54,033 nt of DNA from a virus. Under the pieces are notes generated by a model. The model searched no databases. It was not told the DNA's origin and saw only the letters and a list, made by a program, of their open reading frames with translations. The first letter of the stretch is position 1. Each line of letters begins with the position of its first letter. The position numbers were made by a program, and so were the translations under genes. Shown here piece by piece: positions 1-54,033 of this stretch. The stretch is taken from positions 1 to 54,033 of IMG/VR virus record IMGVR_UViG_3300031565_014860, one strand, 5' to 3'.

Positions 1-960
1 TTATCCTCTTTTTAAATGTTCTTTAACAGTTATAAATTTATTAGTTAATATTTTTGCTCTTTGTGCTTTACGTGAATCTGCTAAAGTAAATGGTATATAA
101 TTCTTTATAGGATTCTTTTTAGTATATGATATTGATAATCCTATAAGATTAGCTACATGTTCTAATGATATTGCAGTTTCTGTACCTATATTATATATTT
201 CACATTCTTTTTTATGATTTAATAAATACTTCATAGATTCTAAAAAACTATTTGTTACATCATTAACATGTATAAAATCTCGCATTGTAGTCTTAGCATA
301 TAGTTTAAATTTTTCTGGTTTAAATGTTCTTTTCAATAATGATTTTTTATCATTTCGTTCTTTCATCCATTTCATTTGAGTTATTATATTTGCATATTCT
401 CCTTTATGTTCTTCTCTATCACCATATACGCTAAATAATCTTAATCCTATAGATGATATATTATATACATCATGATACATTCGTGCAAATCGTTCTATTG
501 CATATCTACATTCTGTGTAATAATCTGTAGGTTTAATATGTTGTGTTTCTGTAAATGTAGGAATATTTCCATTATATAATGAACTAGTTGATGCATAAAC
601 TACAGGACATTCATTTTCTTTTGCTAATTCTAATATACTTATCCAATCATTAATTGTTTTTCCTACTAATTCAGGATTATTTTTATACATTGGTGATGAA
701 GAAGGCATTCCAAGATGAAATATTCCATCATACTTTTTATATTTTTCAATTAGTTGTTTTTCATTACTATTTATTATATATATACTATTTTCTGTAGTAT
801 TATAATTTACTTTAATTCGTCTATCTCTAAATGAAACATTTTTTAGTATTCCTAATGACCCATCATCTATTATATCTATATAATGTCCTTGTTTATGTAA
901 TTCTTCAACTATATGACTTCCAATAAATCCTAAGCCACCTGTTACTAAATACTTTCCCAT
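1..960 (-). CDS. NAD-dependent epimerase/dehydratase (extended SDR)
   Basis: Nucleotide-sugar epimerase or dehydratase acting in the cytoplasm on an NDP-sugar. The N-terminus MGKYLVTGGLGFIGSHIVEE carries the Rossmann GxxGxxG motif (TGGLGFIG). A Ser-Ser step (YASTSSLY) and the YxxxK-equivalent region near YTECRYAIERFARMY follow, and GLRLFSVYG is the conserved mid-domain block. The ATG at 960 is preceded by a GAGGTGAT ribosome binding site, so the longer upstream reading is not used. The stop codon is exactly at the window edge, so the gene is complete at about 319 aa. It lies just downstream of a methyltransferase. With the glycosyltransferase at 42.9 kb it suggests the virus makes or alters a glycan, on its virion or on the host surface. 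Substrate unknown. Confidence 0.85.
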   Translation of the reverse strand: MGKYLVTGGLGFIGSHIVEELHKQGHYIDIIDDGSLGILKNVSFRDRRIKVNYNTTENSIYIINSNEKQLIEKYKKYDGIFHLGMPSSSPMYKNNPELVGKTINDWISILELAKENECPVVYASTSSLYNGNIPTFTETQHIKPTDYYTECRYAIERFARMYHDVYNISSIGLRLFSVYGDREEHKGEYANIITQMKWMKERNDKKSLLKRTFKPEKFKLYAKTTMRDFIHVNDVTNSFLESMKYLLNHKKECEIYNIGTETAISLEHVANLIGLSISYTKKNPIKNYIPFTLADSRKAQRAKILTNKFITVKEHLKRG

Positions 961-964
961 ATAA

Positions 965-1591
965 TCACCTCTTTTTTGCAACAAATAATTCCCAATTTTT
1001 ATTAGATATAAATGGATTGTGTTGCAATTCTTCTAATTTTTCATTATCTAATATTAATCCTGATTGTGTTATTTGGTTGTTCCACCAGTCTCTAGACCTA
1101 AGAGTGCAATGTTCTATTGTTTCATCTTTTCTTTCTCCTAAATGTATAGACATAACTACCCATTTAGATGCTACTCTTTTTATTTCTTGTAATGTAAATT
1201 GAATATCTTCTTCTGGAATATGTTCTAATACTTCAAAACTAGTCACTAAATCATATCTATTATTAGAATATGGTAATATTTCTTTTCCTAGTGTTACTTG
1301 TGTTAACCAATCACGAATTGCTGATGGACATGCTCTAATTGCATAATCAGATATATCACAACCATATGCTTCTATAAAAACACTTCTATATAAATATACA
1401 TTAAATCCTTTTGCACATCCACAATCTAATACACGAGTCGGTTTAAAATATGGATATAATCCCATAGTTTGTGTATCAATAACATTAAGTAATCCATGAA
1501 ATGTATATCCTTCATAATTAGATTTTCCTAAGGAAACTCCTTGTTCAAAATATGTTATATTATAAAACTCTCTTAAATCTACTTTTTTCAT
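965..1591 (-). CDS. Class I SAM-dependent methyltransferase
   Basis: Predicted SAM-dependent methyltransferase of 208 aa. Motif I is VLDCGCAKGFNVYLY (Gly-rich SAM loop), followed by an acidic strand end (YGCDISDYAI) and a post-I block YDLVTSFEVLEHIPEED, typical of methyltransferase 11/25-like folds. A GAGGTGAT Shine-Dalgarno precedes the ATG at 1591. It is four bases upstream of the epimerase gene, so the two are probably co-transcribed and act on the same sugar or small-molecule substrate. The methyl acceptor cannot be read from the sequence; a nucleic-acid or protein target is possible but less likely in this context. Confidence 0.8.
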   Translation of the reverse strand: MKKVDLREFYNITYFEQGVSLGKSNYEGYTFHGLLNVIDTQTMGLYPYFKPTRVLDCGCAKGFNVYLYRSVFIEAYGCDISDYAIRACPSAIRDWLTQVTLGKEILPYSNNRYDLVTSFEVLEHIPEEDIQFTLQEIKRVASKWVVMSIHLGERKDETIEHCTLRSRDWWNNQITQSGLILDNEKLEELQHNPFISNKNWELFVAKKR

Positions 1592-1595
1592 TTTA

Positions 1596-1745
1596 TCACC
1601 TCAATATTAATCTATTTCTATCTATTTTTCGTTTAAAACATTCATCACATATTTTTTTACCAAGCCATGTTTTAATAACACTCCATTGATAATAATAACA
1701 TTTTTGTTGACATTCTACACATATATAATGTTTTGCTTTTTTCAT
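1596..1745 (-). CDS. Zinc-finger microprotein (49 aa)
   Basis: Short gene overlapping the stop of the primase gene by ATGA, a typical translational coupling. The product begins MKKAKHYICVECQQKC and ends KKICDECFKRKIDRNR. The two CxxC pairs (CVEC and CDEC) about 25 residues apart predict one zinc-ribbon or treble-clef site. The role is unknown. Similar tiny zinc proteins are numerous at 16.7-21.4 kb in this genome. Confidence 0.6.
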   Translation of the reverse strand: MKKAKHYICVECQQKCYYYQWSVIKTWLGKKICDECFKRKIDRNRLILR

Positions 1746-2785
1746 TTGTAAAACCTGAATTCTCTATCTTTATCTGTAACGGGATATCCTTCTTGTCGTA
1801 ATGTATCCCAATTTGGAAAAAATAAATCTTCTCTTGAATATATATATTCAAACTGACCTTCATCATATAATGAATGATGTACTTTTTCTTTTGTCCAATA
1901 TTTCTTTACAATTTGAATTGAATTTTTCATAGATATTCCACATTCTCTCATACCAAGAATAGTTAAATATCTATCTCTCCACCCACACATTTTTGTAGTA
2001 ATCATATATTGTAACAAAGGAGGAAAAGATTTCATAATTGGGTCAATATTTTCTATATTAATATCTATAAATTCTAAAGGGACATTAATAGTATTTATAA
2101 AATCAAATTGTGAAATATCTAATTTGTTTTTTCCAAATACTATATCTTCTATTTTATTGGGTTGTATTTTAGCCAATTCTCTAATATCATCATATGATGA
2201 ATATAGTGTTTTTTCATTTATAGGAATACAATATCTCCAATCTTCTTTATCTATTTCTTTAAAAGGAACTCCTCTTTTTTTTCTATCCTTTTTTGGTGTT
2301 TTAACGTTTTGTGTTCCTGGTATTCTTACCATTTTTGCTATATCACCAATAATTTGTTTTTCTATATCTGCTTCTCTAACTTCTCCAATTGTTAATCCAC
2401 TTTGTTCTGCTAACCATCTTTGTGTATTAGCAACTGTAGCTTTTCTATTATTTAAATTTATTATATTTGTAGATGTATAAATATTAAATCCATGGCCTGA
2501 AAATATTATTCTATGTTCTATTGGTGCATTTTTTATTTCATTCATAAGGAATTCATGATATTGTATTGTTTTATCTAAACATGTTTTTATTGTATCTAAA
2601 TCAAGATATATTTTATCAATTATTGCATCTGTAGCTCTTTTATTAGTACAAGAATATAACGATGTATTACATGTTATTATTCCATTTCCTTTGCTTATAT
2701 AGTTATAAAATTCTTCTTTATTATTAACTGTTAATCTTTTATTACTAAATAATCTAGGAAAAGTACCAAATAGCAAATTAATCAT
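1742..2785 (-). CDS. Archaeo-eukaryotic primase-like protein (AEP superfamily)
   Basis: Predicted DNA primase that makes primers for the viral polymerase. The catalytic DxD is in KIYLDLD (Asp62, Asp64). The second AEP motif is FSGHGFNIY (residues about 95-103, the SGxGxH-like block), and the third region is GDIAKMVRIPGTQN (about 148-160). The C-terminal part is alpha-helical and may be a PriCT-like domain. At 347 aa it matches stand-alone viral and plasmid primases. Its start overlaps the end of the Cas4-like nuclease gene, and DNA polymerase follows upstream, so it belongs to the replication operon. No fused helicase domain is seen; a candidate helicase is at 30.2 kb. Confidence 0.8.
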   Translation of the reverse strand: MINLLFGTFPRLFSNKRLTVNNKEEFYNYISKGNGIITCNTSLYSCTNKRATDAIIDKIYLDLDTIKTCLDKTIQYHEFLMNEIKNAPIEHRIIFSGHGFNIYTSTNIINLNNRKATVANTQRWLAEQSGLTIGEVREADIEKQIIGDIAKMVRIPGTQNVKTPKKDRKKRGVPFKEIDKEDWRYCIPINEKTLYSSYDDIRELAKIQPNKIEDIVFGKNKLDISQFDFINTINVPLEFIDINIENIDPIMKSFPPLLQYMITTKMCGWRDRYLTILGMRECGISMKNSIQIVKKYWTKEKVHHSLYDEGQFEYIYSREDLFFPNWDTLRQEGYPVTDKDREFRFYK

Positions 2786-3503
2786 AATATATCCCTTTTT
2801 GTTTATTATGTATTTTCCAACATGTATCTTTTACTAAACATCCATAATCTGGACAAGGGTCTGGTTTAGTAAATACTTCTTGTTCTACTAACGTTTTTAT
2901 TTTATTAACTACTTGTAATACTTTCTCTTCATCTTCTGGTGTTATTGGTATGCTATATTTTTTTCCATTCTTTAAACAAATAATACCAACGTTTCTTATT
3001 ATATTACTTGGATTATTATGATTCCATAAATGAGCATAAAAGGATAATTCAAATATATGGTCTCTTGCTACTGATGGTTTAGATATATATCCTGTTTTAT
3101 AATCCCATATTCCCTCATTATCTACTCTATCTATTACGCCATTACAAATTTTAGTATAAAATTTCTTTTCTAATGATATTGGTTTATATAATTCTTTTGG
3201 TGTATCATTCCATCTTTCTACTTCTAATTTAATAAAATTATCAAAAAATGGCTGATATTCTTCATATTTTTTAACCGTTTTTATTATATCTAAAAAATCT
3301 TGTTCTGGATTTGTTATTTTATCAATATCTATAATATCAAAAAACTTTTCTACAACTGCATGTACATATTTTCCTCTTTCTGTATATTGGTTTCCTCCAA
3401 AACATTTCTTAATTGTCATTAAATAAAATTGATAAGGACACTTCAAGTAACTCAAACAATTCGATTTATTATAATAAAAAGGTAATATTTCTTTATTTTC
3501 CAT
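2778..3503 (-). CDS. Cas4/RecB-like PD-(D/E)xK nuclease with Fe-S cysteines
   Basis: Predicted exonuclease of 241 aa for DNA end processing in viral replication and recombination. The nuclease core is GVIDRVDNEGIWDYKTG: the active-site Asp is near residue 125 and the DYKTG lysine motif spans 134-138. His48 fits the Cas4/AddB helix. Cysteines at 16 and 22 and the C-terminal cluster at 217, 222 and 228 resemble the four-cysteine iron-sulfur staple of Cas4. It lies between PolB and primase. Many tailed viruses carry such a gene without CRISPR, and no CRISPR array is present, so a replication role is favoured over adaptation. Confidence 0.82.
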   Translation of the reverse strand: MENKEILPFYYNKSNCLSYLKCPYQFYLMTIKKCFGGNQYTERGKYVHAVVEKFFDIIDIDKITNPEQDFLDIIKTVKKYEEYQPFFDNFIKLEVERWNDTPKELYKPISLEKKFYTKICNGVIDRVDNEGIWDYKTGYISKPSVARDHIFELSFYAHLWNHNNPSNIIRNVGIICLKNGKKYSIPITPEDEEKVLQVVNKIKTLVEQEVFTKPDPCPDYGCLVKDTCWKIHNKQKGIYYD

Positions 3504-3512
3504 ACTATCAAC

Positions 3513-5696
3513 TCACTTCATCCATTTATCTAAAGATTCACTTTTTTCTTCCCATCCTAATGCTGCGAATATAGGAGATGTTTTATTATCAATTGTTATT
3601 TCAATCATTTTTTCCCAATTAATAATTAAATCTTTTGGAGGAATATCTTTATATGCAATTCTTTTAGTATCTGGTTTATCTTTTATCTTTGCATAAATAT
3701 ATTTAATACTATCTCCGGGTTGTATATTCATATTTAAATTTTCATTTGACCATTTAGCAGCTTCAACATGAAATGTTTTTTTAATATATGTATCTATTGG
3801 TCTATTTATCATTGTTGGTATTGCAATATCATTTATAGAAATACCATATATTTCTTCTTTCTTTTTATTAATATATTCTTTACATTCTTTTTTTGTTTTA
3901 TTATCAAGAATCATTTTTAATAATTCTTCTTGAATTTGTTTTCCAAATTTATTAAAATTACTTTTTACTATCTCAAATCCAGATACATCAAAATAATTGA
4001 TTTCTTTTTTTCCATCATGAACTAACCAACCAGCATATCTCTTTTTAGCACCAGTCTTAATATCTCCTTTTTTAGAACTAAAGAATACATTTTTAAATAT
4101 TCCTTTATATTCATTGCTTATCCATTCATTTTTTTCACCTCCTTTATCTTGTACAAATTTATTATATCCTTCATTTGTAATCTTTAATAATTTGTCTTTA
4201 ACTATTAATATTTCATTTAAATCAGTTAATCCTGTCTCAACAAAACATGAATCTGTATCTCCATATATTACAGAATATCCTGCATCTTCAATTGATTTAA
4301 TAGTATGTTTAATTATTTCCTGTCCCATAGATGTTATACAACCAGCAACATTATAATCACAAACTCTATTATAATTAAAACCACAATATCCATATATACT
4401 ATTTGCTACTCTTTTAATTGCATATTGCATAACATAAAAGGTATCATATTCTTTACTTCCTTTTTTAAATTGTAATTGTTTTATTGTATATGTTTCTCTT
4501 AATTTAATTAAATACTTACATATTTTTGGATTAGTTCCTTCATCGGTTGAAAATGAAAATCCATTAATTAAATTTCCAGGTCTAATAGTATCAAAACTCA
4601 TATTAAACTGACAAATAATAGAAGGATATAGTCTTTTTAAATCAAATATTATTACTCCAGTATGTACTCCTGGCTCAGACTTCATTACAAATGCACCATC
4701 ATATGGTACTTTTTCTGTTTTAACTAATGTTGGTAATACATCATTTTTATATCTTAATAATAATATATCATCCATTGTCCCCGAATATGCTAATTTAGAC
4801 CATACACATCCTACATGTATTCTTAAATTATTATAAAATTCAACAATATGTTTTTTCTGGTCAATTTCTACAGCTAATGCAACATGTTCTCTACAACAAG
4901 AAATAACCTCATCAATATTTTTAATACTAAAATCTTTTGGCTCATGTTTTTGTTTATTTAATTCTAACATAGCTATTTTTTCTAATGAATATCCGCCTAA
5001 TTTATTAGGTTGCATTTTTCTATAATAATCACATAAATCAAAATTAATTACTCCTTTTATATTAAGTCTTTTTTTATTTCTTTCTCTTTTACCAGAAGAT
5101 ACTAATTTAAAAGGACTTAATCCACTCATATCTATATCATTATTATTACCAAAATTAATAATATAAGGCAAATCAAATCCATTTATATTCCATCCTGTTA
5201 TAAGTTCTGGTCTTCTATCTTTTATAAATTCTATAAATTTAAGAATAACTTCTTTTTTATCTTTAAATTTAAATATTTTTCCCTTTTCATCTTTACTTAT
5301 ACTATCTTCTATTCCCAATGCAAAAGTTACATCATGTTCCATATCAGAATCCTGACAAGTTATACATAATATAGGCTCAGGAGTAGTAATAGTATCTAAA
5401 CATTTATTTGTTTCAATATCAATACAACATACTCTTGGTATTTCAATTGGAAGAGGAATACTATGTCTATCTATTAAATATCTTTGAGCATAAGGATATA
5501 CATCTGCTTCATATGTTTTTGGATAATTTCCTCTTAATATATGAATATCTGCTGGTGTTTCTACCGTTATTTTATTTTTATTATTATCATAAAAATAAGG
5601 GGAAAAATCAGATATTCTTTTTACATATCTTTTTCTATCAGAATCTCTACCAATAATTACAATATCTTTTTTACCTTGTTGTTCAAATATAATCAT
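3513..5696 (-). CDS. polB: DNA polymerase family B
   Basis: Replicative DNA polymerase, 727 aa. Exonuclease motif I is CIDIETN (Asp93, Glu95) and motif II is TGWNINGFD (Asn171, Asp176). Polymerase motif A is FDLKRLYPSII (Asp353), motif B is KRVANSIYGYCG (430-440), and motif C is YGDTDS (479-484), so the polymerase site is intact. The usual exonuclease III YxxxD appears as CCREH near 268-272, which may weaken proofreading. The C-terminus ESLDKWMK resembles a PCNA-interacting peptide and is shared with the clamp loader A product at 9.9 kb. The gene overlaps the transglycosylase gene by 4 bases. Confidence 0.96.
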   Translation of the reverse strand: MIIFEQQGKKDIVIIGRDSDRKRYVKRISDFSPYFYDNNKNKITVETPADIHILRGNYPKTYEADVYPYAQRYLIDRHSIPLPIEIPRVCCIDIETNKCLDTITTPEPILCITCQDSDMEHDVTFALGIEDSISKDEKGKIFKFKDKKEVILKFIEFIKDRRPELITGWNINGFDLPYIINFGNNNDIDMSGLSPFKLVSSGKRERNKKRLNIKGVINFDLCDYYRKMQPNKLGGYSLEKIAMLELNKQKHEPKDFSIKNIDEVISCCREHVALAVEIDQKKHIVEFYNNLRIHVGCVWSKLAYSGTMDDILLLRYKNDVLPTLVKTEKVPYDGAFVMKSEPGVHTGVIIFDLKRLYPSIICQFNMSFDTIRPGNLINGFSFSTDEGTNPKICKYLIKLRETYTIKQLQFKKGSKEYDTFYVMQYAIKRVANSIYGYCGFNYNRVCDYNVAGCITSMGQEIIKHTIKSIEDAGYSVIYGDTDSCFVETGLTDLNEILIVKDKLLKITNEGYNKFVQDKGGEKNEWISNEYKGIFKNVFFSSKKGDIKTGAKKRYAGWLVHDGKKEINYFDVSGFEIVKSNFNKFGKQIQEELLKMILDNKTKKECKEYINKKKEEIYGISINDIAIPTMINRPIDTYIKKTFHVEAAKWSNENLNMNIQPGDSIKYIYAKIKDKPDTKRIAYKDIPPKDLIINWEKMIEITIDNKTSPIFAALGWEEKSESLDKWMK

Positions 5697-6748
5697 ATAA
5701 AAAACTCCTTTAATGATTTAGTCTTATGTTTATTAAAATGTCCATAATGTATATTTAATGTTTCCTCTAATCCATTTTTTCTTACTTCATCTATAAAAGA
5801 AAAATACTGTTTCTTATCTTTACAAAATGATTTATATGCTTCTATATCTTTAGATAATATTCTTAATATTTTTTGATATTTTATTATTTTATATAAATTA
5901 TGTAATCCTATTAATCTTTCGTTTTCACAAAAATCATTAATTGTAAATTTTTTGCATACTGGACAATCGCATGGCAATTCTTGTATTAATGTATCATTTC
6001 TATTTGAAAGTTTCAAAATATCTCTATTATACATATCAATCCAAAATCTTCTATTAGACATTCCATATATTGCAGAAGAAGAATCAAACGTTATTGGTAT
6101 ATCATACGCTTTTGATAAATAATTAATTATAGGCATTGTATTCTTTCCACTTAATCCAAAAAAATGAACTGGTTTTTTATATTCTTTAATTTGTTCCATA
6201 AATATAGTAAGAACTTGTGTTAAAAGCATTTTCTTTCCAGATAAAGGAACCAGTCCTCCTATTGCATATCCATCAAATAATTCAAAATTTCCCATTTCTT
6301 TATATTTATTAATTATAAAAGATTGTTCAATTAAACTATGTCCTTGTATAACTGCATATAGTTTTATATCTTTCTTTTCTTTTAAAGTAAGATATGCTTT
6401 TTCTACTGTTTTTATTTGTTTTTTTCTTTTTGTTTCTATAGAATCATTTTCTAATATAGGATAATCAAAAGTAAATCCGATATCAGCATTTTTCTCTTGC
6501 CATTGTAATACTTTTTCAGGACTTAATATTGAATTCAAGGTCATATTTTGAAATCCACCAGAATCTGCGAATAAAATAAAATCCTTGGGAATCTTAAATT
6601 TTTCTCTATAATTATAATCTGATATTCCATAATATGTTGATATTAATCCTGTATTATAAGTAAAAGGAGAGCTTTCTTCCCACCAATTATCTTGCATTTG
6701 TCCAGATGGTAATACTGGAATAAATTTACCTATTGTTTCTTTTGACAT
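5693..6748 (-). CDS. dpdA: TGT-like transglycosylase, probable DpdA (7-deazaguanine insertion into DNA)
   Basis: Base-exchange enzyme of the tRNA-guanine transglycosylase superfamily, 351 aa. Catalytic landmarks are FADSGGFQ (Asp62, general base), the GYAIGGLVP substrate-binding loop (about 160-168) and ITFDSSSA (candidate nucleophile Asp222). A zinc site is visible as CDCPVC (Cys260, 262, 265) with His283. There is no PUA domain and the protein is shorter than archaeal tRNA-modifying ArcTGT. Because the next upstream genes are queC, folE, queE and queD, it most likely swaps guanine in viral DNA for a 7-deazaguanine such as preQ0, as known for phage DpdA. A tRNA target is the alternative. Confidence 0.82.
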   Translation of the reverse strand: MSKETIGKFIPVLPSGQMQDNWWEESSPFTYNTGLISTYYGISDYNYREKFKIPKDFILFADSGGFQNMTLNSILSPEKVLQWQEKNADIGFTFDYPILENDSIETKRKKQIKTVEKAYLTLKEKKDIKLYAVIQGHSLIEQSFIINKYKEMGNFELFDGYAIGGLVPLSGKKMLLTQVLTIFMEQIKEYKKPVHFFGLSGKNTMPIINYLSKAYDIPITFDSSSAIYGMSNRRFWIDMYNRDILKLSNRNDTLIQELPCDCPVCKKFTINDFCENERLIGLHNLYKIIKYQKILRILSKDIEAYKSFCKDKKQYFSFIDEVRKNGLEETLNIHYGHFNKHKTKSLKEFFI

Positions 6749-6953
6749 TTCTTTTCCTCTAAATTAATTTTTCTATCTAAATAAAATCTTGCTTTTTTAA
6801 GTCTTCTATTTTTTTATTCTTATGATTACATCTGTTTATATATTTAATAACATTTCCTAAATGAAATCCTAATTTCCAATCTTCTATAACATTTATTGGT
6901 TCTATTTTTCCTTTATTATAATGAACAGGATGATTTATTTTATCTTTTTCCAT
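6730..6953 (-). CDS. DUF3310 protein, candidate -1 frameshifted gene
   Basis: Small phage-type DUF3310 protein. The zero frame (6953 to 6777, 58 aa) starts MEKDKINHPVHYNKGKIEP and contains the family signature HPxHY...GKIEPI, GFHLGNVIKYINR and IEDLKK, then ends early in KQDFI. A -1 shift at the run TTAAAAAAG (6792-6800, heptamer A_AAA_AAG) restores the expected family ending KKARFYLDRKINLEEKK and stops at 6730, inside the transglycosylase start. The extent given here is the shifted product. A programmed frameshift or a one-base homopolymer sequencing error would both explain it. The start abuts the queC stop. Function of the family is not firmly known. Confidence 0.7.
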
Positions 6954-7616
6954 TTAATCATCCATATATTTAATTGGGTCTTTCATTCCTGCTTTTTTAA
7001 ATGCTTCTAATCTTTCAGTACAGGAACCACATTTCCCACATGCTTTCTCTTTTCCTTTATAACATGTCCAAGTTAAAGAATAATCTACTCCTAATTTTTT
7101 ACCTATTATAACAATATCTCCTTTATCAATATCACAATAAGGAGCTAAAAAATATACCTTATTCCAATCGCATAAAGATATAGCAGTTTCCATTGCATCT
7201 ATAAATTCTTTTCTACAATCAGGATATATATCATGGTCTCCTGCATGCGCTCCATAAAATAAATATTTTGCACCAATTCCTATAGCATAAGATGTTGCTA
7301 AAGATATCATAACCATATTTCTATTTGGGACTACTGTTTGTTTCATATTTTCGTCTGCATAATTTCCTTCTGGAACTTCCCAATCATCTCTTGTAAGACA
7401 ACTTGGAGCTATTTCATTTAAAATATTTAAATCTAATATTTTATGAGGAACATTTAATTGTTTACATGTTTTTTTTGCATATTCTAATTCTTTATTATGT
7501 TTTTGATTATAATCGAAACTTAAAGCAAAAGTATCAAATCCAAGTGATTTAACATCATATAATAATGTTGTAGAATCCATTCCTCCACTTAATATTATTA
7601 CTGCTTTTTCTTTCAT
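6954..7616 (-). CDS. queC: 7-cyano-7-deazaguanine synthase QueC
   Basis: Converts 7-carboxy-7-deazaguanine (CDG) to preQ0 with ATP and ammonia. The ATP PP-loop is ILSGGMDSTTLL (residues 8-19). The C-terminal zinc site is CYKGKEKACGKCGSC, with four conserved cysteines. The length of 220 aa is normal, and no fused amidotransferase (Gat) domain is present, so further conversion to the amidine form is not predicted. It overlaps folE by 4 bases (ATGA) and lies in the order dpdA-DUF3310-queC-folE-queE-queD, one continuous translationally coupled pathway operon. Confidence 0.95.
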   Translation of the reverse strand: MKEKAVIILSGGMDSTTLLYDVKSLGFDTFALSFDYNQKHNKELEYAKKTCKQLNVPHKILDLNILNEIAPSCLTRDDWEVPEGNYADENMKQTVVPNRNMVMISLATSYAIGIGAKYLFYGAHAGDHDIYPDCRKEFIDAMETAISLCDWNKVYFLAPYCDIDKGDIVIIGKKLGVDYSLTWTCYKGKEKACGKCGSCTERLEAFKKAGMKDPIKYMDD

Positions 7617-8284
7617 TTTATCAACTCCAAAAACTCTTGCCTTGCACTTGCATTCTTTTTAAATTGACCCCCAAGTTTACTTGTAGTTGTATTGCTTGTT
7701 TGGTCCTGAACTCCCCTAGTTTTAACACAAAAATGAGTTGCATTCATTACAATAGCTATGTCTTCTGTATCTAATATATAACTTAAAGCATAATAAATTT
7801 GTTCGGTTAATCTTTCTTGTATTTGAGGTCTTCTAGAAAAATAATCTACTATTCTATTAAATTTACTTAATCCTATAATCTTTTTATTTGGAATATAAGC
7901 AATATGTGCTACTCCTTGAAATGTAACAAAATGATGTTCACATGTACTTGATACATTAATATTTTTAATTAAAATCATTTCATCATAATTCATTTTATTT
8001 TCTACTGTTGTTATTTTAGGAAAGTTTTTATCTTCTAATCCCCAAAACAATTCATTAACAAACATTTTTGCAATTCTTTTTGGAGTTTCTTTTAAACTAT
8101 CATCTTTTAAATCTAAATTTAAATCATTCATAATATCGGTAAAACTTTCTTCAATAAACTTTATTCTATCCTCAGTGGCGAAAAATTTTCCTTTTATTGT
8201 TGGAGTATTCTTACCTAATTTTCTTAAATAAGCATTTACGCTTTCTCCTAATTCTTTATCTGTTTTTGTTATATCTAAAACCAT
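7613..8284 (-). CDS. folE: GTP cyclohydrolase I
   Basis: Makes 7,8-dihydroneopterin triphosphate from GTP, the first step of 7-deazaguanine synthesis. The sequence shows STCEHHFVTFQGVAHIAYIP (catalytic and zinc Cys/His), SKFNRIVDYFSRRPQIQERLT and HFCVKTRGVQDQTS, all hallmarks of the type IA enzyme. The length of 223 aa is typical. A GAGGTG ribosome binding site lies just upstream of the ATG at 8284, directly after the queE stop. In this operon the product feeds QueD rather than folate. Confidence 0.95.
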   Translation of the reverse strand: MVLDITKTDKELGESVNAYLRKLGKNTPTIKGKFFATEDRIKFIEESFTDIMNDLNLDLKDDSLKETPKRIAKMFVNELFWGLEDKNFPKITTVENKMNYDEMILIKNINVSSTCEHHFVTFQGVAHIAYIPNKKIIGLSKFNRIVDYFSRRPQIQERLTEQIYYALSYILDTEDIAIVMNATHFCVKTRGVQDQTSNTTTSKLGGQFKKNASARQEFLELIK

Positions 8285-8956
8285 TTAAACACCTCTTTTA
8301 TTTCCCCATAACCATATTTGTAATCTTGGTGAAAATCCATATTTATATTTCTTACATTTTTCTACTAACCATAATGAAATTTCTTTCAATATAGAATCTT
8401 CTACTCCTGCTGGCATTAAATATACATATTTAATTAAATTTTCATTGTTTTTAATAATATTATGCCAAAATATAAAATCTTTTTTTGTACCAATTACAAA
8501 TTTCCAATATATTTTTTGATTTCCTAATACTAATTCCATTTCTCTAAAATTAAGTATAGGTATAGTATGTTTCTTAAGAGATATAATTATTGTGTCTATA
8601 TGTTTTATTGAGCCTATTCTAGATATTAATGTTCCATTAGTTTCTATATGAAATATATATTTAAATCTAGGTTCATCTCTACATAATACTTTATAGATAG
8701 TTTCAATTTCTCTTATTTGTAATAATGGTTCTCCACCAGTCCATATAATTAATGTGTTTCCTTCTTCTATTATTCTATTTACAACTTGTTGAATAGTTAA
8801 TTTTTTTCCTTTAAATGCATAAGTTGAATCACAATCAAATCCAGCAGTTTCTTTAGTACAATTTAAATTACATCCAGCTAATCTTACAAAAGTACAAGGA
8901 AGACCCATAGCAGGTCCTTCTCCTTGTATTGAACTAAATATTTCATTCACATTCAT
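8285..8956 (-). CDS. queE: 7-carboxy-7-deazaguanine synthase QueE (radical SAM)
   Basis: Radical-SAM ring-contraction enzyme that turns 6-carboxytetrahydropterin into CDG. The start MNVNEIFSSIQGEGPAMGLP matches the family start (xxExFxSIQGEG). The cluster motif reads CNLNCTKETAGFDCDS, that is CX3CX8C rather than CX3CX2C. Related spacing variants are known in some QueE families, and the usual CD(T/S) follows the third cysteine. IIWTGGEPLLQ is the SAM-binding GGEP block. It overlaps queD by 14 bases and abuts folE. Confidence 0.9.
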   Translation of the reverse strand: MNVNEIFSSIQGEGPAMGLPCTFVRLAGCNLNCTKETAGFDCDSTYAFKGKKLTIQQVVNRIIEEGNTLIIWTGGEPLLQIREIETIYKVLCRDEPRFKYIFHIETNGTLISRIGSIKHIDTIIISLKKHTIPILNFREMELVLGNQKIYWKFVIGTKKDFIFWHNIIKNNENLIKYVYLMPAGVEDSILKEISLWLVEKCKKYKYGFSPRLQIWLWGNKRGV

Positions 8957-9317
8957 AATACTCAGCCCAACTATCTGCAGTTTCCCATACCCGTACTTTT
9001 TCTACTGATATATCTAACTCTTTTAAAGTTAAAACTGCAGATAAATTAATATACATTTCTCTAGCCATATTTTCTGCTGTTGGATTATTACTCATAATAT
9101 CATTTAAATATTTATGGTCATATTTATTATTAATCCAAGAATTCATTGTTGCTGATAATGTTTTAAAATCTATTATCATTCCATTTTTTGATAATTTATC
9201 CCCAATAATAAACAATTCAATTTTATATGAATGTCCATGAATATTAGCACATACTCCTTTATAATCATTTAAATTATGTGCAGCTTCAAATGTTATACTT
9301 TTTCTTAATCTGAACAT
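8943..9317 (-). CDS. queD: 6-carboxytetrahydropterin synthase QueD
   Basis: PTPS-family enzyme of 124 aa converting dihydroneopterin triphosphate to 6-carboxytetrahydropterin. The signature is ITFEAAHNL, then CANIHGHSYKIEL (catalytic Cys plus zinc His residues of HGH), MIIDFKTL, and DHKYLND near residue 70. The C-terminal VRVWET carries the conserved substrate-binding glutamate. It overlaps both neighbours (queE downstream, a P-loop gene upstream), so translation is coupled through the pathway. Confidence 0.94.
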   Translation of the reverse strand: MFRLRKSITFEAAHNLNDYKGVCANIHGHSYKIELFIIGDKLSKNGMIIDFKTLSATMNSWINNKYDHKYLNDIMSNNPTAENMAREMYINLSAVLTLKELDISVEKVRVWETADSWAEYYECE

Positions 9318-9673
9318 TTAATTTCCTCCGTTAATGGTTCCCAAATACTATGTTGTATAATATCTTGATTACATAATAGATATATAACTACTCTAGAATG
9401 AATATCTTTTAATTCATCTTCAATTAAATGACAAGTATTCATTATATCTGTATATTGTTTTAATGAAGTAATATCAAGAGCTATATTATATTTATTATCA
9501 CTCATTGCAAAATGATGGGTTATACACGATTGTAATTGCCTTGGAGTTAAACTAAAATATACATCAAAATCATGTACTCCTGTATCTCTTAATTCTTTAG
9601 AAAGTGCTCGTATCATCATTGATTTTCCAGTGGCACCTGTTCCTATTATTTTTACAAATTGTATTTCTACCAT
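9305..9673 (-). CDS. Small P-loop protein of unknown function
   Basis: A 122-aa protein with a clear Walker A motif near the N-terminus (IIGTGATGKSMMIRAL, residues about 9-24). RVVIYLLCNQD could be a strand of a nucleotide-kinase-like fold. No Walker B acidic pair is obvious. It could be a small nucleoside kinase or a GTPase-like protein. It is the first gene coupled to the 7-deazaguanine operon (13-base overlap with queD), so an accessory role there is possible. A GGTGATAAA ribosome binding site precedes the ATG. Confidence 0.6.
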   Translation of the reverse strand: MVEIQFVKIIGTGATGKSMMIRALSKELRDTGVHDFDVYFSLTPRQLQSCITHHFAMSDNKYNIALDITSLKQYTDIMNTCHLIEDELKDIHSRVVIYLLCNQDIIQHSIWEPLTEEIKCSD

Positions 9674-9681
9674 TTTATCAC

Positions 9682-9852
9682 CTATACTTTTAAATACTTA
9701 ATTGATAAATATGTTATTTCTGAAAAAACACACAACCCACTACACATATTACCATATTCTTCCATTGTCATATATTTTCCATGTTTTATTAGAAGAGTAG
9801 TAAGTATATTTAATATTTGTGTTTTATTAAATAATTGTTCTTGTATTGACAT
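9682..9852 (-). CDS. Hypothetical small protein (56 aa)
   Basis: Open frame starting MSIQEQLFNKTQILNIL and ending IKYLKV, with a central MTMEEYGNMCSGLCVF segment containing two cysteines. The frame is open upstream to a GGTGAT motif near 9890, so a non-ATG start slightly upstream is possible. It stops just before the ribosome binding site of the P-loop gene. The family was not recognised. Confidence 0.45.
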   Translation of the reverse strand: MSIQEQLFNKTQILNILTTLLIKHGKYMTMEEYGNMCSGLCVFSEITYLSIKYLKV

Positions 9853-9888
9853 CTTTCTATATTTATCTAATCTATGTATATTATCACC

Positions 9889-10362
9889 TTATTTCATCCA
9901 GCTATCTAATGTTCTAATAGGGTCTTTGGGTTTTTCTATAGTTATATTATATTTTTTAAGTATAGTCATATCTGCCCCTATAAAAAATAATAATCTTTTT
10001 AATGTTTCTTTATTTTCTAATTGTTTTAATATTATGTGTTTATTTGCTTTTAATTCATTATTGGTCCAATGAAAATAAGTTTGTGCTTCTTTAAGTATAA
10101 AATCATATTCCTGTTCTATTTCTTTTTGGGCTTTAATATATCTAATAAATGGTGGTCTTTGTTTTGGTATTAAATTCATATATAGTTTTTCTAACATATC
10201 TTGATGTATCCAAAATACATAATTATTTAATTCTATAGATATTATTTTAGCATCTTCAATAGAACTCATTGATAAGAATTTATTAACTATAACTGGACTC
10301 CATGTTTTATCTAGTTCTCCTTTCTTTGTAAATATAATTTTTAATGCTTCATATAAATTCAT
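9889..10362 (-). CDS. Clamp loader A subunit, T4 gp62-like
   Basis: Small subunit of the sliding-clamp loader, 157 aa. It shows the family pattern of phage clamp loader A: WSPVIVNKFLSMSS (compare NPFxVNRxLS), a central acidic helix, and IPKQRPPFIRYIK. The partner would be the RFC-small-like ATPase at 10.6 kb, giving a T4-style loader built from gp62-like and RFC-like subunits. The C-terminus IRTLDSWMK closely matches that of PolB (ESLDKWMK), suggesting both bind the same groove of the viral PCNA. A GGATGTGA ribosome binding site precedes the ATG. Confidence 0.72.
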   Translation of the reverse strand: MNLYEALKIIFTKKGELDKTWSPVIVNKFLSMSSIEDAKIISIELNNYVFWIHQDMLEKLYMNLIPKQRPPFIRYIKAQKEIEQEYDFILKEAQTYFHWTNNELKANKHIILKQLENKETLKRLLFFIGADMTILKKYNITIEKPKDPIRTLDSWMK

Positions 10363-10482
10363 TTAGTCACATCCGTTTACAACAAATTAACTTGATTTTT
10401 TCCAATGAGATTAACGAATTTTATTTTTAAAAATCGCTATTCTCCTACGCATATTTTTTTTGTTTGAATAAAGAAAATGTAA

Positions 10483-10558
10483 GAGTTTTAAGAAAATTAT
10501 GAATACCTTTTGTTTACTATATATTAAACAAGCGACATTTATAACATTCTTAAAACTC
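10483..10558. repeat. 76-bp imperfect palindrome (related to those at 21.5 and 42.3 kb)
   Basis: The outer arms GAGTTTTAAGAA (10483-10494) and TTCTTAAAACTC (10547-10558) are perfect complements. The inner arms TTGTTTA (10510-10516) and TAAACAA (10525-10531) share exactly the same centre (10520.5), around TATATA. It fills the intergenic space between the clamp loader genes. The right half is closely related to sequences at 21.5 and 42.3 kb. It may be a protein-binding, replication or partition site. Confidence 0.65.
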
Positions 10559-10568
10559 ATACTTTCAT

Positions 10569-11495
10569 TTATTTAAACAATTCTATAAATTTCACACCGA
10601 CTGCAAATAATTGTATTTCTTTATCTGCAGCAGGAGCTCTATCTACTTCTGCTATATAGTATAGCAATTTAACAAATCTATCATTAAACCTTTCTTTTTC
10701 TTTAATTATTTCATCATTAGTTATATTATCTATTAGACGAATTAATAAAGTATGAGGGTCTAGATTGTTCTCTATTACAAACTTTCTAACTGTATATATA
10801 TTTCCTTCTTTAAGAAGTTCATAATATTTATCTTCTACTTCTGTTTGTGTTTTTACTTTTTCTAACAAAATATTAGGAGATAGTTCTTGAAGCTTATTTA
10901 TCATAGAGCGCATATCTGGATAATATATATCTATAATTTTATCTATTGCTTCTTCTTCAATATTTTCTTTTGGTATATTTTCTTGTTCTAAAATATACAA
11001 TAATCTATTTTTTATATCTTCTCTAGGTAATTCATTTATTCTAATTATTGTACATCTAGACTTTATAGGGTCACATATTTTACTTTCACTATTAGCAGTC
11101 AATAAGAATTTACAATTTTTATTATATTTTTCCATTATAAATCTTAATGCTTCTTGACTTGCAGTGAGCATACCATCAAATTCATCCATATGAATAAATC
11201 TAGGAATATTATTATCACTGCGCATAGATGATGCAAAATCTATAATTTTTCCTCTAATTGTTTCAAGTTTTCTTTCATCACTGCTGTTTAATATTAAACA
11301 ATCTTTAGATTTTAGTTCATTTTGAATTGCTTTACAAATTGTTGTTTTTCCCGTTCCTGGACATTTAGATATAAACAAAAAATGAGGCATAGACATTGGA
11401 TTTTCTATTGCCTTTTTTATTACAGATACATCTAATCCTACAATGTCATCTAATATTTTAGGTCTGTACTTTTCTGTCCACATAATGTTTTTCAT
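10569..11495 (-). CDS. Replication factor C small-subunit-like clamp loader ATPase
   Basis: AAA+ clamp loader of about 308 aa. It begins MKNIMWTEKYRPKILDDIVG, the classic RFC start, with Walker A CPGTGKTT (46-52), Walker B as IHMDEFDG, sensor 1 FLLTANSESKI and the arginine-finger SRC motif (KSRCTII). The ATG at 11495 has a GAGGAGGA ribosome binding site; the longer upstream reading is rejected. It lies next to the PCNA-like clamp gene and upstream of the clamp loader A gene. No RFC large subunit is present in the window. Confidence 0.93.
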   Translation of the reverse strand: MKNIMWTEKYRPKILDDIVGLDVSVIKKAIENPMSMPHFLFISKCPGTGKTTICKAIQNELKSKDCLILNSSDERKLETIRGKIIDFASSMRSDNNIPRFIHMDEFDGMLTASQEALRFIMEKYNKNCKFLLTANSESKICDPIKSRCTIIRINELPREDIKNRLLYILEQENIPKENIEEEAIDKIIDIYYPDMRSMINKLQELSPNILLEKVKTQTEVEDKYYELLKEGNIYTVRKFVIENNLDPHTLLIRLIDNITNDEIIKEKERFNDRFVKLLYYIAEVDRAPAADKEIQLFAVGVKFIELFK

Positions 11496-11496
11496 A

Positions 11497-12198
11497 TTAA
11501 TCCTCCTCAACTTTAGGAGCAATAATAAATAATGAATTAATGTTCCCACATTTTTCAACTAATCCTATAGGATATTTATCTCCAAATTTTAAGGTTACAA
11601 TAGGAGATGTTAAACAACAAACAGTTGCCTTTAAAAAGTTATGTTGAACAGTTGTTTTTGCTTCTATTTCTTCTTCTATTTGTACTATTCGTTTTATTGT
11701 ATTTAATCCAAGGTCAACCTTTATAATTAACTGTTTATTAATTGTTTCGAAACTTATATCTGGATTTTTACCTAATTCTCCATCTTTAATTATATCTTGT
11801 AATAATTCTGTATTTATAGTTTTAGAAAATGGAAAGACTATATCTACATCTTTAGGTCTTTCTTCAATATAATCAGGGTCAGCTAAAACAATATCAAATT
11901 CTGTATTTGTTTCTTTCATATACAATACATTTTTTTCTATTTTAAATTTTATATCTTCTTTGAATCGTTTAGCACATTTGAATAACCATGTTAAATCTTT
12001 TACTGCTATTTCTCCTATAGGTTTATAGTCTTTTATTTTATCTATGTCTAACCTACATTTACACCATTTAAAGTTTCCTGCAGTGGCTACTTTAGCTATT
12101 ATTTCCCCTTCTTTAAAGTCTAATATAGCTTTATCTATTAATCCTTTAAATGAAGATTTTTCTAAAAAATCACATAATGTATTTTTATCTATTATCAT
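11497..12198 (-). CDS. PCNA-like DNA sliding clamp
   Basis: Processivity clamp of 233 aa that tethers PolB and other factors to DNA. Overall similarity is weak but in the right order. The C-terminus SLFIIAPKVEED matches the PCNA ending (YxLAPKIE-like). An acidic interdomain segment (QIEEEIEAKTTVQ) sits in the C-terminal half. Its position directly before the RFC-like gene supports the assignment. Client proteins probably carry the LDxWMK tail seen on PolB and clamp loader A. Confidence 0.8.
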   Translation of the reverse strand: MIIDKNTLCDFLEKSSFKGLIDKAILDFKEGEIIAKVATAGNFKWCKCRLDIDKIKDYKPIGEIAVKDLTWLFKCAKRFKEDIKFKIEKNVLYMKETNTEFDIVLADPDYIEERPKDVDIVFPFSKTINTELLQDIIKDGELGKNPDISFETINKQLIIKVDLGLNTIKRIVQIEEEIEAKTTVQHNFLKATVCCLTSPIVTLKFGDKYPIGLVEKCGNINSLFIIAPKVEED

Positions 12199-12213
12199 TT
12201 ACTTCACCCTATA

Positions 12214-13062
12214 TTATTTTAATCCTACGAATATGTCACTTGTATCCCAAACTGCATCTCCTTTAGTAACAGTAGCAAATTTTATTATTTTTCCTTCTTT
12301 TGTTAAATCAAATTTAGATTTATCAATTTTTGCATTAAATTCTACTTTTCCTAATCCTATACTTTTGGTACATATTATTCTTTGATGCATTGCTTGATTC
12401 ATATTTGCTTTAACCATTGCCATATCTGTTGTTACCATAAAATCTTCATGTGCTATATAGAATTTATCCATTGGTATCGATTTTAATAAATCTATAGTTT
12501 CTGAAAACTTTCTAGCACGGCTTATCCAATATCTTTGCGTAACTCCACCATCTACTTCTAAATTTTTCTCTACTCTCATAACGTATTCACATATTTTTAA
12601 AAATCTAGAAATACCATCTAATACAATACATCCATAATCTTGTTCATTCTTATTTACAAACATAGCAATTGCTTTTATCTTAGATAACATTATATCATAA
12701 CTAGGGTCTCCATTATCATCAGCAACATATGCAGATAATACTTCTATTTTATCTGAGTTTTTATGGTATGAATTAAATACTGGGAAATCACCACCATCTA
12801 AATCAATAAACATAGTTTTTTTATCTATTTTTTCACAATAGTCCATTACAATTCCAGTTTTACCAGTACCATCTTGTCCTAACACAAGACAATTCATTGT
12901 GTTTTTTTGATTCTTTTTTCTTTCTTTAAATGCAGAAATATCATCTAATACTTGCTCATAAGTATATGCAGGATTAATATGTTCCTCAACTACTGGTAAT
13001 TTTTTATCTAATTTTTCTCCCCAATCAATTTCCTTTTTAGGTTCTTTTTCTATTTCTACCAT
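12214..13062 (-). CDS. RecA/RadA-superfamily ATPase (Sak4-like)
   Basis: Predicted recombinase or single-strand annealing ATPase of about 283 aa. The N-terminal tail is charged. Walker A is GQDGTGKT (62-69), followed by TMFIDLDGGDF (strand with acidic residues) and YGCIVLDGISRF as Walker B. FYIAHEDF is a sensor-like strand. The fold fits AAA_24/Sak4 proteins that work with an SSB and nuclease in viral recombination. The ATG at 13062 is chosen because it follows GGTGATAATT; an in-frame GTG nine bases upstream overlaps that site. Its neighbours are a candidate SSB and the PCNA-like clamp. Confidence 0.75.
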   Translation of the reverse strand: MVEIEKEPKKEIDWGEKLDKKLPVVEEHINPAYTYEQVLDDISAFKERKKNQKNTMNCLVLGQDGTGKTGIVMDYCEKIDKKTMFIDLDGGDFPVFNSYHKNSDKIEVLSAYVADDNGDPSYDIMLSKIKAIAMFVNKNEQDYGCIVLDGISRFLKICEYVMRVEKNLEVDGGVTQRYWISRARKFSETIDLLKSIPMDKFYIAHEDFMVTTDMAMVKANMNQAMHQRIICTKSIGLGKVEFNAKIDKSKFDLTKEGKIIKFATVTKGDAVWDTSDIFVGLK

Positions 13063-13071
13063 AATTATCAC

Positions 13072-13275
13072 CTATTTTTTTATTACATATTTTATTTTTC
13101 TAAATCTTAATGCTTTTTTATGAATTATCTTATATCCCATATTAACTAAGTGTTTATATAGGGTAACATAAGCTATTTTTGTTTTTCCTGTTATTTCAGA
13201 AAGAGGAATCCCATCGGGATGGGACTCTAACATTTTTTGTAATTCCTCTTTTTTTTGTTCTGTTAATACTACCAT
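13072..13275 (-). CDS. Small winged-helix DNA-binding protein
   Basis: 67 aa starting MVVLTEQKKEELQKMLE. The stretch GIPLSEITGKTKIAYVTLYKHLVNMGY reads as a helix-turn-helix, followed by a basic wing (KKALRFRKIKYVIKK). It overlaps the stop region of the upstream SSB-like gene, with a GGAAT ribosome binding site inside that gene. It is likely a regulator or DNA-binding accessory of the replication operon; the target is unknown. Confidence 0.6.
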   Translation of the reverse strand: MVVLTEQKKEELQKMLESHPDGIPLSEITGKTKIAYVTLYKHLVNMGYKIIHKKALRFRKIKYVIKK

Positions 13276-13276
13276 T

Positions 13277-14356
13277 TTATTCCCATTGTTCTTTTTCTTC
13301 TTTAGACATGGATAAATTTCTATATACTTCTTTAGAGTATATTCCACTAACTGCTATTGTGCTTCCTCTATCATTAGTTCCTGGTTTACCAATCATCCAT
13401 ATTTCTGCTTTTTCTGGAAAATCAATTTTTATATGCTCAGATAAAAAACAAGCATATGGAGGTATTATATTTCCTTCTTCATCATCAAATTCCATAGTAT
13501 CATCATCAACTCTTAACATACTATTAGTAAGTCTTCCTGTTGGTAATAATATTTCATTAACGACTACTTTCATAATAGCAAAATCGTTAAAATTTGAATG
13601 TGATTCACACCATTCTTTATAACTTCCTAACACTAAATTATATTTTTTAAATGTTGTTTCAAATAGTGATAGTATTTCGTCTTCTTTTAATTCAGTTTCA
13701 TTTTTAAATTCTGTTGTTCCTGAATCATTAAATAGCAATAATGTTTCGGAAGATGTTTGTTTTTTAAATACATCAACTTTTGTCCATTTAAACATAGGAA
13801 TTGGTATTTTAGAATTTTCTTTTCTAAATGAAACAATAGCGGGTATAATTTTTCCACTTTCAAATTTAACGGCACCAAATGCTGTTTTTTGAAAGTCTTC
13901 TTTTGGAATAACTTTACCAATCCACTTTATTCCTGTTTTATCAATTAATGTTCCTTCTTCTGATTGTATATAATCTTGTTTAATTTTCCATCCTTGTAGT
14001 TTTTCAAACTTATCTTGAGGAATATAGTATAATAATTCTCCTTCTTTATTTACCATTCCTTCTTTTATTGCCGTTTCTGGATTTTTATCTACTATTGCTT
14101 GCGCTGTTGCTCTTCTTTTTTTAACCATATCTAAAGCATTTGTTGCTCCTATAAATACTATTTCAACTTCTTCTCCCTTTGAAGATAATATTTTTCTATA
14201 TGATGCTCTAAATCTAGAAAAAGCCATTGATTTTCTATCCTTTTCTGATATTGATGGGTCTAGTTTATTAAATTCATCATTTAGTTCATTTTCTAACTCT
14301 TCTGTTTTTTTATTTGTTTTGGCTACTATTTTTTCTATTGTTCCCATTACATCCAT
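13277..14356 (-). CDS. Candidate single-stranded DNA-binding (RPA-like) protein
   Basis: About 359 aa from the ATG at 14356, which has a GAGGTTGA ribosome binding site. The N-terminus is a charged helix (TEELENELNDEFNKLDPSIS). The middle and C-terminal parts are beta-rich and could be OB folds (KWIGKVIPKEDF, AEIWMIGKPGTNDRGSTIAV). The C-terminal tail KEEKEQWE is acidic. No family signature is decisive. The SSB call rests mainly on position between the recombinase and the small gene that opens the operon, plus the fold impression. Confidence 0.45.
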   Translation of the reverse strand: MDVMGTIEKIVAKTNKKTEELENELNDEFNKLDPSISEKDRKSMAFSRFRASYRKILSSKGEEVEIVFIGATNALDMVKKRRATAQAIVDKNPETAIKEGMVNKEGELLYYIPQDKFEKLQGWKIKQDYIQSEEGTLIDKTGIKWIGKVIPKEDFQKTAFGAVKFESGKIIPAIVSFRKENSKIPIPMFKWTKVDVFKKQTSSETLLLFNDSGTTEFKNETELKEDEILSLFETTFKKYNLVLGSYKEWCESHSNFNDFAIMKVVVNEILLPTGRLTNSMLRVDDDTMEFDDEEGNIIPPYACFLSEHIKIDFPEKAEIWMIGKPGTNDRGSTIAVSGIYSKEVYRNLSMSKEEKEQWE

Positions 14357-14357
14357 T

Positions 14358-14513
14358 TTATTCAACCTCTTTATCACTTTTTTTCTCTTTAATATTAAAA
14401 ACATTAATATCTTGATAAATATCAAATTTATCTTTTAATGCTTCTTCTATTTCATTAAAAAATCGTGTTTTATTTCCTGAACATTTAAGTTTATTTATTT
14501 GTAAATAATCCAT
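14358..14513 (-). CDS. Hypothetical small protein (51 aa), first gene of recombination operon
   Basis: Starts MDYLQINKLKCSGNKTRFFN and ends KEKKSDKEVE. A strong AAGGAGGAG ribosome binding site sits eight bases upstream, and a good TATA box lies at 14553-14562, so it is probably the promoter-proximal gene of the SSB/Sak4/PCNA/RFC operon. The stop overlaps the ribosome binding region of the next gene. The family was not recognised. Confidence 0.6.
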   Translation of the reverse strand: MDYLQINKLKCSGNKTRFFNEIEEALKDKFDIYQDINVFNIKEKKSDKEVE

Positions 14514-14552
14514 AGCTACTCCTCCTTTTTATATATAATTTACTTTTTAGGT

Positions 14553-14572
14553 TTTATATAGGTATCGGTTAT
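14553..14572 (-). promoter_or_regulatory. Archaeal promoter (BRE + TATA)
   Basis: Read on the minus strand the sequence is ATAACCGATACCTATATAAA. CTATATAAA is the TATA box and ACCGATA the candidate BRE. It is about 40 bases upstream of the ATG at 14513. The same ACCGATA-ACTATATAAA arrangement recurs at 28.35 and 28.70 kb. Confidence 0.7.
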
Positions 14573-14575
14573 AAT

Positions 14576-16129
14576 TTAATGTATATATTGTAAGATATGC
14601 TTTTTAATATCTACATTTAAAATCTCTTCGCTTAAACATCTTTTTCCACACATAGCATCATATATATGCGATTCTATTCCTGCTGATATTATATTAAATA
14701 CTTTTAATGGTCTATCTCTAAGTAATCTATATGCTCTATATACTCGTTGTCTTATTTTTGCAGGATTCCATGGAATATCAAAGTTTATAATTGTATCAAC
14801 AAATGGCATATCTACTCCATACGCCATTGTATCTGTAGTAACCAAATATTTATAATTTTTTCTAAAATCTTCTTTTATATCTGTCTTGTCTCTTTTTGAT
14901 TCTCCGGTTGCTATTATACTATTTGGTAATTTTTCTAATATTATATGAGCCATTTTAGCATATTTGGTAAATATAACTATCTTTTCATCATTTAGCTCAT
15001 TTAATATAAGCAATAGTTCATCTAACTTTGGTGACGATTCTGTTATTAAATCTTTATTTATATCTTCTATTGACTTTGCGATTGATGTTTTTATTAATAA
15101 TGTACTATCACAAACCATATGTAAAAAAGTAAAATCTTGTATTTGTCGTTTTCCTTTTCTCAAATCATCAATAATAATACGTTCTAATTTTATTTGTTCT
15201 TTACTTAATTCTACAAATCGTTCATATATTATTAATTCAGGAGGAACTTTTACATCACTCATTTTTCTTCTTATTGTACATTCCATAAATCGTTCTTGGA
15301 ATTTATCTAAATTTTTGTATCCTACAATTCTATGGTCTTCAAAAACACAATATTTCCAAAACTCAGATTTAGTCATCCATTCTGGATTAATAATATTGCA
15401 TATATTGAAAGCATCTTCTAACTTATTTTCTATTGGTGTTCCTGTTAATCCATATAAATGACTAGGAGCAAATTGTTTAGATAGCTTAGTTCTTTTTGCT
15501 TTTCTATTTTTCAGATAAGACATTTCGTCATATATCAATATATTATTTTTTATTATTGGTAGTAATAACATAAAATCTGCTAGTATTTGTTCATAATTAA
15601 TAATTAATATCTTAGGAGGATTAATATATATCTTTTTTCTCATATAAAGAGGACCTTCAACTATTGTACACTCTTCTCCAAAAAAATCAGATACTGATAT
15701 TTTCCACTGTTTCTTAATTGATTTAGGACAGCAAATAATTATATGTTTTATATGTTCATTTTTATGCAAATATATAGATATCGCAAGCGATTGTATTGTT
15801 TTTCCTAATCCACAATCATCTGCAATAAGTAATCGTTCAGTAATCACACCTCTTGCAACACAATCTACTTGAAAATCATATAAAAATGGAAATGTTTTCA
15901 ATATATCTTCTTTAACATCTTTAATATCATTATCAATATCTGTTATTTCAAATCCCATATCTTTTACTTTTTTAATATTATTTTGAGTTAATGGAATTTC
16001 CCATCTTAAATATACAGGATTCCAAATATGTCCAGATATCTGTTTTATATTATAAGTAGTTATTGCAGATGTTAATGTTCTATCATATTCAATACATAAC
16101 TTTCCGTTGTTAATATATGCAGTTTTCAT
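14576..16129 (-). CDS. SNF2-type superfamily 2 helicase/translocase
   Basis: 517 aa. The N-terminal segment IWNPVYLRWEIPL resembles the HARP-like motif of SMARCAL1-type annealing helicases. Helicase motifs are DDCGLGKTIQSL (I, residues 104-115), IYDEMSYLKN (II, DE box), YGLTGTPIENK (III), IVIFTKYAKMAH (IV) and QRVYRAYRL (VI, here with RxxYR). It probably remodels forks or displaces proteins during viral replication rather than acting as the main replicative helicase. An AGGAAAA ribosome binding site precedes the ATG. Confidence 0.88.
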   Translation of the reverse strand: MKTAYINNGKLCIEYDRTLTSAITTYNIKQISGHIWNPVYLRWEIPLTQNNIKKVKDMGFEITDIDNDIKDVKEDILKTFPFLYDFQVDCVARGVITERLLIADDCGLGKTIQSLAISIYLHKNEHIKHIIICCPKSIKKQWKISVSDFFGEECTIVEGPLYMRKKIYINPPKILIINYEQILADFMLLLPIIKNNILIYDEMSYLKNRKAKRTKLSKQFAPSHLYGLTGTPIENKLEDAFNICNIINPEWMTKSEFWKYCVFEDHRIVGYKNLDKFQERFMECTIRRKMSDVKVPPELIIYERFVELSKEQIKLERIIIDDLRKGKRQIQDFTFLHMVCDSTLLIKTSIAKSIEDINKDLITESSPKLDELLLILNELNDEKIVIFTKYAKMAHIILEKLPNSIIATGESKRDKTDIKEDFRKNYKYLVTTDTMAYGVDMPFVDTIINFDIPWNPAKIRQRVYRAYRLLRDRPLKVFNIISAGIESHIYDAMCGKRCLSEEILNVDIKKHILQYIH

Positions 16130-16137
16130 TATTTTTC

Positions 16138-16209
16138 CTATTCATTTAATCTTCTATTTTGATAATAGTGTACGATATCAAATCCAAATATTTCTATAAA
16201 TGGTTTCAT
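16138..16209 (-). CDS. Possible 23-aa leader peptide
   Basis: A very short frame MKPFIEIFGFDIVHYYQNRR with a strong AAGGAGG ribosome binding site eight bases upstream, ending just before the helicase ribosome binding site. It may be a real microprotein or only a device to couple translation into the helicase gene. Confidence 0.35.
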   Translation of the reverse strand: MKPFIEIFGFDIVHYYQNRRLNE

Positions 16210-16230
16210 AATATTCCTCCTTGGGCTAAA

Positions 16231-16662
16231 TTAATTAAAGTCTGCACATTCTCCAATTTTTTCTATTGCAAATCTATACTTATCTTTCAAACTCCCTTCT
16301 TTCAAATCCGACATATTATGTTCTAAATCTGCAATTTTAACTTGAAATATAGACCTCATATTTGTAGAACATATTATTTGATTTATATAATCAAAATATG
16401 TAGTTCCTTTTTTTCTTGTTAATGATTGAACACAATTAGCAGTGTGTCGATTAACTCCAAGAGATATTAATTTCTCTTTTGTAATATTAGTATCTTCAAT
16501 AACATCATGCAACCATGCAATAGGTTTTAGTTCATCAGATACTTTTTCTGCTACTGCTTCGGGGTGTGTTATATATAGTTTTCCATCTTTTCGTTTTTGT
16601 CCTTCATGGGCTTCAGTTGCTATTGATTTAGCTAATTCTATTTGTTCTTTAATAGTTCTCAT
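16231..16662 (-). CDS. HD-domain hydrolase, SpoT/MESH1-like
   Basis: 143 aa. HEGQKRKDGKLYITHPEAVAE (residues about 18-38) and AWLHDVIEDT (HD motif) are the signature of (p)ppGpp hydrolase-type HD domains; no synthetase domain is present. By family the substrate would be an alarmone or a related nucleotide such as NADPH. A viral copy could lower a host stress or defence signal. A GAGTGATT ribosome binding site precedes the ATG. It is the first gene of the accessory island. Confidence 0.8.
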   Translation of the reverse strand: MRTIKEQIELAKSIATEAHEGQKRKDGKLYITHPEAVAEKVSDELKPIAWLHDVIEDTNITKEKLISLGVNRHTANCVQSLTRKKGTTYFDYINQIICSTNMRSIFQVKIADLEHNMSDLKEGSLKDKYRFAIEKIGECADFN

Positions 16663-16666
16663 TCAA

Positions 16667-16843
16667 TCACTCAAATGTTTCATCTTGACATTTTTGACAT
16701 AATCCTGAAATCTTATATTCCTTTAATGATAAATCATTTTTAAATTCATCAATTATTATCTTTTTTTTACAAAAAGGACATTTTTTATTTTTTACTAATT
16801 CAAACATTTCAGGAAATGTTTTTCTTATTATCTCATCATTCAT
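16667..16843 (-). CDS. Zinc-ribbon microprotein
   Basis: 58 aa beginning MNDEIIRKTFPEMFELVKNK, with CPFC (about residue 23) and CQKC near the end, predicting a single zinc ribbon. The ATG at 16843 is chosen over an upstream in-frame GTG because AAGGAGTG lies nine bases before it. Function unknown. Confidence 0.6.
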   Translation of the reverse strand: MNDEIIRKTFPEMFELVKNKKCPFCKKKIIIDEFKNDLSLKEYKISGLCQKCQDETFE

Positions 16844-16851
16844 AATATCAT

Positions 16852-16905
16852 TCACTCCTTAGGCGAACTCTTTAATTCTTCAACACATTTATCAAGTATA
16901 CTCAT
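16852..16905 (-). CDS. 17-aa minicistron ending in SPKE
   Basis: Frame MSILDKCVEELKSSPKE with an AGAGTGATT ribosome binding site upstream. Its last codons (TCGCCTAAGGAGTGA) also form the Shine-Dalgarno of the next zinc-ribbon gene. An identical 15-base end occurs in another minicistron at 19317. Probably a translation-coupling element. Confidence 0.35.
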   Translation of the reverse strand: MSILDKCVEELKSSPKE

Positions 16906-16919
16906 AACAATCACTCTAT

Positions 16920-17294
16920 TTATTTTAGTAAATTTGGATTATTAAAATAATCTCCAATTATTTCTAATTCAGGATAATTTATTGTGGATAAATGTATTAT
17001 TTCTTGTCTGTCTTTAGTTACTAAATGAACTCCACAATTTGAAAATTCAATTACGCCAATTTTATTTCCATATTTGCAAATATATTTTTCATAGATTTCT
17101 TTTCCAGTTTTGTCTTTCTTTTCTGAGTATTGTAGATATTCAAATCGTGATGAATAGTGTGGTGGGTATCCAATAAACTTCCATGGTTCGTGTTTTTCAA
17201 ATTTTTCATTAAGTAATCTAAGGGATAATTCAATACCCTCATATATTAATTCTTTTTCTTTTTTATCCCAAACTATAAATTTTATTTCTCTCAT
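16920..17294 (-). CDS. YopX-family protein
   Basis: 124 aa matching the phage YopX family: MREIKFIVWDKKEKEL start, EYLQYSEKKDKTGKEIYEKY core (compare QYTGLKDKNGKEIYEGD) and the ending LEIIGDYFNNPNLL. YopX proteins are common in prophages of Gram-positive bacteria; the function is not established. A GGAGGAAT ribosome binding site in the repeated cassette CGAACTATGGAGGAATTATT precedes the ATG. A truncated relative lies at 19366-19419. Confidence 0.8.
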   Translation of the reverse strand: MREIKFIVWDKKEKELIYEGIELSLRLLNEKFEKHEPWKFIGYPPHYSSRFEYLQYSEKKDKTGKEIYEKYICKYGNKIGVIEFSNCGVHLVTKDRQEIIHLSTINYPELEIIGDYFNNPNLLK

Positions 17295-17327
17295 AATTAT
17301 TCCTCCATAGTTCGTTTAATCATTAGT

Positions 17328-17513
17328 TTAACATAATCCTAACATAAATTTAGATAGTTCTGTTTTCAATAAATCTATGTCTTTCTCTTTAGATTCAATT
17401 TCATCAACTATTTCATTCATACGTTTTAATTTTGATAAATCAAAATGATTTTTTGAATTTTGTGAATTAATTCGTTTTCTCATTATTTTAACAAAAGTAT
17501 ATTCAATCGTCAT
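17328..17513 (-). CDS. Hypothetical small helical protein
   Basis: 61 aa from the ATG at 17513, with GGAGTGATTGAA just upstream. The sequence is basic and then coiled-coil-like (LSKLKRMNEIVDEIESKEKD). It overlaps the end of the upstream gene region. The family was not recognised. Confidence 0.5.
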   Translation of the reverse strand: MTIEYTFVKIMRKRINSQNSKNHFDLSKLKRMNEIVDEIESKEKDIDLLKTELSKFMLGLC

Positions 17514-17518
17514 TTCAA

Positions 17519-17779
17519 TCACTCCTCAGAACTAACTCCACATCCATTTCCATCAAAAGAAATTCTTATATTTTCTTTTGAATAATTGTTTTCTAAATAT
17601 CCAAGATATTTTGCAACTTCTATACACGTTCTGCGAATTAATTCTTGTTGTGAGACTTCTTCAATTACTTTAATTTCTGGAATAATTAATAATTTTCCAG
17701 TATCAAAAACTTCTTCACAAACAAAGTCTTTTATGACTACTCCATTTTCTGCGTGTATTATTTCTAAATGTTTTTCCAT
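17519..17779 (-). CDS. Hypothetical protein (86 aa)
   Basis: Starts MEKHLEIIHAENGVVIKDFV, with a GGAGTGATTTG ribosome binding site in front. It contains the helix LIRRTCIEVAKYLGYLENNY and ends in a Gly/Ser/Glu tail (GNGCGVSSEE). It looks like a small soluble alpha/beta protein. No family recognised. Confidence 0.55.
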   Translation of the reverse strand: MEKHLEIIHAENGVVIKDFVCEEVFDTGKLLIIPEIKVIEEVSQQELIRRTCIEVAKYLGYLENNYSKENIRISFDGNGCGVSSEE

Positions 17780-17795
17780 CAAATCACTCCTTAAG

Positions 17796-17834
17796 CTTTA
17801 TAACACTCCATTTTGAAAAATATCTCAACCTTAC
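17796..17834. repeat. 39-bp direct repeat, copy 1
   Basis: An exact copy of the sequence at 18565-18603 (CTTTATAACACTCCATTTTG at its left end). On the minus strand it can encode KVEIFFKMECYK. In this copy the frame runs into a stop just after it (MECYKA), and the upstream gene part is replaced by an 8-codon frame MSEKDNYK. Suggests deletion or recombination between related gene cassettes. Confidence 0.75.
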
Positions 17835-17858
17835 TTATAATTATCTTTTTCACTCATA

Positions 17859-18080
17859 TTATTTCCTCCGAAGATTTGATGTATTTATTCCTCTAATTCC
17901 TGCAAAGAATAACATCAAAAATATTGATTGAACTATTGTTATTTTTTCAAATCCGAAATATTGTGCTATTGACAAATTAAATCCGAAATATACAAACATA
18001 AGTTTAATAATATATACTGCAAACTCTAGCCCTAAGTCAATAATATTCTCATATAATTTCTTATAATCTACATCACTCAT
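17859..18080 (-). CDS. Small membrane protein
   Basis: 73 aa. Two hydrophobic segments (FAVYIIKLMFVYFGF and VQSIFLMLFFAGIRGI) flank a short loop, ending in basic NLRRK. A GGAGTGAATAAAT ribosome binding site is present. It may be a small membrane effector; holin-like activity is possible but unproved, as the gene is far from the late genes. Confidence 0.55.
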   Translation of the reverse strand: MSDVDYKKLYENIIDLGLEFAVYIIKLMFVYFGFNLSIAQYFGFEKITIVQSIFLMLFFAGIRGINTSNLRRK

Positions 18081-18086
18081 ATTTAT

Positions 18087-18248
18087 TCACTCCATTGTTT
18101 TTTTAATATAATCTAATGATTCAGATAATGATTTAAATTCTAGGTTTGTAATATGTTTACCATTAAAATACTCTAAATTAACTCCCCAATTACAAAAAAT
18201 TAATTTCATAGATTGAACATTTTTAATTTTGTCTTCACTCTTTTCCAT
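18087..18248 (-). CDS. Hypothetical small protein (53 aa)
   Basis: Frame MEKSEDKIKNVQSMKLIFCN ... SLDYIKKTME. Its stop codon (TGA) lies inside the GGAGTGA ribosome binding site of the small membrane protein gene, the coupling style used throughout this island. No family recognised. Confidence 0.5.
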   Translation of the reverse strand: MEKSEDKIKNVQSMKLIFCNWGVNLEYFNGKHITNLEFKSLSESLDYIKKTME

Positions 18249-18272
18249 TTAATCACCCATACCTTTATACTA

Positions 18273-18524
18273 TTACTGAGACCATACTATTGCATTACCA
18301 CAATCTTTACATTTAAATCCATTATCTCCTGAACAATAACCAGTATATCCGCTATAATCTGTTCCGAAATCACCAAAAAATTCAACATTAGTGCTTCCAC
18401 ATTTCTTACATACTAACAAGAATCTTTTATCAAATGATTCATCTTTTAGTTGGCTTATTGTTATTATATTATCATCATTAGTTTTAACAAACTCTCTAAA
18501 TTCTTCTAATTTCATTTTTTTCAT
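18273..18524 (-). CDS. Zinc-ribbon microprotein
   Basis: About 83 aa from the ATG at 18524, which is preceded by GGTGATGTT; an upstream ATG (MCKNGDV) is an alternative start. The pairs CKKC and CKDC flank a Gly/Tyr-rich loop (TDYSGYTGYCSGDNG), predicting one zinc ribbon. Role unknown. Confidence 0.6.
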   Translation of the reverse strand: MKKMKLEEFREFVKTNDDNIITISQLKDESFDKRFLLVCKKCGSTNVEFFGDFGTDYSGYTGYCSGDNGFKCKDCGNAIVWSQ

Positions 18525-18564
18525 AACATCACCATTTTTACACATTTCAATCACTCGCCTTGTA

Positions 18565-18603
18565 CTTTATAACACTCCATTTTGAAAAATATCTCAACCT
18601 TAC
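18565..18603. repeat. 39-bp direct repeat, copy 2
   Basis: Identical to 17796-17834. Here, on the minus strand, it lies in a longer open stretch (about 18660 to 18551) that reads GYYCNKCKVEIFFKMECYK but has no ATG, GTG or TTG at its beginning, so it looks like the 3' remnant of a zinc-ribbon gene. Confidence 0.75.
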
Positions 18604-18642
18604 ATTTATTACAATAATATCCTATTTCTTTTCCATATTCAG

Positions 18643-18795
18643 TTACAATACCATAGATTCAATACATTCCTTACGATGTTTTGGACAGAAGAATTTTGTT
18701 TTTCCTTTACCATTTCTAAATGCAGTCCAATTAATTGTATGAAAATCAATAAGATTAAAATTTGTAGTTGCATCACAACATTCACATTTTTTCAT
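18643..18795 (-). CDS. Zinc-finger microprotein (50 aa)
   Basis: Frame MKKCECCDATTNFNLIDFHT ... FFCPKHRKECIESMVL. CxCC near the start and CPKHRKEC near the end give a likely treble-clef or zinc-ribbon site. An AAGGAGAATT ribosome binding site precedes it. A GYYCNKC remnant overlaps its 3' end in another frame. Confidence 0.6.
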   Translation of the reverse strand: MKKCECCDATTNFNLIDFHTINWTAFRNGKGKTKFFCPKHRKECIESMVL

Positions 18796-18799
18796 AATA

Positions 18800-19015
18800 T
18801 CAATTCTCCTTAATCAATTCAGTTAATTTAAATTCGTCACCCACATTAAATACGGGTTTCTTGTTCATTTCATACCAAAACAAATTCATAGGATGAGTAG
18901 CATTAATATGTAATTCTATTTTATATGATGTCTTTTTTGAATCCATATCGTATTGTTCTGAAATCGCAATTACCGTTATTTTAATTGGTAATTTATCATT
19001 AAGTTCTTTAGTCAT
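18800..19015 (-). CDS. Hypothetical protein (71 aa)
   Basis: Starts MTKELNDKLPIKITVIAISE at 19015, after ATGGAGTGATTGAC. Beta-rich pattern (KITVIAISEQY, YKIELHI, FNVGDEFKLTEL). Resembles small phage proteins of unknown function. The start is set by the ribosome binding site. Confidence 0.5.
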   Translation of the reverse strand: MTKELNDKLPIKITVIAISEQYDMDSKKTSYKIELHINATHPMNLFWYEMNKKPVFNVGDEFKLTELIKEN

Positions 19016-19020
19016 GTCAA

Positions 19021-19122
19021 TCACTCCATTTCAACTACTCCATCACATTCTCCTAAGTCTTCAAGAACACAATGCACGCAATAACCATATGGACACTTAG
19101 TTCCATCTTTTGTTAGTCTCAT
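19021..19122 (-). CDS. Cys-rich microprotein (33 aa)
   Basis: Frame MRLTKDGTKCPYGYCVHC ... LGECDGVVEME. Four cysteines (CPYGYCVHC plus GEC) may bind zinc or a metal cluster. An ATGGAGGAATTGAA ribosome binding site in the shared cassette precedes it. Confidence 0.5.
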   Translation of the reverse strand: MRLTKDGTKCPYGYCVHCVLEDLGECDGVVEME

Positions 19123-19143
19123 TTCAATTCCTCCATAGTTCGT

Positions 19144-19305
19144 CTAAATATTAATTTTAAATTCTACAAACTTTTTGCATTTATTGCAATATTGATAATA
19201 TTTTGCTCCAACTATTCTCTCAATAGGTAATACTGAATGAGTGCTTTCATTATTACATTTAGTACAATAACTTTTTACTATTGTAATTGATGGTCTTACA
19301 TACAT
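19144..19305 (-). CDS. Zinc-ribbon microprotein (53 aa)
   Basis: Frame MYVRPSITIVKSYCTKCNNE ... YYQYCNKCKKFVEFKINI. The CTKC and CNKC knuckles are about 26 residues apart, with the VxG turn expected of a zinc ribbon between them. A GGAGTGATTAAA ribosome binding site comes from the upstream SPKE minicistron. Confidence 0.62.
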   Translation of the reverse strand: MYVRPSITIVKSYCTKCNNESTHSVLPIERIVGAKYYQYCNKCKKFVEFKINI

Positions 19306-19316
19306 AGTAATTTTAA

Positions 19317-19379
19317 TCACTCCTTAGGCGAAATTTCAGTAATACATCCATTATTAATTCCTTTACTAAATCCACTCAT
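19317..19379 (-). CDS. 20-aa minicistron ending in SPKE
   Basis: Frame MSGFSKGINNGCITEISPKE. The last 15 bases (TCGCCTAAGGAGTGA) are identical to the end of the minicistron at 16852 and provide the Shine-Dalgarno for the next gene. It overlaps the truncated YopX frame. Confidence 0.35.
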   Translation of the reverse strand: MSGFSKGINNGCITEISPKE

Positions 19380-19419
19380 TTGTATCTATTCGTTTTCCTC
19401 TAAATTTTATTTCTCGCAT
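19366..19419 (-). pseudogene. Truncated YopX N-terminus
   Basis: The frame MREIKFRGKRIDTNEWI is the canonical start of many YopX proteins, but it stops after 17 codons and no YopX core follows. The ribosome binding site (AAGGAATGATT) is intact. Likely the remnant of a second yopX gene; the intact copy is at 16920-17294. Confidence 0.6.
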
Positions 19420-19421
19420 AA

Positions 19422-19598
19422 TCATTCCTTCTTTTTTTTAACACCTTCACATGATGGACAAACTAATTTACTTCCGTGATTAATTGATTGTATAATTATC
19501 TTGGTTTTGCATTTCTTACAGATTAAATTATCTTTATCATCTGTACCAAATTGTCTTCTATCTCTATGACTTACACAAGTATCTGTTATTCTAACCAT
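19422..19598 (-). CDS. Zinc-ribbon microprotein (58 aa), paralogue A
   Basis: Frame MVRITDTCVSHRDRRQFGTD ... GVKKKKE. LICKKC and LVCPSC form the zinc knuckles. It aligns with the next upstream gene (19609-19776) over RR..F..DxxDNLxCKKC...IIxSI..GSK, so the two arose by tandem duplication. A GGTGATATT ribosome binding site precedes it. Confidence 0.65.
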   Translation of the reverse strand: MVRITDTCVSHRDRRQFGTDDKDNLICKKCKTKIIIQSINHGSKLVCPSCEGVKKKKE

Positions 19599-19608
19599 AA
19601 TATCACCT

Positions 19609-19776
19609 TTATCTCTTACATTTAGGACAAATATATATCAATTTATCCTTAATCTTACTTCCTCTACGAAAGATAGACCTAATAATTGCTGCTGCTCCAC
19701 ATTTTTTACACTCTAGATTACCATCTCTTCCTATAGCAAATTTTAATGCATCTCTTCTTGTTACTGATGATGTCAT
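19609..19776 (-). CDS. Zinc-ribbon microprotein (55 aa), paralogue B
   Basis: Frame MTSSVTRRDALKFAIGRDGN ... YICPKCKR. The CKKC and CPKC knuckles and a basic surface suggest a nucleic-acid-binding zinc ribbon. It is the tandem paralogue of 19422-19598. A GGAGGAATTAAA ribosome binding site precedes it. Confidence 0.65.
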   Translation of the reverse strand: MTSSVTRRDALKFAIGRDGNLECKKCGAAAIIRSIFRRGSKIKDKLIYICPKCKR

Positions 19777-19789
19777 TTTAATTCCTCCT

Positions 19790-20485
19790 TTAATATCTTA
19801 TTTCAAATCCATAACACGAACTTACAGATTTAATATTATTTCCATCGTAATATGTAGGAATATTTTTCATTATTTTATCTTTTTGAGGTTCAATGTAATA
19901 TATACCTTCAGTCGTGTTTACTGCAATAAGAGCATGTCCATTAATAGTATATTCTAGTTCTGTAAAACACGATACAATTCCATTCTTTTCAAATACATCT
20001 ATTACTTTATTTGTAAATTCTGTGCAGTCAAAGGTATCAACATCATATGATAATGTATCGGTTTTATCATTTCTTAATATTGAGGATATTTCTTGTGTTG
20101 TTGGTATATGATATTCTAATTTTTTCCTAGCTTCTAATTGGTCATATTGAATATCCATATATGATATCTCTTGTCGCAATTCATCAATAGTTCTATTTGA
20201 TTCTGATAAGTAATATGTCAAAATTTGATTTTCATTAGTCAAGTTATAATTATGATTCATACTTAACTTATATTCATAAGTAAGTCTATTATTATCTTGT
20301 AATAAATCATAACTATATATTGTACTATTAATTAATAATAATGATATAGTACAATAAACCAATATTCCTAATATTATAACCTTATATGATGTAACAGGAA
20401 TATTTTCTACCGGAATATACATATGATATCCAGTAGTAGTTGGTAATTCTATTTGGTTTTCTTTAATAAATCCTTTAGTTATCAT
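19790..20485 (-). CDS. Membrane-anchored transglutaminase-like cysteine peptidase (candidate)
   Basis: About 231 aa from the ATG at 20485, whose start overlaps the previous stop; an in-frame ATG at 20515 is the alternative. One transmembrane segment (YKVIILGILVYCTISLLLI, near residues 34-52) is followed by a coiled coil and then a C-terminal domain. That domain has DTFDCTEFTNKVIDVF (Cys154), NGHALIAV (His184) and IYYIEPQKD (Glu199 or Asp203), a Cys-His-acid order seen in transglutaminase-like peptidases. Archaeal virus pseudomurein endopeptidases use this superfamily, so a wall-cleaving role is possible, as is a surface-displayed effector. Location in the accessory island argues for caution. 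Confidence 0.55.
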   Translation of the reverse strand: MITKGFIKENQIELPTTTGYHMYIPVENIPVTSYKVIILGILVYCTISLLLINSTIYSYDLLQDNNRLTYEYKLSMNHNYNLTNENQILTYYLSESNRTIDELRQEISYMDIQYDQLEARKKLEYHIPTTQEISSILRNDKTDTLSYDVDTFDCTEFTNKVIDVFEKNGIVSCFTELEYTINGHALIAVNTTEGIYYIEPQKDKIMKNIPTYYDGNNIKSVSSCYGFEIRY

Positions 20486-20648
20486 AGTATCTATCCATAG
20501 TATCTGCCCATTCATCTGGTATTTTTTCTATATTCCATTTTTTTGTACTAAATCTAGATATTGTTATTATATAGGTATAGTTAATTCTACAATAAACTAT
20601 TCTAATATATAATATCATATCTATTATTCTTTTTAATCGTTCAATCAT
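20475..20648 (-). CDS. Hypothetical basic protein (57 aa)
   Basis: Frame MIERLKRIIDMILYIRIVYC ... ADTMDRYYDN. The N-terminal half is hydrophobic and basic, possibly one membrane-associated helix. It overlaps the start of the peptidase gene by 11 bases, so the two are likely co-translated and may act together. Confidence 0.5.
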   Translation of the reverse strand: MIERLKRIIDMILYIRIVYCRINYTYIITISRFSTKKWNIEKIPDEWADTMDRYYDN

Positions 20649-20700
20649 ATTAGTAGTTCTTATCTTATCACCTTTTTTATATTTGTATATTACTCTAATA

Positions 20701-20886
20701 CTATACTATTACATTATTCTCCTTGTAGTTAAAACAGTCATCACATAAATTATAATCAAGTTCATCTAACTTAGTATGACATCTATCGCCTACATCAAAT
20801 ATACGACAACATTTACTACATCTATTATATTCATTACATTTATATGAACTTATAGCAATCCCTAACATCCATTCTTTATTTTTCAT
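20701..20886 (-). CDS. Cys-rich zinc-binding microprotein
   Basis: 61 aa. CSKCCRIFDVGDRCHTK and LCDDCFNYKE give a double-knuckle pattern like LIM or PARP-type fingers (CxxC...C...H, CxxC). A GTAGGTAAG ribosome binding site lies upstream. Function unknown. Confidence 0.62.
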   Translation of the reverse strand: MKNKEWMLGIAISSYKCNEYNRCSKCCRIFDVGDRCHTKLDELDYNLCDDCFNYKENNVIV

Positions 20887-20928
20887 TTGCTTACCTACTT
20901 TTCGTGCTTTACGAACAGCTGCTTTTAT

Positions 20929-21123
20929 TCATAAAAGTTCTACTCTTCTAATTTTATCTTCAAATGGTTCATTAAATATCTCATAGCAAGATAGACACTG
21001 AACATATCCATTTCCGAATATTGCTCTTCGTTCTACCCTCCTCTTATGTATTTGTGAACATGTTGGACATATTATAAAGTTAATGTTTATCTTCTCTTTT
21101 ACCTTTTTTCTTTTTAGTATCAC
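20929..21123 (-). CDS. Zinc-ribbon microprotein, start uncertain
   Basis: The body FIICPTCSQIHKRRVERRAI and GYVQCLSCYEIF has two CxxC knuckles. It overlaps the end of the next upstream gene. No ATG lies near a ribosome binding site; a GTG at 21123 is used here, but an alternative start nearer the first knuckle is possible. Confidence 0.45.
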   Translation of the reverse strand: MILKRKKVKEKININFIICPTCSQIHKRRVERRAIFGNGYVQCLSCYEIFNEPFEDKIRRVELL

Positions 21124-21370
21124 TAAAGCTAAAATCTCTAGGTACAGGATATATACAAGAGCATTGTGCTTCAAATGGAGTACCATCTTCCTTTAATAAT
21201 CGTTTTCGTCTTGCACATTTCTTTCCTAGTAAATCTAAACAGGTATGTTGATTAAATGTACATCCTCTAGTTGGTCTTTCTAAATGTACACACACATCTT
21301 CTTCTATTGTAAAAGAATCGTGTACAATTCCTTCTTCTATTGTTCTAACCGGTACTATATTTCTAGACAT
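21080..21370 (-). CDS. Cys-rich hypothetical protein (96 aa)
   Basis: Starts MSRNIVPVRTIEEGIVHDSF after ACGGAGGAAGATAAT. Seven cysteines (VCVHL, RGCTFNQHTC, KKCARRK, AQCSCIYP) resemble a C6/C7 metal-binding or Fe-S arrangement. The C-terminal tail is strongly basic (DTKKKKGKREDKH). Function unknown. Confidence 0.55.
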   Translation of the reverse strand: MSRNIVPVRTIEEGIVHDSFTIEEDVCVHLERPTRGCTFNQHTCLDLLGKKCARRKRLLKEDGTPFEAQCSCIYPVPRDFSFSDTKKKKGKREDKH

Positions 21371-21371
21371 A

Positions 21372-21473
21372 TTATCTTCCTCCGTCTTCGTCTATAAACA
21401 TATATCTATCTTTACGTTTTAATCGTTTAATAATAAACGCTTGAATTTTATGAAATATACTATTAGATTTCAT
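21372..21473 (-). CDS. 33-aa basic microprotein
   Basis: Frame MKSNSIFHKIQAFIIKRLKR ... YMFIDEDGGR. Its last codons (GACGGAGGAAGATAA) contain the ribosome binding site for the next gene, two bases away. A CAGGTAAATTC site lies upstream. It could be a real microprotein or a coupling leader. Confidence 0.4.
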   Translation of the reverse strand: MKSNSIFHKIQAFIIKRLKRKDRYMFIDEDGGR

Positions 21474-21509
21474 ATGAATTTACCTGAATTTAAATAATAA
21501 CTATTATAT

Positions 21510-21572
21510 GAGTTTTAAGACTTTATAGAATGTTATTCGTTTAATATATATGTTAAGCGTAACATTCTATAA
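21510..21572. repeat. Palindrome with 13-bp perfect arms (related to 10.5 and 42.3 kb)
   Basis: TTATAGAATGTTA (21523-21535) and TAACATTCTATAA (21560-21572) are perfect complements around a TATATA centre. GAGTTTTAAGA at 21510-21520 matches the outer arm of the 10.5-kb palindrome. Read on the minus strand it has TATATATTAAAC and CTTAAAACTCAT in the same order as at 10.5 kb. It lies in the 112-base gene-free stretch between two small genes. Confidence 0.65.
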
Positions 21573-21585
21573 TGTATTTATTATC

Positions 21586-22155
21586 TTATTCATTTATTTT
21601 TCTAAAGGATTCCCTATCATTAAGTGATGATATATGCATTTTTACAACTTTCGATTTAGAATTATCTTTTTGTTTATTTTTAATCTCTTTTTCAAATGCT
21701 TCAATATCTTCTTTACTAGGTTGACCAAGAGTTGTACACAATTCTAAAGTTCTATCTTTAGACATAGCCCATGTGCTAATAGTACCATCTTTCTCAAGTT
21801 CAACAGGTGCAAATTCTAAATCATCTGCAATGTACCTTTTTAATAATTCGGCCATTTGGCTTAATGTATCTTCATTTGAGTGTGTACTTTCAGATTTGTA
21901 TGTTCCTTCAAAACCATCATTTTGAAATTCTTTAGCTGCATAATATGCTACCGTTTGATTATTTTTGCATATGTCTGCAAGAGTATGTAGTTTATCACAT
22001 TCGTTAAAAGAAGTATAATCTATAATAGCCTCTAGTCCAGACATTTTTTTAACATCATCGTGTAATTCAAACTTTAATGTTCCTTTAATATCTCTCATTT
22101 GTCTTACTATTTCGTTTGTTAATGCTATTTGCTCATTATCCTGTTTACTATTCAT
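21586..22155 (-). CDS. Hypothetical protein (189 aa)
   Basis: Starts MNSKQDNEQIALTNEIVRQM. It is acidic and helical, with a central DTLSQMAELLKRYIADDLEFAPVE-type region and a C-terminal AFEKEIKNKQKDNSKSK charged helix. No enzyme motif is seen. It overlaps the small gene upstream by ATGA and is followed by the palindrome at 21.5 kb. Confidence 0.6.
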   Translation of the reverse strand: MNSKQDNEQIALTNEIVRQMRDIKGTLKFELHDDVKKMSGLEAIIDYTSFNECDKLHTLADICKNNQTVAYYAAKEFQNDGFEGTYKSESTHSNEDTLSQMAELLKRYIADDLEFAPVELEKDGTISTWAMSKDRTLELCTTLGQPSKEDIEAFEKEIKNKQKDNSKSKVVKMHISSLNDRESFRKINE

Positions 22156-22385
22156 CTAACCACCCCGAATTTTTCTAATAAAGAATCATAATTCTTCATT
22201 ATTAATACACATTTTTCTTTTGTTAATCCTTTTGATAATTCACATACTGTTGTAGTATCCCACATATTTGTTTTTCCATACTTGCGTACTCTTTCGTAAT
22301 CTTCAATATCTTCTTTTGTAATATCAGATATTTCCATTCTTCTCTCTGTTTGTTCCATATCTTTTATTTCTTCTTGAGTTGTCAT
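22152..22385 (-). CDS. Hypothetical helical protein (77 aa)
   Basis: Starts MTTQEEIKDMEQTERRMEIS after GGGTGAAGTGA. Acidic N-terminus, then ERVRKYGKTNMWDTTTVCEL. It overlaps the next gene by 4 bases. A structured RNA candidate lies in its 5' region (22411-22520), so that element may be its leader. Confidence 0.55.
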   Translation of the reverse strand: MTTQEEIKDMEQTERRMEISDITKEDIEDYERVRKYGKTNMWDTTTVCELSKGLTKEKCVLIMKNYDSLLEKFGVVR

Positions 22386-22410
22386 TCACTTCACCCTTTT
22401 ATAATTATAA

Positions 22411-22520
22411 GGCGCAATCCATATATCGTGCCATAATGTTCAACTATCATCTTCATTATACGAATCTAGTGTGTAGTAAGTTCGCAGTTAATCGGATTTC
22501 TCCTAGTGATTGATTGCGCC
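22411..22520 (-). ncRNA. Candidate structured RNA or 5' leader element
   Basis: A 9-bp perfect closing stem (GGCGCAATC at 22411-22419 and GATTGCGCC at 22512-22520) encloses about 92 bases. Inside, TCGT/ACGA (22426-22429 with 22460-22463) stacks on ATAATG/CATTAT (22433-22438 with 22454-22459). A small GGA/TCC hairpin is at 22494-22503. No coding frame fills it. It is unusually GC-rich at the closing stem for this genome. Not a standard tRNA. Confidence 0.5.
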
Positions 22521-22538
22521 TGTTGATTTTAGCAACTA

Positions 22539-23090
22539 TTAATTGTTATATTTTTTACATATCCAATACACTATTGGTTCTAATTTCATTTTTCTATCTT
22601 TATTTAATATTGAACATATACATCTTCCCTTATGTCCTCTAGGCCTGGTGCATCTATAATTAATATTTTCACTTACAAATACTTTATTACATTGTCTTAT
22701 ATACACACCGTGGTCTATATATGCTACTGAAATGGGTTCTAATATTAATAACATCTCTTTGCGTTCTTCTCTTCTTATTACCATATTGCTTTTTGACATA
22801 AGTTTATAATTGAACACCGTATTTGGATTATAGTATACTAATTTGTCTATTGGTGCATTTTCCCAAATTGCTAATGTTTTCGAAATGGCAAATATTATTT
22901 TACTTTTACCCAATACATTTATACATCTTCCTTTGTGTCCTTTTCTACGATTACATCTATATTGTTTAAACTTTTTATCACATTGAATAAAAGATTTACT
23001 TAAACAATTAACTATTTCTCGTTTTTCTTGTTTTGTTAAAGGAATGGGTTTATTATAATTCTTTGCTTCTTTTAACTCAATAGTAGTCAT
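22539..23090 (-). CDS. Protein with duplicated Cys/His zinc motif
   Basis: 183 aa made of two similar halves. Each half has QC...YRCxRxxGHKGRCI (CDKKFKQYRCNRRKGHKGRC near residues 37-56, and NYRCTRPRGHKGRCIC near the C-terminus). The C-x-C-x5-H-x3-C spacing suggests two zinc sites. Similar GHxGxC/H modules occur in small phage proteins. The gene arose by internal duplication; function unknown. Confidence 0.62.
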   Translation of the reverse strand: MTTIELKEAKNYNKPIPLTKQEKREIVNCLSKSFIQCDKKFKQYRCNRRKGHKGRCINVLGKSKIIFAISKTLAIWENAPIDKLVYYNPNTVFNYKLMSKSNMVIRREERKEMLLILEPISVAYIDHGVYIRQCNKVFVSENINYRCTRPRGHKGRCICSILNKDRKMKLEPIVYWICKKYNN

Positions 23091-23299
23091 TTATTAGCCT
23101 TTGTTAATAATCTATATTTTGTACTAAACACTATTTTATTCATTCCTATGGTATATACAGCATAATTTACTTCTATGAATTCTAACCATACCCATATTCT
23201 ATTGATATTTCTTGGAATCCAACAAAATATAGGTATCCAGTGTCCTCTATTTTTATTATAATACTCTTCTTTTATTTTAATCAAGCTTTTAATTTGCAT
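23087..23299 (-). CDS. Hypothetical protein (70 aa)
   Basis: Starts MQIKSLIKIKEEYYNKNRGH. It is rich in Trp and Ile (HWIPIFCWIPRNINRIWVWL). It overlaps the next gene by ATGA. Not recognised; possibly membrane-associated. Confidence 0.5.
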   Translation of the reverse strand: MQIKSLIKIKEEYYNKNRGHWIPIFCWIPRNINRIWVWLEFIEVNYAVYTIGMNKIVFSTKYRLLTKANK

Positions 23300-23387
23300 T
23301 ATTAATCACCTATATATTTGTGGATATCCTATATATAATCCCCTTATTTTACTATTTACCAATGCTTACAATTTTGACATTTTTCTC

Positions 23388-23822
23388 TCATTCAATCACC
23401 AACTTATCATCTTTTGTTATTAATCTTATTTCTTTCAACGAATTGAATACTTTTGTTTTTTCTTTTTTTAATGTATCTATTTTTTCCTGCAATTTAATTA
23501 ATTTCTTAATTCGTATAGTATTGTATAATATATGTTTATACACTTGATACAAATACATATTTTCACAAAATTCATCATTTGTGGTAAATAATGCAATTTT
23601 ATCATTACTACCTGTTGTTTTAGCAATATATTTTCTAATTTCATCTCCACGATTACAATATACCGTTCCAATAGTAACATGTATCATATCGTCTATTTTC
23701 TTTTTTATTTCTGTAATATTATCTTCACAATAAACAGTATTCTTATATTCCATTGTAAATTTAGATTTGGATTCTATATATCCTATTCGTACTCCCTTAT
23801 ATCTCATTATATCAATTGACAT
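23388..23822 (-). CDS. Hypothetical protein (144 aa)
   Basis: Starts MSIDIMRYKGVRIGYIESKS at 23822, after GTAGGTGAGTAAA; the longer reading is rejected for lack of a ribosome binding site. The C-terminal third is a coiled coil (KLIKLQEKIDTLKKEKTKVF). Function unknown. Confidence 0.55.
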   Translation of the reverse strand: MSIDIMRYKGVRIGYIESKSKFTMEYKNTVYCEDNITEIKKKIDDMIHVTIGTVYCNRGDEIRKYIAKTTGSNDKIALFTTNDEFCENMYLYQVYKHILYNTIRIKKLIKLQEKIDTLKKEKTKVFNSLKEIRLITKDDKLVIE

Positions 23823-23831
23823 TTTACTCAC

Positions 23832-24017
23832 CTACTTAATATATGTTTTTTTAAGGTCTTCGTTTACACGTTCTATCGCTGTTGTTATTTCTTTCAGTTT
23901 AAATGAATTATCAAATGCTAACTTTATTTCCCAACTATATACTCCTTTTGTGCTTCTTTTTAATACAATATGACAAGGATTTTGTATAGTATCTGATTCT
24001 TTAGTAAATACACTCAT
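23832..24017 (-). CDS. Small conserved phage-type protein (61 aa)
   Basis: MSVFTKESDTIQNPCHIVLK, then GVYSWEIKLAFDNSFKLKE and IERVNEDLKKTYI. This resembles small proteins (xNPxxIxIxxxSKGxxWEIK...LKKxY) found in many phages and archaeal elements, of unknown function. A GAGGTGAAAA ribosome binding site is present; it overlaps the next gene by 4 bases. Confidence 0.6.
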   Translation of the reverse strand: MSVFTKESDTIQNPCHIVLKRSTKGVYSWEIKLAFDNSFKLKEITTAIERVNEDLKKTYIK

Positions 24018-24643
24018 TTTTTCACCTCTCTATTTTTAACAATATTATCGATAAGTTGCTGCATTTTTGGAATTGGACATTTTGCATTGTTTACATATTC
24101 TTCAATTTTGTCATTGAATGGACCATTAAGAATCTCTACTATCTTTTCTGAAAATGCGTCCATACATTTTTCTCGAATATCTTTATCTATTATTGCTAAT
24201 ACTTTATTATAATCATATGTAAGATTAGCTTCTTGTGCATATTTTTCTATCATAGAATATGACTCATAATAATATAGGTCTTTGTATAATTCCCTAGCTT
24301 CTTCTCTTAGCTTTGCTCTTAATATAGCTTTAAGACGCCCTTCTACTCTTCTATTCATTAATGATTTGAAATTTTCGATTGAAAAACTATTCATCCAAAG
24401 GCTAATATATTCATAATTTTCACAATGGAAAGAGCACGATGTTTCTCCTTTATATGGATAATCTACTTTCATTTTGAACGTAGCACAATTGTTTGTAAAA
24501 TCATATGTATCTAATACACATTTAACATTAATATTTCCATATGTATATAATACATGTTCTTGGCCCCATCCTTGTCTATTGAGGGCTAAATTTACTATTT
24601 CTATCCAATCTATGTCTGTTTCTACTATTTTAAGTTCGTTCAT
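24014..24643 (-). CDS. Hypothetical protein (209 aa)
   Basis: Starts MNELKIVETDIDWIEIVNLA after GGAGGAATACTT. The N-terminal half is beta-rich; the C-terminal half is helical (KAILRAKLREEARELYKDLY). The stop overlaps the next start (ATGA). No motif recognised. Confidence 0.55.
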   Translation of the reverse strand: MNELKIVETDIDWIEIVNLALNRQGWGQEHVLYTYGNINVKCVLDTYDFTNNCATFKMKVDYPYKGETSCSFHCENYEYISLWMNSFSIENFKSLMNRRVEGRLKAILRAKLREEARELYKDLYYYESYSMIEKYAQEANLTYDYNKVLAIIDKDIREKCMDAFSEKIVEILNGPFNDKIEEYVNNAKCPIPKMQQLIDNIVKNREVKK

Positions 24644-25053
24644 AAGTATTCCTCCTTTACAACTTTATATTTAAATATCTTTGTTCTTATATGTATATAA
24701 GGAAACTTTATTTTAACTAATGATTTATCCTTATATCCTTTGAAATATAATCGTAATGGTATCCAACCATTTTCTGTTTGTCTCATAATAAGACTTAATC
24801 TTACAATTACTGCTGTCTTTGGGTCATAATCTATTTCTTTAAAAAAGTCTTGTACTATTGGAAGAGTTAATATTGTGTCAAAATTATTAGATATGCTATA
24901 TACTAAATGTCTTCCACCTACTGTATTATAATACTTGGTATAATCAGCATTAATTTTAAATAATACAATTTCTTCATTTGTTATTACATTATTATATACT
25001 TCTATGAATCCACAATCTTTGCAAAATTCTTTACATTCACATTTTTTTATCAT
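24640..25053 (-). CDS. Hypothetical protein with N-terminal Cys cluster
   Basis: 137 aa. Starts MIKKCECKEFCKDCGFIEVY, giving a CxCxxxCxxC metal-binding start, followed by an alpha/beta domain. The repeated CGAACTATGGAGGAATTATT cassette supplies its ribosome binding site. Function unknown. Confidence 0.55.
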   Translation of the reverse strand: MIKKCECKEFCKDCGFIEVYNNVITNEEIVLFKINADYTKYYNTVGGRHLVYSISNNFDTILTLPIVQDFFKEIDYDPKTAVIVRLSLIMRQTENGWIPLRLYFKGYKDKSLVKIKFPYIHIRTKIFKYKVVKEEYL

Positions 25054-25130
25054 AATTATTCCTCCATAGTTCGTCTAAGCTTTAATAACGTAAGGGAATT
25101 TCCACATTACTTATTTGTTTGGTCTATCAT

Positions 25131-25361
25131 TCATTCACCAATATTTAAATCATCCAATAATTCTTGAACGTTTATTACTGTGTTTATACATCCCATTTCT
25201 GGATTTTCCAAATCATACTTATGGTCTGTAATCCACTTTTTTAAAGCTTCAACATCTATTACTATAAGTTCATCATCAACAGATAATCCTTTTCTGAATA
25301 CTGTTCCTAATTCGTTATCTCTGCTGAATATGTATCCTAATTTTCGCATTGCATCTTCCAT
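25131..25361 (-). CDS. Hypothetical acidic protein (76 aa)
   Basis: Starts MEDAMRKLGYIFSRDNELGT at 25361, ten bases after AGGAG; an ATG three codons upstream is too close to the site. It ends TVINVQELLDDLNIGE. A small phage-type protein, family not recognised. Confidence 0.5.
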   Translation of the reverse strand: MEDAMRKLGYIFSRDNELGTVFRKGLSVDDELIVIDVEALKKWITDHKYDLENPEMGCINTVINVQELLDDLNIGE

Positions 25362-25399
25362 ATTAATCATTTCTCCTATTTTACTTATAATAATAATAT

Positions 25400-25492
25400 T
25401 GGTGTGGGAAAGAATCGAACTTCCAAACCCAATCAATTAATGGTCATCGGTTGCAATTCTAATACTTAAACATTTTCAACATATACCCACCG
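25400..25492 (-). other. tRNA-like sequence with degenerate 5' half
   Basis: On the minus strand the 3' part has a canonical T arm, GGAAG-TTCGATT-CTTTC, followed directly by CCACACC and A, like a tRNA end. The 5' GGTGGG (25487-25492) can pair with this acceptor strand if one A is bulged, followed by T8-A9-like bases. The D arm and anticodon arm cannot be drawn canonically (no G18-G19). It is 93 bases long, overlaps the end of the upstream gene by 17 bases, and could be a degraded tRNA, a tRNA mimic or an old attachment site. Confidence 0.4.
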
Positions 25493-25979
25493 TTGATTTA
25501 TCCTCACATTTAATTGTTGTCTCCCCATCGGAGCCACACCAACCATAATATTTAACATCCATTTTACTCCTGGAAATAATATAAGGACATTCCTTTACGG
25601 TCCTCTTTAATTCCCTTTGAAATTCTAATAATTCGTTCTTAAATATAATATAGAATTTAACTTCCCTAGCTATCTCTAATAAAGTATAATATGACCCTTC
25701 ATTGGACATTAGCAATATTTCAATTCTCTTAGAAATCGACAATTCCTTAATTTCCCCTTTTGGTCCGAGTTTTTCCTCTCTAAAGGAGATTCGCATAATA
25801 TGATAATCATCGGTGTGAAATAGCTTAAATCGCTTCATCGCTTTTTCCTTTAGATTCAATCGCTGCATTAGAATCTTATCTACCGGTCTAAGGTTCCTAC
25901 AGGTCCTTTTAGGGGGCGTTTTAACATAGGTTCTGCTAGGAGTTTTGCTTAGTTTTCCAAATTCGATAGCCGAAAGCAT
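25476..25979 (-). CDS. Probable DNA-binding regulator with KTPSR N-terminus
   Basis: 167 aa. The N-terminus MLSAIEFGKLSKTPSRTYVK shares EF-x-KL-x-KTPSR with the winged-helix protein at 26560. Helical segments (YYTLLEIAREVKFYIIFKNE) could form a helix-turn-helix. The TATA box at 26001-26010 lies about 22 bases before the ATG, which predicts a leaderless mRNA. Cysteine-containing C-terminus YGWCGSDGETTIKCEDK. Exact role unknown. Confidence 0.55.
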   Translation of the reverse strand: MLSAIEFGKLSKTPSRTYVKTPPKRTCRNLRPVDKILMQRLNLKEKAMKRFKLFHTDDYHIMRISFREEKLGPKGEIKELSISKRIEILLMSNEGSYYTLLEIAREVKFYIIFKNELLEFQRELKRTVKECPYIISRSKMDVKYYGWCGSDGETTIKCEDKSTVGIC

Positions 25980-26000
25980 AATTATTATTTAAATTTTAAA

Positions 26001-26010
26001 CTTTATATAG
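26001..26010 (-). promoter_or_regulatory. TATA box, probable leaderless promoter
   Basis: Minus-strand CTATATAAAG, followed by TTTAAAATTTAAATAATAA up to the ATG at 25979. The AATTTAAATAATA downstream element recurs at 28.38 and 29.39 kb. Confidence 0.65.
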
Positions 26011-26520
26011 ATATGTTTTGTTATTGCGTAATGACAACTAAATTTTAAACCGCATACCCGCTCCGTCTTTTAAAATATTAAAAGACATAATCGCTATACC
26101 GAGCTGTATTTTAATGTTTTAGGTTGTAATGTATATATTTGTATTTCTATCTATGTGTCATCGTTCTTATTCTATTCTTTTGTATAATGTATATATATAT
26201 ATATTAAAATATATATATAAAATATTAAAAAACACCGGAGATTAGCGATTTTGAAATTTAAAAAAATGGCGCCGCAGTATATCGATTTATTTAAAGTCAA
26301 ATCTTTCAATAGCGCCGAATCGCACACCGGAGGCTCATTTACTGTTTTTTGGATATTTCGGAAATACCAACCTTTTCTCATTGTAATCTTCATATAAAAA
26401 CTGCGGCGATATTGAGAATACCATCGCAATTCTTATTTTCTATAAACTCCCTTTTAGATAAAGATATTTGATTTTGACACATAATATATCAAATGATTAA
26501 AGTGAATTATTAAAGAATTA
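26011..26520. other. Gene-free region rich in inverted repeats
   Basis: About 510 bases without a convincing gene. It holds a 22-base palindrome (26065-26086, GTCTTTTAA/TTAAAAGAC arms), an inverted pair CGCCGCAGT (26270-26278) and ACTGCGGCG (26400-26408), a direct repeat CACCGGAG (26233, 26325), and a long TATATA run near 26188. The 85-codon frame at 26172-26429 has improbable composition and no ribosome binding site, so it is not called. It may contain a structured RNA or operator sites for the flanking regulators. Confidence 0.5.
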
Positions 26521-26524
26521 GTGA

Positions 26525-26538
26525 GGGACCGAAGTCCC
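26525..26538 (-). terminator. Stable UUCG-tetraloop hairpin after winged-helix gene
   Basis: On the minus strand: GGGAC-UUCG-GUCCC, a 5-bp GC stem closed by the very stable cUUCGg loop, about 20 bases after the stop at 26560. No U-run follows directly, so it may protect the mRNA end rather than terminate. Confidence 0.55.
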
Positions 26539-26559
26539 CCTTTGTACAATTGTTCTTAC

Positions 26560-26865
26560 TTATGCAGACTTTGCAAGATTCTTAAAGACAGATGTTCGTT
26601 TTCCTTCTTTATCCACAAGATATCCTCTGTCGAGCTTGTCGTCCCTGAAAAGGTTATTCAATGCTGTTTGAACGCTTGCAATTTTTACTTCTGTTTTTAA
26701 TACCTCAGAAACTGGTTTTACTAGTTCTGCTGCTGAGTATCCACCTTTTGTGGTCATTGCTGCTAAGACTGTTCCTCTTAGACTTTTTCCCTTTAGCCCA
26801 AACCCTCGTGATGGTGTTTTATCTAACTTCTCAAATTCCTCTTCATTAATTGGCATATTAGCCAC
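26560..26865 (-). CDS. Winged-helix transcription regulator
   Basis: 101 aa starting MANMPINEEEFEKLDKTPSR. The following LRGTVLAAMTTKGGYSAAEL ... IASVQTALNNLFRDDKLDRG and GYLVDKEGKRTSVFKNLAK fit a winged helix with a beta wing. AGGAGGTGG precedes the ATG and a TATA box lies 40 bases upstream, so it is probably transcribed from its own promoter. Its codon use is less AT-biased than neighbours. A UUCG hairpin follows. A viral early regulator is likely. Confidence 0.7.
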   Translation of the reverse strand: MANMPINEEEFEKLDKTPSRGFGLKGKSLRGTVLAAMTTKGGYSAAELVKPVSEVLKTEVKIASVQTALNNLFRDDKLDRGYLVDKEGKRTSVFKNLAKSA

Positions 26866-26903
26866 CTCCTAAATTAAGATAATAATAATTGAATTTTAAT
26901 CTT

Positions 26904-26912
26904 TATATATGT
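26904..26912 (-). promoter_or_regulatory. TATA box of the winged-helix gene
   Basis: Minus-strand AACCGCAACATATATAAAG, with ATATATAAA as TATA and AACCGCA as a BRE-like element. Distance to the ATG at 26865 is about 40 bases. Confidence 0.6.
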
Positions 26913-26943
26913 TGCGGTTATGAAATATAACGTATATAGTTGA

Positions 26944-27084
26944 TTATATATATTTCATTCCATACATTGATTTTATTTTCTTAATTCGGGATAAGTCTTC
27001 CCAATTTTGATTTTCAAATGCTATGTTTTCCATATTTTTAATTTGGTCAACTGTTAATGGTTGTCCATCGATTGCTTCACTCAT
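26944..27084 (-). CDS. Hypothetical small protein (46 aa)
   Basis: Frame MSEAIDGQPLTVDQIKNMEN ... KSMYGMKYI with AAGGTGAATAGAA as ribosome binding site. Helical and acidic-then-basic. Not recognised. Confidence 0.5.
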   Translation of the reverse strand: MSEAIDGQPLTVDQIKNMENIAFENQNWEDLSRIKKIKSMYGMKYI

Positions 27085-27131
27085 TTCTATTCACCTTATT
27101 TTATTTTATTCCATAATATAATATGGAAAAC

Positions 27132-27173
27132 GCTCATTCGAGGACTCACACCTCGAAGTCTGTTAGTATGAGC
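27132..27173 (-). ncRNA. tRNA-minihelix-like hairpin element, copy 1
   Basis: On the minus strand: GCTCATA, an 11-base linker, CGAGG-TGTGAGT-CCTCG, then AATGAGC. The 5-bp arm with a 7-base T-loop-like loop stacks directly on a 6-bp acceptor-like stem, as in the acceptor/T arm of tRNA. It begins at the stop codon of the gene at 27173-27397. Copy 2 is at 27613-27653 with compensatory changes. Confidence 0.55.
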
Positions 27174-27397
27174 TAGTTCTGATATGTTGGACACACTATT
27201 ACTACTTCTTTTGTTTCATCGTCATAGTATATTCCTTTGATTGATTCTTCTGGATTCTCTTCAATAATTTCACATATTTCATAATCTTCATGACAGTCGT
27301 TGTTTATATTGTTCTCAAAGTCATATACATTTCTAGTACATATAGATGTCTCTGGGTCATAGTTCTTTAATATATCTATTAGTTCTTTTATTTTCAC
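27173..27397 (-). CDS. Small acidic protein, paralogue of 27656-27829
   Basis: 74 aa: MKIKELIDILKNYDPETSIC then a very acidic region and KEVVIVCPTYQN. The motif M-x-(I/V)-x-(E/D)LI-x2-L-x2-YDP is shared with the gene at 27656-27829 and resembles small phage proteins of the LxxYDP...V type. GGAGGCGATTAAGTG provides the ribosome binding site inside the upstream gene end. Confidence 0.6.
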   Translation of the reverse strand: MKIKELIDILKNYDPETSICTRNVYDFENNINNDCHEDYEICEIIEENPEESIKGIYYDDETKEVVIVCPTYQN

Positions 27398-27571
27398 TTA
27401 ATCGCCTCCATCCATACAATCAAAGATTTCAACTACATCTCTAATTGTTAATTTTCTTATATCATATTCATCGTAATCTGCTTCTACATCTTTTATCAAT
27501 GCATCTCTGAGTTTTAATGGTATATTGCATTTCTTCATTGCTTTATCTACTATAATTTCAACTCTTTTCAT
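27398..27571 (-). CDS. Hypothetical small protein (57 aa)
   Basis: Frame MKRVEIIVDKAMKKCNIPLK ... VEIFDCMDGGD. Its last codons (GGAGGCGATTAA) also form the ribosome binding site of the next gene. Helical. Not recognised. Confidence 0.52.
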   Translation of the reverse strand: MKRVEIIVDKAMKKCNIPLKLRDALIKDVEADYDEYDIRKLTIRDVVEIFDCMDGGD

Positions 27572-27612
27572 TTTTTCACATCCTATTTTATTTTATTCTT
27601 TAATATAATAAT

Positions 27613-27653
27613 GCGCATTCGGAGATTTGCACTCCGATATTCCTATTATGCGC
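27613..27653 (-). ncRNA. tRNA-minihelix-like hairpin element, copy 2
   Basis: On the minus strand: GCGCAT, a 10-base linker, TCGGAG-TGCAAAT-CTCCGA, then ATGCGC. Compared with copy 1, both stems differ in sequence but stay paired, and the loop TGCAAAT is one base from a tRNA T loop. It begins two bases after the stop of the paralogous gene at 27656. Confidence 0.55.
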
Positions 27654-27655
27654 TC

Positions 27656-27829
27656 TTATACTTTTATTGTTATTAAGACATCGTCTTTTTCTTTTGAAAT
27701 GCTTTCACTTTCAATATCGTGTAGTTCAAAGTCGTTATCGTATTCCGATTTATCAACTTCTTCTTTTATTACTACATTTGCATTCGGGTCGTATTGTTGT
27801 AATGTTTCTATTAAGTCTCTTACATTCAT
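27656..27829 (-). CDS. Small acidic protein, paralogue of 27173-27397
   Basis: 57 aa: MNVRDLIETLQQYDPNANVV, an acidic middle and KDDVLITIKV. It shares the DLIxxLxxYDP start with 27173-27397 and, like it, is followed at once by a minihelix-like hairpin. The start overlaps a 12-codon leader by ATGA. Confidence 0.58.
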   Translation of the reverse strand: MNVRDLIETLQQYDPNANVVIKEEVDKSEYDNDFELHDIESESISKEKDDVLITIKV

Positions 27830-27864
27830 TTTCCCAACTCCTCACTAATAAATTTATAATTCAT
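27826..27864 (-). CDS. 12-aa leader peptide
   Basis: Frame MNYKFISEELGK with a GGAGGAGATAAT ribosome binding site. GAGGAG within it serves as ribosome binding site for the next gene and the stop overlaps its ATG. Probably a coupling leader. Confidence 0.3.
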   Translation of the reverse strand: MNYKFISEELGK

Positions 27865-27925
27865 ATTATCTCCTCCTTAATAAAATAAACATTCATAATA
27901 AAAATATAATATAAGCTAATCTTCT

Positions 27926-28147
27926 TTATACTTTTTCTCTTTTTGTATCTATAAAAAAGAGTTCTAAGCATTCAACAAGAAACTCGCTCATCAAATCTCC
28001 GCTAATGTTATGTTTTTTTAATATTTTATCTTCTTCAATTACAACTAGTTCTTTTAATCTTTGTTCTAGTTGAATTTGAAATGGTCTTTGTTTAATTAAA
28101 ACTCTAGTTCTATTAAACATTATTTTTCTCATTTGAACTTCATTCAT
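27926..28147 (-). CDS. Hypothetical helical protein (73 aa)
   Basis: MNEVQMRKIMFNRTRVLIKQ then a long amphipathic helix region and CLELFFIDTKREKV. It is the first gene of the minus arm, with a CGAGGCGATATT ribosome binding site and a long 5' leader (TATA at 28279-28287). Likely an early protein; family not recognised. Confidence 0.6.
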   Translation of the reverse strand: MNEVQMRKIMFNRTRVLIKQRPFQIQLEQRLKELVVIEEDKILKKHNISGDLMSEFLVECLELFFIDTKREKV

Positions 28148-28278
28148 AATATCGCCTCGTTTTATTTTATTCCTTAATATAATATATACTTCTATGTGTT
28201 CCTATGTACATTATGTTATGTATATCTTCGGTCATATATATAGATTTTGCGTTCATACGATTATTTAAATTTTAGTAT

Positions 28279-28287
28279 TTATATAGT
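28279..28287 (-). promoter_or_regulatory. TATA box of the leftward arm
   Basis: Minus-strand ATAACTATATAAATAC, followed by AAAATTTAAATAATCGTAT. The same TATA plus AATTTAAATAAT element drives the first plus-strand gene, about 80 bases away in the opposite direction. Confidence 0.68.
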
Positions 28288-28351
28288 TATTTATTATCCG
28301 ATATCATATATCTTTCATTATATATTACGGAATATTATACAATGAAACAGA

Positions 28352-28368
28352 ACCGATAACTATATAAA
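28352..28368 (+). promoter_or_regulatory. BRE + TATA promoter of the rightward arm
   Basis: ACCGATAACTATATAAA, then GAATTTAAATAATACGTATTA before the gene at 28420. It has the best match to the promoter consensus in the window. Between it and the leftward TATA lies an imperfect palindrome with TCCG/CGGA ends (about 28299-28332), a possible operator. Confidence 0.72.
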
Positions 28369-28419
28369 CGTTAGAATTTAAATAATACGTATTAATTAAA
28401 AATATAAAACGGTGATAAT

Positions 28420-28686
28420 ATGGAAAACGAATTAAAAATAGGATTATATAATAAGGATAAAAACGGGAAACAACGGATAAGCGAAACATTATCTATTCCG
28501 TATGAACAACGAGTAAATATGGAACAAGCAATTAATAATATATTTCCTGATGATTTAGGAAACGATATGTTTAGTGAATCGGTTAATCGTATTTTATTAT
28601 CGGGAGTAATAGAGGAAATCATATCCATTGAGGAATGGGAAATCATAATTAAAGCAATCGGTGAAGTTGTATTACATAAGAGATAA
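28420..28686 (+). CDS. Hypothetical early protein (88 aa)
   Basis: MENELKIGLYNKDKNGKQRI ... VNMEQAINNIFPDDLGNDMF ... GEVVLHKR. ACGGTGATAAT is the ribosome binding site. It is the first gene of the plus arm, directly under the divergent promoter, so probably expressed first. Mixed alpha/beta; no family recognised. Confidence 0.6.
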   Translation: MENELKIGLYNKDKNGKQRISETLSIPYEQRVNMEQAINNIFPDDLGNDMFSESVNRILLSGVIEEIISIEEWEIIIKAIGEVVLHKR

Positions 28687-28699
28687 AGAAAGTATTACA

Positions 28700-28716
28700 A
28701 CCGATAACTATATAAA
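28700..28716 (+). promoter_or_regulatory. BRE + TATA promoter
   Basis: ACCGATAACTATATAAA, identical over these 17 bases to the promoter at 28352-28368. It drives the winged-helix gene at 28763, which has a short leader ending in ACGAGGCGATATAA. Confidence 0.7.
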
Positions 28717-28762
28717 GATACGTGAATATATATTAATTAGAAAATAAAACGAGGCGATATAA

Positions 28763-29026
28763 ATGTCAATGAGCGAAGAAGAATTTAATAAGTTAGAAAA
28801 GAAAAGCACCGGATTAGGAGCTTTAGTATTAGACGCACTAAAAGATAAACAAGCATATAACGAGTCCGAGATATATAATAAGCTACATATGAAAATCGAA
28901 GACGGCGGATTATCGAATATCTTTAAGTATTTACAATATCGACAACATAAAATAACAATGCGCCGAAAAGATACAATACGATACTTTAAACTCGATAATA
29001 CAACCGATACAAAGAAAACTATATAA
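28763..29026 (+). CDS. Winged-helix regulator
   Basis: 87 aa: MSMSEEEFNKLEKKSTGLGA followed by LVLDALKDKQAYNESEIYNK and IFKYLQYRQHKITMRRKDTIRY, a helix-turn-helix plus basic wing. The N-terminal EEFxKLxK matches the regulators at 26560 and 25476. It has its own TATA promoter and GGCGAT ribosome binding site. Likely an early transcription switch acting on the divergent region. Confidence 0.68.
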   Translation: MSMSEEEFNKLEKKSTGLGALVLDALKDKQAYNESEIYNKLHMKIEDGGLSNIFKYLQYRQHKITMRRKDTIRYFKLDNTTDTKKTI

Positions 29027-29168
29027 TAGATTATATATAATCTATTATCTTTTATTTTGTTTTACGTACTAATATAATCTTTATTCTCTATTTTATTTTA
29101 CGTACTAATATAATCTTTATTCTCTATTTTATTTTACTCACTAATATAATATATACATATCCGTATAT
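29027..29168. repeat. Tandem 36-bp repeats, about three copies
   Basis: The unit ACGTACTAATATAATCTTTA plus TTCTCTATTTTATTTT repeats with a period of 36 bases (about 29064, 29100 and a diverged third copy). On the minus strand the unit resembles the leader found before minus-arm genes (ATATTA..AAAATAAAA). Could be iterons or duplicated promoters/leaders. Confidence 0.6.
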
Positions 29169-29385
29169 ATCACGAGAAATATATAATCAATGATATATCT
29201 TTTATTATATATCATCGATTATATATGATAAATTATATACGCTCATATAAATATTATAACTTTCAATCTTTATATATCTATCGATTATCCTATATCTTAT
29301 ATCCTATATCTTATATCCTATATCTTTAAAGATATATGATATAATATATGAGTAATATAATCGATATATATATAAGTATTATAAT
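29169..29385. other. Extremely AT-rich region with palindromes, candidate origin
   Basis: Nearly pure AT. It holds an inverted repeat ATGATATA/TATATCAT (about 29189-29214), a 14-base tandem repeat ATCCTATATCTTAT (about 29287-29326, nearly three copies), and the palindrome ATATCTTTAAAGATAT near 29320-29335. It lies at the switch between the two transcription arms. Fits a DNA-unwinding origin; unproved. Confidence 0.5.
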
Positions 29386-29429
29386 TTAAATAATACGTAT
29401 TAGTTAAAAATATAACGAGGCGATGTAAA

Positions 29430-29789
29430 ATGAATAAAATAAATGAATTTAAAAAATATATAAACGATGAATGCGAATGTTATAAAAATTATAATAAAAG
29501 CGGAAGTATAAGTTTAAGTTGTATTTTGCGAAACGATAAATATGAATTAATCGGAGATTTGTTAAATATTGCGGAAAAGATAAATATATTAATAATAGAC
29601 GATATATGCGATATTAAATATAACGATATATATAATTTAAATAGATTATCGTTTATATTTAAAAAAATCGGAAGCGATGTATATAATATATATGAAACGT
29701 TATATAGATTAGATAGTATAAGAATATACGGATGCGATAAAAACGAAAAAACGATAATACGTATTTATAAATGTAATAAATATATATAA
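29430..29789 (+). CDS. Hypothetical protein (119 aa)
   Basis: MNKINEFKKYINDECECYKN ... IIRIYKCNKYI. An AACGAGGCGATGTAAA ribosome binding site and the AATTTAAATAATACGTATTA element lie just upstream. Ile/Asn/Tyr-rich, with codon use even more AT-biased than neighbours. Not recognised. Confidence 0.6.
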   Translation: MNKINEFKKYINDECECYKNYNKSGSISLSCILRNDKYELIGDLLNIAEKINILIIDDICDIKYNDIYNLNRLSFIFKKIGSDVYNIYETLYRLDSIRIYGCDKNEKTIIRIYKCNKYI

Positions 29790-29852
29790 TAGAATATATA
29801 GATTTTAATATATATAATATAATATATATATTTTAATATATATTATGAATTA

Positions 29853-29885
29853 GGGGGGTCGTTTCGATTCGACCACCATGTCCCC
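29853..29885 (+). other. GC-rich hairpin in leader region
   Basis: Inner stem GGTCG/CGACC (29857-29861 with 29870-29874) with an 8-base loop. Outer GGGG/CCCC (29853-29856 with 29882-29885) is separated by a 7-base linker on the 3' side. It stands out in an AT-rich region, upstream of the promoter at 29949. It may be a terminator of the preceding gene or a regulatory RNA fold. Confidence 0.5.
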
Positions 29886-29948
29886 ATTGATTCTCTATGA
29901 GTCACCTTTTCGAATAATACGTCACTCTCGCTTAATAACAACACATAA

Positions 29949-29957
29949 CTATTTAAA
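29949..29957 (+). promoter_or_regulatory. TATA box upstream of the AAA+/packaging genes
   Basis: ATAACTATTTAAATAT, about 50 bases before the ATG at 30006, which is served by an AGGAGGA ribosome binding site. Same ATAACTAT core as the early promoters with TTTAAA instead of ATAAA. Confidence 0.6.
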
Positions 29958-30005
29958 TATCTGCGCAGAATAAATTATTAGCTATTTTCAGTAGGAGGAA
30001 ATCGC

Positions 30006-30188
30006 ATGGACGTTGGCAAGGAGTATCTGGTGGTCTACAAGGACGACCGAGGAGTAACGAGGACCAAAGTATTAAAGTTCGTTAAGGCGGATAGTTTTCT
30101 ATATCATTTTTATAATCCCTGGAAAAATCTTGAAGAAGGGATTAAGCGGGATAATGTATTTCGTTATGAAGAGGCGGTTTCCAAATGA
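30006..30188 (+). CDS. Hypothetical small protein (60 aa)
   Basis: MDVGKEYLVVYKDDRGVTRT ... FRYEEAVSK. The first 80 bases have clearly higher GC and unusual codons (GTC, GAC, CTG, ACC) for this genome, suggesting recent acquisition. A strong GTAGGAGGAAATCGC site precedes the ATG. The stop overlaps the next ATG. Could be a small Tudor- or SH3-like beta protein; uncertain. Confidence 0.6.
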   Translation: MDVGKEYLVVYKDDRGVTRTKVLKFVKADSFLYHFYNPWKNLEEGIKRDNVFRYEEAVSK

Positions 30189-31459
30189 CCGATGAGCCTA
30201 AAAACGAAAGGGACCTTCTTAATGAACTTAAGGAAGTTTGGCGACTATACATGGACCATTATGTTATTGGAAACAAGGAATTAAAAGAATTAATGTTTCA
30301 TGTATTTTTAGGAGTAGTTCTTACAAATAAAAAATTTGGGTACATTGAGTCTGGCGATAAACAATGTTCTACTAGAATACATGCTTTTATTATTCAGGAT
30401 TCTGGAACGGGTAAAACCCAAACTATGGAAGCATTATATAATTTAGTAGATTTTTTAAAAATTTCATGCAGAAAAACAATCCAAGATAATGAGGCTTGTT
30501 TAACGGGTTCAGTATTTCAAGGAAAGGATAATAAAACAATTAAAAAGGAAGGAATATTATCTAAATTGAAATTGCTAGTATGGGATGAGGGTTCTGTTTT
30601 ATTATCGGATGCTCCACATATGAATATGAATGTGCTTACTTCGCAGTTTCAACATGTAATGGATGAACCGGGAAAAGTATCGAAAGGAATGAAGTATGAT
30701 GTAATCAATTATCCATGCAATTGTACAGTAGTTGCAGGAAGTTACATGTTCGATGGATTTAAGAATACAATCTTAACAAAAGGATTTTTACAGAGAATGT
30801 TTTTATCTTATAAAGAGTTCACACCAGAAGAAGAAAAAGAGATTCGAATCGGCGTTGAGCTAATGAAGCTGCAACAAAATCCAGAAAAAATAAAAAAAAT
30901 TAGAGAAAAAATAAGAACATTAACCGATATGATACCTAATAAAATTGATAAATATTTGCTATTTGATAAAGAAGATGTTAAAAAGTATTTAGCTATTAAA
31001 GAAAGTCTATATTCTAAATATATAGTAGGCCAATTTACAGGCGATAAACAAAGAATATTAAAAACATTCTTCCAAAGATTTCATGTATTAGTGAATAAAG
31101 TTGCAACACAAAGAGCAGTTATAAATGGACATGAAAGGGTAAATTATGAAGATATCATGTATGGTGTTAAAGTTTGTGAACCTAATTTAAAGAATCTATT
31201 ACAGCTATTTGATATGATGTATATGGGAAAATCATCATCTGCATCAGAAGAAAAAGAAAGAATAATAATAGATATAATAAAAAAGCATGGGCAATTAACA
31301 CAAAAAGATTTATTATTAGAATTAAATGATAAAAAAAAGAGAGGAAAATGGGATTTGGGGTATAATAGAACTTTAGATATAATCAAGATGATGATGACTA
31401 AAAATATTATACTTTATCAGACAGGAGATAAAAATTCAAAAATATTATATGTAGAATAA
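30185..31459 (+). CDS. AAA+ ATPase with C-terminal winged helix, candidate replicative helicase
   Basis: 424 aa. Walker A is QDSGTGKTQ (GTGKT at 74-78). Walker B is LLVWDEGSVLL (Asp134-Glu135). CTVVAGSYMFDGF may be sensor 1 and FLQRMFLSYKEF an arginine-finger region. The C-terminus KHGQLTQKDLLLELND ... YNRTLDIIKMMMTKNIILYQ is a winged helix. This layout fits MCM-like or D5/DUF3987-like helicases in mobile elements. It is separated from the other replication genes and lies before terminase, so a packaging-related or regulatory ATPase cannot be excluded. Confidence 0.65.
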   Translation: MTDEPKNERDLLNELKEVWRLYMDHYVIGNKELKELMFHVFLGVVLTNKKFGYIESGDKQCSTRIHAFIIQDSGTGKTQTMEALYNLVDFLKISCRKTIQDNEACLTGSVFQGKDNKTIKKEGILSKLKLLVWDEGSVLLSDAPHMNMNVLTSQFQHVMDEPGKVSKGMKYDVINYPCNCTVVAGSYMFDGFKNTILTKGFLQRMFLSYKEFTPEEEKEIRIGVELMKLQQNPEKIKKIREKIRTLTDMIPNKIDKYLLFDKEDVKKYLAIKESLYSKYIVGQFTGDKQRILKTFFQRFHVLVNKVATQRAVINGHERVNYEDIMYGVKVCEPNLKNLLQLFDMMYMGKSSSASEEKERIIIDIIKKHGQLTQKDLLLELNDKKKRGKWDLGYNRTLDIIKMMMTKNIILYQTGDKNSKILYVE

Positions 31460-31463
31460 CCAA

Positions 31464-31479
31464 TAACTATTTATAGTTA
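31464..31479 (+). promoter_or_regulatory. Palindromic TATA promoter before terminase genes
   Basis: TAACTATTTATAGTTA is a perfect 16-base palindrome containing the TATA-like ACTATTTATAG. It is about 45 bases upstream of the ATG at 31524, immediately after the stop of the AAA+ gene. Could be promoter plus operator in one for the structural operon. Confidence 0.55.
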
Positions 31480-31523
31480 CAGGCGCATATATTTAGCAGA
31501 AATAAAAATAAGTAGGTGTTCAT

Positions 31524-32132
31524 ATGTCAGAAACCTCAGATAGATTAACATGGGACTATAATGTTCCTATAAATGTAAACTTTACAGTCATTAAAGATAG
31601 TGAATGCTCTATTTGTAATTCTAATATTATATCATTAGAAGATTCTGCTCCATTTTTCTTTTCTAATATACCTTCAGATATATTAATAGATTTTATATAT
31701 GAAGAATATAATGTAAATATTACAGAAGAAGAAATAATAGAACATAAAAAACATATTGAAAAGAAAAACGAAAAAGACAATGATATTAGAAATCAAGCAA
31801 ATGAACAGATAAAATTAATAGAAAGCGATTTACCACAAATAATAAAACCAGAAGATGCTATGGAAAGTGCTATTAGGTCATTATATGCTAGAAAATTGTA
31901 TTTAGAAAAAACAAACGATTATGCTACAAAAGAATATATGACTATCATAAATTCTCTAAAAGGATGGGTTGAAATGAAACTCAAAACAGAGAATAAAATT
32001 GTAGAAAATAAAGAATCACAAGGAATATCTTTATTGGATTTAATTAAAATTCCAAAGATTCATGATGAGCAACTCGGACAGTATCTCCCAACTGAAGGAG
32101 CAAGAAAAAGCAATATCCCAGTTAAAAAGTAG
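31524..32132 (+). CDS. Putative terminase small subunit
   Basis: 202 aa. CSICNSN near residue 30 is a CxxC pair. SNIPSDILIDFIYEEYNVNITEEEII looks like an N-terminal helix-turn-helix with a following helix, and a long coiled-coil-forming middle ends in a basic C-terminus. It overlaps the terminase large-subunit gene by 71 bases. Position directly before TerL and the domain layout suggest TerS; sequence alone is not decisive. Confidence 0.55.
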   Translation: MSETSDRLTWDYNVPINVNFTVIKDSECSICNSNIISLEDSAPFFFSNIPSDILIDFIYEEYNVNITEEEIIEHKKHIEKKNEKDNDIRNQANEQIKLIESDLPQIIKPEDAMESAIRSLYARKLYLEKTNDYATKEYMTIINSLKGWVEMKLKTENKIVENKESQGISLLDLIKIPKIHDEQLGQYLPTEGARKSNIPVKK

Positions 32133-33780
32133 TTTTCAATCAGACATATGTTCTGTTATGGAATCTATTTTTAGGGTAAGGTCTAGCGATGGTTCTCTTC
32201 ATGATTATAAATTAGTGGAACCTCATCGACAATTATTAACAACTGGTTTATTGGGAGATAGAACAGCACTTTCTAGAGTAATTAATAAAGGACGACAAGG
32301 TGGCTTTTCTTCTTTTATTGGATATGAAATGATTACTATTGCGCAATTAATGCCTTATACTTGGCAATATTATATTGCTACTAATGAAAAACAGGCTAAA
32401 AAATGGTTAAAATTAAAAATAGAAAGACCATCTGCTGATTGTAGAGTCTGGTTTGATGGTTCTCGTATAATCGATATTGATGAAAAAAAATCTACACACT
32501 TAGAAAAATTATTTAATCATTTTAAGAATTTACCTAAAGGAATTAAAGAACAAATAGGAGAATCTTATATATGTGGATTAGCAGCATCTCCAGGAGGTAT
32601 TCGAGGTGCTGATTCTGTTAATATTTGTATAGATGAATTTGCTCAAATGGTTATTAGAGTTAATCAACAAAGAGAAGTCTATGATGCTATTTTCGATTTT
32701 ATTTCACAGGGAGGTCAAATTACAATAGAAACAACGCCTTTAGTTAAAACTGATTTATTCTGGAGAATTTATGAAGGTGCACCTGGTAATGGTTATACTG
32801 CTTATAATTTTCCTAGTATTGAAAATTGGGAAGAAATTGATTTAAATAGACCTTTATATTTATTAAATAAAAAAATGGAAGAATTAGATAATATACAAAA
32901 AAAATTATATGAAATTAAATACAACGTATTAATTAATTCAAAAAAACAGAAAGAAGTTCTTTTACAAAAAATGAAAATTCCATACTTTTGGCAAGATATT
33001 GGAAAAATGGAAATTAAACGAGCTGAGGATTTAGATTGTTTTAAACAAGAAAGATTGGGTATTCCATCAGATGTACATTTTAGATATATTGCTCCTGAAT
33101 TATTATATCCTTGTGTTACTAGTGTAGAAAAAGAAGAAAATGATGACAATGGGGTTTATATGATAGCAATAGACCCTGCACAAAAAAGAGATATTACATC
33201 TATTCATATTGGTCAAGTAATGGAAAATGGAGTATATGAAAGAAAAATATTAGAAACACAAGATAAATTTCCTAAACAAATAAAAATGATTAAAAGACAA
33301 TGTCTTAAATTTAAACCAATTAATCTTATTATTGATGATACTAATGAAAAAACAATAGGAGATTTAATGGAAGAAGATGGTGAATTTCCTCCTTTATTAA
33401 GATTAACGTTTAATTCTAAAGTAGAATTAAAAAATAGCAGTATGATGATGTCTAGATATTTAGCTACTGAATTTAAAAAGGCATTAAGTACTAAGAAATA
33501 TTATCTTATAAATCATCCAGTTGCATTACAACATGTATTAAGAGTAGAGAAAAAAACAACTGCTGCAGGTGCAGTACGATATGATGGTAAATTAGGTGGT
33601 AAAGCAAGAGATGACCATTTTTGGGCAAAAACAATGTTAAATTATGGATATATAGGTGCTCCTTTAAAAGGAACAGGAAGCTCATTTATGGTATCAGAAG
33701 ATGATAGTATACAAAAAGGAATATATGATATAAATAAAAAATCAGCAAAAATGGAAGCGGATATTTTATCTTGGAGGTAA
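32062..33780 (+). CDS. terL: Terminase large subunit
   Basis: Packaging motor ATPase/nuclease, 572 aa. The ATPase P-loop is a deviant KGRQGGFSS (77-85), with Walker B ICIDEFAQ. The nuclease domain begins MIAIDPAQKRDITSIHIG (first catalytic Asp), then LIIDDTNE and ARDDHFWAKTMLNYGY, a typical RNase H-like triad. The first ATG lacks a clear ribosome binding site and lies inside the TerS gene, so translation may be coupled or start slightly later (an in-frame ATG is at 32158). The portal gene follows. Confidence 0.9.
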   Translation: MMSNSDSISQLKEQEKAISQLKSSFQSDICSVMESIFRVRSSDGSLHDYKLVEPHRQLLTTGLLGDRTALSRVINKGRQGGFSSFIGYEMITIAQLMPYTWQYYIATNEKQAKKWLKLKIERPSADCRVWFDGSRIIDIDEKKSTHLEKLFNHFKNLPKGIKEQIGESYICGLAASPGGIRGADSVNICIDEFAQMVIRVNQQREVYDAIFDFISQGGQITIETTPLVKTDLFWRIYEGAPGNGYTAYNFPSIENWEEIDLNRPLYLLNKKMEELDNIQKKLYEIKYNVLINSKKQKEVLLQKMKIPYFWQDIGKMEIKRAEDLDCFKQERLGIPSDVHFRYIAPELLYPCVTSVEKEENDDNGVYMIAIDPAQKRDITSIHIGQVMENGVYERKILETQDKFPKQIKMIKRQCLKFKPINLIIDDTNEKTIGDLMEEDGEFPPLLRLTFNSKVELKNSSMMMSRYLATEFKKALSTKKYYLINHPVALQHVLRVEKKTTAAGAVRYDGKLGGKARDDHFWAKTMLNYGYIGAPLKGTGSSFMVSEDDSIQKGIYDINKKSAKMEADILSWR

Positions 33781-33784
33781 TATT

Positions 33785-35329
33785 ATGGAAAATAGTAGAA
33801 AAAAGTTTAGTATTAAACAAATAATTAATGAAAATATTTTAGGATTACCAGTATCAGGAGAATTATTTAATCCAAATCCTATATTAAGCGGTAGTGCAAT
33901 AACCCCTATGAATCCTAAAAAAGAAAATAAAGAAGGGTCAGCATCAATAGATGATGAAGAATATGATTCTCCATTAAGTGATAGTACTGTAAAAGTAACA
34001 ATAGATAGAGATGATTTAGGGTGTAAATGGGCATATGATAATGATACTGCAGTTTATAATTCTATTCAAAAAATATCAACATTAGTTAATAAGAAAATAA
34101 TTATATGTATAAAAGAAGGAGAAAACGAAAAGGATAAAAATATATTAAATGCTAAAGAATTAATTAAGTTAAAAACGAAATGTTTAAATGAAGTTATTCC
34201 TGCAATAGTGGGTAATAAAATGTGCTTTGGATGGTGTCCTGCAAAAAAAATAAAAAAGAATGCTAAATTATATAAATTGTTTACAATGGGCCCAGAAGAA
34301 TGTACTCCTATTAGAAATTTATTTACTGGAGATTTAGGAGGAGAAGTAGGAGAAGGATTAAACCCTATTATTCCAAAACAACAAGTTGCATTAATTCAAT
34401 ATGGTAATGTCCCTACATATACAAGTACGGGAGATGTAACATATACTAAAGATTACTTTTATTTCTCTAATGAAGATATAATTGTATTTACTAATAATAG
34501 TTTAGGAAGATTTAAAGGAGTTTCTCCAGTAATGCGTGTTCTTAGATTAGTAGAAATAAAAAAGACTATTGAAAATATAGTAGAAATGATATTAAGAAGA
34601 TTCGGTCCTCAGATTATAATTACTGTTGGAAATGAACATGCAAATATGGAGAATCAAGAAGTACCAGCTGCATTTATGAGAGATAACGAAGGAAAATTAA
34701 GAGATAAAGCAACTGCTAAAGCTGTATGGAAATCTGCAATATTTACTAATATTAAAACAAATATGAAAAAATGGACTAATACAGAAACACTAGTTCAAAT
34801 ATTAGAATTTGGATACGATATTAAAACATTAAATCCTGGAGCAGCACTTCCAAATTATGCACAATATATATCTTTATTTGAGAGTTATATTAAAGTAGGT
34901 ATATTGGGATTATTTATTCAAGGAAGAGTAGATATTACAAGCGCTGAGATGCAACGGTCAGTAATGTCTGACCTTACAGATGCTGCAGATGATGAAAGAA
35001 CAGTATTAATACAAAAAATAAATGATGAATATGTTAATCCAATATTAAAAGAAAATGGATTTGAAGAGGGATTAATATATATTAAAACCGATACTATGGA
35101 CCCACAATTAGATAAAAGCAAAGCAGAAACAGAAAGAATAAAGTCTTTAGTTGTTAAAAATTATATAGATACTATAGGAGAAGTTCCAAAAAGTGTTTTA
35201 TTTGCTTTAGGATTAACAGATATAAAAAATAAACCTAAAGAAGTACCTAAACCTATAATAAATAAAGAAATAATAGATAAAGAAAATAATCCTATAAAAA
35301 AAGAGAAAGAAGTGGTAGATAAAAAATGA
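33785..35329 (+). CDS. Portal protein
   Basis: 514 aa, following TerL with a GGAGGTAATATT ribosome binding site. Portal-like features are an early WAYDNDTAVYNSIQKISTLV helix, the YYFSNEDIIVFTNNSLGRFKGVS-type core (about 230-250) and the AEMQRSVMSDLTDAADDER helix late in the protein. The charged C-terminal tail (NKEIIDKENNPIKKEKE) is common. Gene order supports the assignment strongly. Confidence 0.85.
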   Translation: MENSRKKFSIKQIINENILGLPVSGELFNPNPILSGSAITPMNPKKENKEGSASIDDEEYDSPLSDSTVKVTIDRDDLGCKWAYDNDTAVYNSIQKISTLVNKKIIICIKEGENEKDKNILNAKELIKLKTKCLNEVIPAIVGNKMCFGWCPAKKIKKNAKLYKLFTMGPEECTPIRNLFTGDLGGEVGEGLNPIIPKQQVALIQYGNVPTYTSTGDVTYTKDYFYFSNEDIIVFTNNSLGRFKGVSPVMRVLRLVEIKKTIENIVEMILRRFGPQIIITVGNEHANMENQEVPAAFMRDNEGKLRDKATAKAVWKSAIFTNIKTNMKKWTNTETLVQILEFGYDIKTLNPGAALPNYAQYISLFESYIKVGILGLFIQGRVDITSAEMQRSVMSDLTDAADDERTVLIQKINDEYVNPILKENGFEEGLIYIKTDTMDPQLDKSKAETERIKSLVVKNYIDTIGEVPKSVLFALGLTDIKNKPKEVPKPIINKEIIDKENNPIKKEKEVVDKK

Positions 35330-35775
35330 AAATCAATGTTTTATCAAATTACGAAAAAGGAAAATTATCTGCAAGAATAAGAGAATTTAATACTAGGAAT
35401 ATAACAAAAAAATCAGTAGCATTAAATAAAAAAAGAGCAGATAGATTTATAAAAATAGCAAAAGAGAACTATAGTAGATATGCATATAATACAGGACGTT
35501 TATCTGAATCAATAGGTAATCCTTCTAAAGATGGAATATATAGAGTTAGTCCTCAAGGATTATCAATAGAAGTTGGAACAAAAGTAGATTATGCACTAAC
35601 GGTAGAGAATGGGGCGGATGCATATACAATATATCCTGTAAATGCAAAAAGATTAAGATTTGTAAAAAATGGAAAAGTAATATTTACTACACACTCGAAA
35701 ATACCAAAAAGACAAGGGAAGTATATATTGACTATGTCCGCTATTGAAACAAAAGCAGTAATGGAGACTATATAA
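35326..35775 (+). CDS. HK97 gp10-like neck/tail completion protein
   Basis: 149 aa. NTGRLSESI, the VGTKVDYALTVENGA block and KVIFTTHSKIPKRQGKYILT match the gp10-like pattern (SGxLxxSI...VGTxxxYAxxxExG...P). Such proteins join head and tail or complete the tail. The position right after portal is slightly early but acceptable. ATGA overlap with portal. Confidence 0.65.
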   Translation: MKINVLSNYEKGKLSARIREFNTRNITKKSVALNKKRADRFIKIAKENYSRYAYNTGRLSESIGNPSKDGIYRVSPQGLSIEVGTKVDYALTVENGADAYTIYPVNAKRLRFVKNGKVIFTTHSKIPKRQGKYILTMSAIETKAVMETI

Positions 35776-36005
35776 TGAAACCAAAAATAGAAATAATAAT
35801 TGTAGGAAAATTTAGTAAAGATGGTAATGGAATTCCATGTATATCTCTTAATAAAGAATTAGAATCAAGTATTAATATGGATAAAGATTATAAAATTACC
35901 ATTGAAGGACCAATGTTTGGAAAAGTAGGAAAGGTATTAAAAAAAGGGAAATCAGATAGATTTATATTAGCATTTTCTCCATCTAGAAATTCTATTTCTA
36001 ATTAA
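35775..36005 (+). CDS. Hypothetical small protein (76 aa)
   Basis: MKPKIEIIIVGKFSKDGNGI ... FILAFSPSRNSISN. Beta-rich, with KGKSDRFILAF near the end. The start overlaps the previous stop. A T-rich stretch after its stop may terminate this early packaging transcript. Not recognised. Confidence 0.55.
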   Translation: MKPKIEIIIVGKFSKDGNGIPCISLNKELESSINMDKDYKITIEGPMFGKVGKVLKKGKSDRFILAFSPSRNSISN

Positions 36006-36010
36006 TTCCC

Positions 36011-36030
36011 TTTTTCTTTTTATTTTTATT
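36011..36030 (+). terminator. Poly-T terminator
   Basis: T-tracts CCCTTTTTCTTTTTATTTTT directly after the stop at 36005 and before a new TATA box. This is the typical archaeal U-tract terminator. Confidence 0.6.
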
Positions 36031-36037
36031 AATAAAA

Positions 36038-36047
36038 GTATATAAAG
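36038..36047 (+). promoter_or_regulatory. TATA promoter of the capsid operon
   Basis: AAAAGTATATAAAGTAC, about 60 bases before the TTG start at 36107. It lacks the ACCGATA upstream element seen in early promoters, so it may belong to a late class. Confidence 0.6.
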
Positions 36048-36106
36048 TACATCGCCTAATATTATACAATGGCAAATAAAAGTCTATATATTGGAAAGGT
36101 GATATA

Positions 36107-37261
36107 TTGAATAATAGTATTGCATTTGCAGTTCCGTTTACAGCAGAAGTAATTGAATCTGATAATTCTAGTAAAGTTATTCTTAGTGGAACATTAATGG
36201 ACATGTCTGCTAATGAAAACAATTGGAAATTACATACCGTTGGTGATTTAGGAGTAGTTTCTTCTGAAGTTTCAGGAATTGCTATAAAGGTTCAACATCA
36301 TGAGTCCGATTGGGAAATTATTGGTACAGGTGACCAAGGAGAACATTTAGAAAATATAGTAAAATATAGAAGTACAATAACTGAACCAAAAGCAGTTGCT
36401 ATGTTTAAATCAAATACATGGAATAATAAAAATATGAAAGTAAGTCCATCTGTTTCTTATGAAAAATTAATATGTTCAGTTTGTGGAAAAGATATATTAC
36501 CAGATTTAATGGCATGGAAAGGACATAAACATGAAAGAGGTTTAATATATGCAGGTAAAAAATGTGTATACGAAGCAGCAGATGTGCATTTAAAAGAAAT
36601 TTCATTAACGTCTAATCCAGCATATAATTGTGCTAATATTGAATCAGTGTCATTTGCGGCACAAGTAGAAAAGCAAATAAAGGAGGCTGAAAGTATGTCA
36701 GACAATAAAAATACTGATAAATTAGTTGCAGAAAAAGACAAAACAATTACTGATTTAACAGCAGAAATAGAAAAGCTAAAAGTAGAACAAGAAGAGTATA
36801 AAAAAAAGGTTGAATCAGAAGTAGCAGAAAAATTAAAATTAAAAGCTGATACTGATATTAATAAAAAAAACGATGAAGCAACACAAGTAGCTGAAATTGA
36901 AAAAGCAAAAGAAGCTGCTAAAATTGCAGAAGCAGAAAAAGATAAAAAAATAGAAGAAATAGCATCTCGATTAAAAACAGTAGAAGATAAAAATTCACAA
37001 TACATTAGAAATGAAAGAGCTGAAATATTATCTAAGAAAATTGGAGATGAAAAATTAATTGCTTCTATATTAGATTCTGTAAAAACAGATGAACAGTTTA
37101 CAGCAGAAATAGAAAAAATTGATATGATTGTTCAAGCAACAAAAGGAACAGCACCTATAGATAATGTTTTAAGTGCTAAACAGGAAAATGATATATGCCT
37201 TGACTTATTTGGTTCTACTAAAGAAGAATTAATAAGTAATTTAGTTGGGGCTAAGGAGTAA
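36107..37261 (+). CDS. Prohead protease fused to scaffold
   Basis: 384 aa, TTG start after AAAGGTGATATA. The N-terminal half is HK97-type protease-like: an early His pair (VQHHESDW) and LKEISLTSNPAYNC, with the Ser of SLTSNPA as likely nucleophile. An insert ICSVCGKDILP ... KGHKHERG ... KKC could bind zinc. The C-terminal half (about 200-300) is a long charged coiled coil, the scaffold. A start MSDNKNTDK inside, with AAGGAGGCTG upstream (near 36695), could allow separate scaffold synthesis. Confidence 0.78.
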   Translation: MNNSIAFAVPFTAEVIESDNSSKVILSGTLMDMSANENNWKLHTVGDLGVVSSEVSGIAIKVQHHESDWEIIGTGDQGEHLENIVKYRSTITEPKAVAMFKSNTWNNKNMKVSPSVSYEKLICSVCGKDILPDLMAWKGHKHERGLIYAGKKCVYEAADVHLKEISLTSNPAYNCANIESVSFAAQVEKQIKEAESMSDNKNTDKLVAEKDKTITDLTAEIEKLKVEQEEYKKKVESEVAEKLKLKADTDINKKNDEATQVAEIEKAKEAAKIAEAEKDKKIEEIASRLKTVEDKNSQYIRNERAEILSKKIGDEKLIASILDSVKTDEQFTAEIEKIDMIVQATKGTAPIDNVLSAKQENDICLDLFGSTKEELISNLVGAKE

Positions 37262-37271
37262 GGTGATATAA

Positions 37272-37715
37272 ATGTCAGATTCAAATTCAACAGCACAAGT
37301 ACCAAGACCATTTCCACTATCAGCTAATCAAACAGTAGCATATGAAGGATTACTTTTTAAGAAAGATTCTGGAAATTCATATACAATAAATGCAGCAGTA
37401 ACAGACACTCCATCTATTGTATCAGACCAAGCATGGGTTGATGCAGAACAAACAGCAAGAACAGCAGCAGCTGGAGATAGAGGATTATTAGGATATCCAT
37501 TAGGATGTGGAAAAATAGTAATGGTTAAATCTGTTGCAGATACATATACAGCATTTTGTAAAGTATATGGTTCACAAACAGCAGATGCAAATGGATATTG
37601 CAGTGTAGATAGTTCTAATTCAGCAGTATGCATTGGACATTACATAGGCGAAGGGGAAGCAACCACAGCCGGAGATTTAATTCCAGTAATATTGGATACT
37701 CCATCAACTCAATAA
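37272..37715 (+). CDS. Head decoration/stabilisation protein
   Basis: 147 aa between protease-scaffold and the major capsid gene, the usual place of decoration proteins. SANQTVAYEGLLFKKDSGNS and DRGLLGYPLGCGKIVMVKS suggest a beta-tulip (DUF2190-like) fold. AAGGTGATATAA ribosome binding site. Assigned largely by position. Confidence 0.6.
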   Translation: MSDSNSTAQVPRPFPLSANQTVAYEGLLFKKDSGNSYTINAAVTDTPSIVSDQAWVDAEQTARTAAAGDRGLLGYPLGCGKIVMVKSVADTYTAFCKVYGSQTADANGYCSVDSSNSAVCIGHYIGEGEATTAGDLIPVILDTPSTQ

Positions 37716-37725
37716 GGTGATATAA

Positions 37726-38649
37726 ATGTCAATAGGTTCATACGGAGCAGCAGACGTACCAAAAAAAGCAATTGGTTTTAGAGATATAGTTATGCATATG
37801 TCATCACTTATGTCTATAGCAAAGAAATCAAATATACCAATTATTAACTCTAGTACAACATTAGTTAAAAGAGATATAACAGTAGGACAACCAGGATATA
37901 TAGATAAAACTCTTTCTGGTGTTAGAGATGATATCAAGTTAGAGTACAAACCAATTTATAGAAACATGGAATATCCAAAATATCCATTTTGTATATTAGA
38001 TGAAAGTAAATTAAATAATGCAGATGCAAGAAATGAAAATATGAGAAATTTAAATTCTTCGAATGCTTTTTTCTCAGCTGCTTTAGATTACAATTTACTT
38101 ACTGAATTAAAAGCATGTTATGCAAATACAGCAGCAGCAACAGAAACTTGGACTACTAGTGAAACAGCAATTGAAGAAGATATCGTAACAGCAATTAGTG
38201 TAATCAATGATAAAACAAATCTAGTACCAGGACAACCAGTAAATGTTGTATATCCTGCAGCTTGTTCAGCAAGATTTAAAAGTTTAACTCTTGTTAATAA
38301 TATACAGACAAGTATAGAAGACCATTTAAGCAGGTCGCTTAAAATAAATCTTATACCATATAGACCAATGAGACAAGACAGTTCTACCTTATTATTTGAT
38401 GGATTGGGTAACGATGCATTAATATATGTTGGTGGTTCTGAAACTGCAGAAATGCATCTATTAGACCCAAGATTTGCACAAAGTGTGAATGTCCCATTAA
38501 TAGAACGAATGAGAGAATTTGGCCGAGGAGATAAATACCTACAACGAGCAGGAATGTTAACTATGGCTACATGGGATGGATATGAAACATACAGTGCAAC
38601 AGCTGGTGCAACAAGTAAGATTTATAAAGTAACTGCGGTTAAGAGCTAA
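37726..38649 (+). CDS. Major capsid protein (HK97 fold)
   Basis: 307 aa. N-arm-like start MSIGSYGAADVPKKAIGFRD. Beta-rich core with SAARF-like CSARFKSLTLV, IPYRPMRQDSSTLLFDG, and YVGGSETAEMHLLDPRFAQS near the C-terminus. The region after residue 250 (RGDKYLQRAGMLTMATWDGYE) fits the P-domain end. Follows decoration gene with an AAGGTGATATAA site and is followed by a terminator hairpin, as expected for the most expressed gene. Confidence 0.82.
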   Translation: MSIGSYGAADVPKKAIGFRDIVMHMSSLMSIAKKSNIPIINSSTTLVKRDITVGQPGYIDKTLSGVRDDIKLEYKPIYRNMEYPKYPFCILDESKLNNADARNENMRNLNSSNAFFSAALDYNLLTELKACYANTAAATETWTTSETAIEEDIVTAISVINDKTNLVPGQPVNVVYPAACSARFKSLTLVNNIQTSIEDHLSRSLKINLIPYRPMRQDSSTLLFDGLGNDALIYVGGSETAEMHLLDPRFAQSVNVPLIERMREFGRGDKYLQRAGMLTMATWDGYETYSATAGATSKIYKVTAVKS

Positions 38650-38670
38650 GGCTCTTGCTTTCTTTATTTT
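38641..38670 (+). terminator. Hairpin plus T-tract terminator after capsid gene
   Basis: AAGAGC-TAAG-GCTCTT (38641-38656) followed by GCTTTCTTTATTTT. The hairpin spans the stop codon. It looks like a bacterial intrinsic terminator, unusual in archaeal genomes. Confidence 0.6.
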
Positions 38671-38691
38671 AATCACTGAGGTGAGAAATAA

Positions 38692-40767
38692 ATGTATAAT
38701 ATTAGAAAAGAAATTGATGGTTCTGCAGAAGATGTAGAAGAAATTAAAGGAAATAGGTTATTTACAGCTGATTATCAAATACAATGGCGTTCTGATGCAA
38801 CGTATATATATTCAAGTGCTACTGGACAATTAGATACTGTTGCAAGTGGCGTATATACAGTAACAGCACCAACTACTACTATTACAGCATCAACTTTAGG
38901 AGCAGTATATACACCAGATTTTAGAGTCGGATTCGATACTGGGTCATATATGAAAGTAGCAGTAGCAGATACAACAGGAGTAACAGCAGTAACATTCGCA
39001 GGTAGTGGAGCAACATATACATTAACCGTTCCAACATTTACAGTTGTAGCAGCAAGCGGAATAAAACTTGACGGTGCAATAACTTTTGATGGAGATGGAA
39101 CTTTAACTGATGCAGCAAATGTACTTACCATTACACAGGATACTATTACATTGGTCGGTGCAACAGCAATATCTCTTGATGGAGATACATCAGTAAATGC
39201 AGCACATACATTTACAACTGGAACTGGAAATGTAACTATTAAAGGAGATATGTCAATAGATGCAGATAAAGACTTTGATATGTCTGGGGGAACTGGTACA
39301 TTTGCAACTGGAACTGGAAATGTTTCACTAAATGGCGATGTAACAATAGCCGCAGATAAAAATTTAGCAATGTCTGGAACTGCAACATTCACAACAGGAA
39401 CTGGAGACGTAACAATAAATGGACAATTAATTGCAACAAAATTACCAACATCAGATGCAACACCAACAATAGGAATAGGAAATTGTGGAACTAGACTTGT
39501 TGATACATCAGTTGCAGATAGTTTGTTTTTTCAATCAGTTGTAACTGCTTGTGCTAAAGACACTGCGGGAAATTCAACCGCAGCAGGATATTTTAGTTCA
39601 AATAATGTAGCAGCAACTGCAAATGCAAGATTACAATCAGTATTAGCACACACATATCTAAGTGGAGATTGTAATGACGCATACGGAGTTCAAGGACATT
39701 TAACTGTATTACAGGATGTAGCAGCAGGTGGAGCAGCATACAATTTAATCGGAGTATCAGGTAAAGCAACTTTAACATCTGGAAAAACTGTATCCGCAGG
39801 AAGAGTATGCGGTGGTCTATTCATAGTAGATGGAGCAGGTTCAGTTACAAATGAATGTTATGGAGTAATGATTCATACTGAAAGCACAGTAACAGCGTGT
39901 GATGCATTACTTAAATTATCAGCAGGAGCAGCAGTAACCACAGGTATTTCAATGACTGGAGAATATACAAATTCAATCCTATTGCCTGATGATGCACCAA
40001 TGTTAATTGGTACAACAAGAACAGATGCTTCAACATACATTGGAATGGAGTTTGATGAAACTACTACAGGTGTAGGTTTGTTTACAATGGGTTCTACCTC
40101 AGCACCAATGGTATTAAATACGAATCCCGGAGCAAATGTAATAGGACATACAATTAATATATTACATTCAGCTGGAGCAGGTGATAATGAGAACCTATAT
40201 GGCTCATATGTAAAAGCAGCTATTACTGGAGAGGGAGACACTGATACAGTATTAGTTGGTAGTGCGCCAAGAGCTTATATCGGAACAAATGGTGGAACTA
40301 CGGTAGCTTCTGCTGCTTATGGTTGTCAACCTTGGGCTAAACACGAGGGAACTGGTGCAGTAACAGCAATGTCTGGTGTATCCGCATTAGTTGATGTAAA
40401 CACAGATGCATTTACAGCAAGTACAGTTAATGCAGGACATTTCCATATTGAAGGTGCAGCAACAGTAACAGGTCAATTTGATGGTGTAATGATTGAAGCA
40501 TATCCAGACGTTACATGCATGGATTCAATGTTAGCTCTTGCAGTTGATAGTGGAGCAGTAGTAGGTTCAGGTGTCAGAATTACAGGAACTCCTAAAAATG
40601 GAATATTATTCCAAAACGGAGTAAGTATTTCTGGTGGAGCAGGTACAGACGATACAACTATTAAATCAGAACAAGGAGAAACAGCACCAGCTGGTTCTAT
40701 TTACATAGGCTCAAGTGGTGTACATGTGATGGTATCAACAACTTGGACAGCATTAACAATCAATTAA
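38692..40767 (+). CDS. Large fibre/spike-like virion protein
   Basis: 691 aa, Gly/Thr/Ala-rich beta protein. Residues about 170-245 contain 30-residue repeats (TGTGNVTIKGDMSIDADK, TGTGNVSLNGDVTIAADK, TGTGDVTINGQL). The C-terminus APAGSIYIGSSGVHVMVST matches tail-fibre C-terminal caps. Located right after the capsid gene, so it may be a head fibre or an adhesin. GAGGTGAG ribosome binding site. Confidence 0.65.
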   Translation: MYNIRKEIDGSAEDVEEIKGNRLFTADYQIQWRSDATYIYSSATGQLDTVASGVYTVTAPTTTITASTLGAVYTPDFRVGFDTGSYMKVAVADTTGVTAVTFAGSGATYTLTVPTFTVVAASGIKLDGAITFDGDGTLTDAANVLTITQDTITLVGATAISLDGDTSVNAAHTFTTGTGNVTIKGDMSIDADKDFDMSGGTGTFATGTGNVSLNGDVTIAADKNLAMSGTATFTTGTGDVTINGQLIATKLPTSDATPTIGIGNCGTRLVDTSVADSLFFQSVVTACAKDTAGNSTAAGYFSSNNVAATANARLQSVLAHTYLSGDCNDAYGVQGHLTVLQDVAAGGAAYNLIGVSGKATLTSGKTVSAGRVCGGLFIVDGAGSVTNECYGVMIHTESTVTACDALLKLSAGAAVTTGISMTGEYTNSILLPDDAPMLIGTTRTDASTYIGMEFDETTTGVGLFTMGSTSAPMVLNTNPGANVIGHTINILHSAGAGDNENLYGSYVKAAITGEGDTDTVLVGSAPRAYIGTNGGTTVASAAYGCQPWAKHEGTGAVTAMSGVSALVDVNTDAFTASTVNAGHFHIEGAATVTGQFDGVMIEAYPDVTCMDSMLALAVDSGAVVGSGVRITGTPKNGILFQNGVSISGGAGTDDTTIKSEQGETAPAGSIYIGSSGVHVMVSTTWTALTIN

Positions 40768-40770
40768 TTG

Positions 40771-40795
40771 GGGCAAGTGCCCTTTTTTATTTTTA
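40771..40795 (+). terminator. Hairpin plus T-tract terminator
   Basis: GGGC-AAGT-GCCC (40771-40782) followed by TTTTTTATTTTTA, directly after the fibre-like gene stop. Second intrinsic-terminator-like element in the structural module. Confidence 0.65.
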
Positions 40796-40828
40796 TGTAG
40801 GAGTTAATAAAATAGGAGAGTGGGAAAA

Positions 40829-41206
40829 ATGGCAGCAAATTTGACCAAAATTGAGTTAAAAACAACAACAATGACATTAACAGGACAAGATGCAGAAGGA
40901 AATATAGTTGAAAAAGAACAACCTTTTGAATATAAAAAACAAATACTAAGTGCATTAAATGAACGACCAATTGACCCTAGAACAAATCAACAAAGACCAT
41001 TTGGTCCAATAGAAATGAGACATCGTTTAAAGCTAATTGATAAAGTAACAGAGGCTACTACAGAAGTATTATTAGAAAAGTCAGAATACAAAGAACTAAA
41101 AGAAGCAATAAATGCAGTAGGATGGCTAATCGTTAATAAAACCATTGTTCAATATCTTGATGATATAGAAAAGGCTGTAGAAGTACCAGTAGTTGCATCA
41201 GAATAA
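40829..41206 (+). CDS. Hypothetical structural-region protein (125 aa)
   Basis: Starts MAANLTKIELKTTTMTLTGQ at 40829 after AGGAGAGTGGG. Beta N-terminus and helical C-terminus (MRHRLKLIDKVTEATTEVLL). It resembles small proteins near the head of tailed viruses; function unknown. The upstream GTG at 40820 overlaps the ribosome binding site. Confidence 0.55.
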   Translation: MAANLTKIELKTTTMTLTGQDAEGNIVEKEQPFEYKKQILSALNERPIDPRTNQQRPFGPIEMRHRLKLIDKVTEATTEVLLEKSEYKELKEAINAVGWLIVNKTIVQYLDDIEKAVEVPVVASE

Positions 41207-41226
41207 AATTATTAGGAGACGAAATA

Positions 41227-41526
41227 ATGAAGAAAATTAATTGGTATAAGATTATTGGTAATTCAGGAACAGCGTTTTTTACAACTATGGGTGGAATAGT
41301 ATCATATAATTCATTAATTGCTAATACTGTACCAATTAATATTCTAATTCCTGTTAGTTTATTAGTATCAGGAATACACGGGTCCTTAGCTTTTTTCAAA
41401 GAACTAAGTGAAATATCAATATTAAAAGATGAAGAGTCAAATATTATTACAAGATGTGTAAAATCAACAGTAGATTTTCATAGACACCAAACAGTTAAGA
41501 TTTTGCATAATATGTTATTATGGTGA
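41227..41526 (+). CDS. Holin-like membrane protein
   Basis: 99 aa with two hydrophobic segments (FFTTMGGIVSYNSLIANTV and INILIPVSLLVSGIHGSL) and a hydrophilic C-terminus. Size and topology match class II holins or small phage membrane proteins. Present among late genes, so a role in membrane permeabilisation at lysis is plausible but not proven. Confidence 0.5.
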   Translation: MKKINWYKIIGNSGTAFFTTMGGIVSYNSLIANTVPINILIPVSLLVSGIHGSLAFFKELSEISILKDEESNIITRCVKSTVDFHRHQTVKILHNMLLW

Positions 41527-41530
41527 TATA

Positions 41531-41905
41531 ATGGTAAGTATAGGAACGGTTCATAAAGAATTAAATTGTAAAAAAATAGATATTATTACAGTTGATGCTG
41601 GTACTTTTTCAACTACAGTATTTGCTAATGGTATTATTGAAAAAGTATGGTTTGATAAAAATACAATAGCAGATAATGTTAATGTTACTTTAACAGATAC
41701 TATTACAGGAGAAGTAATAATTGATTTTAATACATTATCTGCAGATAAATTAGCATATCCTAAAAAAGCAGCACAAGATATAAATGGTACTAACTTATCA
41801 GCAGATGCTAATATATATACAAAGTTTTGTGCTGGTCAAGTAACACTAACTATAGATACTGGTGGAAGTGTAAAATCAGGAATATTTTATATTTGGGTAA
41901 GTTAA
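41531..41905 (+). CDS. Hypothetical virion-type protein (124 aa)
   Basis: MVSIGTVHKELNCKKIDIIT, then beta strands (TTVFANGIIEKVWFDKNT, VTLTDTITGEVIID) and GGSVKSGIFYIWVS. Single beta-sandwich-like domain. Late gene with GGTGATATA site. Similar small proteins occur near the neck genes of archaeal viruses; not assigned. Confidence 0.5.
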   Translation: MVSIGTVHKELNCKKIDIITVDAGTFSTTVFANGIIEKVWFDKNTIADNVNVTLTDTITGEVIIDFNTLSADKLAYPKKAAQDINGTNLSADANIYTKFCAGQVTLTIDTGGSVKSGIFYIWVS

Positions 41906-42286
41906 ATGACAAACTATATTACAGCTGCTCAATTTACATCAATAACTAATGTAACATGGGCAGAAGCAGGAGAAGAAAGTGCAGCATCTACTACAATTAG
42001 AGATGCAAAAATAACTAAAGCACAATCAGAATTTATATTAGATGTTGAAAGAGAATATGATGGAACAGAAAATGATTATGAATTAGCACAAGAAGCTATT
42101 GCATTTTTAACTTCACATAGAATTTCAATAGCAAACTCTCCAAATATATCAGAAGGAATAATGTCATATCCTCATAAAAAAGAATATGAAAGAATATTAA
42201 AATTATTAAAAACATCAGAAGTACGTTCAATGGCAACTTTTGATGGTACAATGTCAACTGTGACAATTAATGATATTGACGGATAA
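41906..42286 (+). CDS. Head-tail connector (gp6-like)
   Basis: 126 aa all-helical protein: ITAAQFTSITNVTWAEAGEE, TKAQSEFILDVEREYDGT, YELAQEAIAFLTSHRI. This resembles gp6/gp15-type adaptors that begin with a Phe/Thr-rich turn and contain regular helices. The position before the tail terminator-like gene fits. Starts directly after the previous stop. Confidence 0.6.
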   Translation: MTNYITAAQFTSITNVTWAEAGEESAASTTIRDAKITKAQSEFILDVEREYDGTENDYELAQEAIAFLTSHRISIANSPNISEGIMSYPHKKEYERILKLLKTSEVRSMATFDGTMSTVTINDIDG

Positions 42287-42289
42287 AAT

Positions 42290-42321
42290 TGTGTTAATAT
42301 ATATTAAACAAGTAACATTTC
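42290..42321. repeat. Palindrome/shared intergenic element, third copy
   Basis: TTAATATATATTAA (42294-42307) is a perfect 14-base palindrome. The right half TATATTAAACAAGTAACATTT matches the 10.5-kb element (TATATTAAACAAGCGACATTT) at all but two positions. It is in the 187-base gap between the connector and the next gene. Confidence 0.6.
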
Positions 42322-42473
42322 AGTAAATAATTAAACACCCTTTAAATTCATTATTTGTCTTTAAAAATATTTAAAGATTCATAAAAAAGAAGTAATAATT
42401 ATTGCATTCAATTATATAAATTGTTTGCAAAAACGCATTAAAAAATCTCAATTGGGAGATTTGGTGATAAGCA

Positions 42474-42944
42474 ATGGGGCTTAGTGAAATAGGAATATCA
42501 ATTCGTGATGATTTAAGAAATGCATTGTCTGACCCTTTAGGGGACCCTGTAAGTAATACTGATTCTAAAAGACAATGGATACATTATGATTCTCTCAATA
42601 GATTAGAAGGAATAGGAAAAACACCATGTATATTTATCGAGCGTGTAGGTACAGATGAAAGAGTAATGACTGTAGGAACAGCACAAACTGATGATTTTTT
42701 TAGATATAATATTAATGTAGTAGTTAGTAATACTGATAGAGGAGCTATTGATGGAATTACAATAAATAATTCTGAGGAAATATTAGATAAATTAGTAGAT
42801 AAAATAGATGCTCGTTTGAAGTCAGTGTATGTTACAATTGACCCAGATTTTATAATTTCGCTTATTCCATTGACTGTAGGAGGGACGTGGAATTATAATA
42901 AAAATACTAAAGCATGTACAAGCGGATGGTTGGTGCAAAAAGTA
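42474..42944 (+). CDS. Tail terminator/head-closure-like protein
   Basis: 157 aa. MGLSEIGISIRDDLRNALSD, RVMTVGTAQTDDFFRYNINVVV and WNYNKNTKACTSGWLVQKV fit the alpha/beta fold of tail terminator (gpU-like) proteins that start with a helix and contain long strands. GGTGATAAGC ribosome binding site. The stop (42945-42947) overlaps the ATG of the glycosyltransferase by ATGA. Confidence 0.6.
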
Positions 42945-44101
42945 TGAAAAAAATATTATTTATGACGGATGGATTTAGGAGTCCAACGGGATTTGGGACA
43001 GTAGCTGCTAATTTAATTTCTAGACTTAATAAGGAGTTTGAATGTGCAATATTATCATGGCAATATATAGGAAATAAATATCACGATATTGAATTTGATT
43101 GTGATGTATATCCTGTAAGTAATCATAGTTATGGAAAAGATACACTATCATATGTATTAGCAGAATTTAAGCCAGATATATTTATAACAATTGGTGACGG
43201 ATATATGCTTAATTATATATGTGATGTTCGTTTTCAGAAATTACTAAAAGATGTTAAATGGATATCATATTTACCAATAGATGGTGATGTTATTCCTATG
43301 CAATATGAGGAATTTTTAGAATTTCCAAATGTAATAGTAACAATGGCTAAACATGGACAAAAAGTATTAGATAAATTAGGAATACGAAATGTTTATATTC
43401 CACATGGAATAGACACTTCTGTTTATAAGCCAATGGATAAAGATAAATTAAAAGAAGAGTATGGATATTCAAAAGATACTTTTATTTATGGATGTGTAGC
43501 TAGAAATCAAGATAGAAAACAATTGCAACGATTAGTAAGAGCATTTTCATTATTAAAAGATAAAAGTAATAAAATATTACACTTTCACAATGACCCACTA
43601 GACCCTGCAAATATGTTTAAAGATAGTAATAATAATATGTATTCTGTATTAATGCAAGCTATTTGTTATTATGGAGTAAAAGACTATGTATATTTTAGCA
43701 AAGGAGTAAGAGATTTTATAAATGGAATTAATACTCAAGAAATGGCAAAAACATATAATATGTTTGATGTACATTGTTTACCAACTGGTGGTGAAGGATT
43801 TGGTTTACCAATAGTGGAAAGTTTAGCTTGTGGTATTCCTCAAATAATAACTGACTTTACAACAGCAGAAGAGTTAGTTGGAGATGATAGAGGAATTAGA
43901 GTTCCAGCAATAACTCATATATTTGTTCCACATGGGTCATTAAAAGCTTTAATAGATGAAGAAAAAATGTCAGAAGCTATGCAACAATTATATGATAATG
44001 ATGTATTAAGAAAACAAATGGGAGAAAATGCAGCAAAGTTTGCATTAGGGTATGATTGGAACAATACAATAGTAGAGTGGAAAAAATTATTAAACGAATG
44101 A
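42944..44101 (+). CDS. Glycosyltransferase family 4-like
   Basis: 385 aa from ATG at 42944; start chosen by the ATGA overlap with the previous gene. N-terminal Rossmann domain MKKILFMTDGFRSPTGFGTV and the nucleotide-sugar-binding C-terminal block GGEGFGLPIVESLACGIPQI (E-x7-E) are diagnostic for GT4 (retaining GT-B fold). Embedded in the tail module and followed by a methyltransferase. It probably glycosylates virion proteins; host S-layer or surface glycans are an alternative. Confidence 0.85.
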   Translation: MKKILFMTDGFRSPTGFGTVAANLISRLNKEFECAILSWQYIGNKYHDIEFDCDVYPVSNHSYGKDTLSYVLAEFKPDIFITIGDGYMLNYICDVRFQKLLKDVKWISYLPIDGDVIPMQYEEFLEFPNVIVTMAKHGQKVLDKLGIRNVYIPHGIDTSVYKPMDKDKLKEEYGYSKDTFIYGCVARNQDRKQLQRLVRAFSLLKDKSNKILHFHNDPLDPANMFKDSNNNMYSVLMQAICYYGVKDYVYFSKGVRDFINGINTQEMAKTYNMFDVHCLPTGGEGFGLPIVESLACGIPQIITDFTTAEELVGDDRGIRVPAITHIFVPHGSLKALIDEEKMSEAMQQLYDNDVLRKQMGENAAKFALGYDWNNTIVEWKKLLNE

Positions 44102-44110
44102 GGTGATTTT

Positions 44111-44737
44111 ATGGATGATAAAGAATATTATAATCAAAGAGATTTAGATGTTATGAGTACTCTTGGTAATATAGAACATATTCATATATTTAATGAATTA
44201 GATGATGGTAGAACTTTATATGATAATCCATCAGTTCTTGAAGTTGGTTGTGGTTCAGGAAAAGAAATGTTAAGATTAAAAGATAATTGGAGAGGAAAAA
44301 ATAATACTGAACTTAATATTAAAGGAGTTGATTTAAACGAATATGCAATTTCTTTATGCAAGGAGAGAGGATTAGATGTTCAGTCTGGAGATATGGAAAG
44401 TTTACCATTTGAAGATAATTGTTTTGATATTGTTATTGCTCAACATTCTATAGAACATGGAGATACTGAAAAAGCAATTAAAGAATTGGTTAGAGTAGCA
44501 TCTAAAAAAATTATAATAGTTGTTCCTATAGAAGCAGCAACAGGAGAGGGGTATACAAAATTACAAGAACATAAAACAATAGTAACAGATAATTTATTAT
44601 CAAATATTTTTAGAAAAATACCAAACGAAAGACATAAAATAATAAAAGAGATTGTAAAATATGAACAAAATGGTATAACATATAGAAATCATATGATAGT
44701 AATTTATAAAAAAGAAAATAAAGAAGAGGTGATATAA
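44111..44737 (+). CDS. Class I SAM-dependent methyltransferase
   Basis: 208 aa. Motif I VLEVGCGSGKEMLRL, then GVDLNEYAISLCKERG, and SLPFEDNCFDIVIAQHSIEH, the post-II block of methyltransferase 11. Same family as the gene at 0.97 kb. It directly follows the glycosyltransferase, so it may methylate the attached sugar. GAGGTGATTT ribosome binding site. Confidence 0.83.
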   Translation: MDDKEYYNQRDLDVMSTLGNIEHIHIFNELDDGRTLYDNPSVLEVGCGSGKEMLRLKDNWRGKNNTELNIKGVDLNEYAISLCKERGLDVQSGDMESLPFEDNCFDIVIAQHSIEHGDTEKAIKELVRVASKKIIIVVPIEAATGEGYTKLQEHKTIVTDNLLSNIFRKIPNERHKIIKEIVKYEQNGITYRNHMIVIYKKENKEEVI

Positions 44738-45127
44738 TTGGTAGTACATACAGGAATAGTTGGACAAATGGTAGTTAGTGGTTCTACTTTATCTGGAGCA
44801 AATGGTTCATTAACAGAAGGAACTCTTGTTGTGGGTAAAGAAAGAGGAAAATTCAATGCAGTGGGTACAGACGTTCCTGAACACACAACTGGTATGAATG
44901 ATGTTTCTGGAACATTAAAAAGAAAATGGGTTTCTGGAGATACTTTATTCCAAGATTTAGTAGATGGTGATATTGAATTTGAAGTAGCAATATCTATTAA
45001 CGTATCTGGTTCAGGAGCAACAGTAACAGGGTCAGGATGCATTGGTACAACAGTAACAAGACGATTAGCACCAGGAACCGAAGTATTAATGGAAGAAATG
45101 CCATTTGTAGGAAGAGATTGGTATTAG
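44738..45127 (+). CDS. Major tail tube protein (probable)
   Basis: 129 aa with a TTG start after GAGGTGATATAA. Beta-rich: TGMNDVSGTLKRKWVSGDTL, DIEFEVAISINVSGSGATVT, LAPGTEVLMEEMPFVGRDWY. The V-SGT-x-K pattern and position just before the tail chaperone fit tail tube proteins. No sheath gene is seen, which suggests a siphovirus-like tail. Confidence 0.65.
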   Translation: MVVHTGIVGQMVVSGSTLSGANGSLTEGTLVVGKERGKFNAVGTDVPEHTTGMNDVSGTLKRKWVSGDTLFQDLVDGDIEFEVAISINVSGSGATVTGSGCIGTTVTRRLAPGTEVLMEEMPFVGRDWY

Positions 45128-45147
45128 AATAACACGAGGTGTAGAGA

Positions 45148-45731
45148 ATGGGCAACTTTTTAACTAAAAATTTCCTCACGCATAATAGAGGAGCAGATGG
45201 AAATTTAATTCCAATAGAATATACGATTCCTGAATTTAATAAACTGGTTTCTATAATTCCAACAACTAGAGGAGAAATGTTAGATTTATCGGTTAATATA
45301 AAAAAGGCAAATCTTTTAACATTAAAAGAAACAAAAGAAGAAAATGTATCTGAAGACCATGCTCAAATGGTTTGGGAAACATTTATAATTGAACATATAG
45401 AAAATCCAAAACTTGATTCGGAAACATTTAAAGATACTAAACTATTAAGAACAAAAAATAAATTAGGCGAAGTAATACATAAAAAAATAACAGATGTACT
45501 TTTAGATGCAATATACGAAGCAAGTGGAATAGAGTTAGAAGCCGAAGAAGAATTAAAAAAAAATTAGATGATTTATATAGGGTTAAAAAACTACATAATA
45601 AATTATCAGTAGAAACCTTTTTGCATAAGAAAGGTTATAATTATTTCAACATTCCCCGTTTAACATATAAGGAAATTAGTCAATTAATAGATGGAGACAA
45701 AGTGGTGAATAACACATGGGACGAGTTGTAG
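45148..45731 (+). CDS. Tail assembly chaperone with -1 frameshift product
   Basis: The zero-frame protein is 139 aa (stop at 45567, ending EEELKKN). At 45553-45563 the sequence TTAAAAAAAAAT gives an A_AAA_AAA slippery heptamer. A -1 shift reads on through KKKLDDLYRVKKLHNKLSVE to a stop at 45729-45731, a 194-aa product overlapping the start of the tape measure gene. This is the classic G/GT arrangement of tailed phages. The chaperones wrap the tape measure protein during tail assembly. Confidence 0.85.
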
Positions 45732-48139
45732 TTGACGAAGCAGTATTCAAAACAGCAGTAGAAGGTGTAGCTACAGCTATATCTCAAATGAATAAATTTG
45801 AAGCTGCTATAAATTCATCATTAACTAAAATACAAACAGTAGGTCGTAAAGGAATAGATACTACTTCATTTTCAAATTTAAATAATATAAATGGTGAATT
45901 AACCGGGTCTTTAGATACTGCTGGAAAGGCAATGACTACAATGTCTAAAGATGCAGATGAATTAGATGATTCGGTTAATAAATTAAATAAATCAAATAAA
46001 GTAGCAAAAAAAGGATTTAAAGATTTAGTAGTACAAGGTATGTTTATGAGTATCGGTTGGCAAATAATTAATAATGCAATGTTAGCTGGAGCAGGTGTAA
46101 TAAAAGATTATTTTACAGCAAGTATTAAATTAGAACAAAATTTAAAAACTATGTCGATAGTAGCAGCTAGTACTGGAAGGTCATATGCAGATATATTAGG
46201 AGTAGTAAATTCACAAATGGATGAATTTACAGATAAATCTGTTCTTATGGACGGTGTACTTAGATTATTATCTACTGGTCTTTCTACTGATGAAATTAAT
46301 CAATATATTACAGCAATTAAAGAAGGTTCGGCTGCAATGGGTGTTGATTTTAATGAACAATTAGCATTACAAGCACGTGGTTTTAAACAATTAACTGCAA
46401 ATATTTTAGATAATATTGGTGTTACTGTTTACTTGGACGATGTTAAAAGAAAAGCATCTAAAACATATGGAGTAACTATAGAACAATTAACAGAAGACCA
46501 AATTCATAGACAATTATTAAATGAAATAATAGCACAGACTACTAAATATGAAGGTGCTTGGGAAGCTCAATTAGGAACAACAGCAGGAGCAATTGCAAGA
46601 GTAAAAACTGAATATAATTTACTTATGCAAGAAGTATCAGATACAACGTTTATGAAAAATGCTAGTACTAAATTAGCAGATTTATTATCTGACTTAAGAG
46701 AGTATGCTGTTACTTTAGAAACAATACGAAAATATGATGAAAATTTAGAAACTACACAAAAACTAGGAGCATTTGTATCTGGAAATTATATTCCTCCTAC
46801 TCCTATATTAGAAGAACAAGAATCAGAAGAATCGTTTTATACAATGTATGCAAATAGAAAAAAAGAAGTAGATATTATTATAGATAGTTTAATAGAGTAT
46901 AAAAAGATAGTAGGAGAAACATATGCTCAAGATGTTATTTATACAAAAGAATTAGACAATGCTGCAAGAATATTAAGTACAACTCCTGCAATGATAGAAA
47001 AAGAAATTGCAGCAAGAACAACTTCTAATGTTACAATAGAAGAAAGTATATCAAAACAAGATATATTATCTAATAGATTAAGTAAAATGATAGAATATAA
47101 AAAAGATGAAAGACGAGAATATTATTTAACAACAGAAGAAGGAAAGTCATATAATAATATGTTACAAGAACAAAATAATTTATATAATGAAACTAATACT
47201 ATGTTATTTTCATTAAATGGACAATTGACTAATAATAAAAATGAAATTCAAAAACTAACATATGGTACAGTTGAATGGGAAGGAGCAACTTTAAAAGTAG
47301 GATATGGATTAAAGAATTTACAAAAAGATTTACAATATGCTACTGACCAATATAATGATTATAATTCACAATTATCTGATAGTACAAGCAAAATATCATC
47401 TTTAACTAGAGAATTAGATAGATTAAAATCTGCAATGGGAAAAGAGGAAGATACAGACTCTGCAACTAGATTAAAAGAAGTAAAAAAGGAATTAGAAAAA
47501 GCAACAAAAGACCAAATAACAGCAGAAGATAATTTATTAAAAAGAGTAGAACCACGAATTTTCCAAGAATATAAAGCAGCAGCATCTGATGCAAAAAGCG
47601 AAATAGCAAGATTAACAGCAGAACAGTCTAGATTAGAAATTAATGTTCAAAGTGAAATTGATAGAGTAACTGAAGAACTATCTCGAGAATATGATACTCA
47701 ACAAACTTTAATTGAATCTGTTGAAACATGGAAAACTAAACAAGATGAATTAACAGGTAAAATAGAAGATACACAAACAGCATTAAATACACTAAATACT
47801 ACAAATTTCTTTTTAGAAGAGAAAATTAAAACAGAAACAGAAAAATTAAAACCAATAGAAACGGAAATAGATACAATACAAAGTAAGATTAACAAACTTG
47901 CAGAAGGAGTAACAATTCCAATTCAAACAGTATCTAGATATTCATATTTAGATAATATAGGACAAGGATATTCATCTAAATATGGAGCAGGAACAAACAC
48001 TAGTAATACAACCACAAATACAAATACAATTACATTCGGAGCTGGGTCTATTGTAATAGATGCTAAAAATCAAAATGTAGGAGAAATTGAAGATAAAATA
48101 GAAAGATGGATTAAAAGTAAAATATCAGGAGTAGTTTAA
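45716..48139 (+). CDS. Tape measure protein
   Basis: 807 aa. The N-terminal half has NGELTGSLDTAGKAMTTMS and heptad helices. Hydrophobic segments around MFMSIGWQIINNAMLAGAGV support tail tip insertion. The middle (about 110-300) matches tape measure domains (QALQARGFKQLTANILDNIG-like). The C-terminal half is a long coiled coil, ending in a beta tail (TNTITFGAGSIVIDAKN). Length sets tail length, by the usual rule about 120 nm (inference). Confidence 0.88.
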   Translation: MGRVVVDEAVFKTAVEGVATAISQMNKFEAAINSSLTKIQTVGRKGIDTTSFSNLNNINGELTGSLDTAGKAMTTMSKDADELDDSVNKLNKSNKVAKKGFKDLVVQGMFMSIGWQIINNAMLAGAGVIKDYFTASIKLEQNLKTMSIVAASTGRSYADILGVVNSQMDEFTDKSVLMDGVLRLLSTGLSTDEINQYITAIKEGSAAMGVDFNEQLALQARGFKQLTANILDNIGVTVYLDDVKRKASKTYGVTIEQLTEDQIHRQLLNEIIAQTTKYEGAWEAQLGTTAGAIARVKTEYNLLMQEVSDTTFMKNASTKLADLLSDLREYAVTLETIRKYDENLETTQKLGAFVSGNYIPPTPILEEQESEESFYTMYANRKKEVDIIIDSLIEYKKIVGETYAQDVIYTKELDNAARILSTTPAMIEKEIAARTTSNVTIEESISKQDILSNRLSKMIEYKKDERREYYLTTEEGKSYNNMLQEQNNLYNETNTMLFSLNGQLTNNKNEIQKLTYGTVEWEGATLKVGYGLKNLQKDLQYATDQYNDYNSQLSDSTSKISSLTRELDRLKSAMGKEEDTDSATRLKEVKKELEKATKDQITAEDNLLKRVEPRIFQEYKAAASDAKSEIARLTAEQSRLEINVQSEIDRVTEELSREYDTQQTLIESVETWKTKQDELTGKIEDTQTALNTLNTTNFFLEEKIKTETEKLKPIETEIDTIQSKINKLAEGVTIPIQTVSRYSYLDNIGQGYSSKYGAGTNTSNTTTNTNTITFGAGSIVIDAKNQNVGEIEDKIERWIKSKISGVV

Positions 48140-48140
48140 T

Positions 48141-48485
48141 ATGATTACATCTGTTACTTTAGGAACTATATCGTTAAAGTGCAACCGTGTTGACAAACCA
48201 CAACCTCCTAAAATATCAAGAACTGAAATTAATGGTAGAGATGGAGATTTATTACAATATGGAGGATTAACATCAAAAAATATTATTTTAACAGGAATAT
48301 TAATAGGTACTGATAAAGATACACATAAAATTGCATTAGAGGGATATAGAGGAACCATACAATCATATGTTGATGCTGAGCTTTCGTGTAATGTACTTAT
48401 AGAAACTGTAAATATTCCAACAGTTGGGGGACAACCAAATCATTATACTTTTAATATTATAGGATATGTATATAATCAAACATAG
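48141..48485 (+). CDS. Small distal-tail protein
   Basis: 114 aa. MITSVTLGTISLKCNRVDKP, ISRTEINGRDGDLLQYGGLT and ILTGILIGTDKDTHKI fit a small distal-tail/baseplate hub fold (tail proteins with a beta-core and R-x-E-ING-RDG loop). It follows the tape measure gene. Assigned by position and pattern. Confidence 0.6.
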   Translation: MITSVTLGTISLKCNRVDKPQPPKISRTEINGRDGDLLQYGGLTSKNIILTGILIGTDKDTHKIALEGYRGTIQSYVDAELSCNVLIETVNIPTVGGQPNHYTFNIIGYVYNQT

Positions 48486-48493
48486 GTGAGAAA

Positions 48494-48955
48494 ATGGCAG
48501 GCCAAATAGGAATGAAAGCAAATGTTCATATTACACATATAAGAAACGGAGAAATAATAAAAGAAGTGGAAACTTCTAATTTTATATCATATGCAGGATA
48601 TGCAGGAATTGCAGGAATAATAGTTCCAGATGTAAATGATAATAAATTTAGTTATATTGCATTAGGAATTGGAACTGGACAAGAACAATCTGATACTACT
48701 TTATCATCTGAAATAATAGATGGTGGAGGAGAACGAATATTAGGAACTGGGTCAAGAATAACTACTACTCAAACTAATGATACTGCTAAATTATCAGCAA
48801 CCTTTACATTTACAGATGAGTTTACAGTTACAGAAACTGGAGTTTTTGATACTGCATCTGCTGGAAATATGTTATGTTATATTGATGATGAAAGTTTTAA
48901 TGTTAAAGCAGAAGATGTTTTAATTTATGATTGGAAAATACAAATGACTAGTTAG
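48494..48955 (+). CDS. Tail tip/fibre adaptor protein
   Basis: 153 aa. VHITHIRNGEIIKEVETSNF, FSYIALGIGTGQEQSDTTLS and TFTDEFTVTETGVFDTAS match a family of small tail proteins in which a GTGxxxxxxxDTxLxxE stretch precedes a beta C-terminus. AGGTGAGAAA ribosome binding site. Probably links the tail tip to the fibre gene downstream. Confidence 0.65.
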   Translation: MAGQIGMKANVHITHIRNGEIIKEVETSNFISYAGYAGIAGIIVPDVNDNKFSYIALGIGTGQEQSDTTLSSEIIDGGGERILGTGSRITTTQTNDTAKLSATFTFTDEFTVTETGVFDTASAGNMLCYIDDESFNVKAEDVLIYDWKIQMTS

Positions 48956-48964
48956 GGTGAATAA

Positions 48965-51900
48965 ATGGCATGGGATACCACAAAACAAGCTAAATATTTA
49001 ATATCATCATCAGATTATAATGATGGGGTTATAGACCAAAAGACAAGGATAGTTGGACCTGCAATTGCAGTAGATTCACAAGTAATTGTATTTAGTGGGA
49101 CTACAGGTAAACTTGCTAAAGACGGAGGAATAACTGTATCTAATTTACTTGCTCGTGCTAATCATACAGGTACTCAAATTGCAAGTACAATAAGTGATTT
49201 TGATACTGAAGTAAGTAATAATACTGATGTTAGTACAAATACATCTCATAGCGGACTAACAACTGGAAACCCGCACTCTGTATCAAAAACAGATGTTGGA
49301 CTATCGGCAGTTACAAATGATTCACAAGTTAAAAGAAGTGAAATGGGCGCTGCAAGTGGAGTAGCAACACTCGGAGCAGATTCTAAAGTACCAAGTACAC
49401 AACTACCATCAATAGCAATAACTGATACTTATATTGCTGTAGATGAAGCAGCACAATTAGCTTTAACAATTCAAAAAGGAGATGTATGTGTAAGAACAGA
49501 TGAAAATAAATCATACATCAACACTACTGGCGATAATGATGATATGACTGATTGGCAAGAACTTCTAACGCCTACAGATTCAGTACTTAGCGTTAATGGT
49601 AAAACTGGAACAGTATCATTAACTACCTCAGATATTGCTGAAGGAACTAATGAATATTATACTGAAGCAAAAGTTTCTGCAAATAGTGCAGTTTCTACAA
49701 ATACAGGAAAACTTACTTGTGATACAACTAATGTTACAAGTGCCGGAGCCGTAATGGATTCAGAAGTTGATGCGAATCTTAAGACCTTAATCTTACCTGC
49801 AAGTACTACAATTTCTACCTATGGAGCAACTTTAATTGATGATGATGATGCAAGTACTGCTAGGGGTACATTAGATGTAGACCAAGCAGGAACTGATAAT
49901 TCAACTGATGTAACTTTAAACGCAAGTGCAACTACTGGTGGAATGAGTATAAGTACTCAAGAAATTAGTAATCAAGCAGCAACCAATTTACAAAATGGAT
50001 ATATGACATCCACCTTAGTAGGAAACATTGAAACTAATAATAATAAAATTACAAATGCAAATCACTCTGGAGATGTATCTGGAGCTACTGAATTAACAAT
50101 CGGTAACAATAAAGTAACATACGCTAAAATGCAAAATGTAGTAAATGATGAAAGAATTTTAGGTCGTGTATCGGGAGCAGATGGAGTTGTTGAAGAACTA
50201 ACCGCTACTGAAGTTAGAACTATGATTAATGTAGAAAGTGGAGCTGAAGTAAATAATATTTCAGATGTTAATGCAACGGACTTAACTGATAGTGGAGCAA
50301 GTACATTACATTATCACGTTTCAGATAGAGCTAGAGCAAATCATACTGGAACTCAATTAGCAAGTACAGTTAAAGTTTTAGAAATTGGAACTGCTACTTA
50401 TGATGACGTACAAGATTATATAAATGGAACTTTATCCTCAGGCAGAATATCTGGGGGAACAATAGTTGATGATACTGATGGAACTATTACAATTGAAGCT
50501 GGAACAGGATTTGTAAAAACGGCAAATACTGAAATAGCAGAAACAAGAACATTTGATTGGGCACAAAGTACTACTGTTTCATTAGAAGATGGTGAAGTAA
50601 ATTATATTTATTTAACAAATGCTACTGGAACTCCAACATTAGCATCTACAACTGATAGAGATACAATTCCAACTACTTGGGCATTTACACTTGGAAGAGT
50701 ATATAAAGACGGAACGGATTTAAGTATAATTAATTCAGGAACTAATCTATATAATCATATTAGAAAAAATCACGAAAGATTAGTTGCCTTAAGATATTTT
50801 GAACATTCTTCAGGTGGAGCAATAGGAGAAAGTGGAAATCGATACATAACATCAACAGAAGGTGTTTTTTATATTGGTGCAAATAAAACCACAACAACCT
50901 TGAGAGACACTACCGGAGCAGATACAATTAAATACTGGTATCGAGCATCACCTTCTGGTTGGACAACTGGAACTGAATCTGTAATGAATAATACTAATTA
51001 CGATGATGGAGATGGAACATTAGGAACTATTGGAGTAGCTAAATATTCTTCACGATATGTTTATATTGACTTCTCAGGAAATTTACATTATCAGTTTGGA
51101 CAAGCTAGTGATTCTTTAAGTACAATTGATGCAGAAGTAATTCCAACATCACCACCATTTTTATCAGAATTTGCAACCTTAGCTGCTAAAATAATATTAG
51201 TAAAAGATGGAACTAATTTCACTTCTATTCAATCTGCATACTCAATCGCTTTAAGTTATAATGGAGTTTATAACCACAATGATTTATCAAATATTGATGG
51301 TGGAACAGCTGATGAATATTATCATTTGACTTCTGCTCAACATACAATCGCAACACAAGCAGCAACAACAAGTCTTAGCGGATATCTAAGTACAACAGAC
51401 TGGGACACGTTTAATAATAAAGCAGAAGCAAATCAAACATTCTATATAGGTTCAACTCAAGTAGCAATAAATAGAACTTCTGCAACACTTAATTTAACAG
51501 GTATCGGAACATTAAATACTCATACTATTCAAGGGGGAACAGGAACAATTGCTTTAACTTCAGATATTACTGGAACAAATAGTGGAACAAACACTGGAGA
51601 CCAAACAGATATAACTGGAATTTCAAGTACTAAGTCAGAATTTAATACTGCTTGTAGTGATGGAACATTCTTGTATGTTGGAGATATAACTCAATATACA
51701 GATGAACTAGCACAAGATGCAGTAGGTGGAATGGTAGATAGTACCTTAACTTATACTGACGGAACTCCAGAACTTAAAGTTTCTAATCCTGTAACTCCAG
51801 CTGTAACTGGATTTACAATTACTGCTGGAACAACACCCAAAACATTAACTGTATCGGACACTTCATCAATTACTGGAACTAATACTGGAGATAATACAGT

Positions 51901-52804
51901 TTGTACATCAGGAACAGCAACAACAGCAGAAACATTAGCAACTGCAAGAGCGATATATGGAAATGATTTTAATGGTAGTGCTGCTTTAACTCAAGTAATT
52001 GCAAGTACATATGGTGGAACTGGAAATGGATTTACAAAATTCACAGGACCAGCAACCGCAGAAAAAACATTCACCCTTCCAAACTCAAATGCAACATTAC
52101 TTTATAGTGGTGGCGCATTAGGAACACCAAGCGGAGGTACTCTTACAAATTGTAGTGGATTGCCTTATTCTGGATTGTCTAATGGTACCGATGGAAACTT
52201 AATTACTTGGGATACAGATGGAGTAGTAGCATTAGTAGCAACTGGAGATTCTGGACAAGTATTAACTTCAAATGGAGCTGGAGCAGCACCAACATTTCAA
52301 GTAGTATCTGCAACAAATATAACTGTAGCAGACACAACTGATGAAACTTGTTATGTTGGATTATGGGAATCCGCAACTGGTTCACAAGCACCTAAATCTG
52401 ATGGAGCATTAACATATAATGCAACAACCGGAATATTAACCTCAACTGGATTTTCTGGAGATGTAACTGGAAATTGTACTGGAAGTTCAGGAAGTTGTAC
52501 TGGTAACTCTGCAACCGTAACTGGATTCACACCTGCAAGTGGTTCATTAACATTAGTTGGAGACGATGCATTAACTATTACAACAACTGCTGAAACAAGC
52601 ATAACACTACCCACAGCAGGTACTTTAATGGCTAATCTATCTGAAGATACAACTCCACAACTAGGTGGAGATTTAGACGTAGATGCTAAAAAAGTATTAC
52701 TTGGAGAAACTGGCAATTTAGAAGTGTATGACCACGCTGGGACTACATTATTATTCAAAGTTGATACTGAAGGTAATTTATATATAAAAGGACGGATGTT
52801 ATAG
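48965..52804 (+). CDS. Giant tail fibre / receptor-binding protein
   Basis: 1279 aa, Thr/Gly/Ala-rich. Contains tail-repeat segments (HSGLTTGNPHSVSKTDVGLS near residue 90; RANHTGTQ repeats), VLSVNGKTGTVSLTTSDIAE (a common collagen-like fibre connector), a central beta domain (about 560-760), and C-terminal EVYDHAGTTLLFKVDTEGNL. Low-complexity repeats suggest trimeric fibre. Most likely the host-recognition protein. GGGTGAATAA ribosome binding site. Confidence 0.82.
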   Translation: MAWDTTKQAKYLISSSDYNDGVIDQKTRIVGPAIAVDSQVIVFSGTTGKLAKDGGITVSNLLARANHTGTQIASTISDFDTEVSNNTDVSTNTSHSGLTTGNPHSVSKTDVGLSAVTNDSQVKRSEMGAASGVATLGADSKVPSTQLPSIAITDTYIAVDEAAQLALTIQKGDVCVRTDENKSYINTTGDNDDMTDWQELLTPTDSVLSVNGKTGTVSLTTSDIAEGTNEYYTEAKVSANSAVSTNTGKLTCDTTNVTSAGAVMDSEVDANLKTLILPASTTISTYGATLIDDDDASTARGTLDVDQAGTDNSTDVTLNASATTGGMSISTQEISNQAATNLQNGYMTSTLVGNIETNNNKITNANHSGDVSGATELTIGNNKVTYAKMQNVVNDERILGRVSGADGVVEELTATEVRTMINVESGAEVNNISDVNATDLTDSGASTLHYHVSDRARANHTGTQLASTVKVLEIGTATYDDVQDYINGTLSSGRISGGTIVDDTDGTITIEAGTGFVKTANTEIAETRTFDWAQSTTVSLEDGEVNYIYLTNATGTPTLASTTDRDTIPTTWAFTLGRVYKDGTDLSIINSGTNLYNHIRKNHERLVALRYFEHSSGGAIGESGNRYITSTEGVFYIGANKTTTTLRDTTGADTIKYWYRASPSGWTTGTESVMNNTNYDDGDGTLGTIGVAKYSSRYVYIDFSGNLHYQFGQASDSLSTIDAEVIPTSPPFLSEFATLAAKIILVKDGTNFTSIQSAYSIALSYNGVYNHNDLSNIDGGTADEYYHLTSAQHTIATQAATTSLSGYLSTTDWDTFNNKAEANQTFYIGSTQVAINRTSATLNLTGIGTLNTHTIQGGTGTIALTSDITGTNSGTNTGDQTDITGISSTKSEFNTACSDGTFLYVGDITQYTDELAQDAVGGMVDSTLTYTDGTPELKVSNPVTPAVTGFTITAGTTPKTLTVSDTSSITGTNTGDNTVCTSGTATTAETLATARAIYGNDFNGSAALTQVIASTYGGTGNGFTKFTGPATAEKTFTLPNSNATLLYSGGALGTPSGGTLTNCSGLPYSGLSNGTDGNLITWDTDGVVALVATGDSGQVLTSNGAGAAPTFQVVSATNITVADTTDETCYVGLWESATGSQAPKSDGALTYNATTGILTSTGFSGDVTGNCTGSSGSCTGNSATVTGFTPASGSLTLVGDDALTITTTAETSITLPTAGTLMANLSEDTTPQLGGDLDVDAKKVLLGETGNLEVYDHAGTTLLFKVDTEGNLYIKGRML

Positions 52805-52813
52805 GTGAATTAA

Positions 52814-53848
52814 ATGAATTGGAAAATTATATTTGTATTTTTTATAATATTAATAAGCACAATTGGTTATGCTAGAGTAGATGGCGACCCATCAGAATTT
52901 GGCAATTCAACAAATATAACTGTGTGGCTCGGAGGTACTGATGGAAACGTAAATGCAACTGGAAGTATTTTTCAAAATTTAATTTATAGAGTTTTAGATA
53001 ATAGAGATGAAGGAAATTTGAATGTTAATAGTTCAGATTATTGGGATGATTTAGGTAGTCCATCAGATATAAATGCAGCAGATATTACTGATGATGGAAC
53101 TTATAGATTACAATCTTGGGATAATATAACAGGAATACCTGTAGCAGATACAGATACAACTGGAGTATTAACGGATACAAATTGGGATACATTTAATGGA
53201 AAACAAGCAGGAGATGCAGGACTTACAAGTTTAGCAGGATTAGTATATGCATCTGATAGTTTCATAAAAGTAACTGCAACAGATACTTATGCAGTTAGAA
53301 CATTAGCCGAAACTAGAACAGATTTGGGATTAGTAATTGGAACTAATGTTCAAGCACATAGTTCTATTTTAGATTCAACTACCGCATCATTCTTAGTTGC
53401 ACAAGAAAATAAACTTGGAAACATATCTGTAACCCAACCAGTAGATTTAGATACAATGGAAAGCAACATAGCTACAAATAATGATAAAGTAACTTATCCG
53501 GGAAGTGCAAGTGCAGCAGAGATAAATGTTTTAGATGGTGCAACTCTTACAAATCATGGCGTATTAGTGGGTAGTGGAACCGACCCAATAACAGCTTTAG
53601 CAGTTGGAACTAATGGACAAATACTTGTAGGTTCAACTACTGCAGACCCAGTATTTGCTACTATGACTTGCGATAATGCTTTAACGTGTACTATTGGTGC
53701 AGGAACATTAGAAATAGATGTAAACGATGATTTCCTTAAATACACTGGTGGAACAATGTCAGGAGATATTAATATGGGAGATAGAAACATCACTGCAGTA
53801 AATTGTATTTATTTCGACTCTGGCGGTACAATGGGGAATGATTGTTAA
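52814..53848 (+). CDS. Fibre-like protein with N-terminal signal peptide
   Basis: 344 aa. Starts MNWKIIFVFFIILISTIGYA, a Sec signal with a likely cleavage after GYA. The rest resembles the adjacent fibre: TNWDTFNGKQAGDAGLTSLA, TNGQILVGSTTADPVFATMT, and C-terminal NITAVNCIYFDSGGTMGNDC. A signal peptide on a fibre-type protein suggests export to the cell surface rather than simple virion assembly, or a membrane-linked receptor blocker. AGGTGAATTA ribosome binding site. Confidence 0.75.
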   Translation: MNWKIIFVFFIILISTIGYARVDGDPSEFGNSTNITVWLGGTDGNVNATGSIFQNLIYRVLDNRDEGNLNVNSSDYWDDLGSPSDINAADITDDGTYRLQSWDNITGIPVADTDTTGVLTDTNWDTFNGKQAGDAGLTSLAGLVYASDSFIKVTATDTYAVRTLAETRTDLGLVIGTNVQAHSSILDSTTASFLVAQENKLGNISVTQPVDLDTMESNIATNNDKVTYPGSASAAEINVLDGATLTNHGVLVGSGTDPITALAVGTNGQILVGSTTADPVFATMTCDNALTCTIGAGTLEIDVNDDFLKYTGGTMSGDINMGDRNITAVNCIYFDSGGTMGNDC

Positions 53849-54033
53849 TGAAATGGCAAGAAGCAAGTAAGTTATTAATAAGTGGTGGATTAGTAACTAT
53901 AATCTCAGTACTTGCAGTAATGTTTCAATTAGCAGGAGTAGATTATATTGATTATGGAGATTCTACTTGTGAAACAATAGATGGAGTATATCAATGTAGA
54001 GGATTCTTTGATGTTAATAGTTCTTATTGGAGT
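53848..54033 (+). CDS. Membrane-anchored protein, 3' end cut by window
   Basis: Partial, 62 codons visible: MKWQEASKLLISGGLVTIIS then VLAVMFQLAGV, one N-terminal transmembrane helix, and a cysteine-bearing outer part (DSTCETIDGVYQCRGFFDVN). The start overlaps the upstream stop by one base (TAATG). Probably another surface-exposed protein of the fibre cassette. Function unknown. Confidence 0.7.
   Translation, partial: MKWQEASKLLISGGLVTIISVLAVMFQLAGVDYIDYGDSTCETIDGVYQCRGFFDVNSSYWS

Follow-up and report, generated by a model that had tools for sequence, protein, structure and literature searches.

A locally duplicated RNA hairpin behind the stop codons of two small genes in a probably archaeal virus, a candidate mRNA 3'-end element

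Described 3'-end signals and tRNA mimics

Archaeal transcription terminates mainly at U-tracts, with aCPSF1 (FttA), and a hairpin is not strictly needed (PMC8716108). In the archaeon M. maripaludis termination in intergenic regions inside operons is widespread (PMC10450193). The two hairpins described here, hpA and hpB, resemble such internal operon terminators in location, as they lie between operon genes ahead of a possible internal start, but here conservation lies in the hairpin, next to a weak U-tract (PMC8716108, PMC10450193). With the hairpin-plus-U-tract type of terminator they share the GC-rich hairpin and its position immediately after a stop codon, whereas the nested second stem, the 7-nt T-loop/GNRA-like loop and the weak U-tracts set them apart. 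Mimicry of tRNA is known from viral and long noncoding RNAs, RNase P recruitment included, and has been reviewed; the tRNA elbow requires C56 together with its D-loop partners G18 and G19 (PMC4810234). hpA and hpB are like the tRNA acceptor/T-arm minihelix and the RNase P-processed mimics of the mascRNA type in their 12-bp coaxial stack, their 7-nt UNNRANN loop and its closing G-C pair. They differ from these RNAs by the lack of a D-loop partner and of CCA, by G55, by overlap with a stop codon and by a division into 6+6 rather than 7+5 pairs.

The window, the whole 54,033-nucleotide stretch of viral DNA analysed here, encodes both hairpins on its minus strand. Proteins of this virus include PolB, an RFC-like clamp loader (phrog_168, E 2e-55) and a SNF2 helicase, in addition to QueC, GTP cyclohydrolase I, a QueE-like radical SAM protein and a TGT-domain (DpdA-like) protein. 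This gene content points to a tailed virus with a 7-deazaguanine pathway, whose host is probably an archaeon. The last four genes form a cluster on the minus strand (5693-8956), which suggests that the virus DNA carries a modification of the preQ0/archaeosine type.

Fold and gene setting of the two hairpins

hpA occupies positions 27132-27173 and reads, from 27173 to 27132, GCTCAT-ACTAACAGACT-TCGAGG-TGTGAGT-CCTCGA-ATGAGC. Its outer stem (GCTCAT/ATGAGC) is joined by an 11-nt linker to an inner stem (TCGAGG/CCTCGA) that carries the loop TGTGAGT. hpB (27613-27653) reads GCGCAT-AATAGGAATA-TCGGAG-TGCAAAT-CTCCGA-ATGCGC from 27653 to 27613, with outer stem GCGCAT/ATGCGC, a 10-nt linker, inner stem TCGGAG/CTCCGA and loop TGCAAAT. 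The common fold thus comprises a 6-bp outer stem, a 6-bp inner stem and a 7-nt loop; the linker is confined to the 5' side, and on the 3' strand the stems join without a gap. This two-stem fold had been predicted at both positions and is present there when the minus strand is read, except that the inner arm, given as 5-6 bp in the original prediction, has 6 bp in each copy. The predicted folding energies are -14.7 kcal/mol for hpA (z -2.0) and -16.2 kcal/mol for hpB (z -3.2), and no stronger hairpin than these two was found within about 70 nt of any listed stop codon. hpA and hpB are a genuine RNA hairpin element of unusual shape that has been duplicated locally.

The surroundings consist of a leftward run of small genes. 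hpA starts with the G, the last base, of the TAG stop codon of a 74-aa gene (27397-27173, minus strand; MKIKELIDILKNYDPE...), and hpB starts 2 nt past the TAA stop codon of a 57-aa gene (27829-27656, minus strand; MNVRDLIETLQQYDPN...). The idea that both copies begin at a stop codon needs a small correction, since hpA includes just the final base of the codon and hpB misses it by 2 nt. The two small genes had also been called paralogous, a relation that stands in a weak form (26% identity over 53 aa, pairwise E 7e-4); their PHROG matches are marginal only. Each hairpin would close a two-gene unit, the first gene of which encodes 57 aa in the case of hpA (27398-27571, minus strand) and 73 aa in the case of hpB (27926-28147, minus strand), if these pairs are indeed operons.

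A 25-bp AT-rich box, ATTATATTAnnGAATAAAATAAAAT, has five matches with at most three mismatches, all on the minus strand between 27098 and 29150, where 0.04 are expected. It adjoins the ribosome-binding sequence and ATG of three genes: the copy after hpA (27098-27122) precedes gene 27084-26944, the copy after hpB (27585-27609) precedes the gene at 27571, and a third copy (28159-28183), with no hairpin upstream, precedes the gene at 28147. In IMG/VR the box pattern has a single, unrelated match inside coding sequence. Along the strand, a box and a gene are followed by the small paralogue, the hairpin and then the next box and gene, and since the box follows hpA after 9 nt and hpB after 3 nt, each hairpin falls between units. 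The box might be a leader or promoter, or alternatively a translation leader that is not a promoter.

Placement behind stop codons is a wider tendency of this genome. For a set of 45 stop codons, 0.43 start positions of a GC-rich hairpin are expected within 40 nt, and 9 are present, at four loci. The genes were our own pick from the open reading frames and not a curated set, and the elements themselves count towards the background rate. Because hpA and hpB sit where 3'-end signals are placed, at sites that the GC-rich hairpins of this virus prefer, an element of the mRNA 3' end is the best explanation. We give a probability of roughly 0.5 to the reading that they are duplicated RNA hairpins at the 3' end, or at the edge, of two short transcription units that run leftward, each made up of box, gene, small paralogue and hairpin. 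Transcription would start from the box, and the hairpin would fold right behind the stop codon as it is transcribed. Once folded it may define or shield the mRNA 3' end, by aiding termination at the weakly U-rich sequence downstream, by blocking 3' exonucleases or by both, and it would insulate the unit from the box and gene that follow. If confirmed, this would give tailed viruses, of whose gene-expression signals next to nothing is known, a 3'-end element that is structured and covaries, and archaeal termination or 3'-end stability could be studied on a small, testable RNA.

The same arrangement could belong to one long polycistronic mRNA in which the hairpins are spacers that serve as endonuclease sites or separate the translation of neighbouring genes. 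The box directly precedes a GGTGA/GGATG-like ribosome-binding sequence and the ATG, as a translation leader would, and if TTATATTA were a TATA box the transcript would start almost on the ATG and leave scant room for a ribosome-binding site. Such spacers do not account for the box-like tandem copies at 29035-29150, which have no leftward gene directly behind them, nor for the other GC-rich hairpins that sit behind stop codons at apparent unit ends, and we regard this alternative as rather doubtful. An element acting at the DNA level, either an operator or a recombination site of a gene-cassette-like kind (compare integron attC), as dyad DNA or as a folded single strand, would fit the repetition of gene plus hairpin as modules and the box just downstream of each hairpin. 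It is nevertheless highly improbable: the spacing to the box is unequal, boxes without a hairpin exist, the one-sided linker means that there is no dyad symmetry, and a dyad bound by protein would keep its sequence rather than its complementarity. No GTTRRRY/RYYYAAC attC cores were seen by eye.

Paired changes and searches for further copies

hpA and hpB are homologous (28 of 46 alignment columns identical), and they therefore represent one origin and one duplication rather than two independent events. The copies differ at 6 of the 24 stem sites and at 10 of the 18 unpaired positions. In three of the 12 pairs both bases have changed, and no pair is lost, which bears out the earlier observation that the stems differ yet stay paired; six random stem substitutions would leave all 12 pairs intact with P = 9e-4. 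This evidence of covariation comes from two copies in one virus genome, and with two sequences only, the shuffle control on the alignment is not significant (64/500). When the alignment register is slid, pairing always drops to 21-46%. Nested perfect 6+5-bp structures with at least six GC pairs arise on average 0.05 times per simulated 54-kb window, and a count of two was reached in only 2 of 200 simulations. Together with the enrichment of GC-rich hairpins after stop codons, the double changes support the prediction of an RNA-structured 3' element after paralogous genes.

An alternative source of the paired changes, with no selection on RNA function, is template switching. It repairs quasi-palindromes while DNA is replicated, and perfect stems can be generated and kept in this way, complete with multibase compensatory changes (PMC8794818). 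In one of the stems two of the three paired changes stand side by side, and only two copies from one genome are at hand, so that template switching without selection is a live rival. It is made less likely by the changes having fallen in two separate stems while the geometry of outer and inner arm stayed constant, and by itself it predicts neither the placement behind stop codons nor the enrichment there. Overall we consider it an unlikely account of the paired changes.

No further copies of hpA or hpB were found in IMG/VR, in the GTDB genomes or in Rfam. Covariance model R1, the kind of search proposed at the outset, recovered only the two known copies and nothing on four other virus records. 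The original prediction had held that a lack of further copies would speak against the element. The lack extends to every collection searched and is weak evidence, because the three nearest related viruses have no match to the 74-aa gene; they are therefore unable to test covariation, and the lack of a hairpin in them says little. These three, with 43-50% terminase identity, are the only related viruses obtained through the terminase and the AAA protein, and no relatives were found in the GTDB genomes.

DNA patterns searched in IMG/VR gave no match in the strict form and 18 in the relaxed form, every one of which lies in an unrelated context and lacks the outer stem. The pattern search of GTDB genomes gave 28 matches, none with an acceptable structure, and a weak pattern match at 63780 of G002 lies inside a QueE-like gene. 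Several of the GTDB matches are one repeat of the MAG 'bacterium isolate Zod_Metabat.886'. This repeat contains TCGAAGTGAAACTCGACGAATGCGC (with one change in one copy), is present on at least eight contigs, several times near a contig end (L041, L042, L045, L046, L048, L051, L052 and L062), and is unrelated to the hairpins. In the relative L006 a hairpin begins next to a TAG stop codon in the corresponding small-gene region and is followed by TTCTTTCTTTC, which favours a 3'-end element. Only this inner stop-codon hairpin is taken as meaningful, since the larger nested shape at 4640-4683 of L006 has its outer 5' strand inside coding sequence and an ordinary energy (z -1.05).

Loop type, downstream sequence and other hairpins

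The loops UGUGAGU and UGCAAAU, both closed by a G-C pair, fit the T-loop rule U-N-N-R-A and have the joint form UGYRARU. The statement that the loop is one base from a tRNA T loop (TTCAAAT) is correct for hpB, whereas hpA is two bases off. Both loops can equally be read as U-[GNRA]-R with a bulged pyrimidine, that is, as the tetraloops GUGA and GCAA closed by a U-R pair with a bulged U, and the L006 hairpin follows the same scheme with GAAA. They differ from plain GNRA tetraloop hairpins by the one extra pyrimidine that must bulge, and the nearest-neighbour model makes this form 1.3-1.6 kcal/mol less stable than an open 7-nt loop.

A tRNA mimic, in which the outer stem stands for the acceptor and the inner arm for the T arm, would allow host RNase P, RNase Z or the CCA-adding enzyme to make a discrete mRNA 3' end. 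The 12-bp stack resembles that of an acceptor and T arm, and the G-C-closed 7-nt loop has U54, R57, A58 and Y60 in both copies. However, G55 replaces U55 in both copies and U56 replaces C56 in hpA, and the linker contains GG in hpB only, so that there is no conserved GG to dock on the loop. Neither copy carries CCA, the 3' flanks being GTTTT and ATTAT, and cleavage of hpA by RNase P at its predicted site, the 5' end, would separate TA from the G of the stop codon. No tRNA match was found at either hairpin with ARAGORN or in Rfam, even at E<=5, and no Rfam family matches there at the gathering score. As tRNA-like RNAs the hairpins thus fail on two of the features tested, a match to tRNA models and the presence of a common D-loop partner and CCA. 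With the overlap of the stop codon this speaks against the suggested tRNA mimic or RNase P/Z recognition site, which we consider very unlikely; that hpA and hpB work like a tRNA is possible but unsupported. The chance is slimmer still that a T-loop minihelix at the mRNA 3' ends recruits host RNase Z, RNase P or the CCA-adding enzyme and so makes or protects these ends. To our knowledge such a minihelix would be the first in an archaeal virus, and a true tRNA mimic would bring archaeal DNA viruses into the range of viral tRNA mimicry.

The sequence 3' of the stems bears on how a 3'-end element would act. It is GUUUUCC in hpA, with one U4 tract, and AUUAUUA in hpB, with no U-tract, and a plain terminator is therefore disfavoured. 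The GC-rich hairpin near a stop codon is present in both copies and the U run directly after the stem is not; a terminator scanner run on the minus strand called neither. Moreover, the 12-bp stack and conserved loop are more elaborate than a terminator requires.

Other hairpins of the window have simpler or different designs. A hairpin on the plus strand (40768-40790; GGGGC-AAGT-GCCCT followed by TTTTTATTTTT), directly after the stop codon of 38692-40767, has the shape of a bacterial-style terminator and fits the hairpin-plus-U-tract type. On the minus strand the plain hairpin GGGGGAC-TTCG-GTCCCTC (26523-26540) lies 19 nt after the stop codon of 26560-26865 and represents a different end-of-unit design. 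Both of these hairpins are among the four loci counted above. A nested hairpin at 13200-13251 is apparently in coding sequence and was taken as chance. A GC-rich nested hairpin of similar layout to hpA and hpB is found at 29845-29895, in an intergenic region before the plus-strand gene at 30006; it has a 4-bp outer stem, a one-sided 7-nt linker, a 5-bp inner stem and an 8-nt loop, and its energy is not unusual (z -0.7 to -1.3). The box-like copies at 29035-29150 are three 36-bp tandem repeats carrying a version of the AT-rich box, which could be regulator sites, iterons or T-rich terminators for a plus-strand gene. Finally, about 300 bp without a convincing gene (26160-26480) contain CACCGGAG and GCGCCG motifs, twice, and a 12-bp hairpin on the minus strand (26391-26436, -16.7 kcal/mol), and may hold a small RNA or a site.
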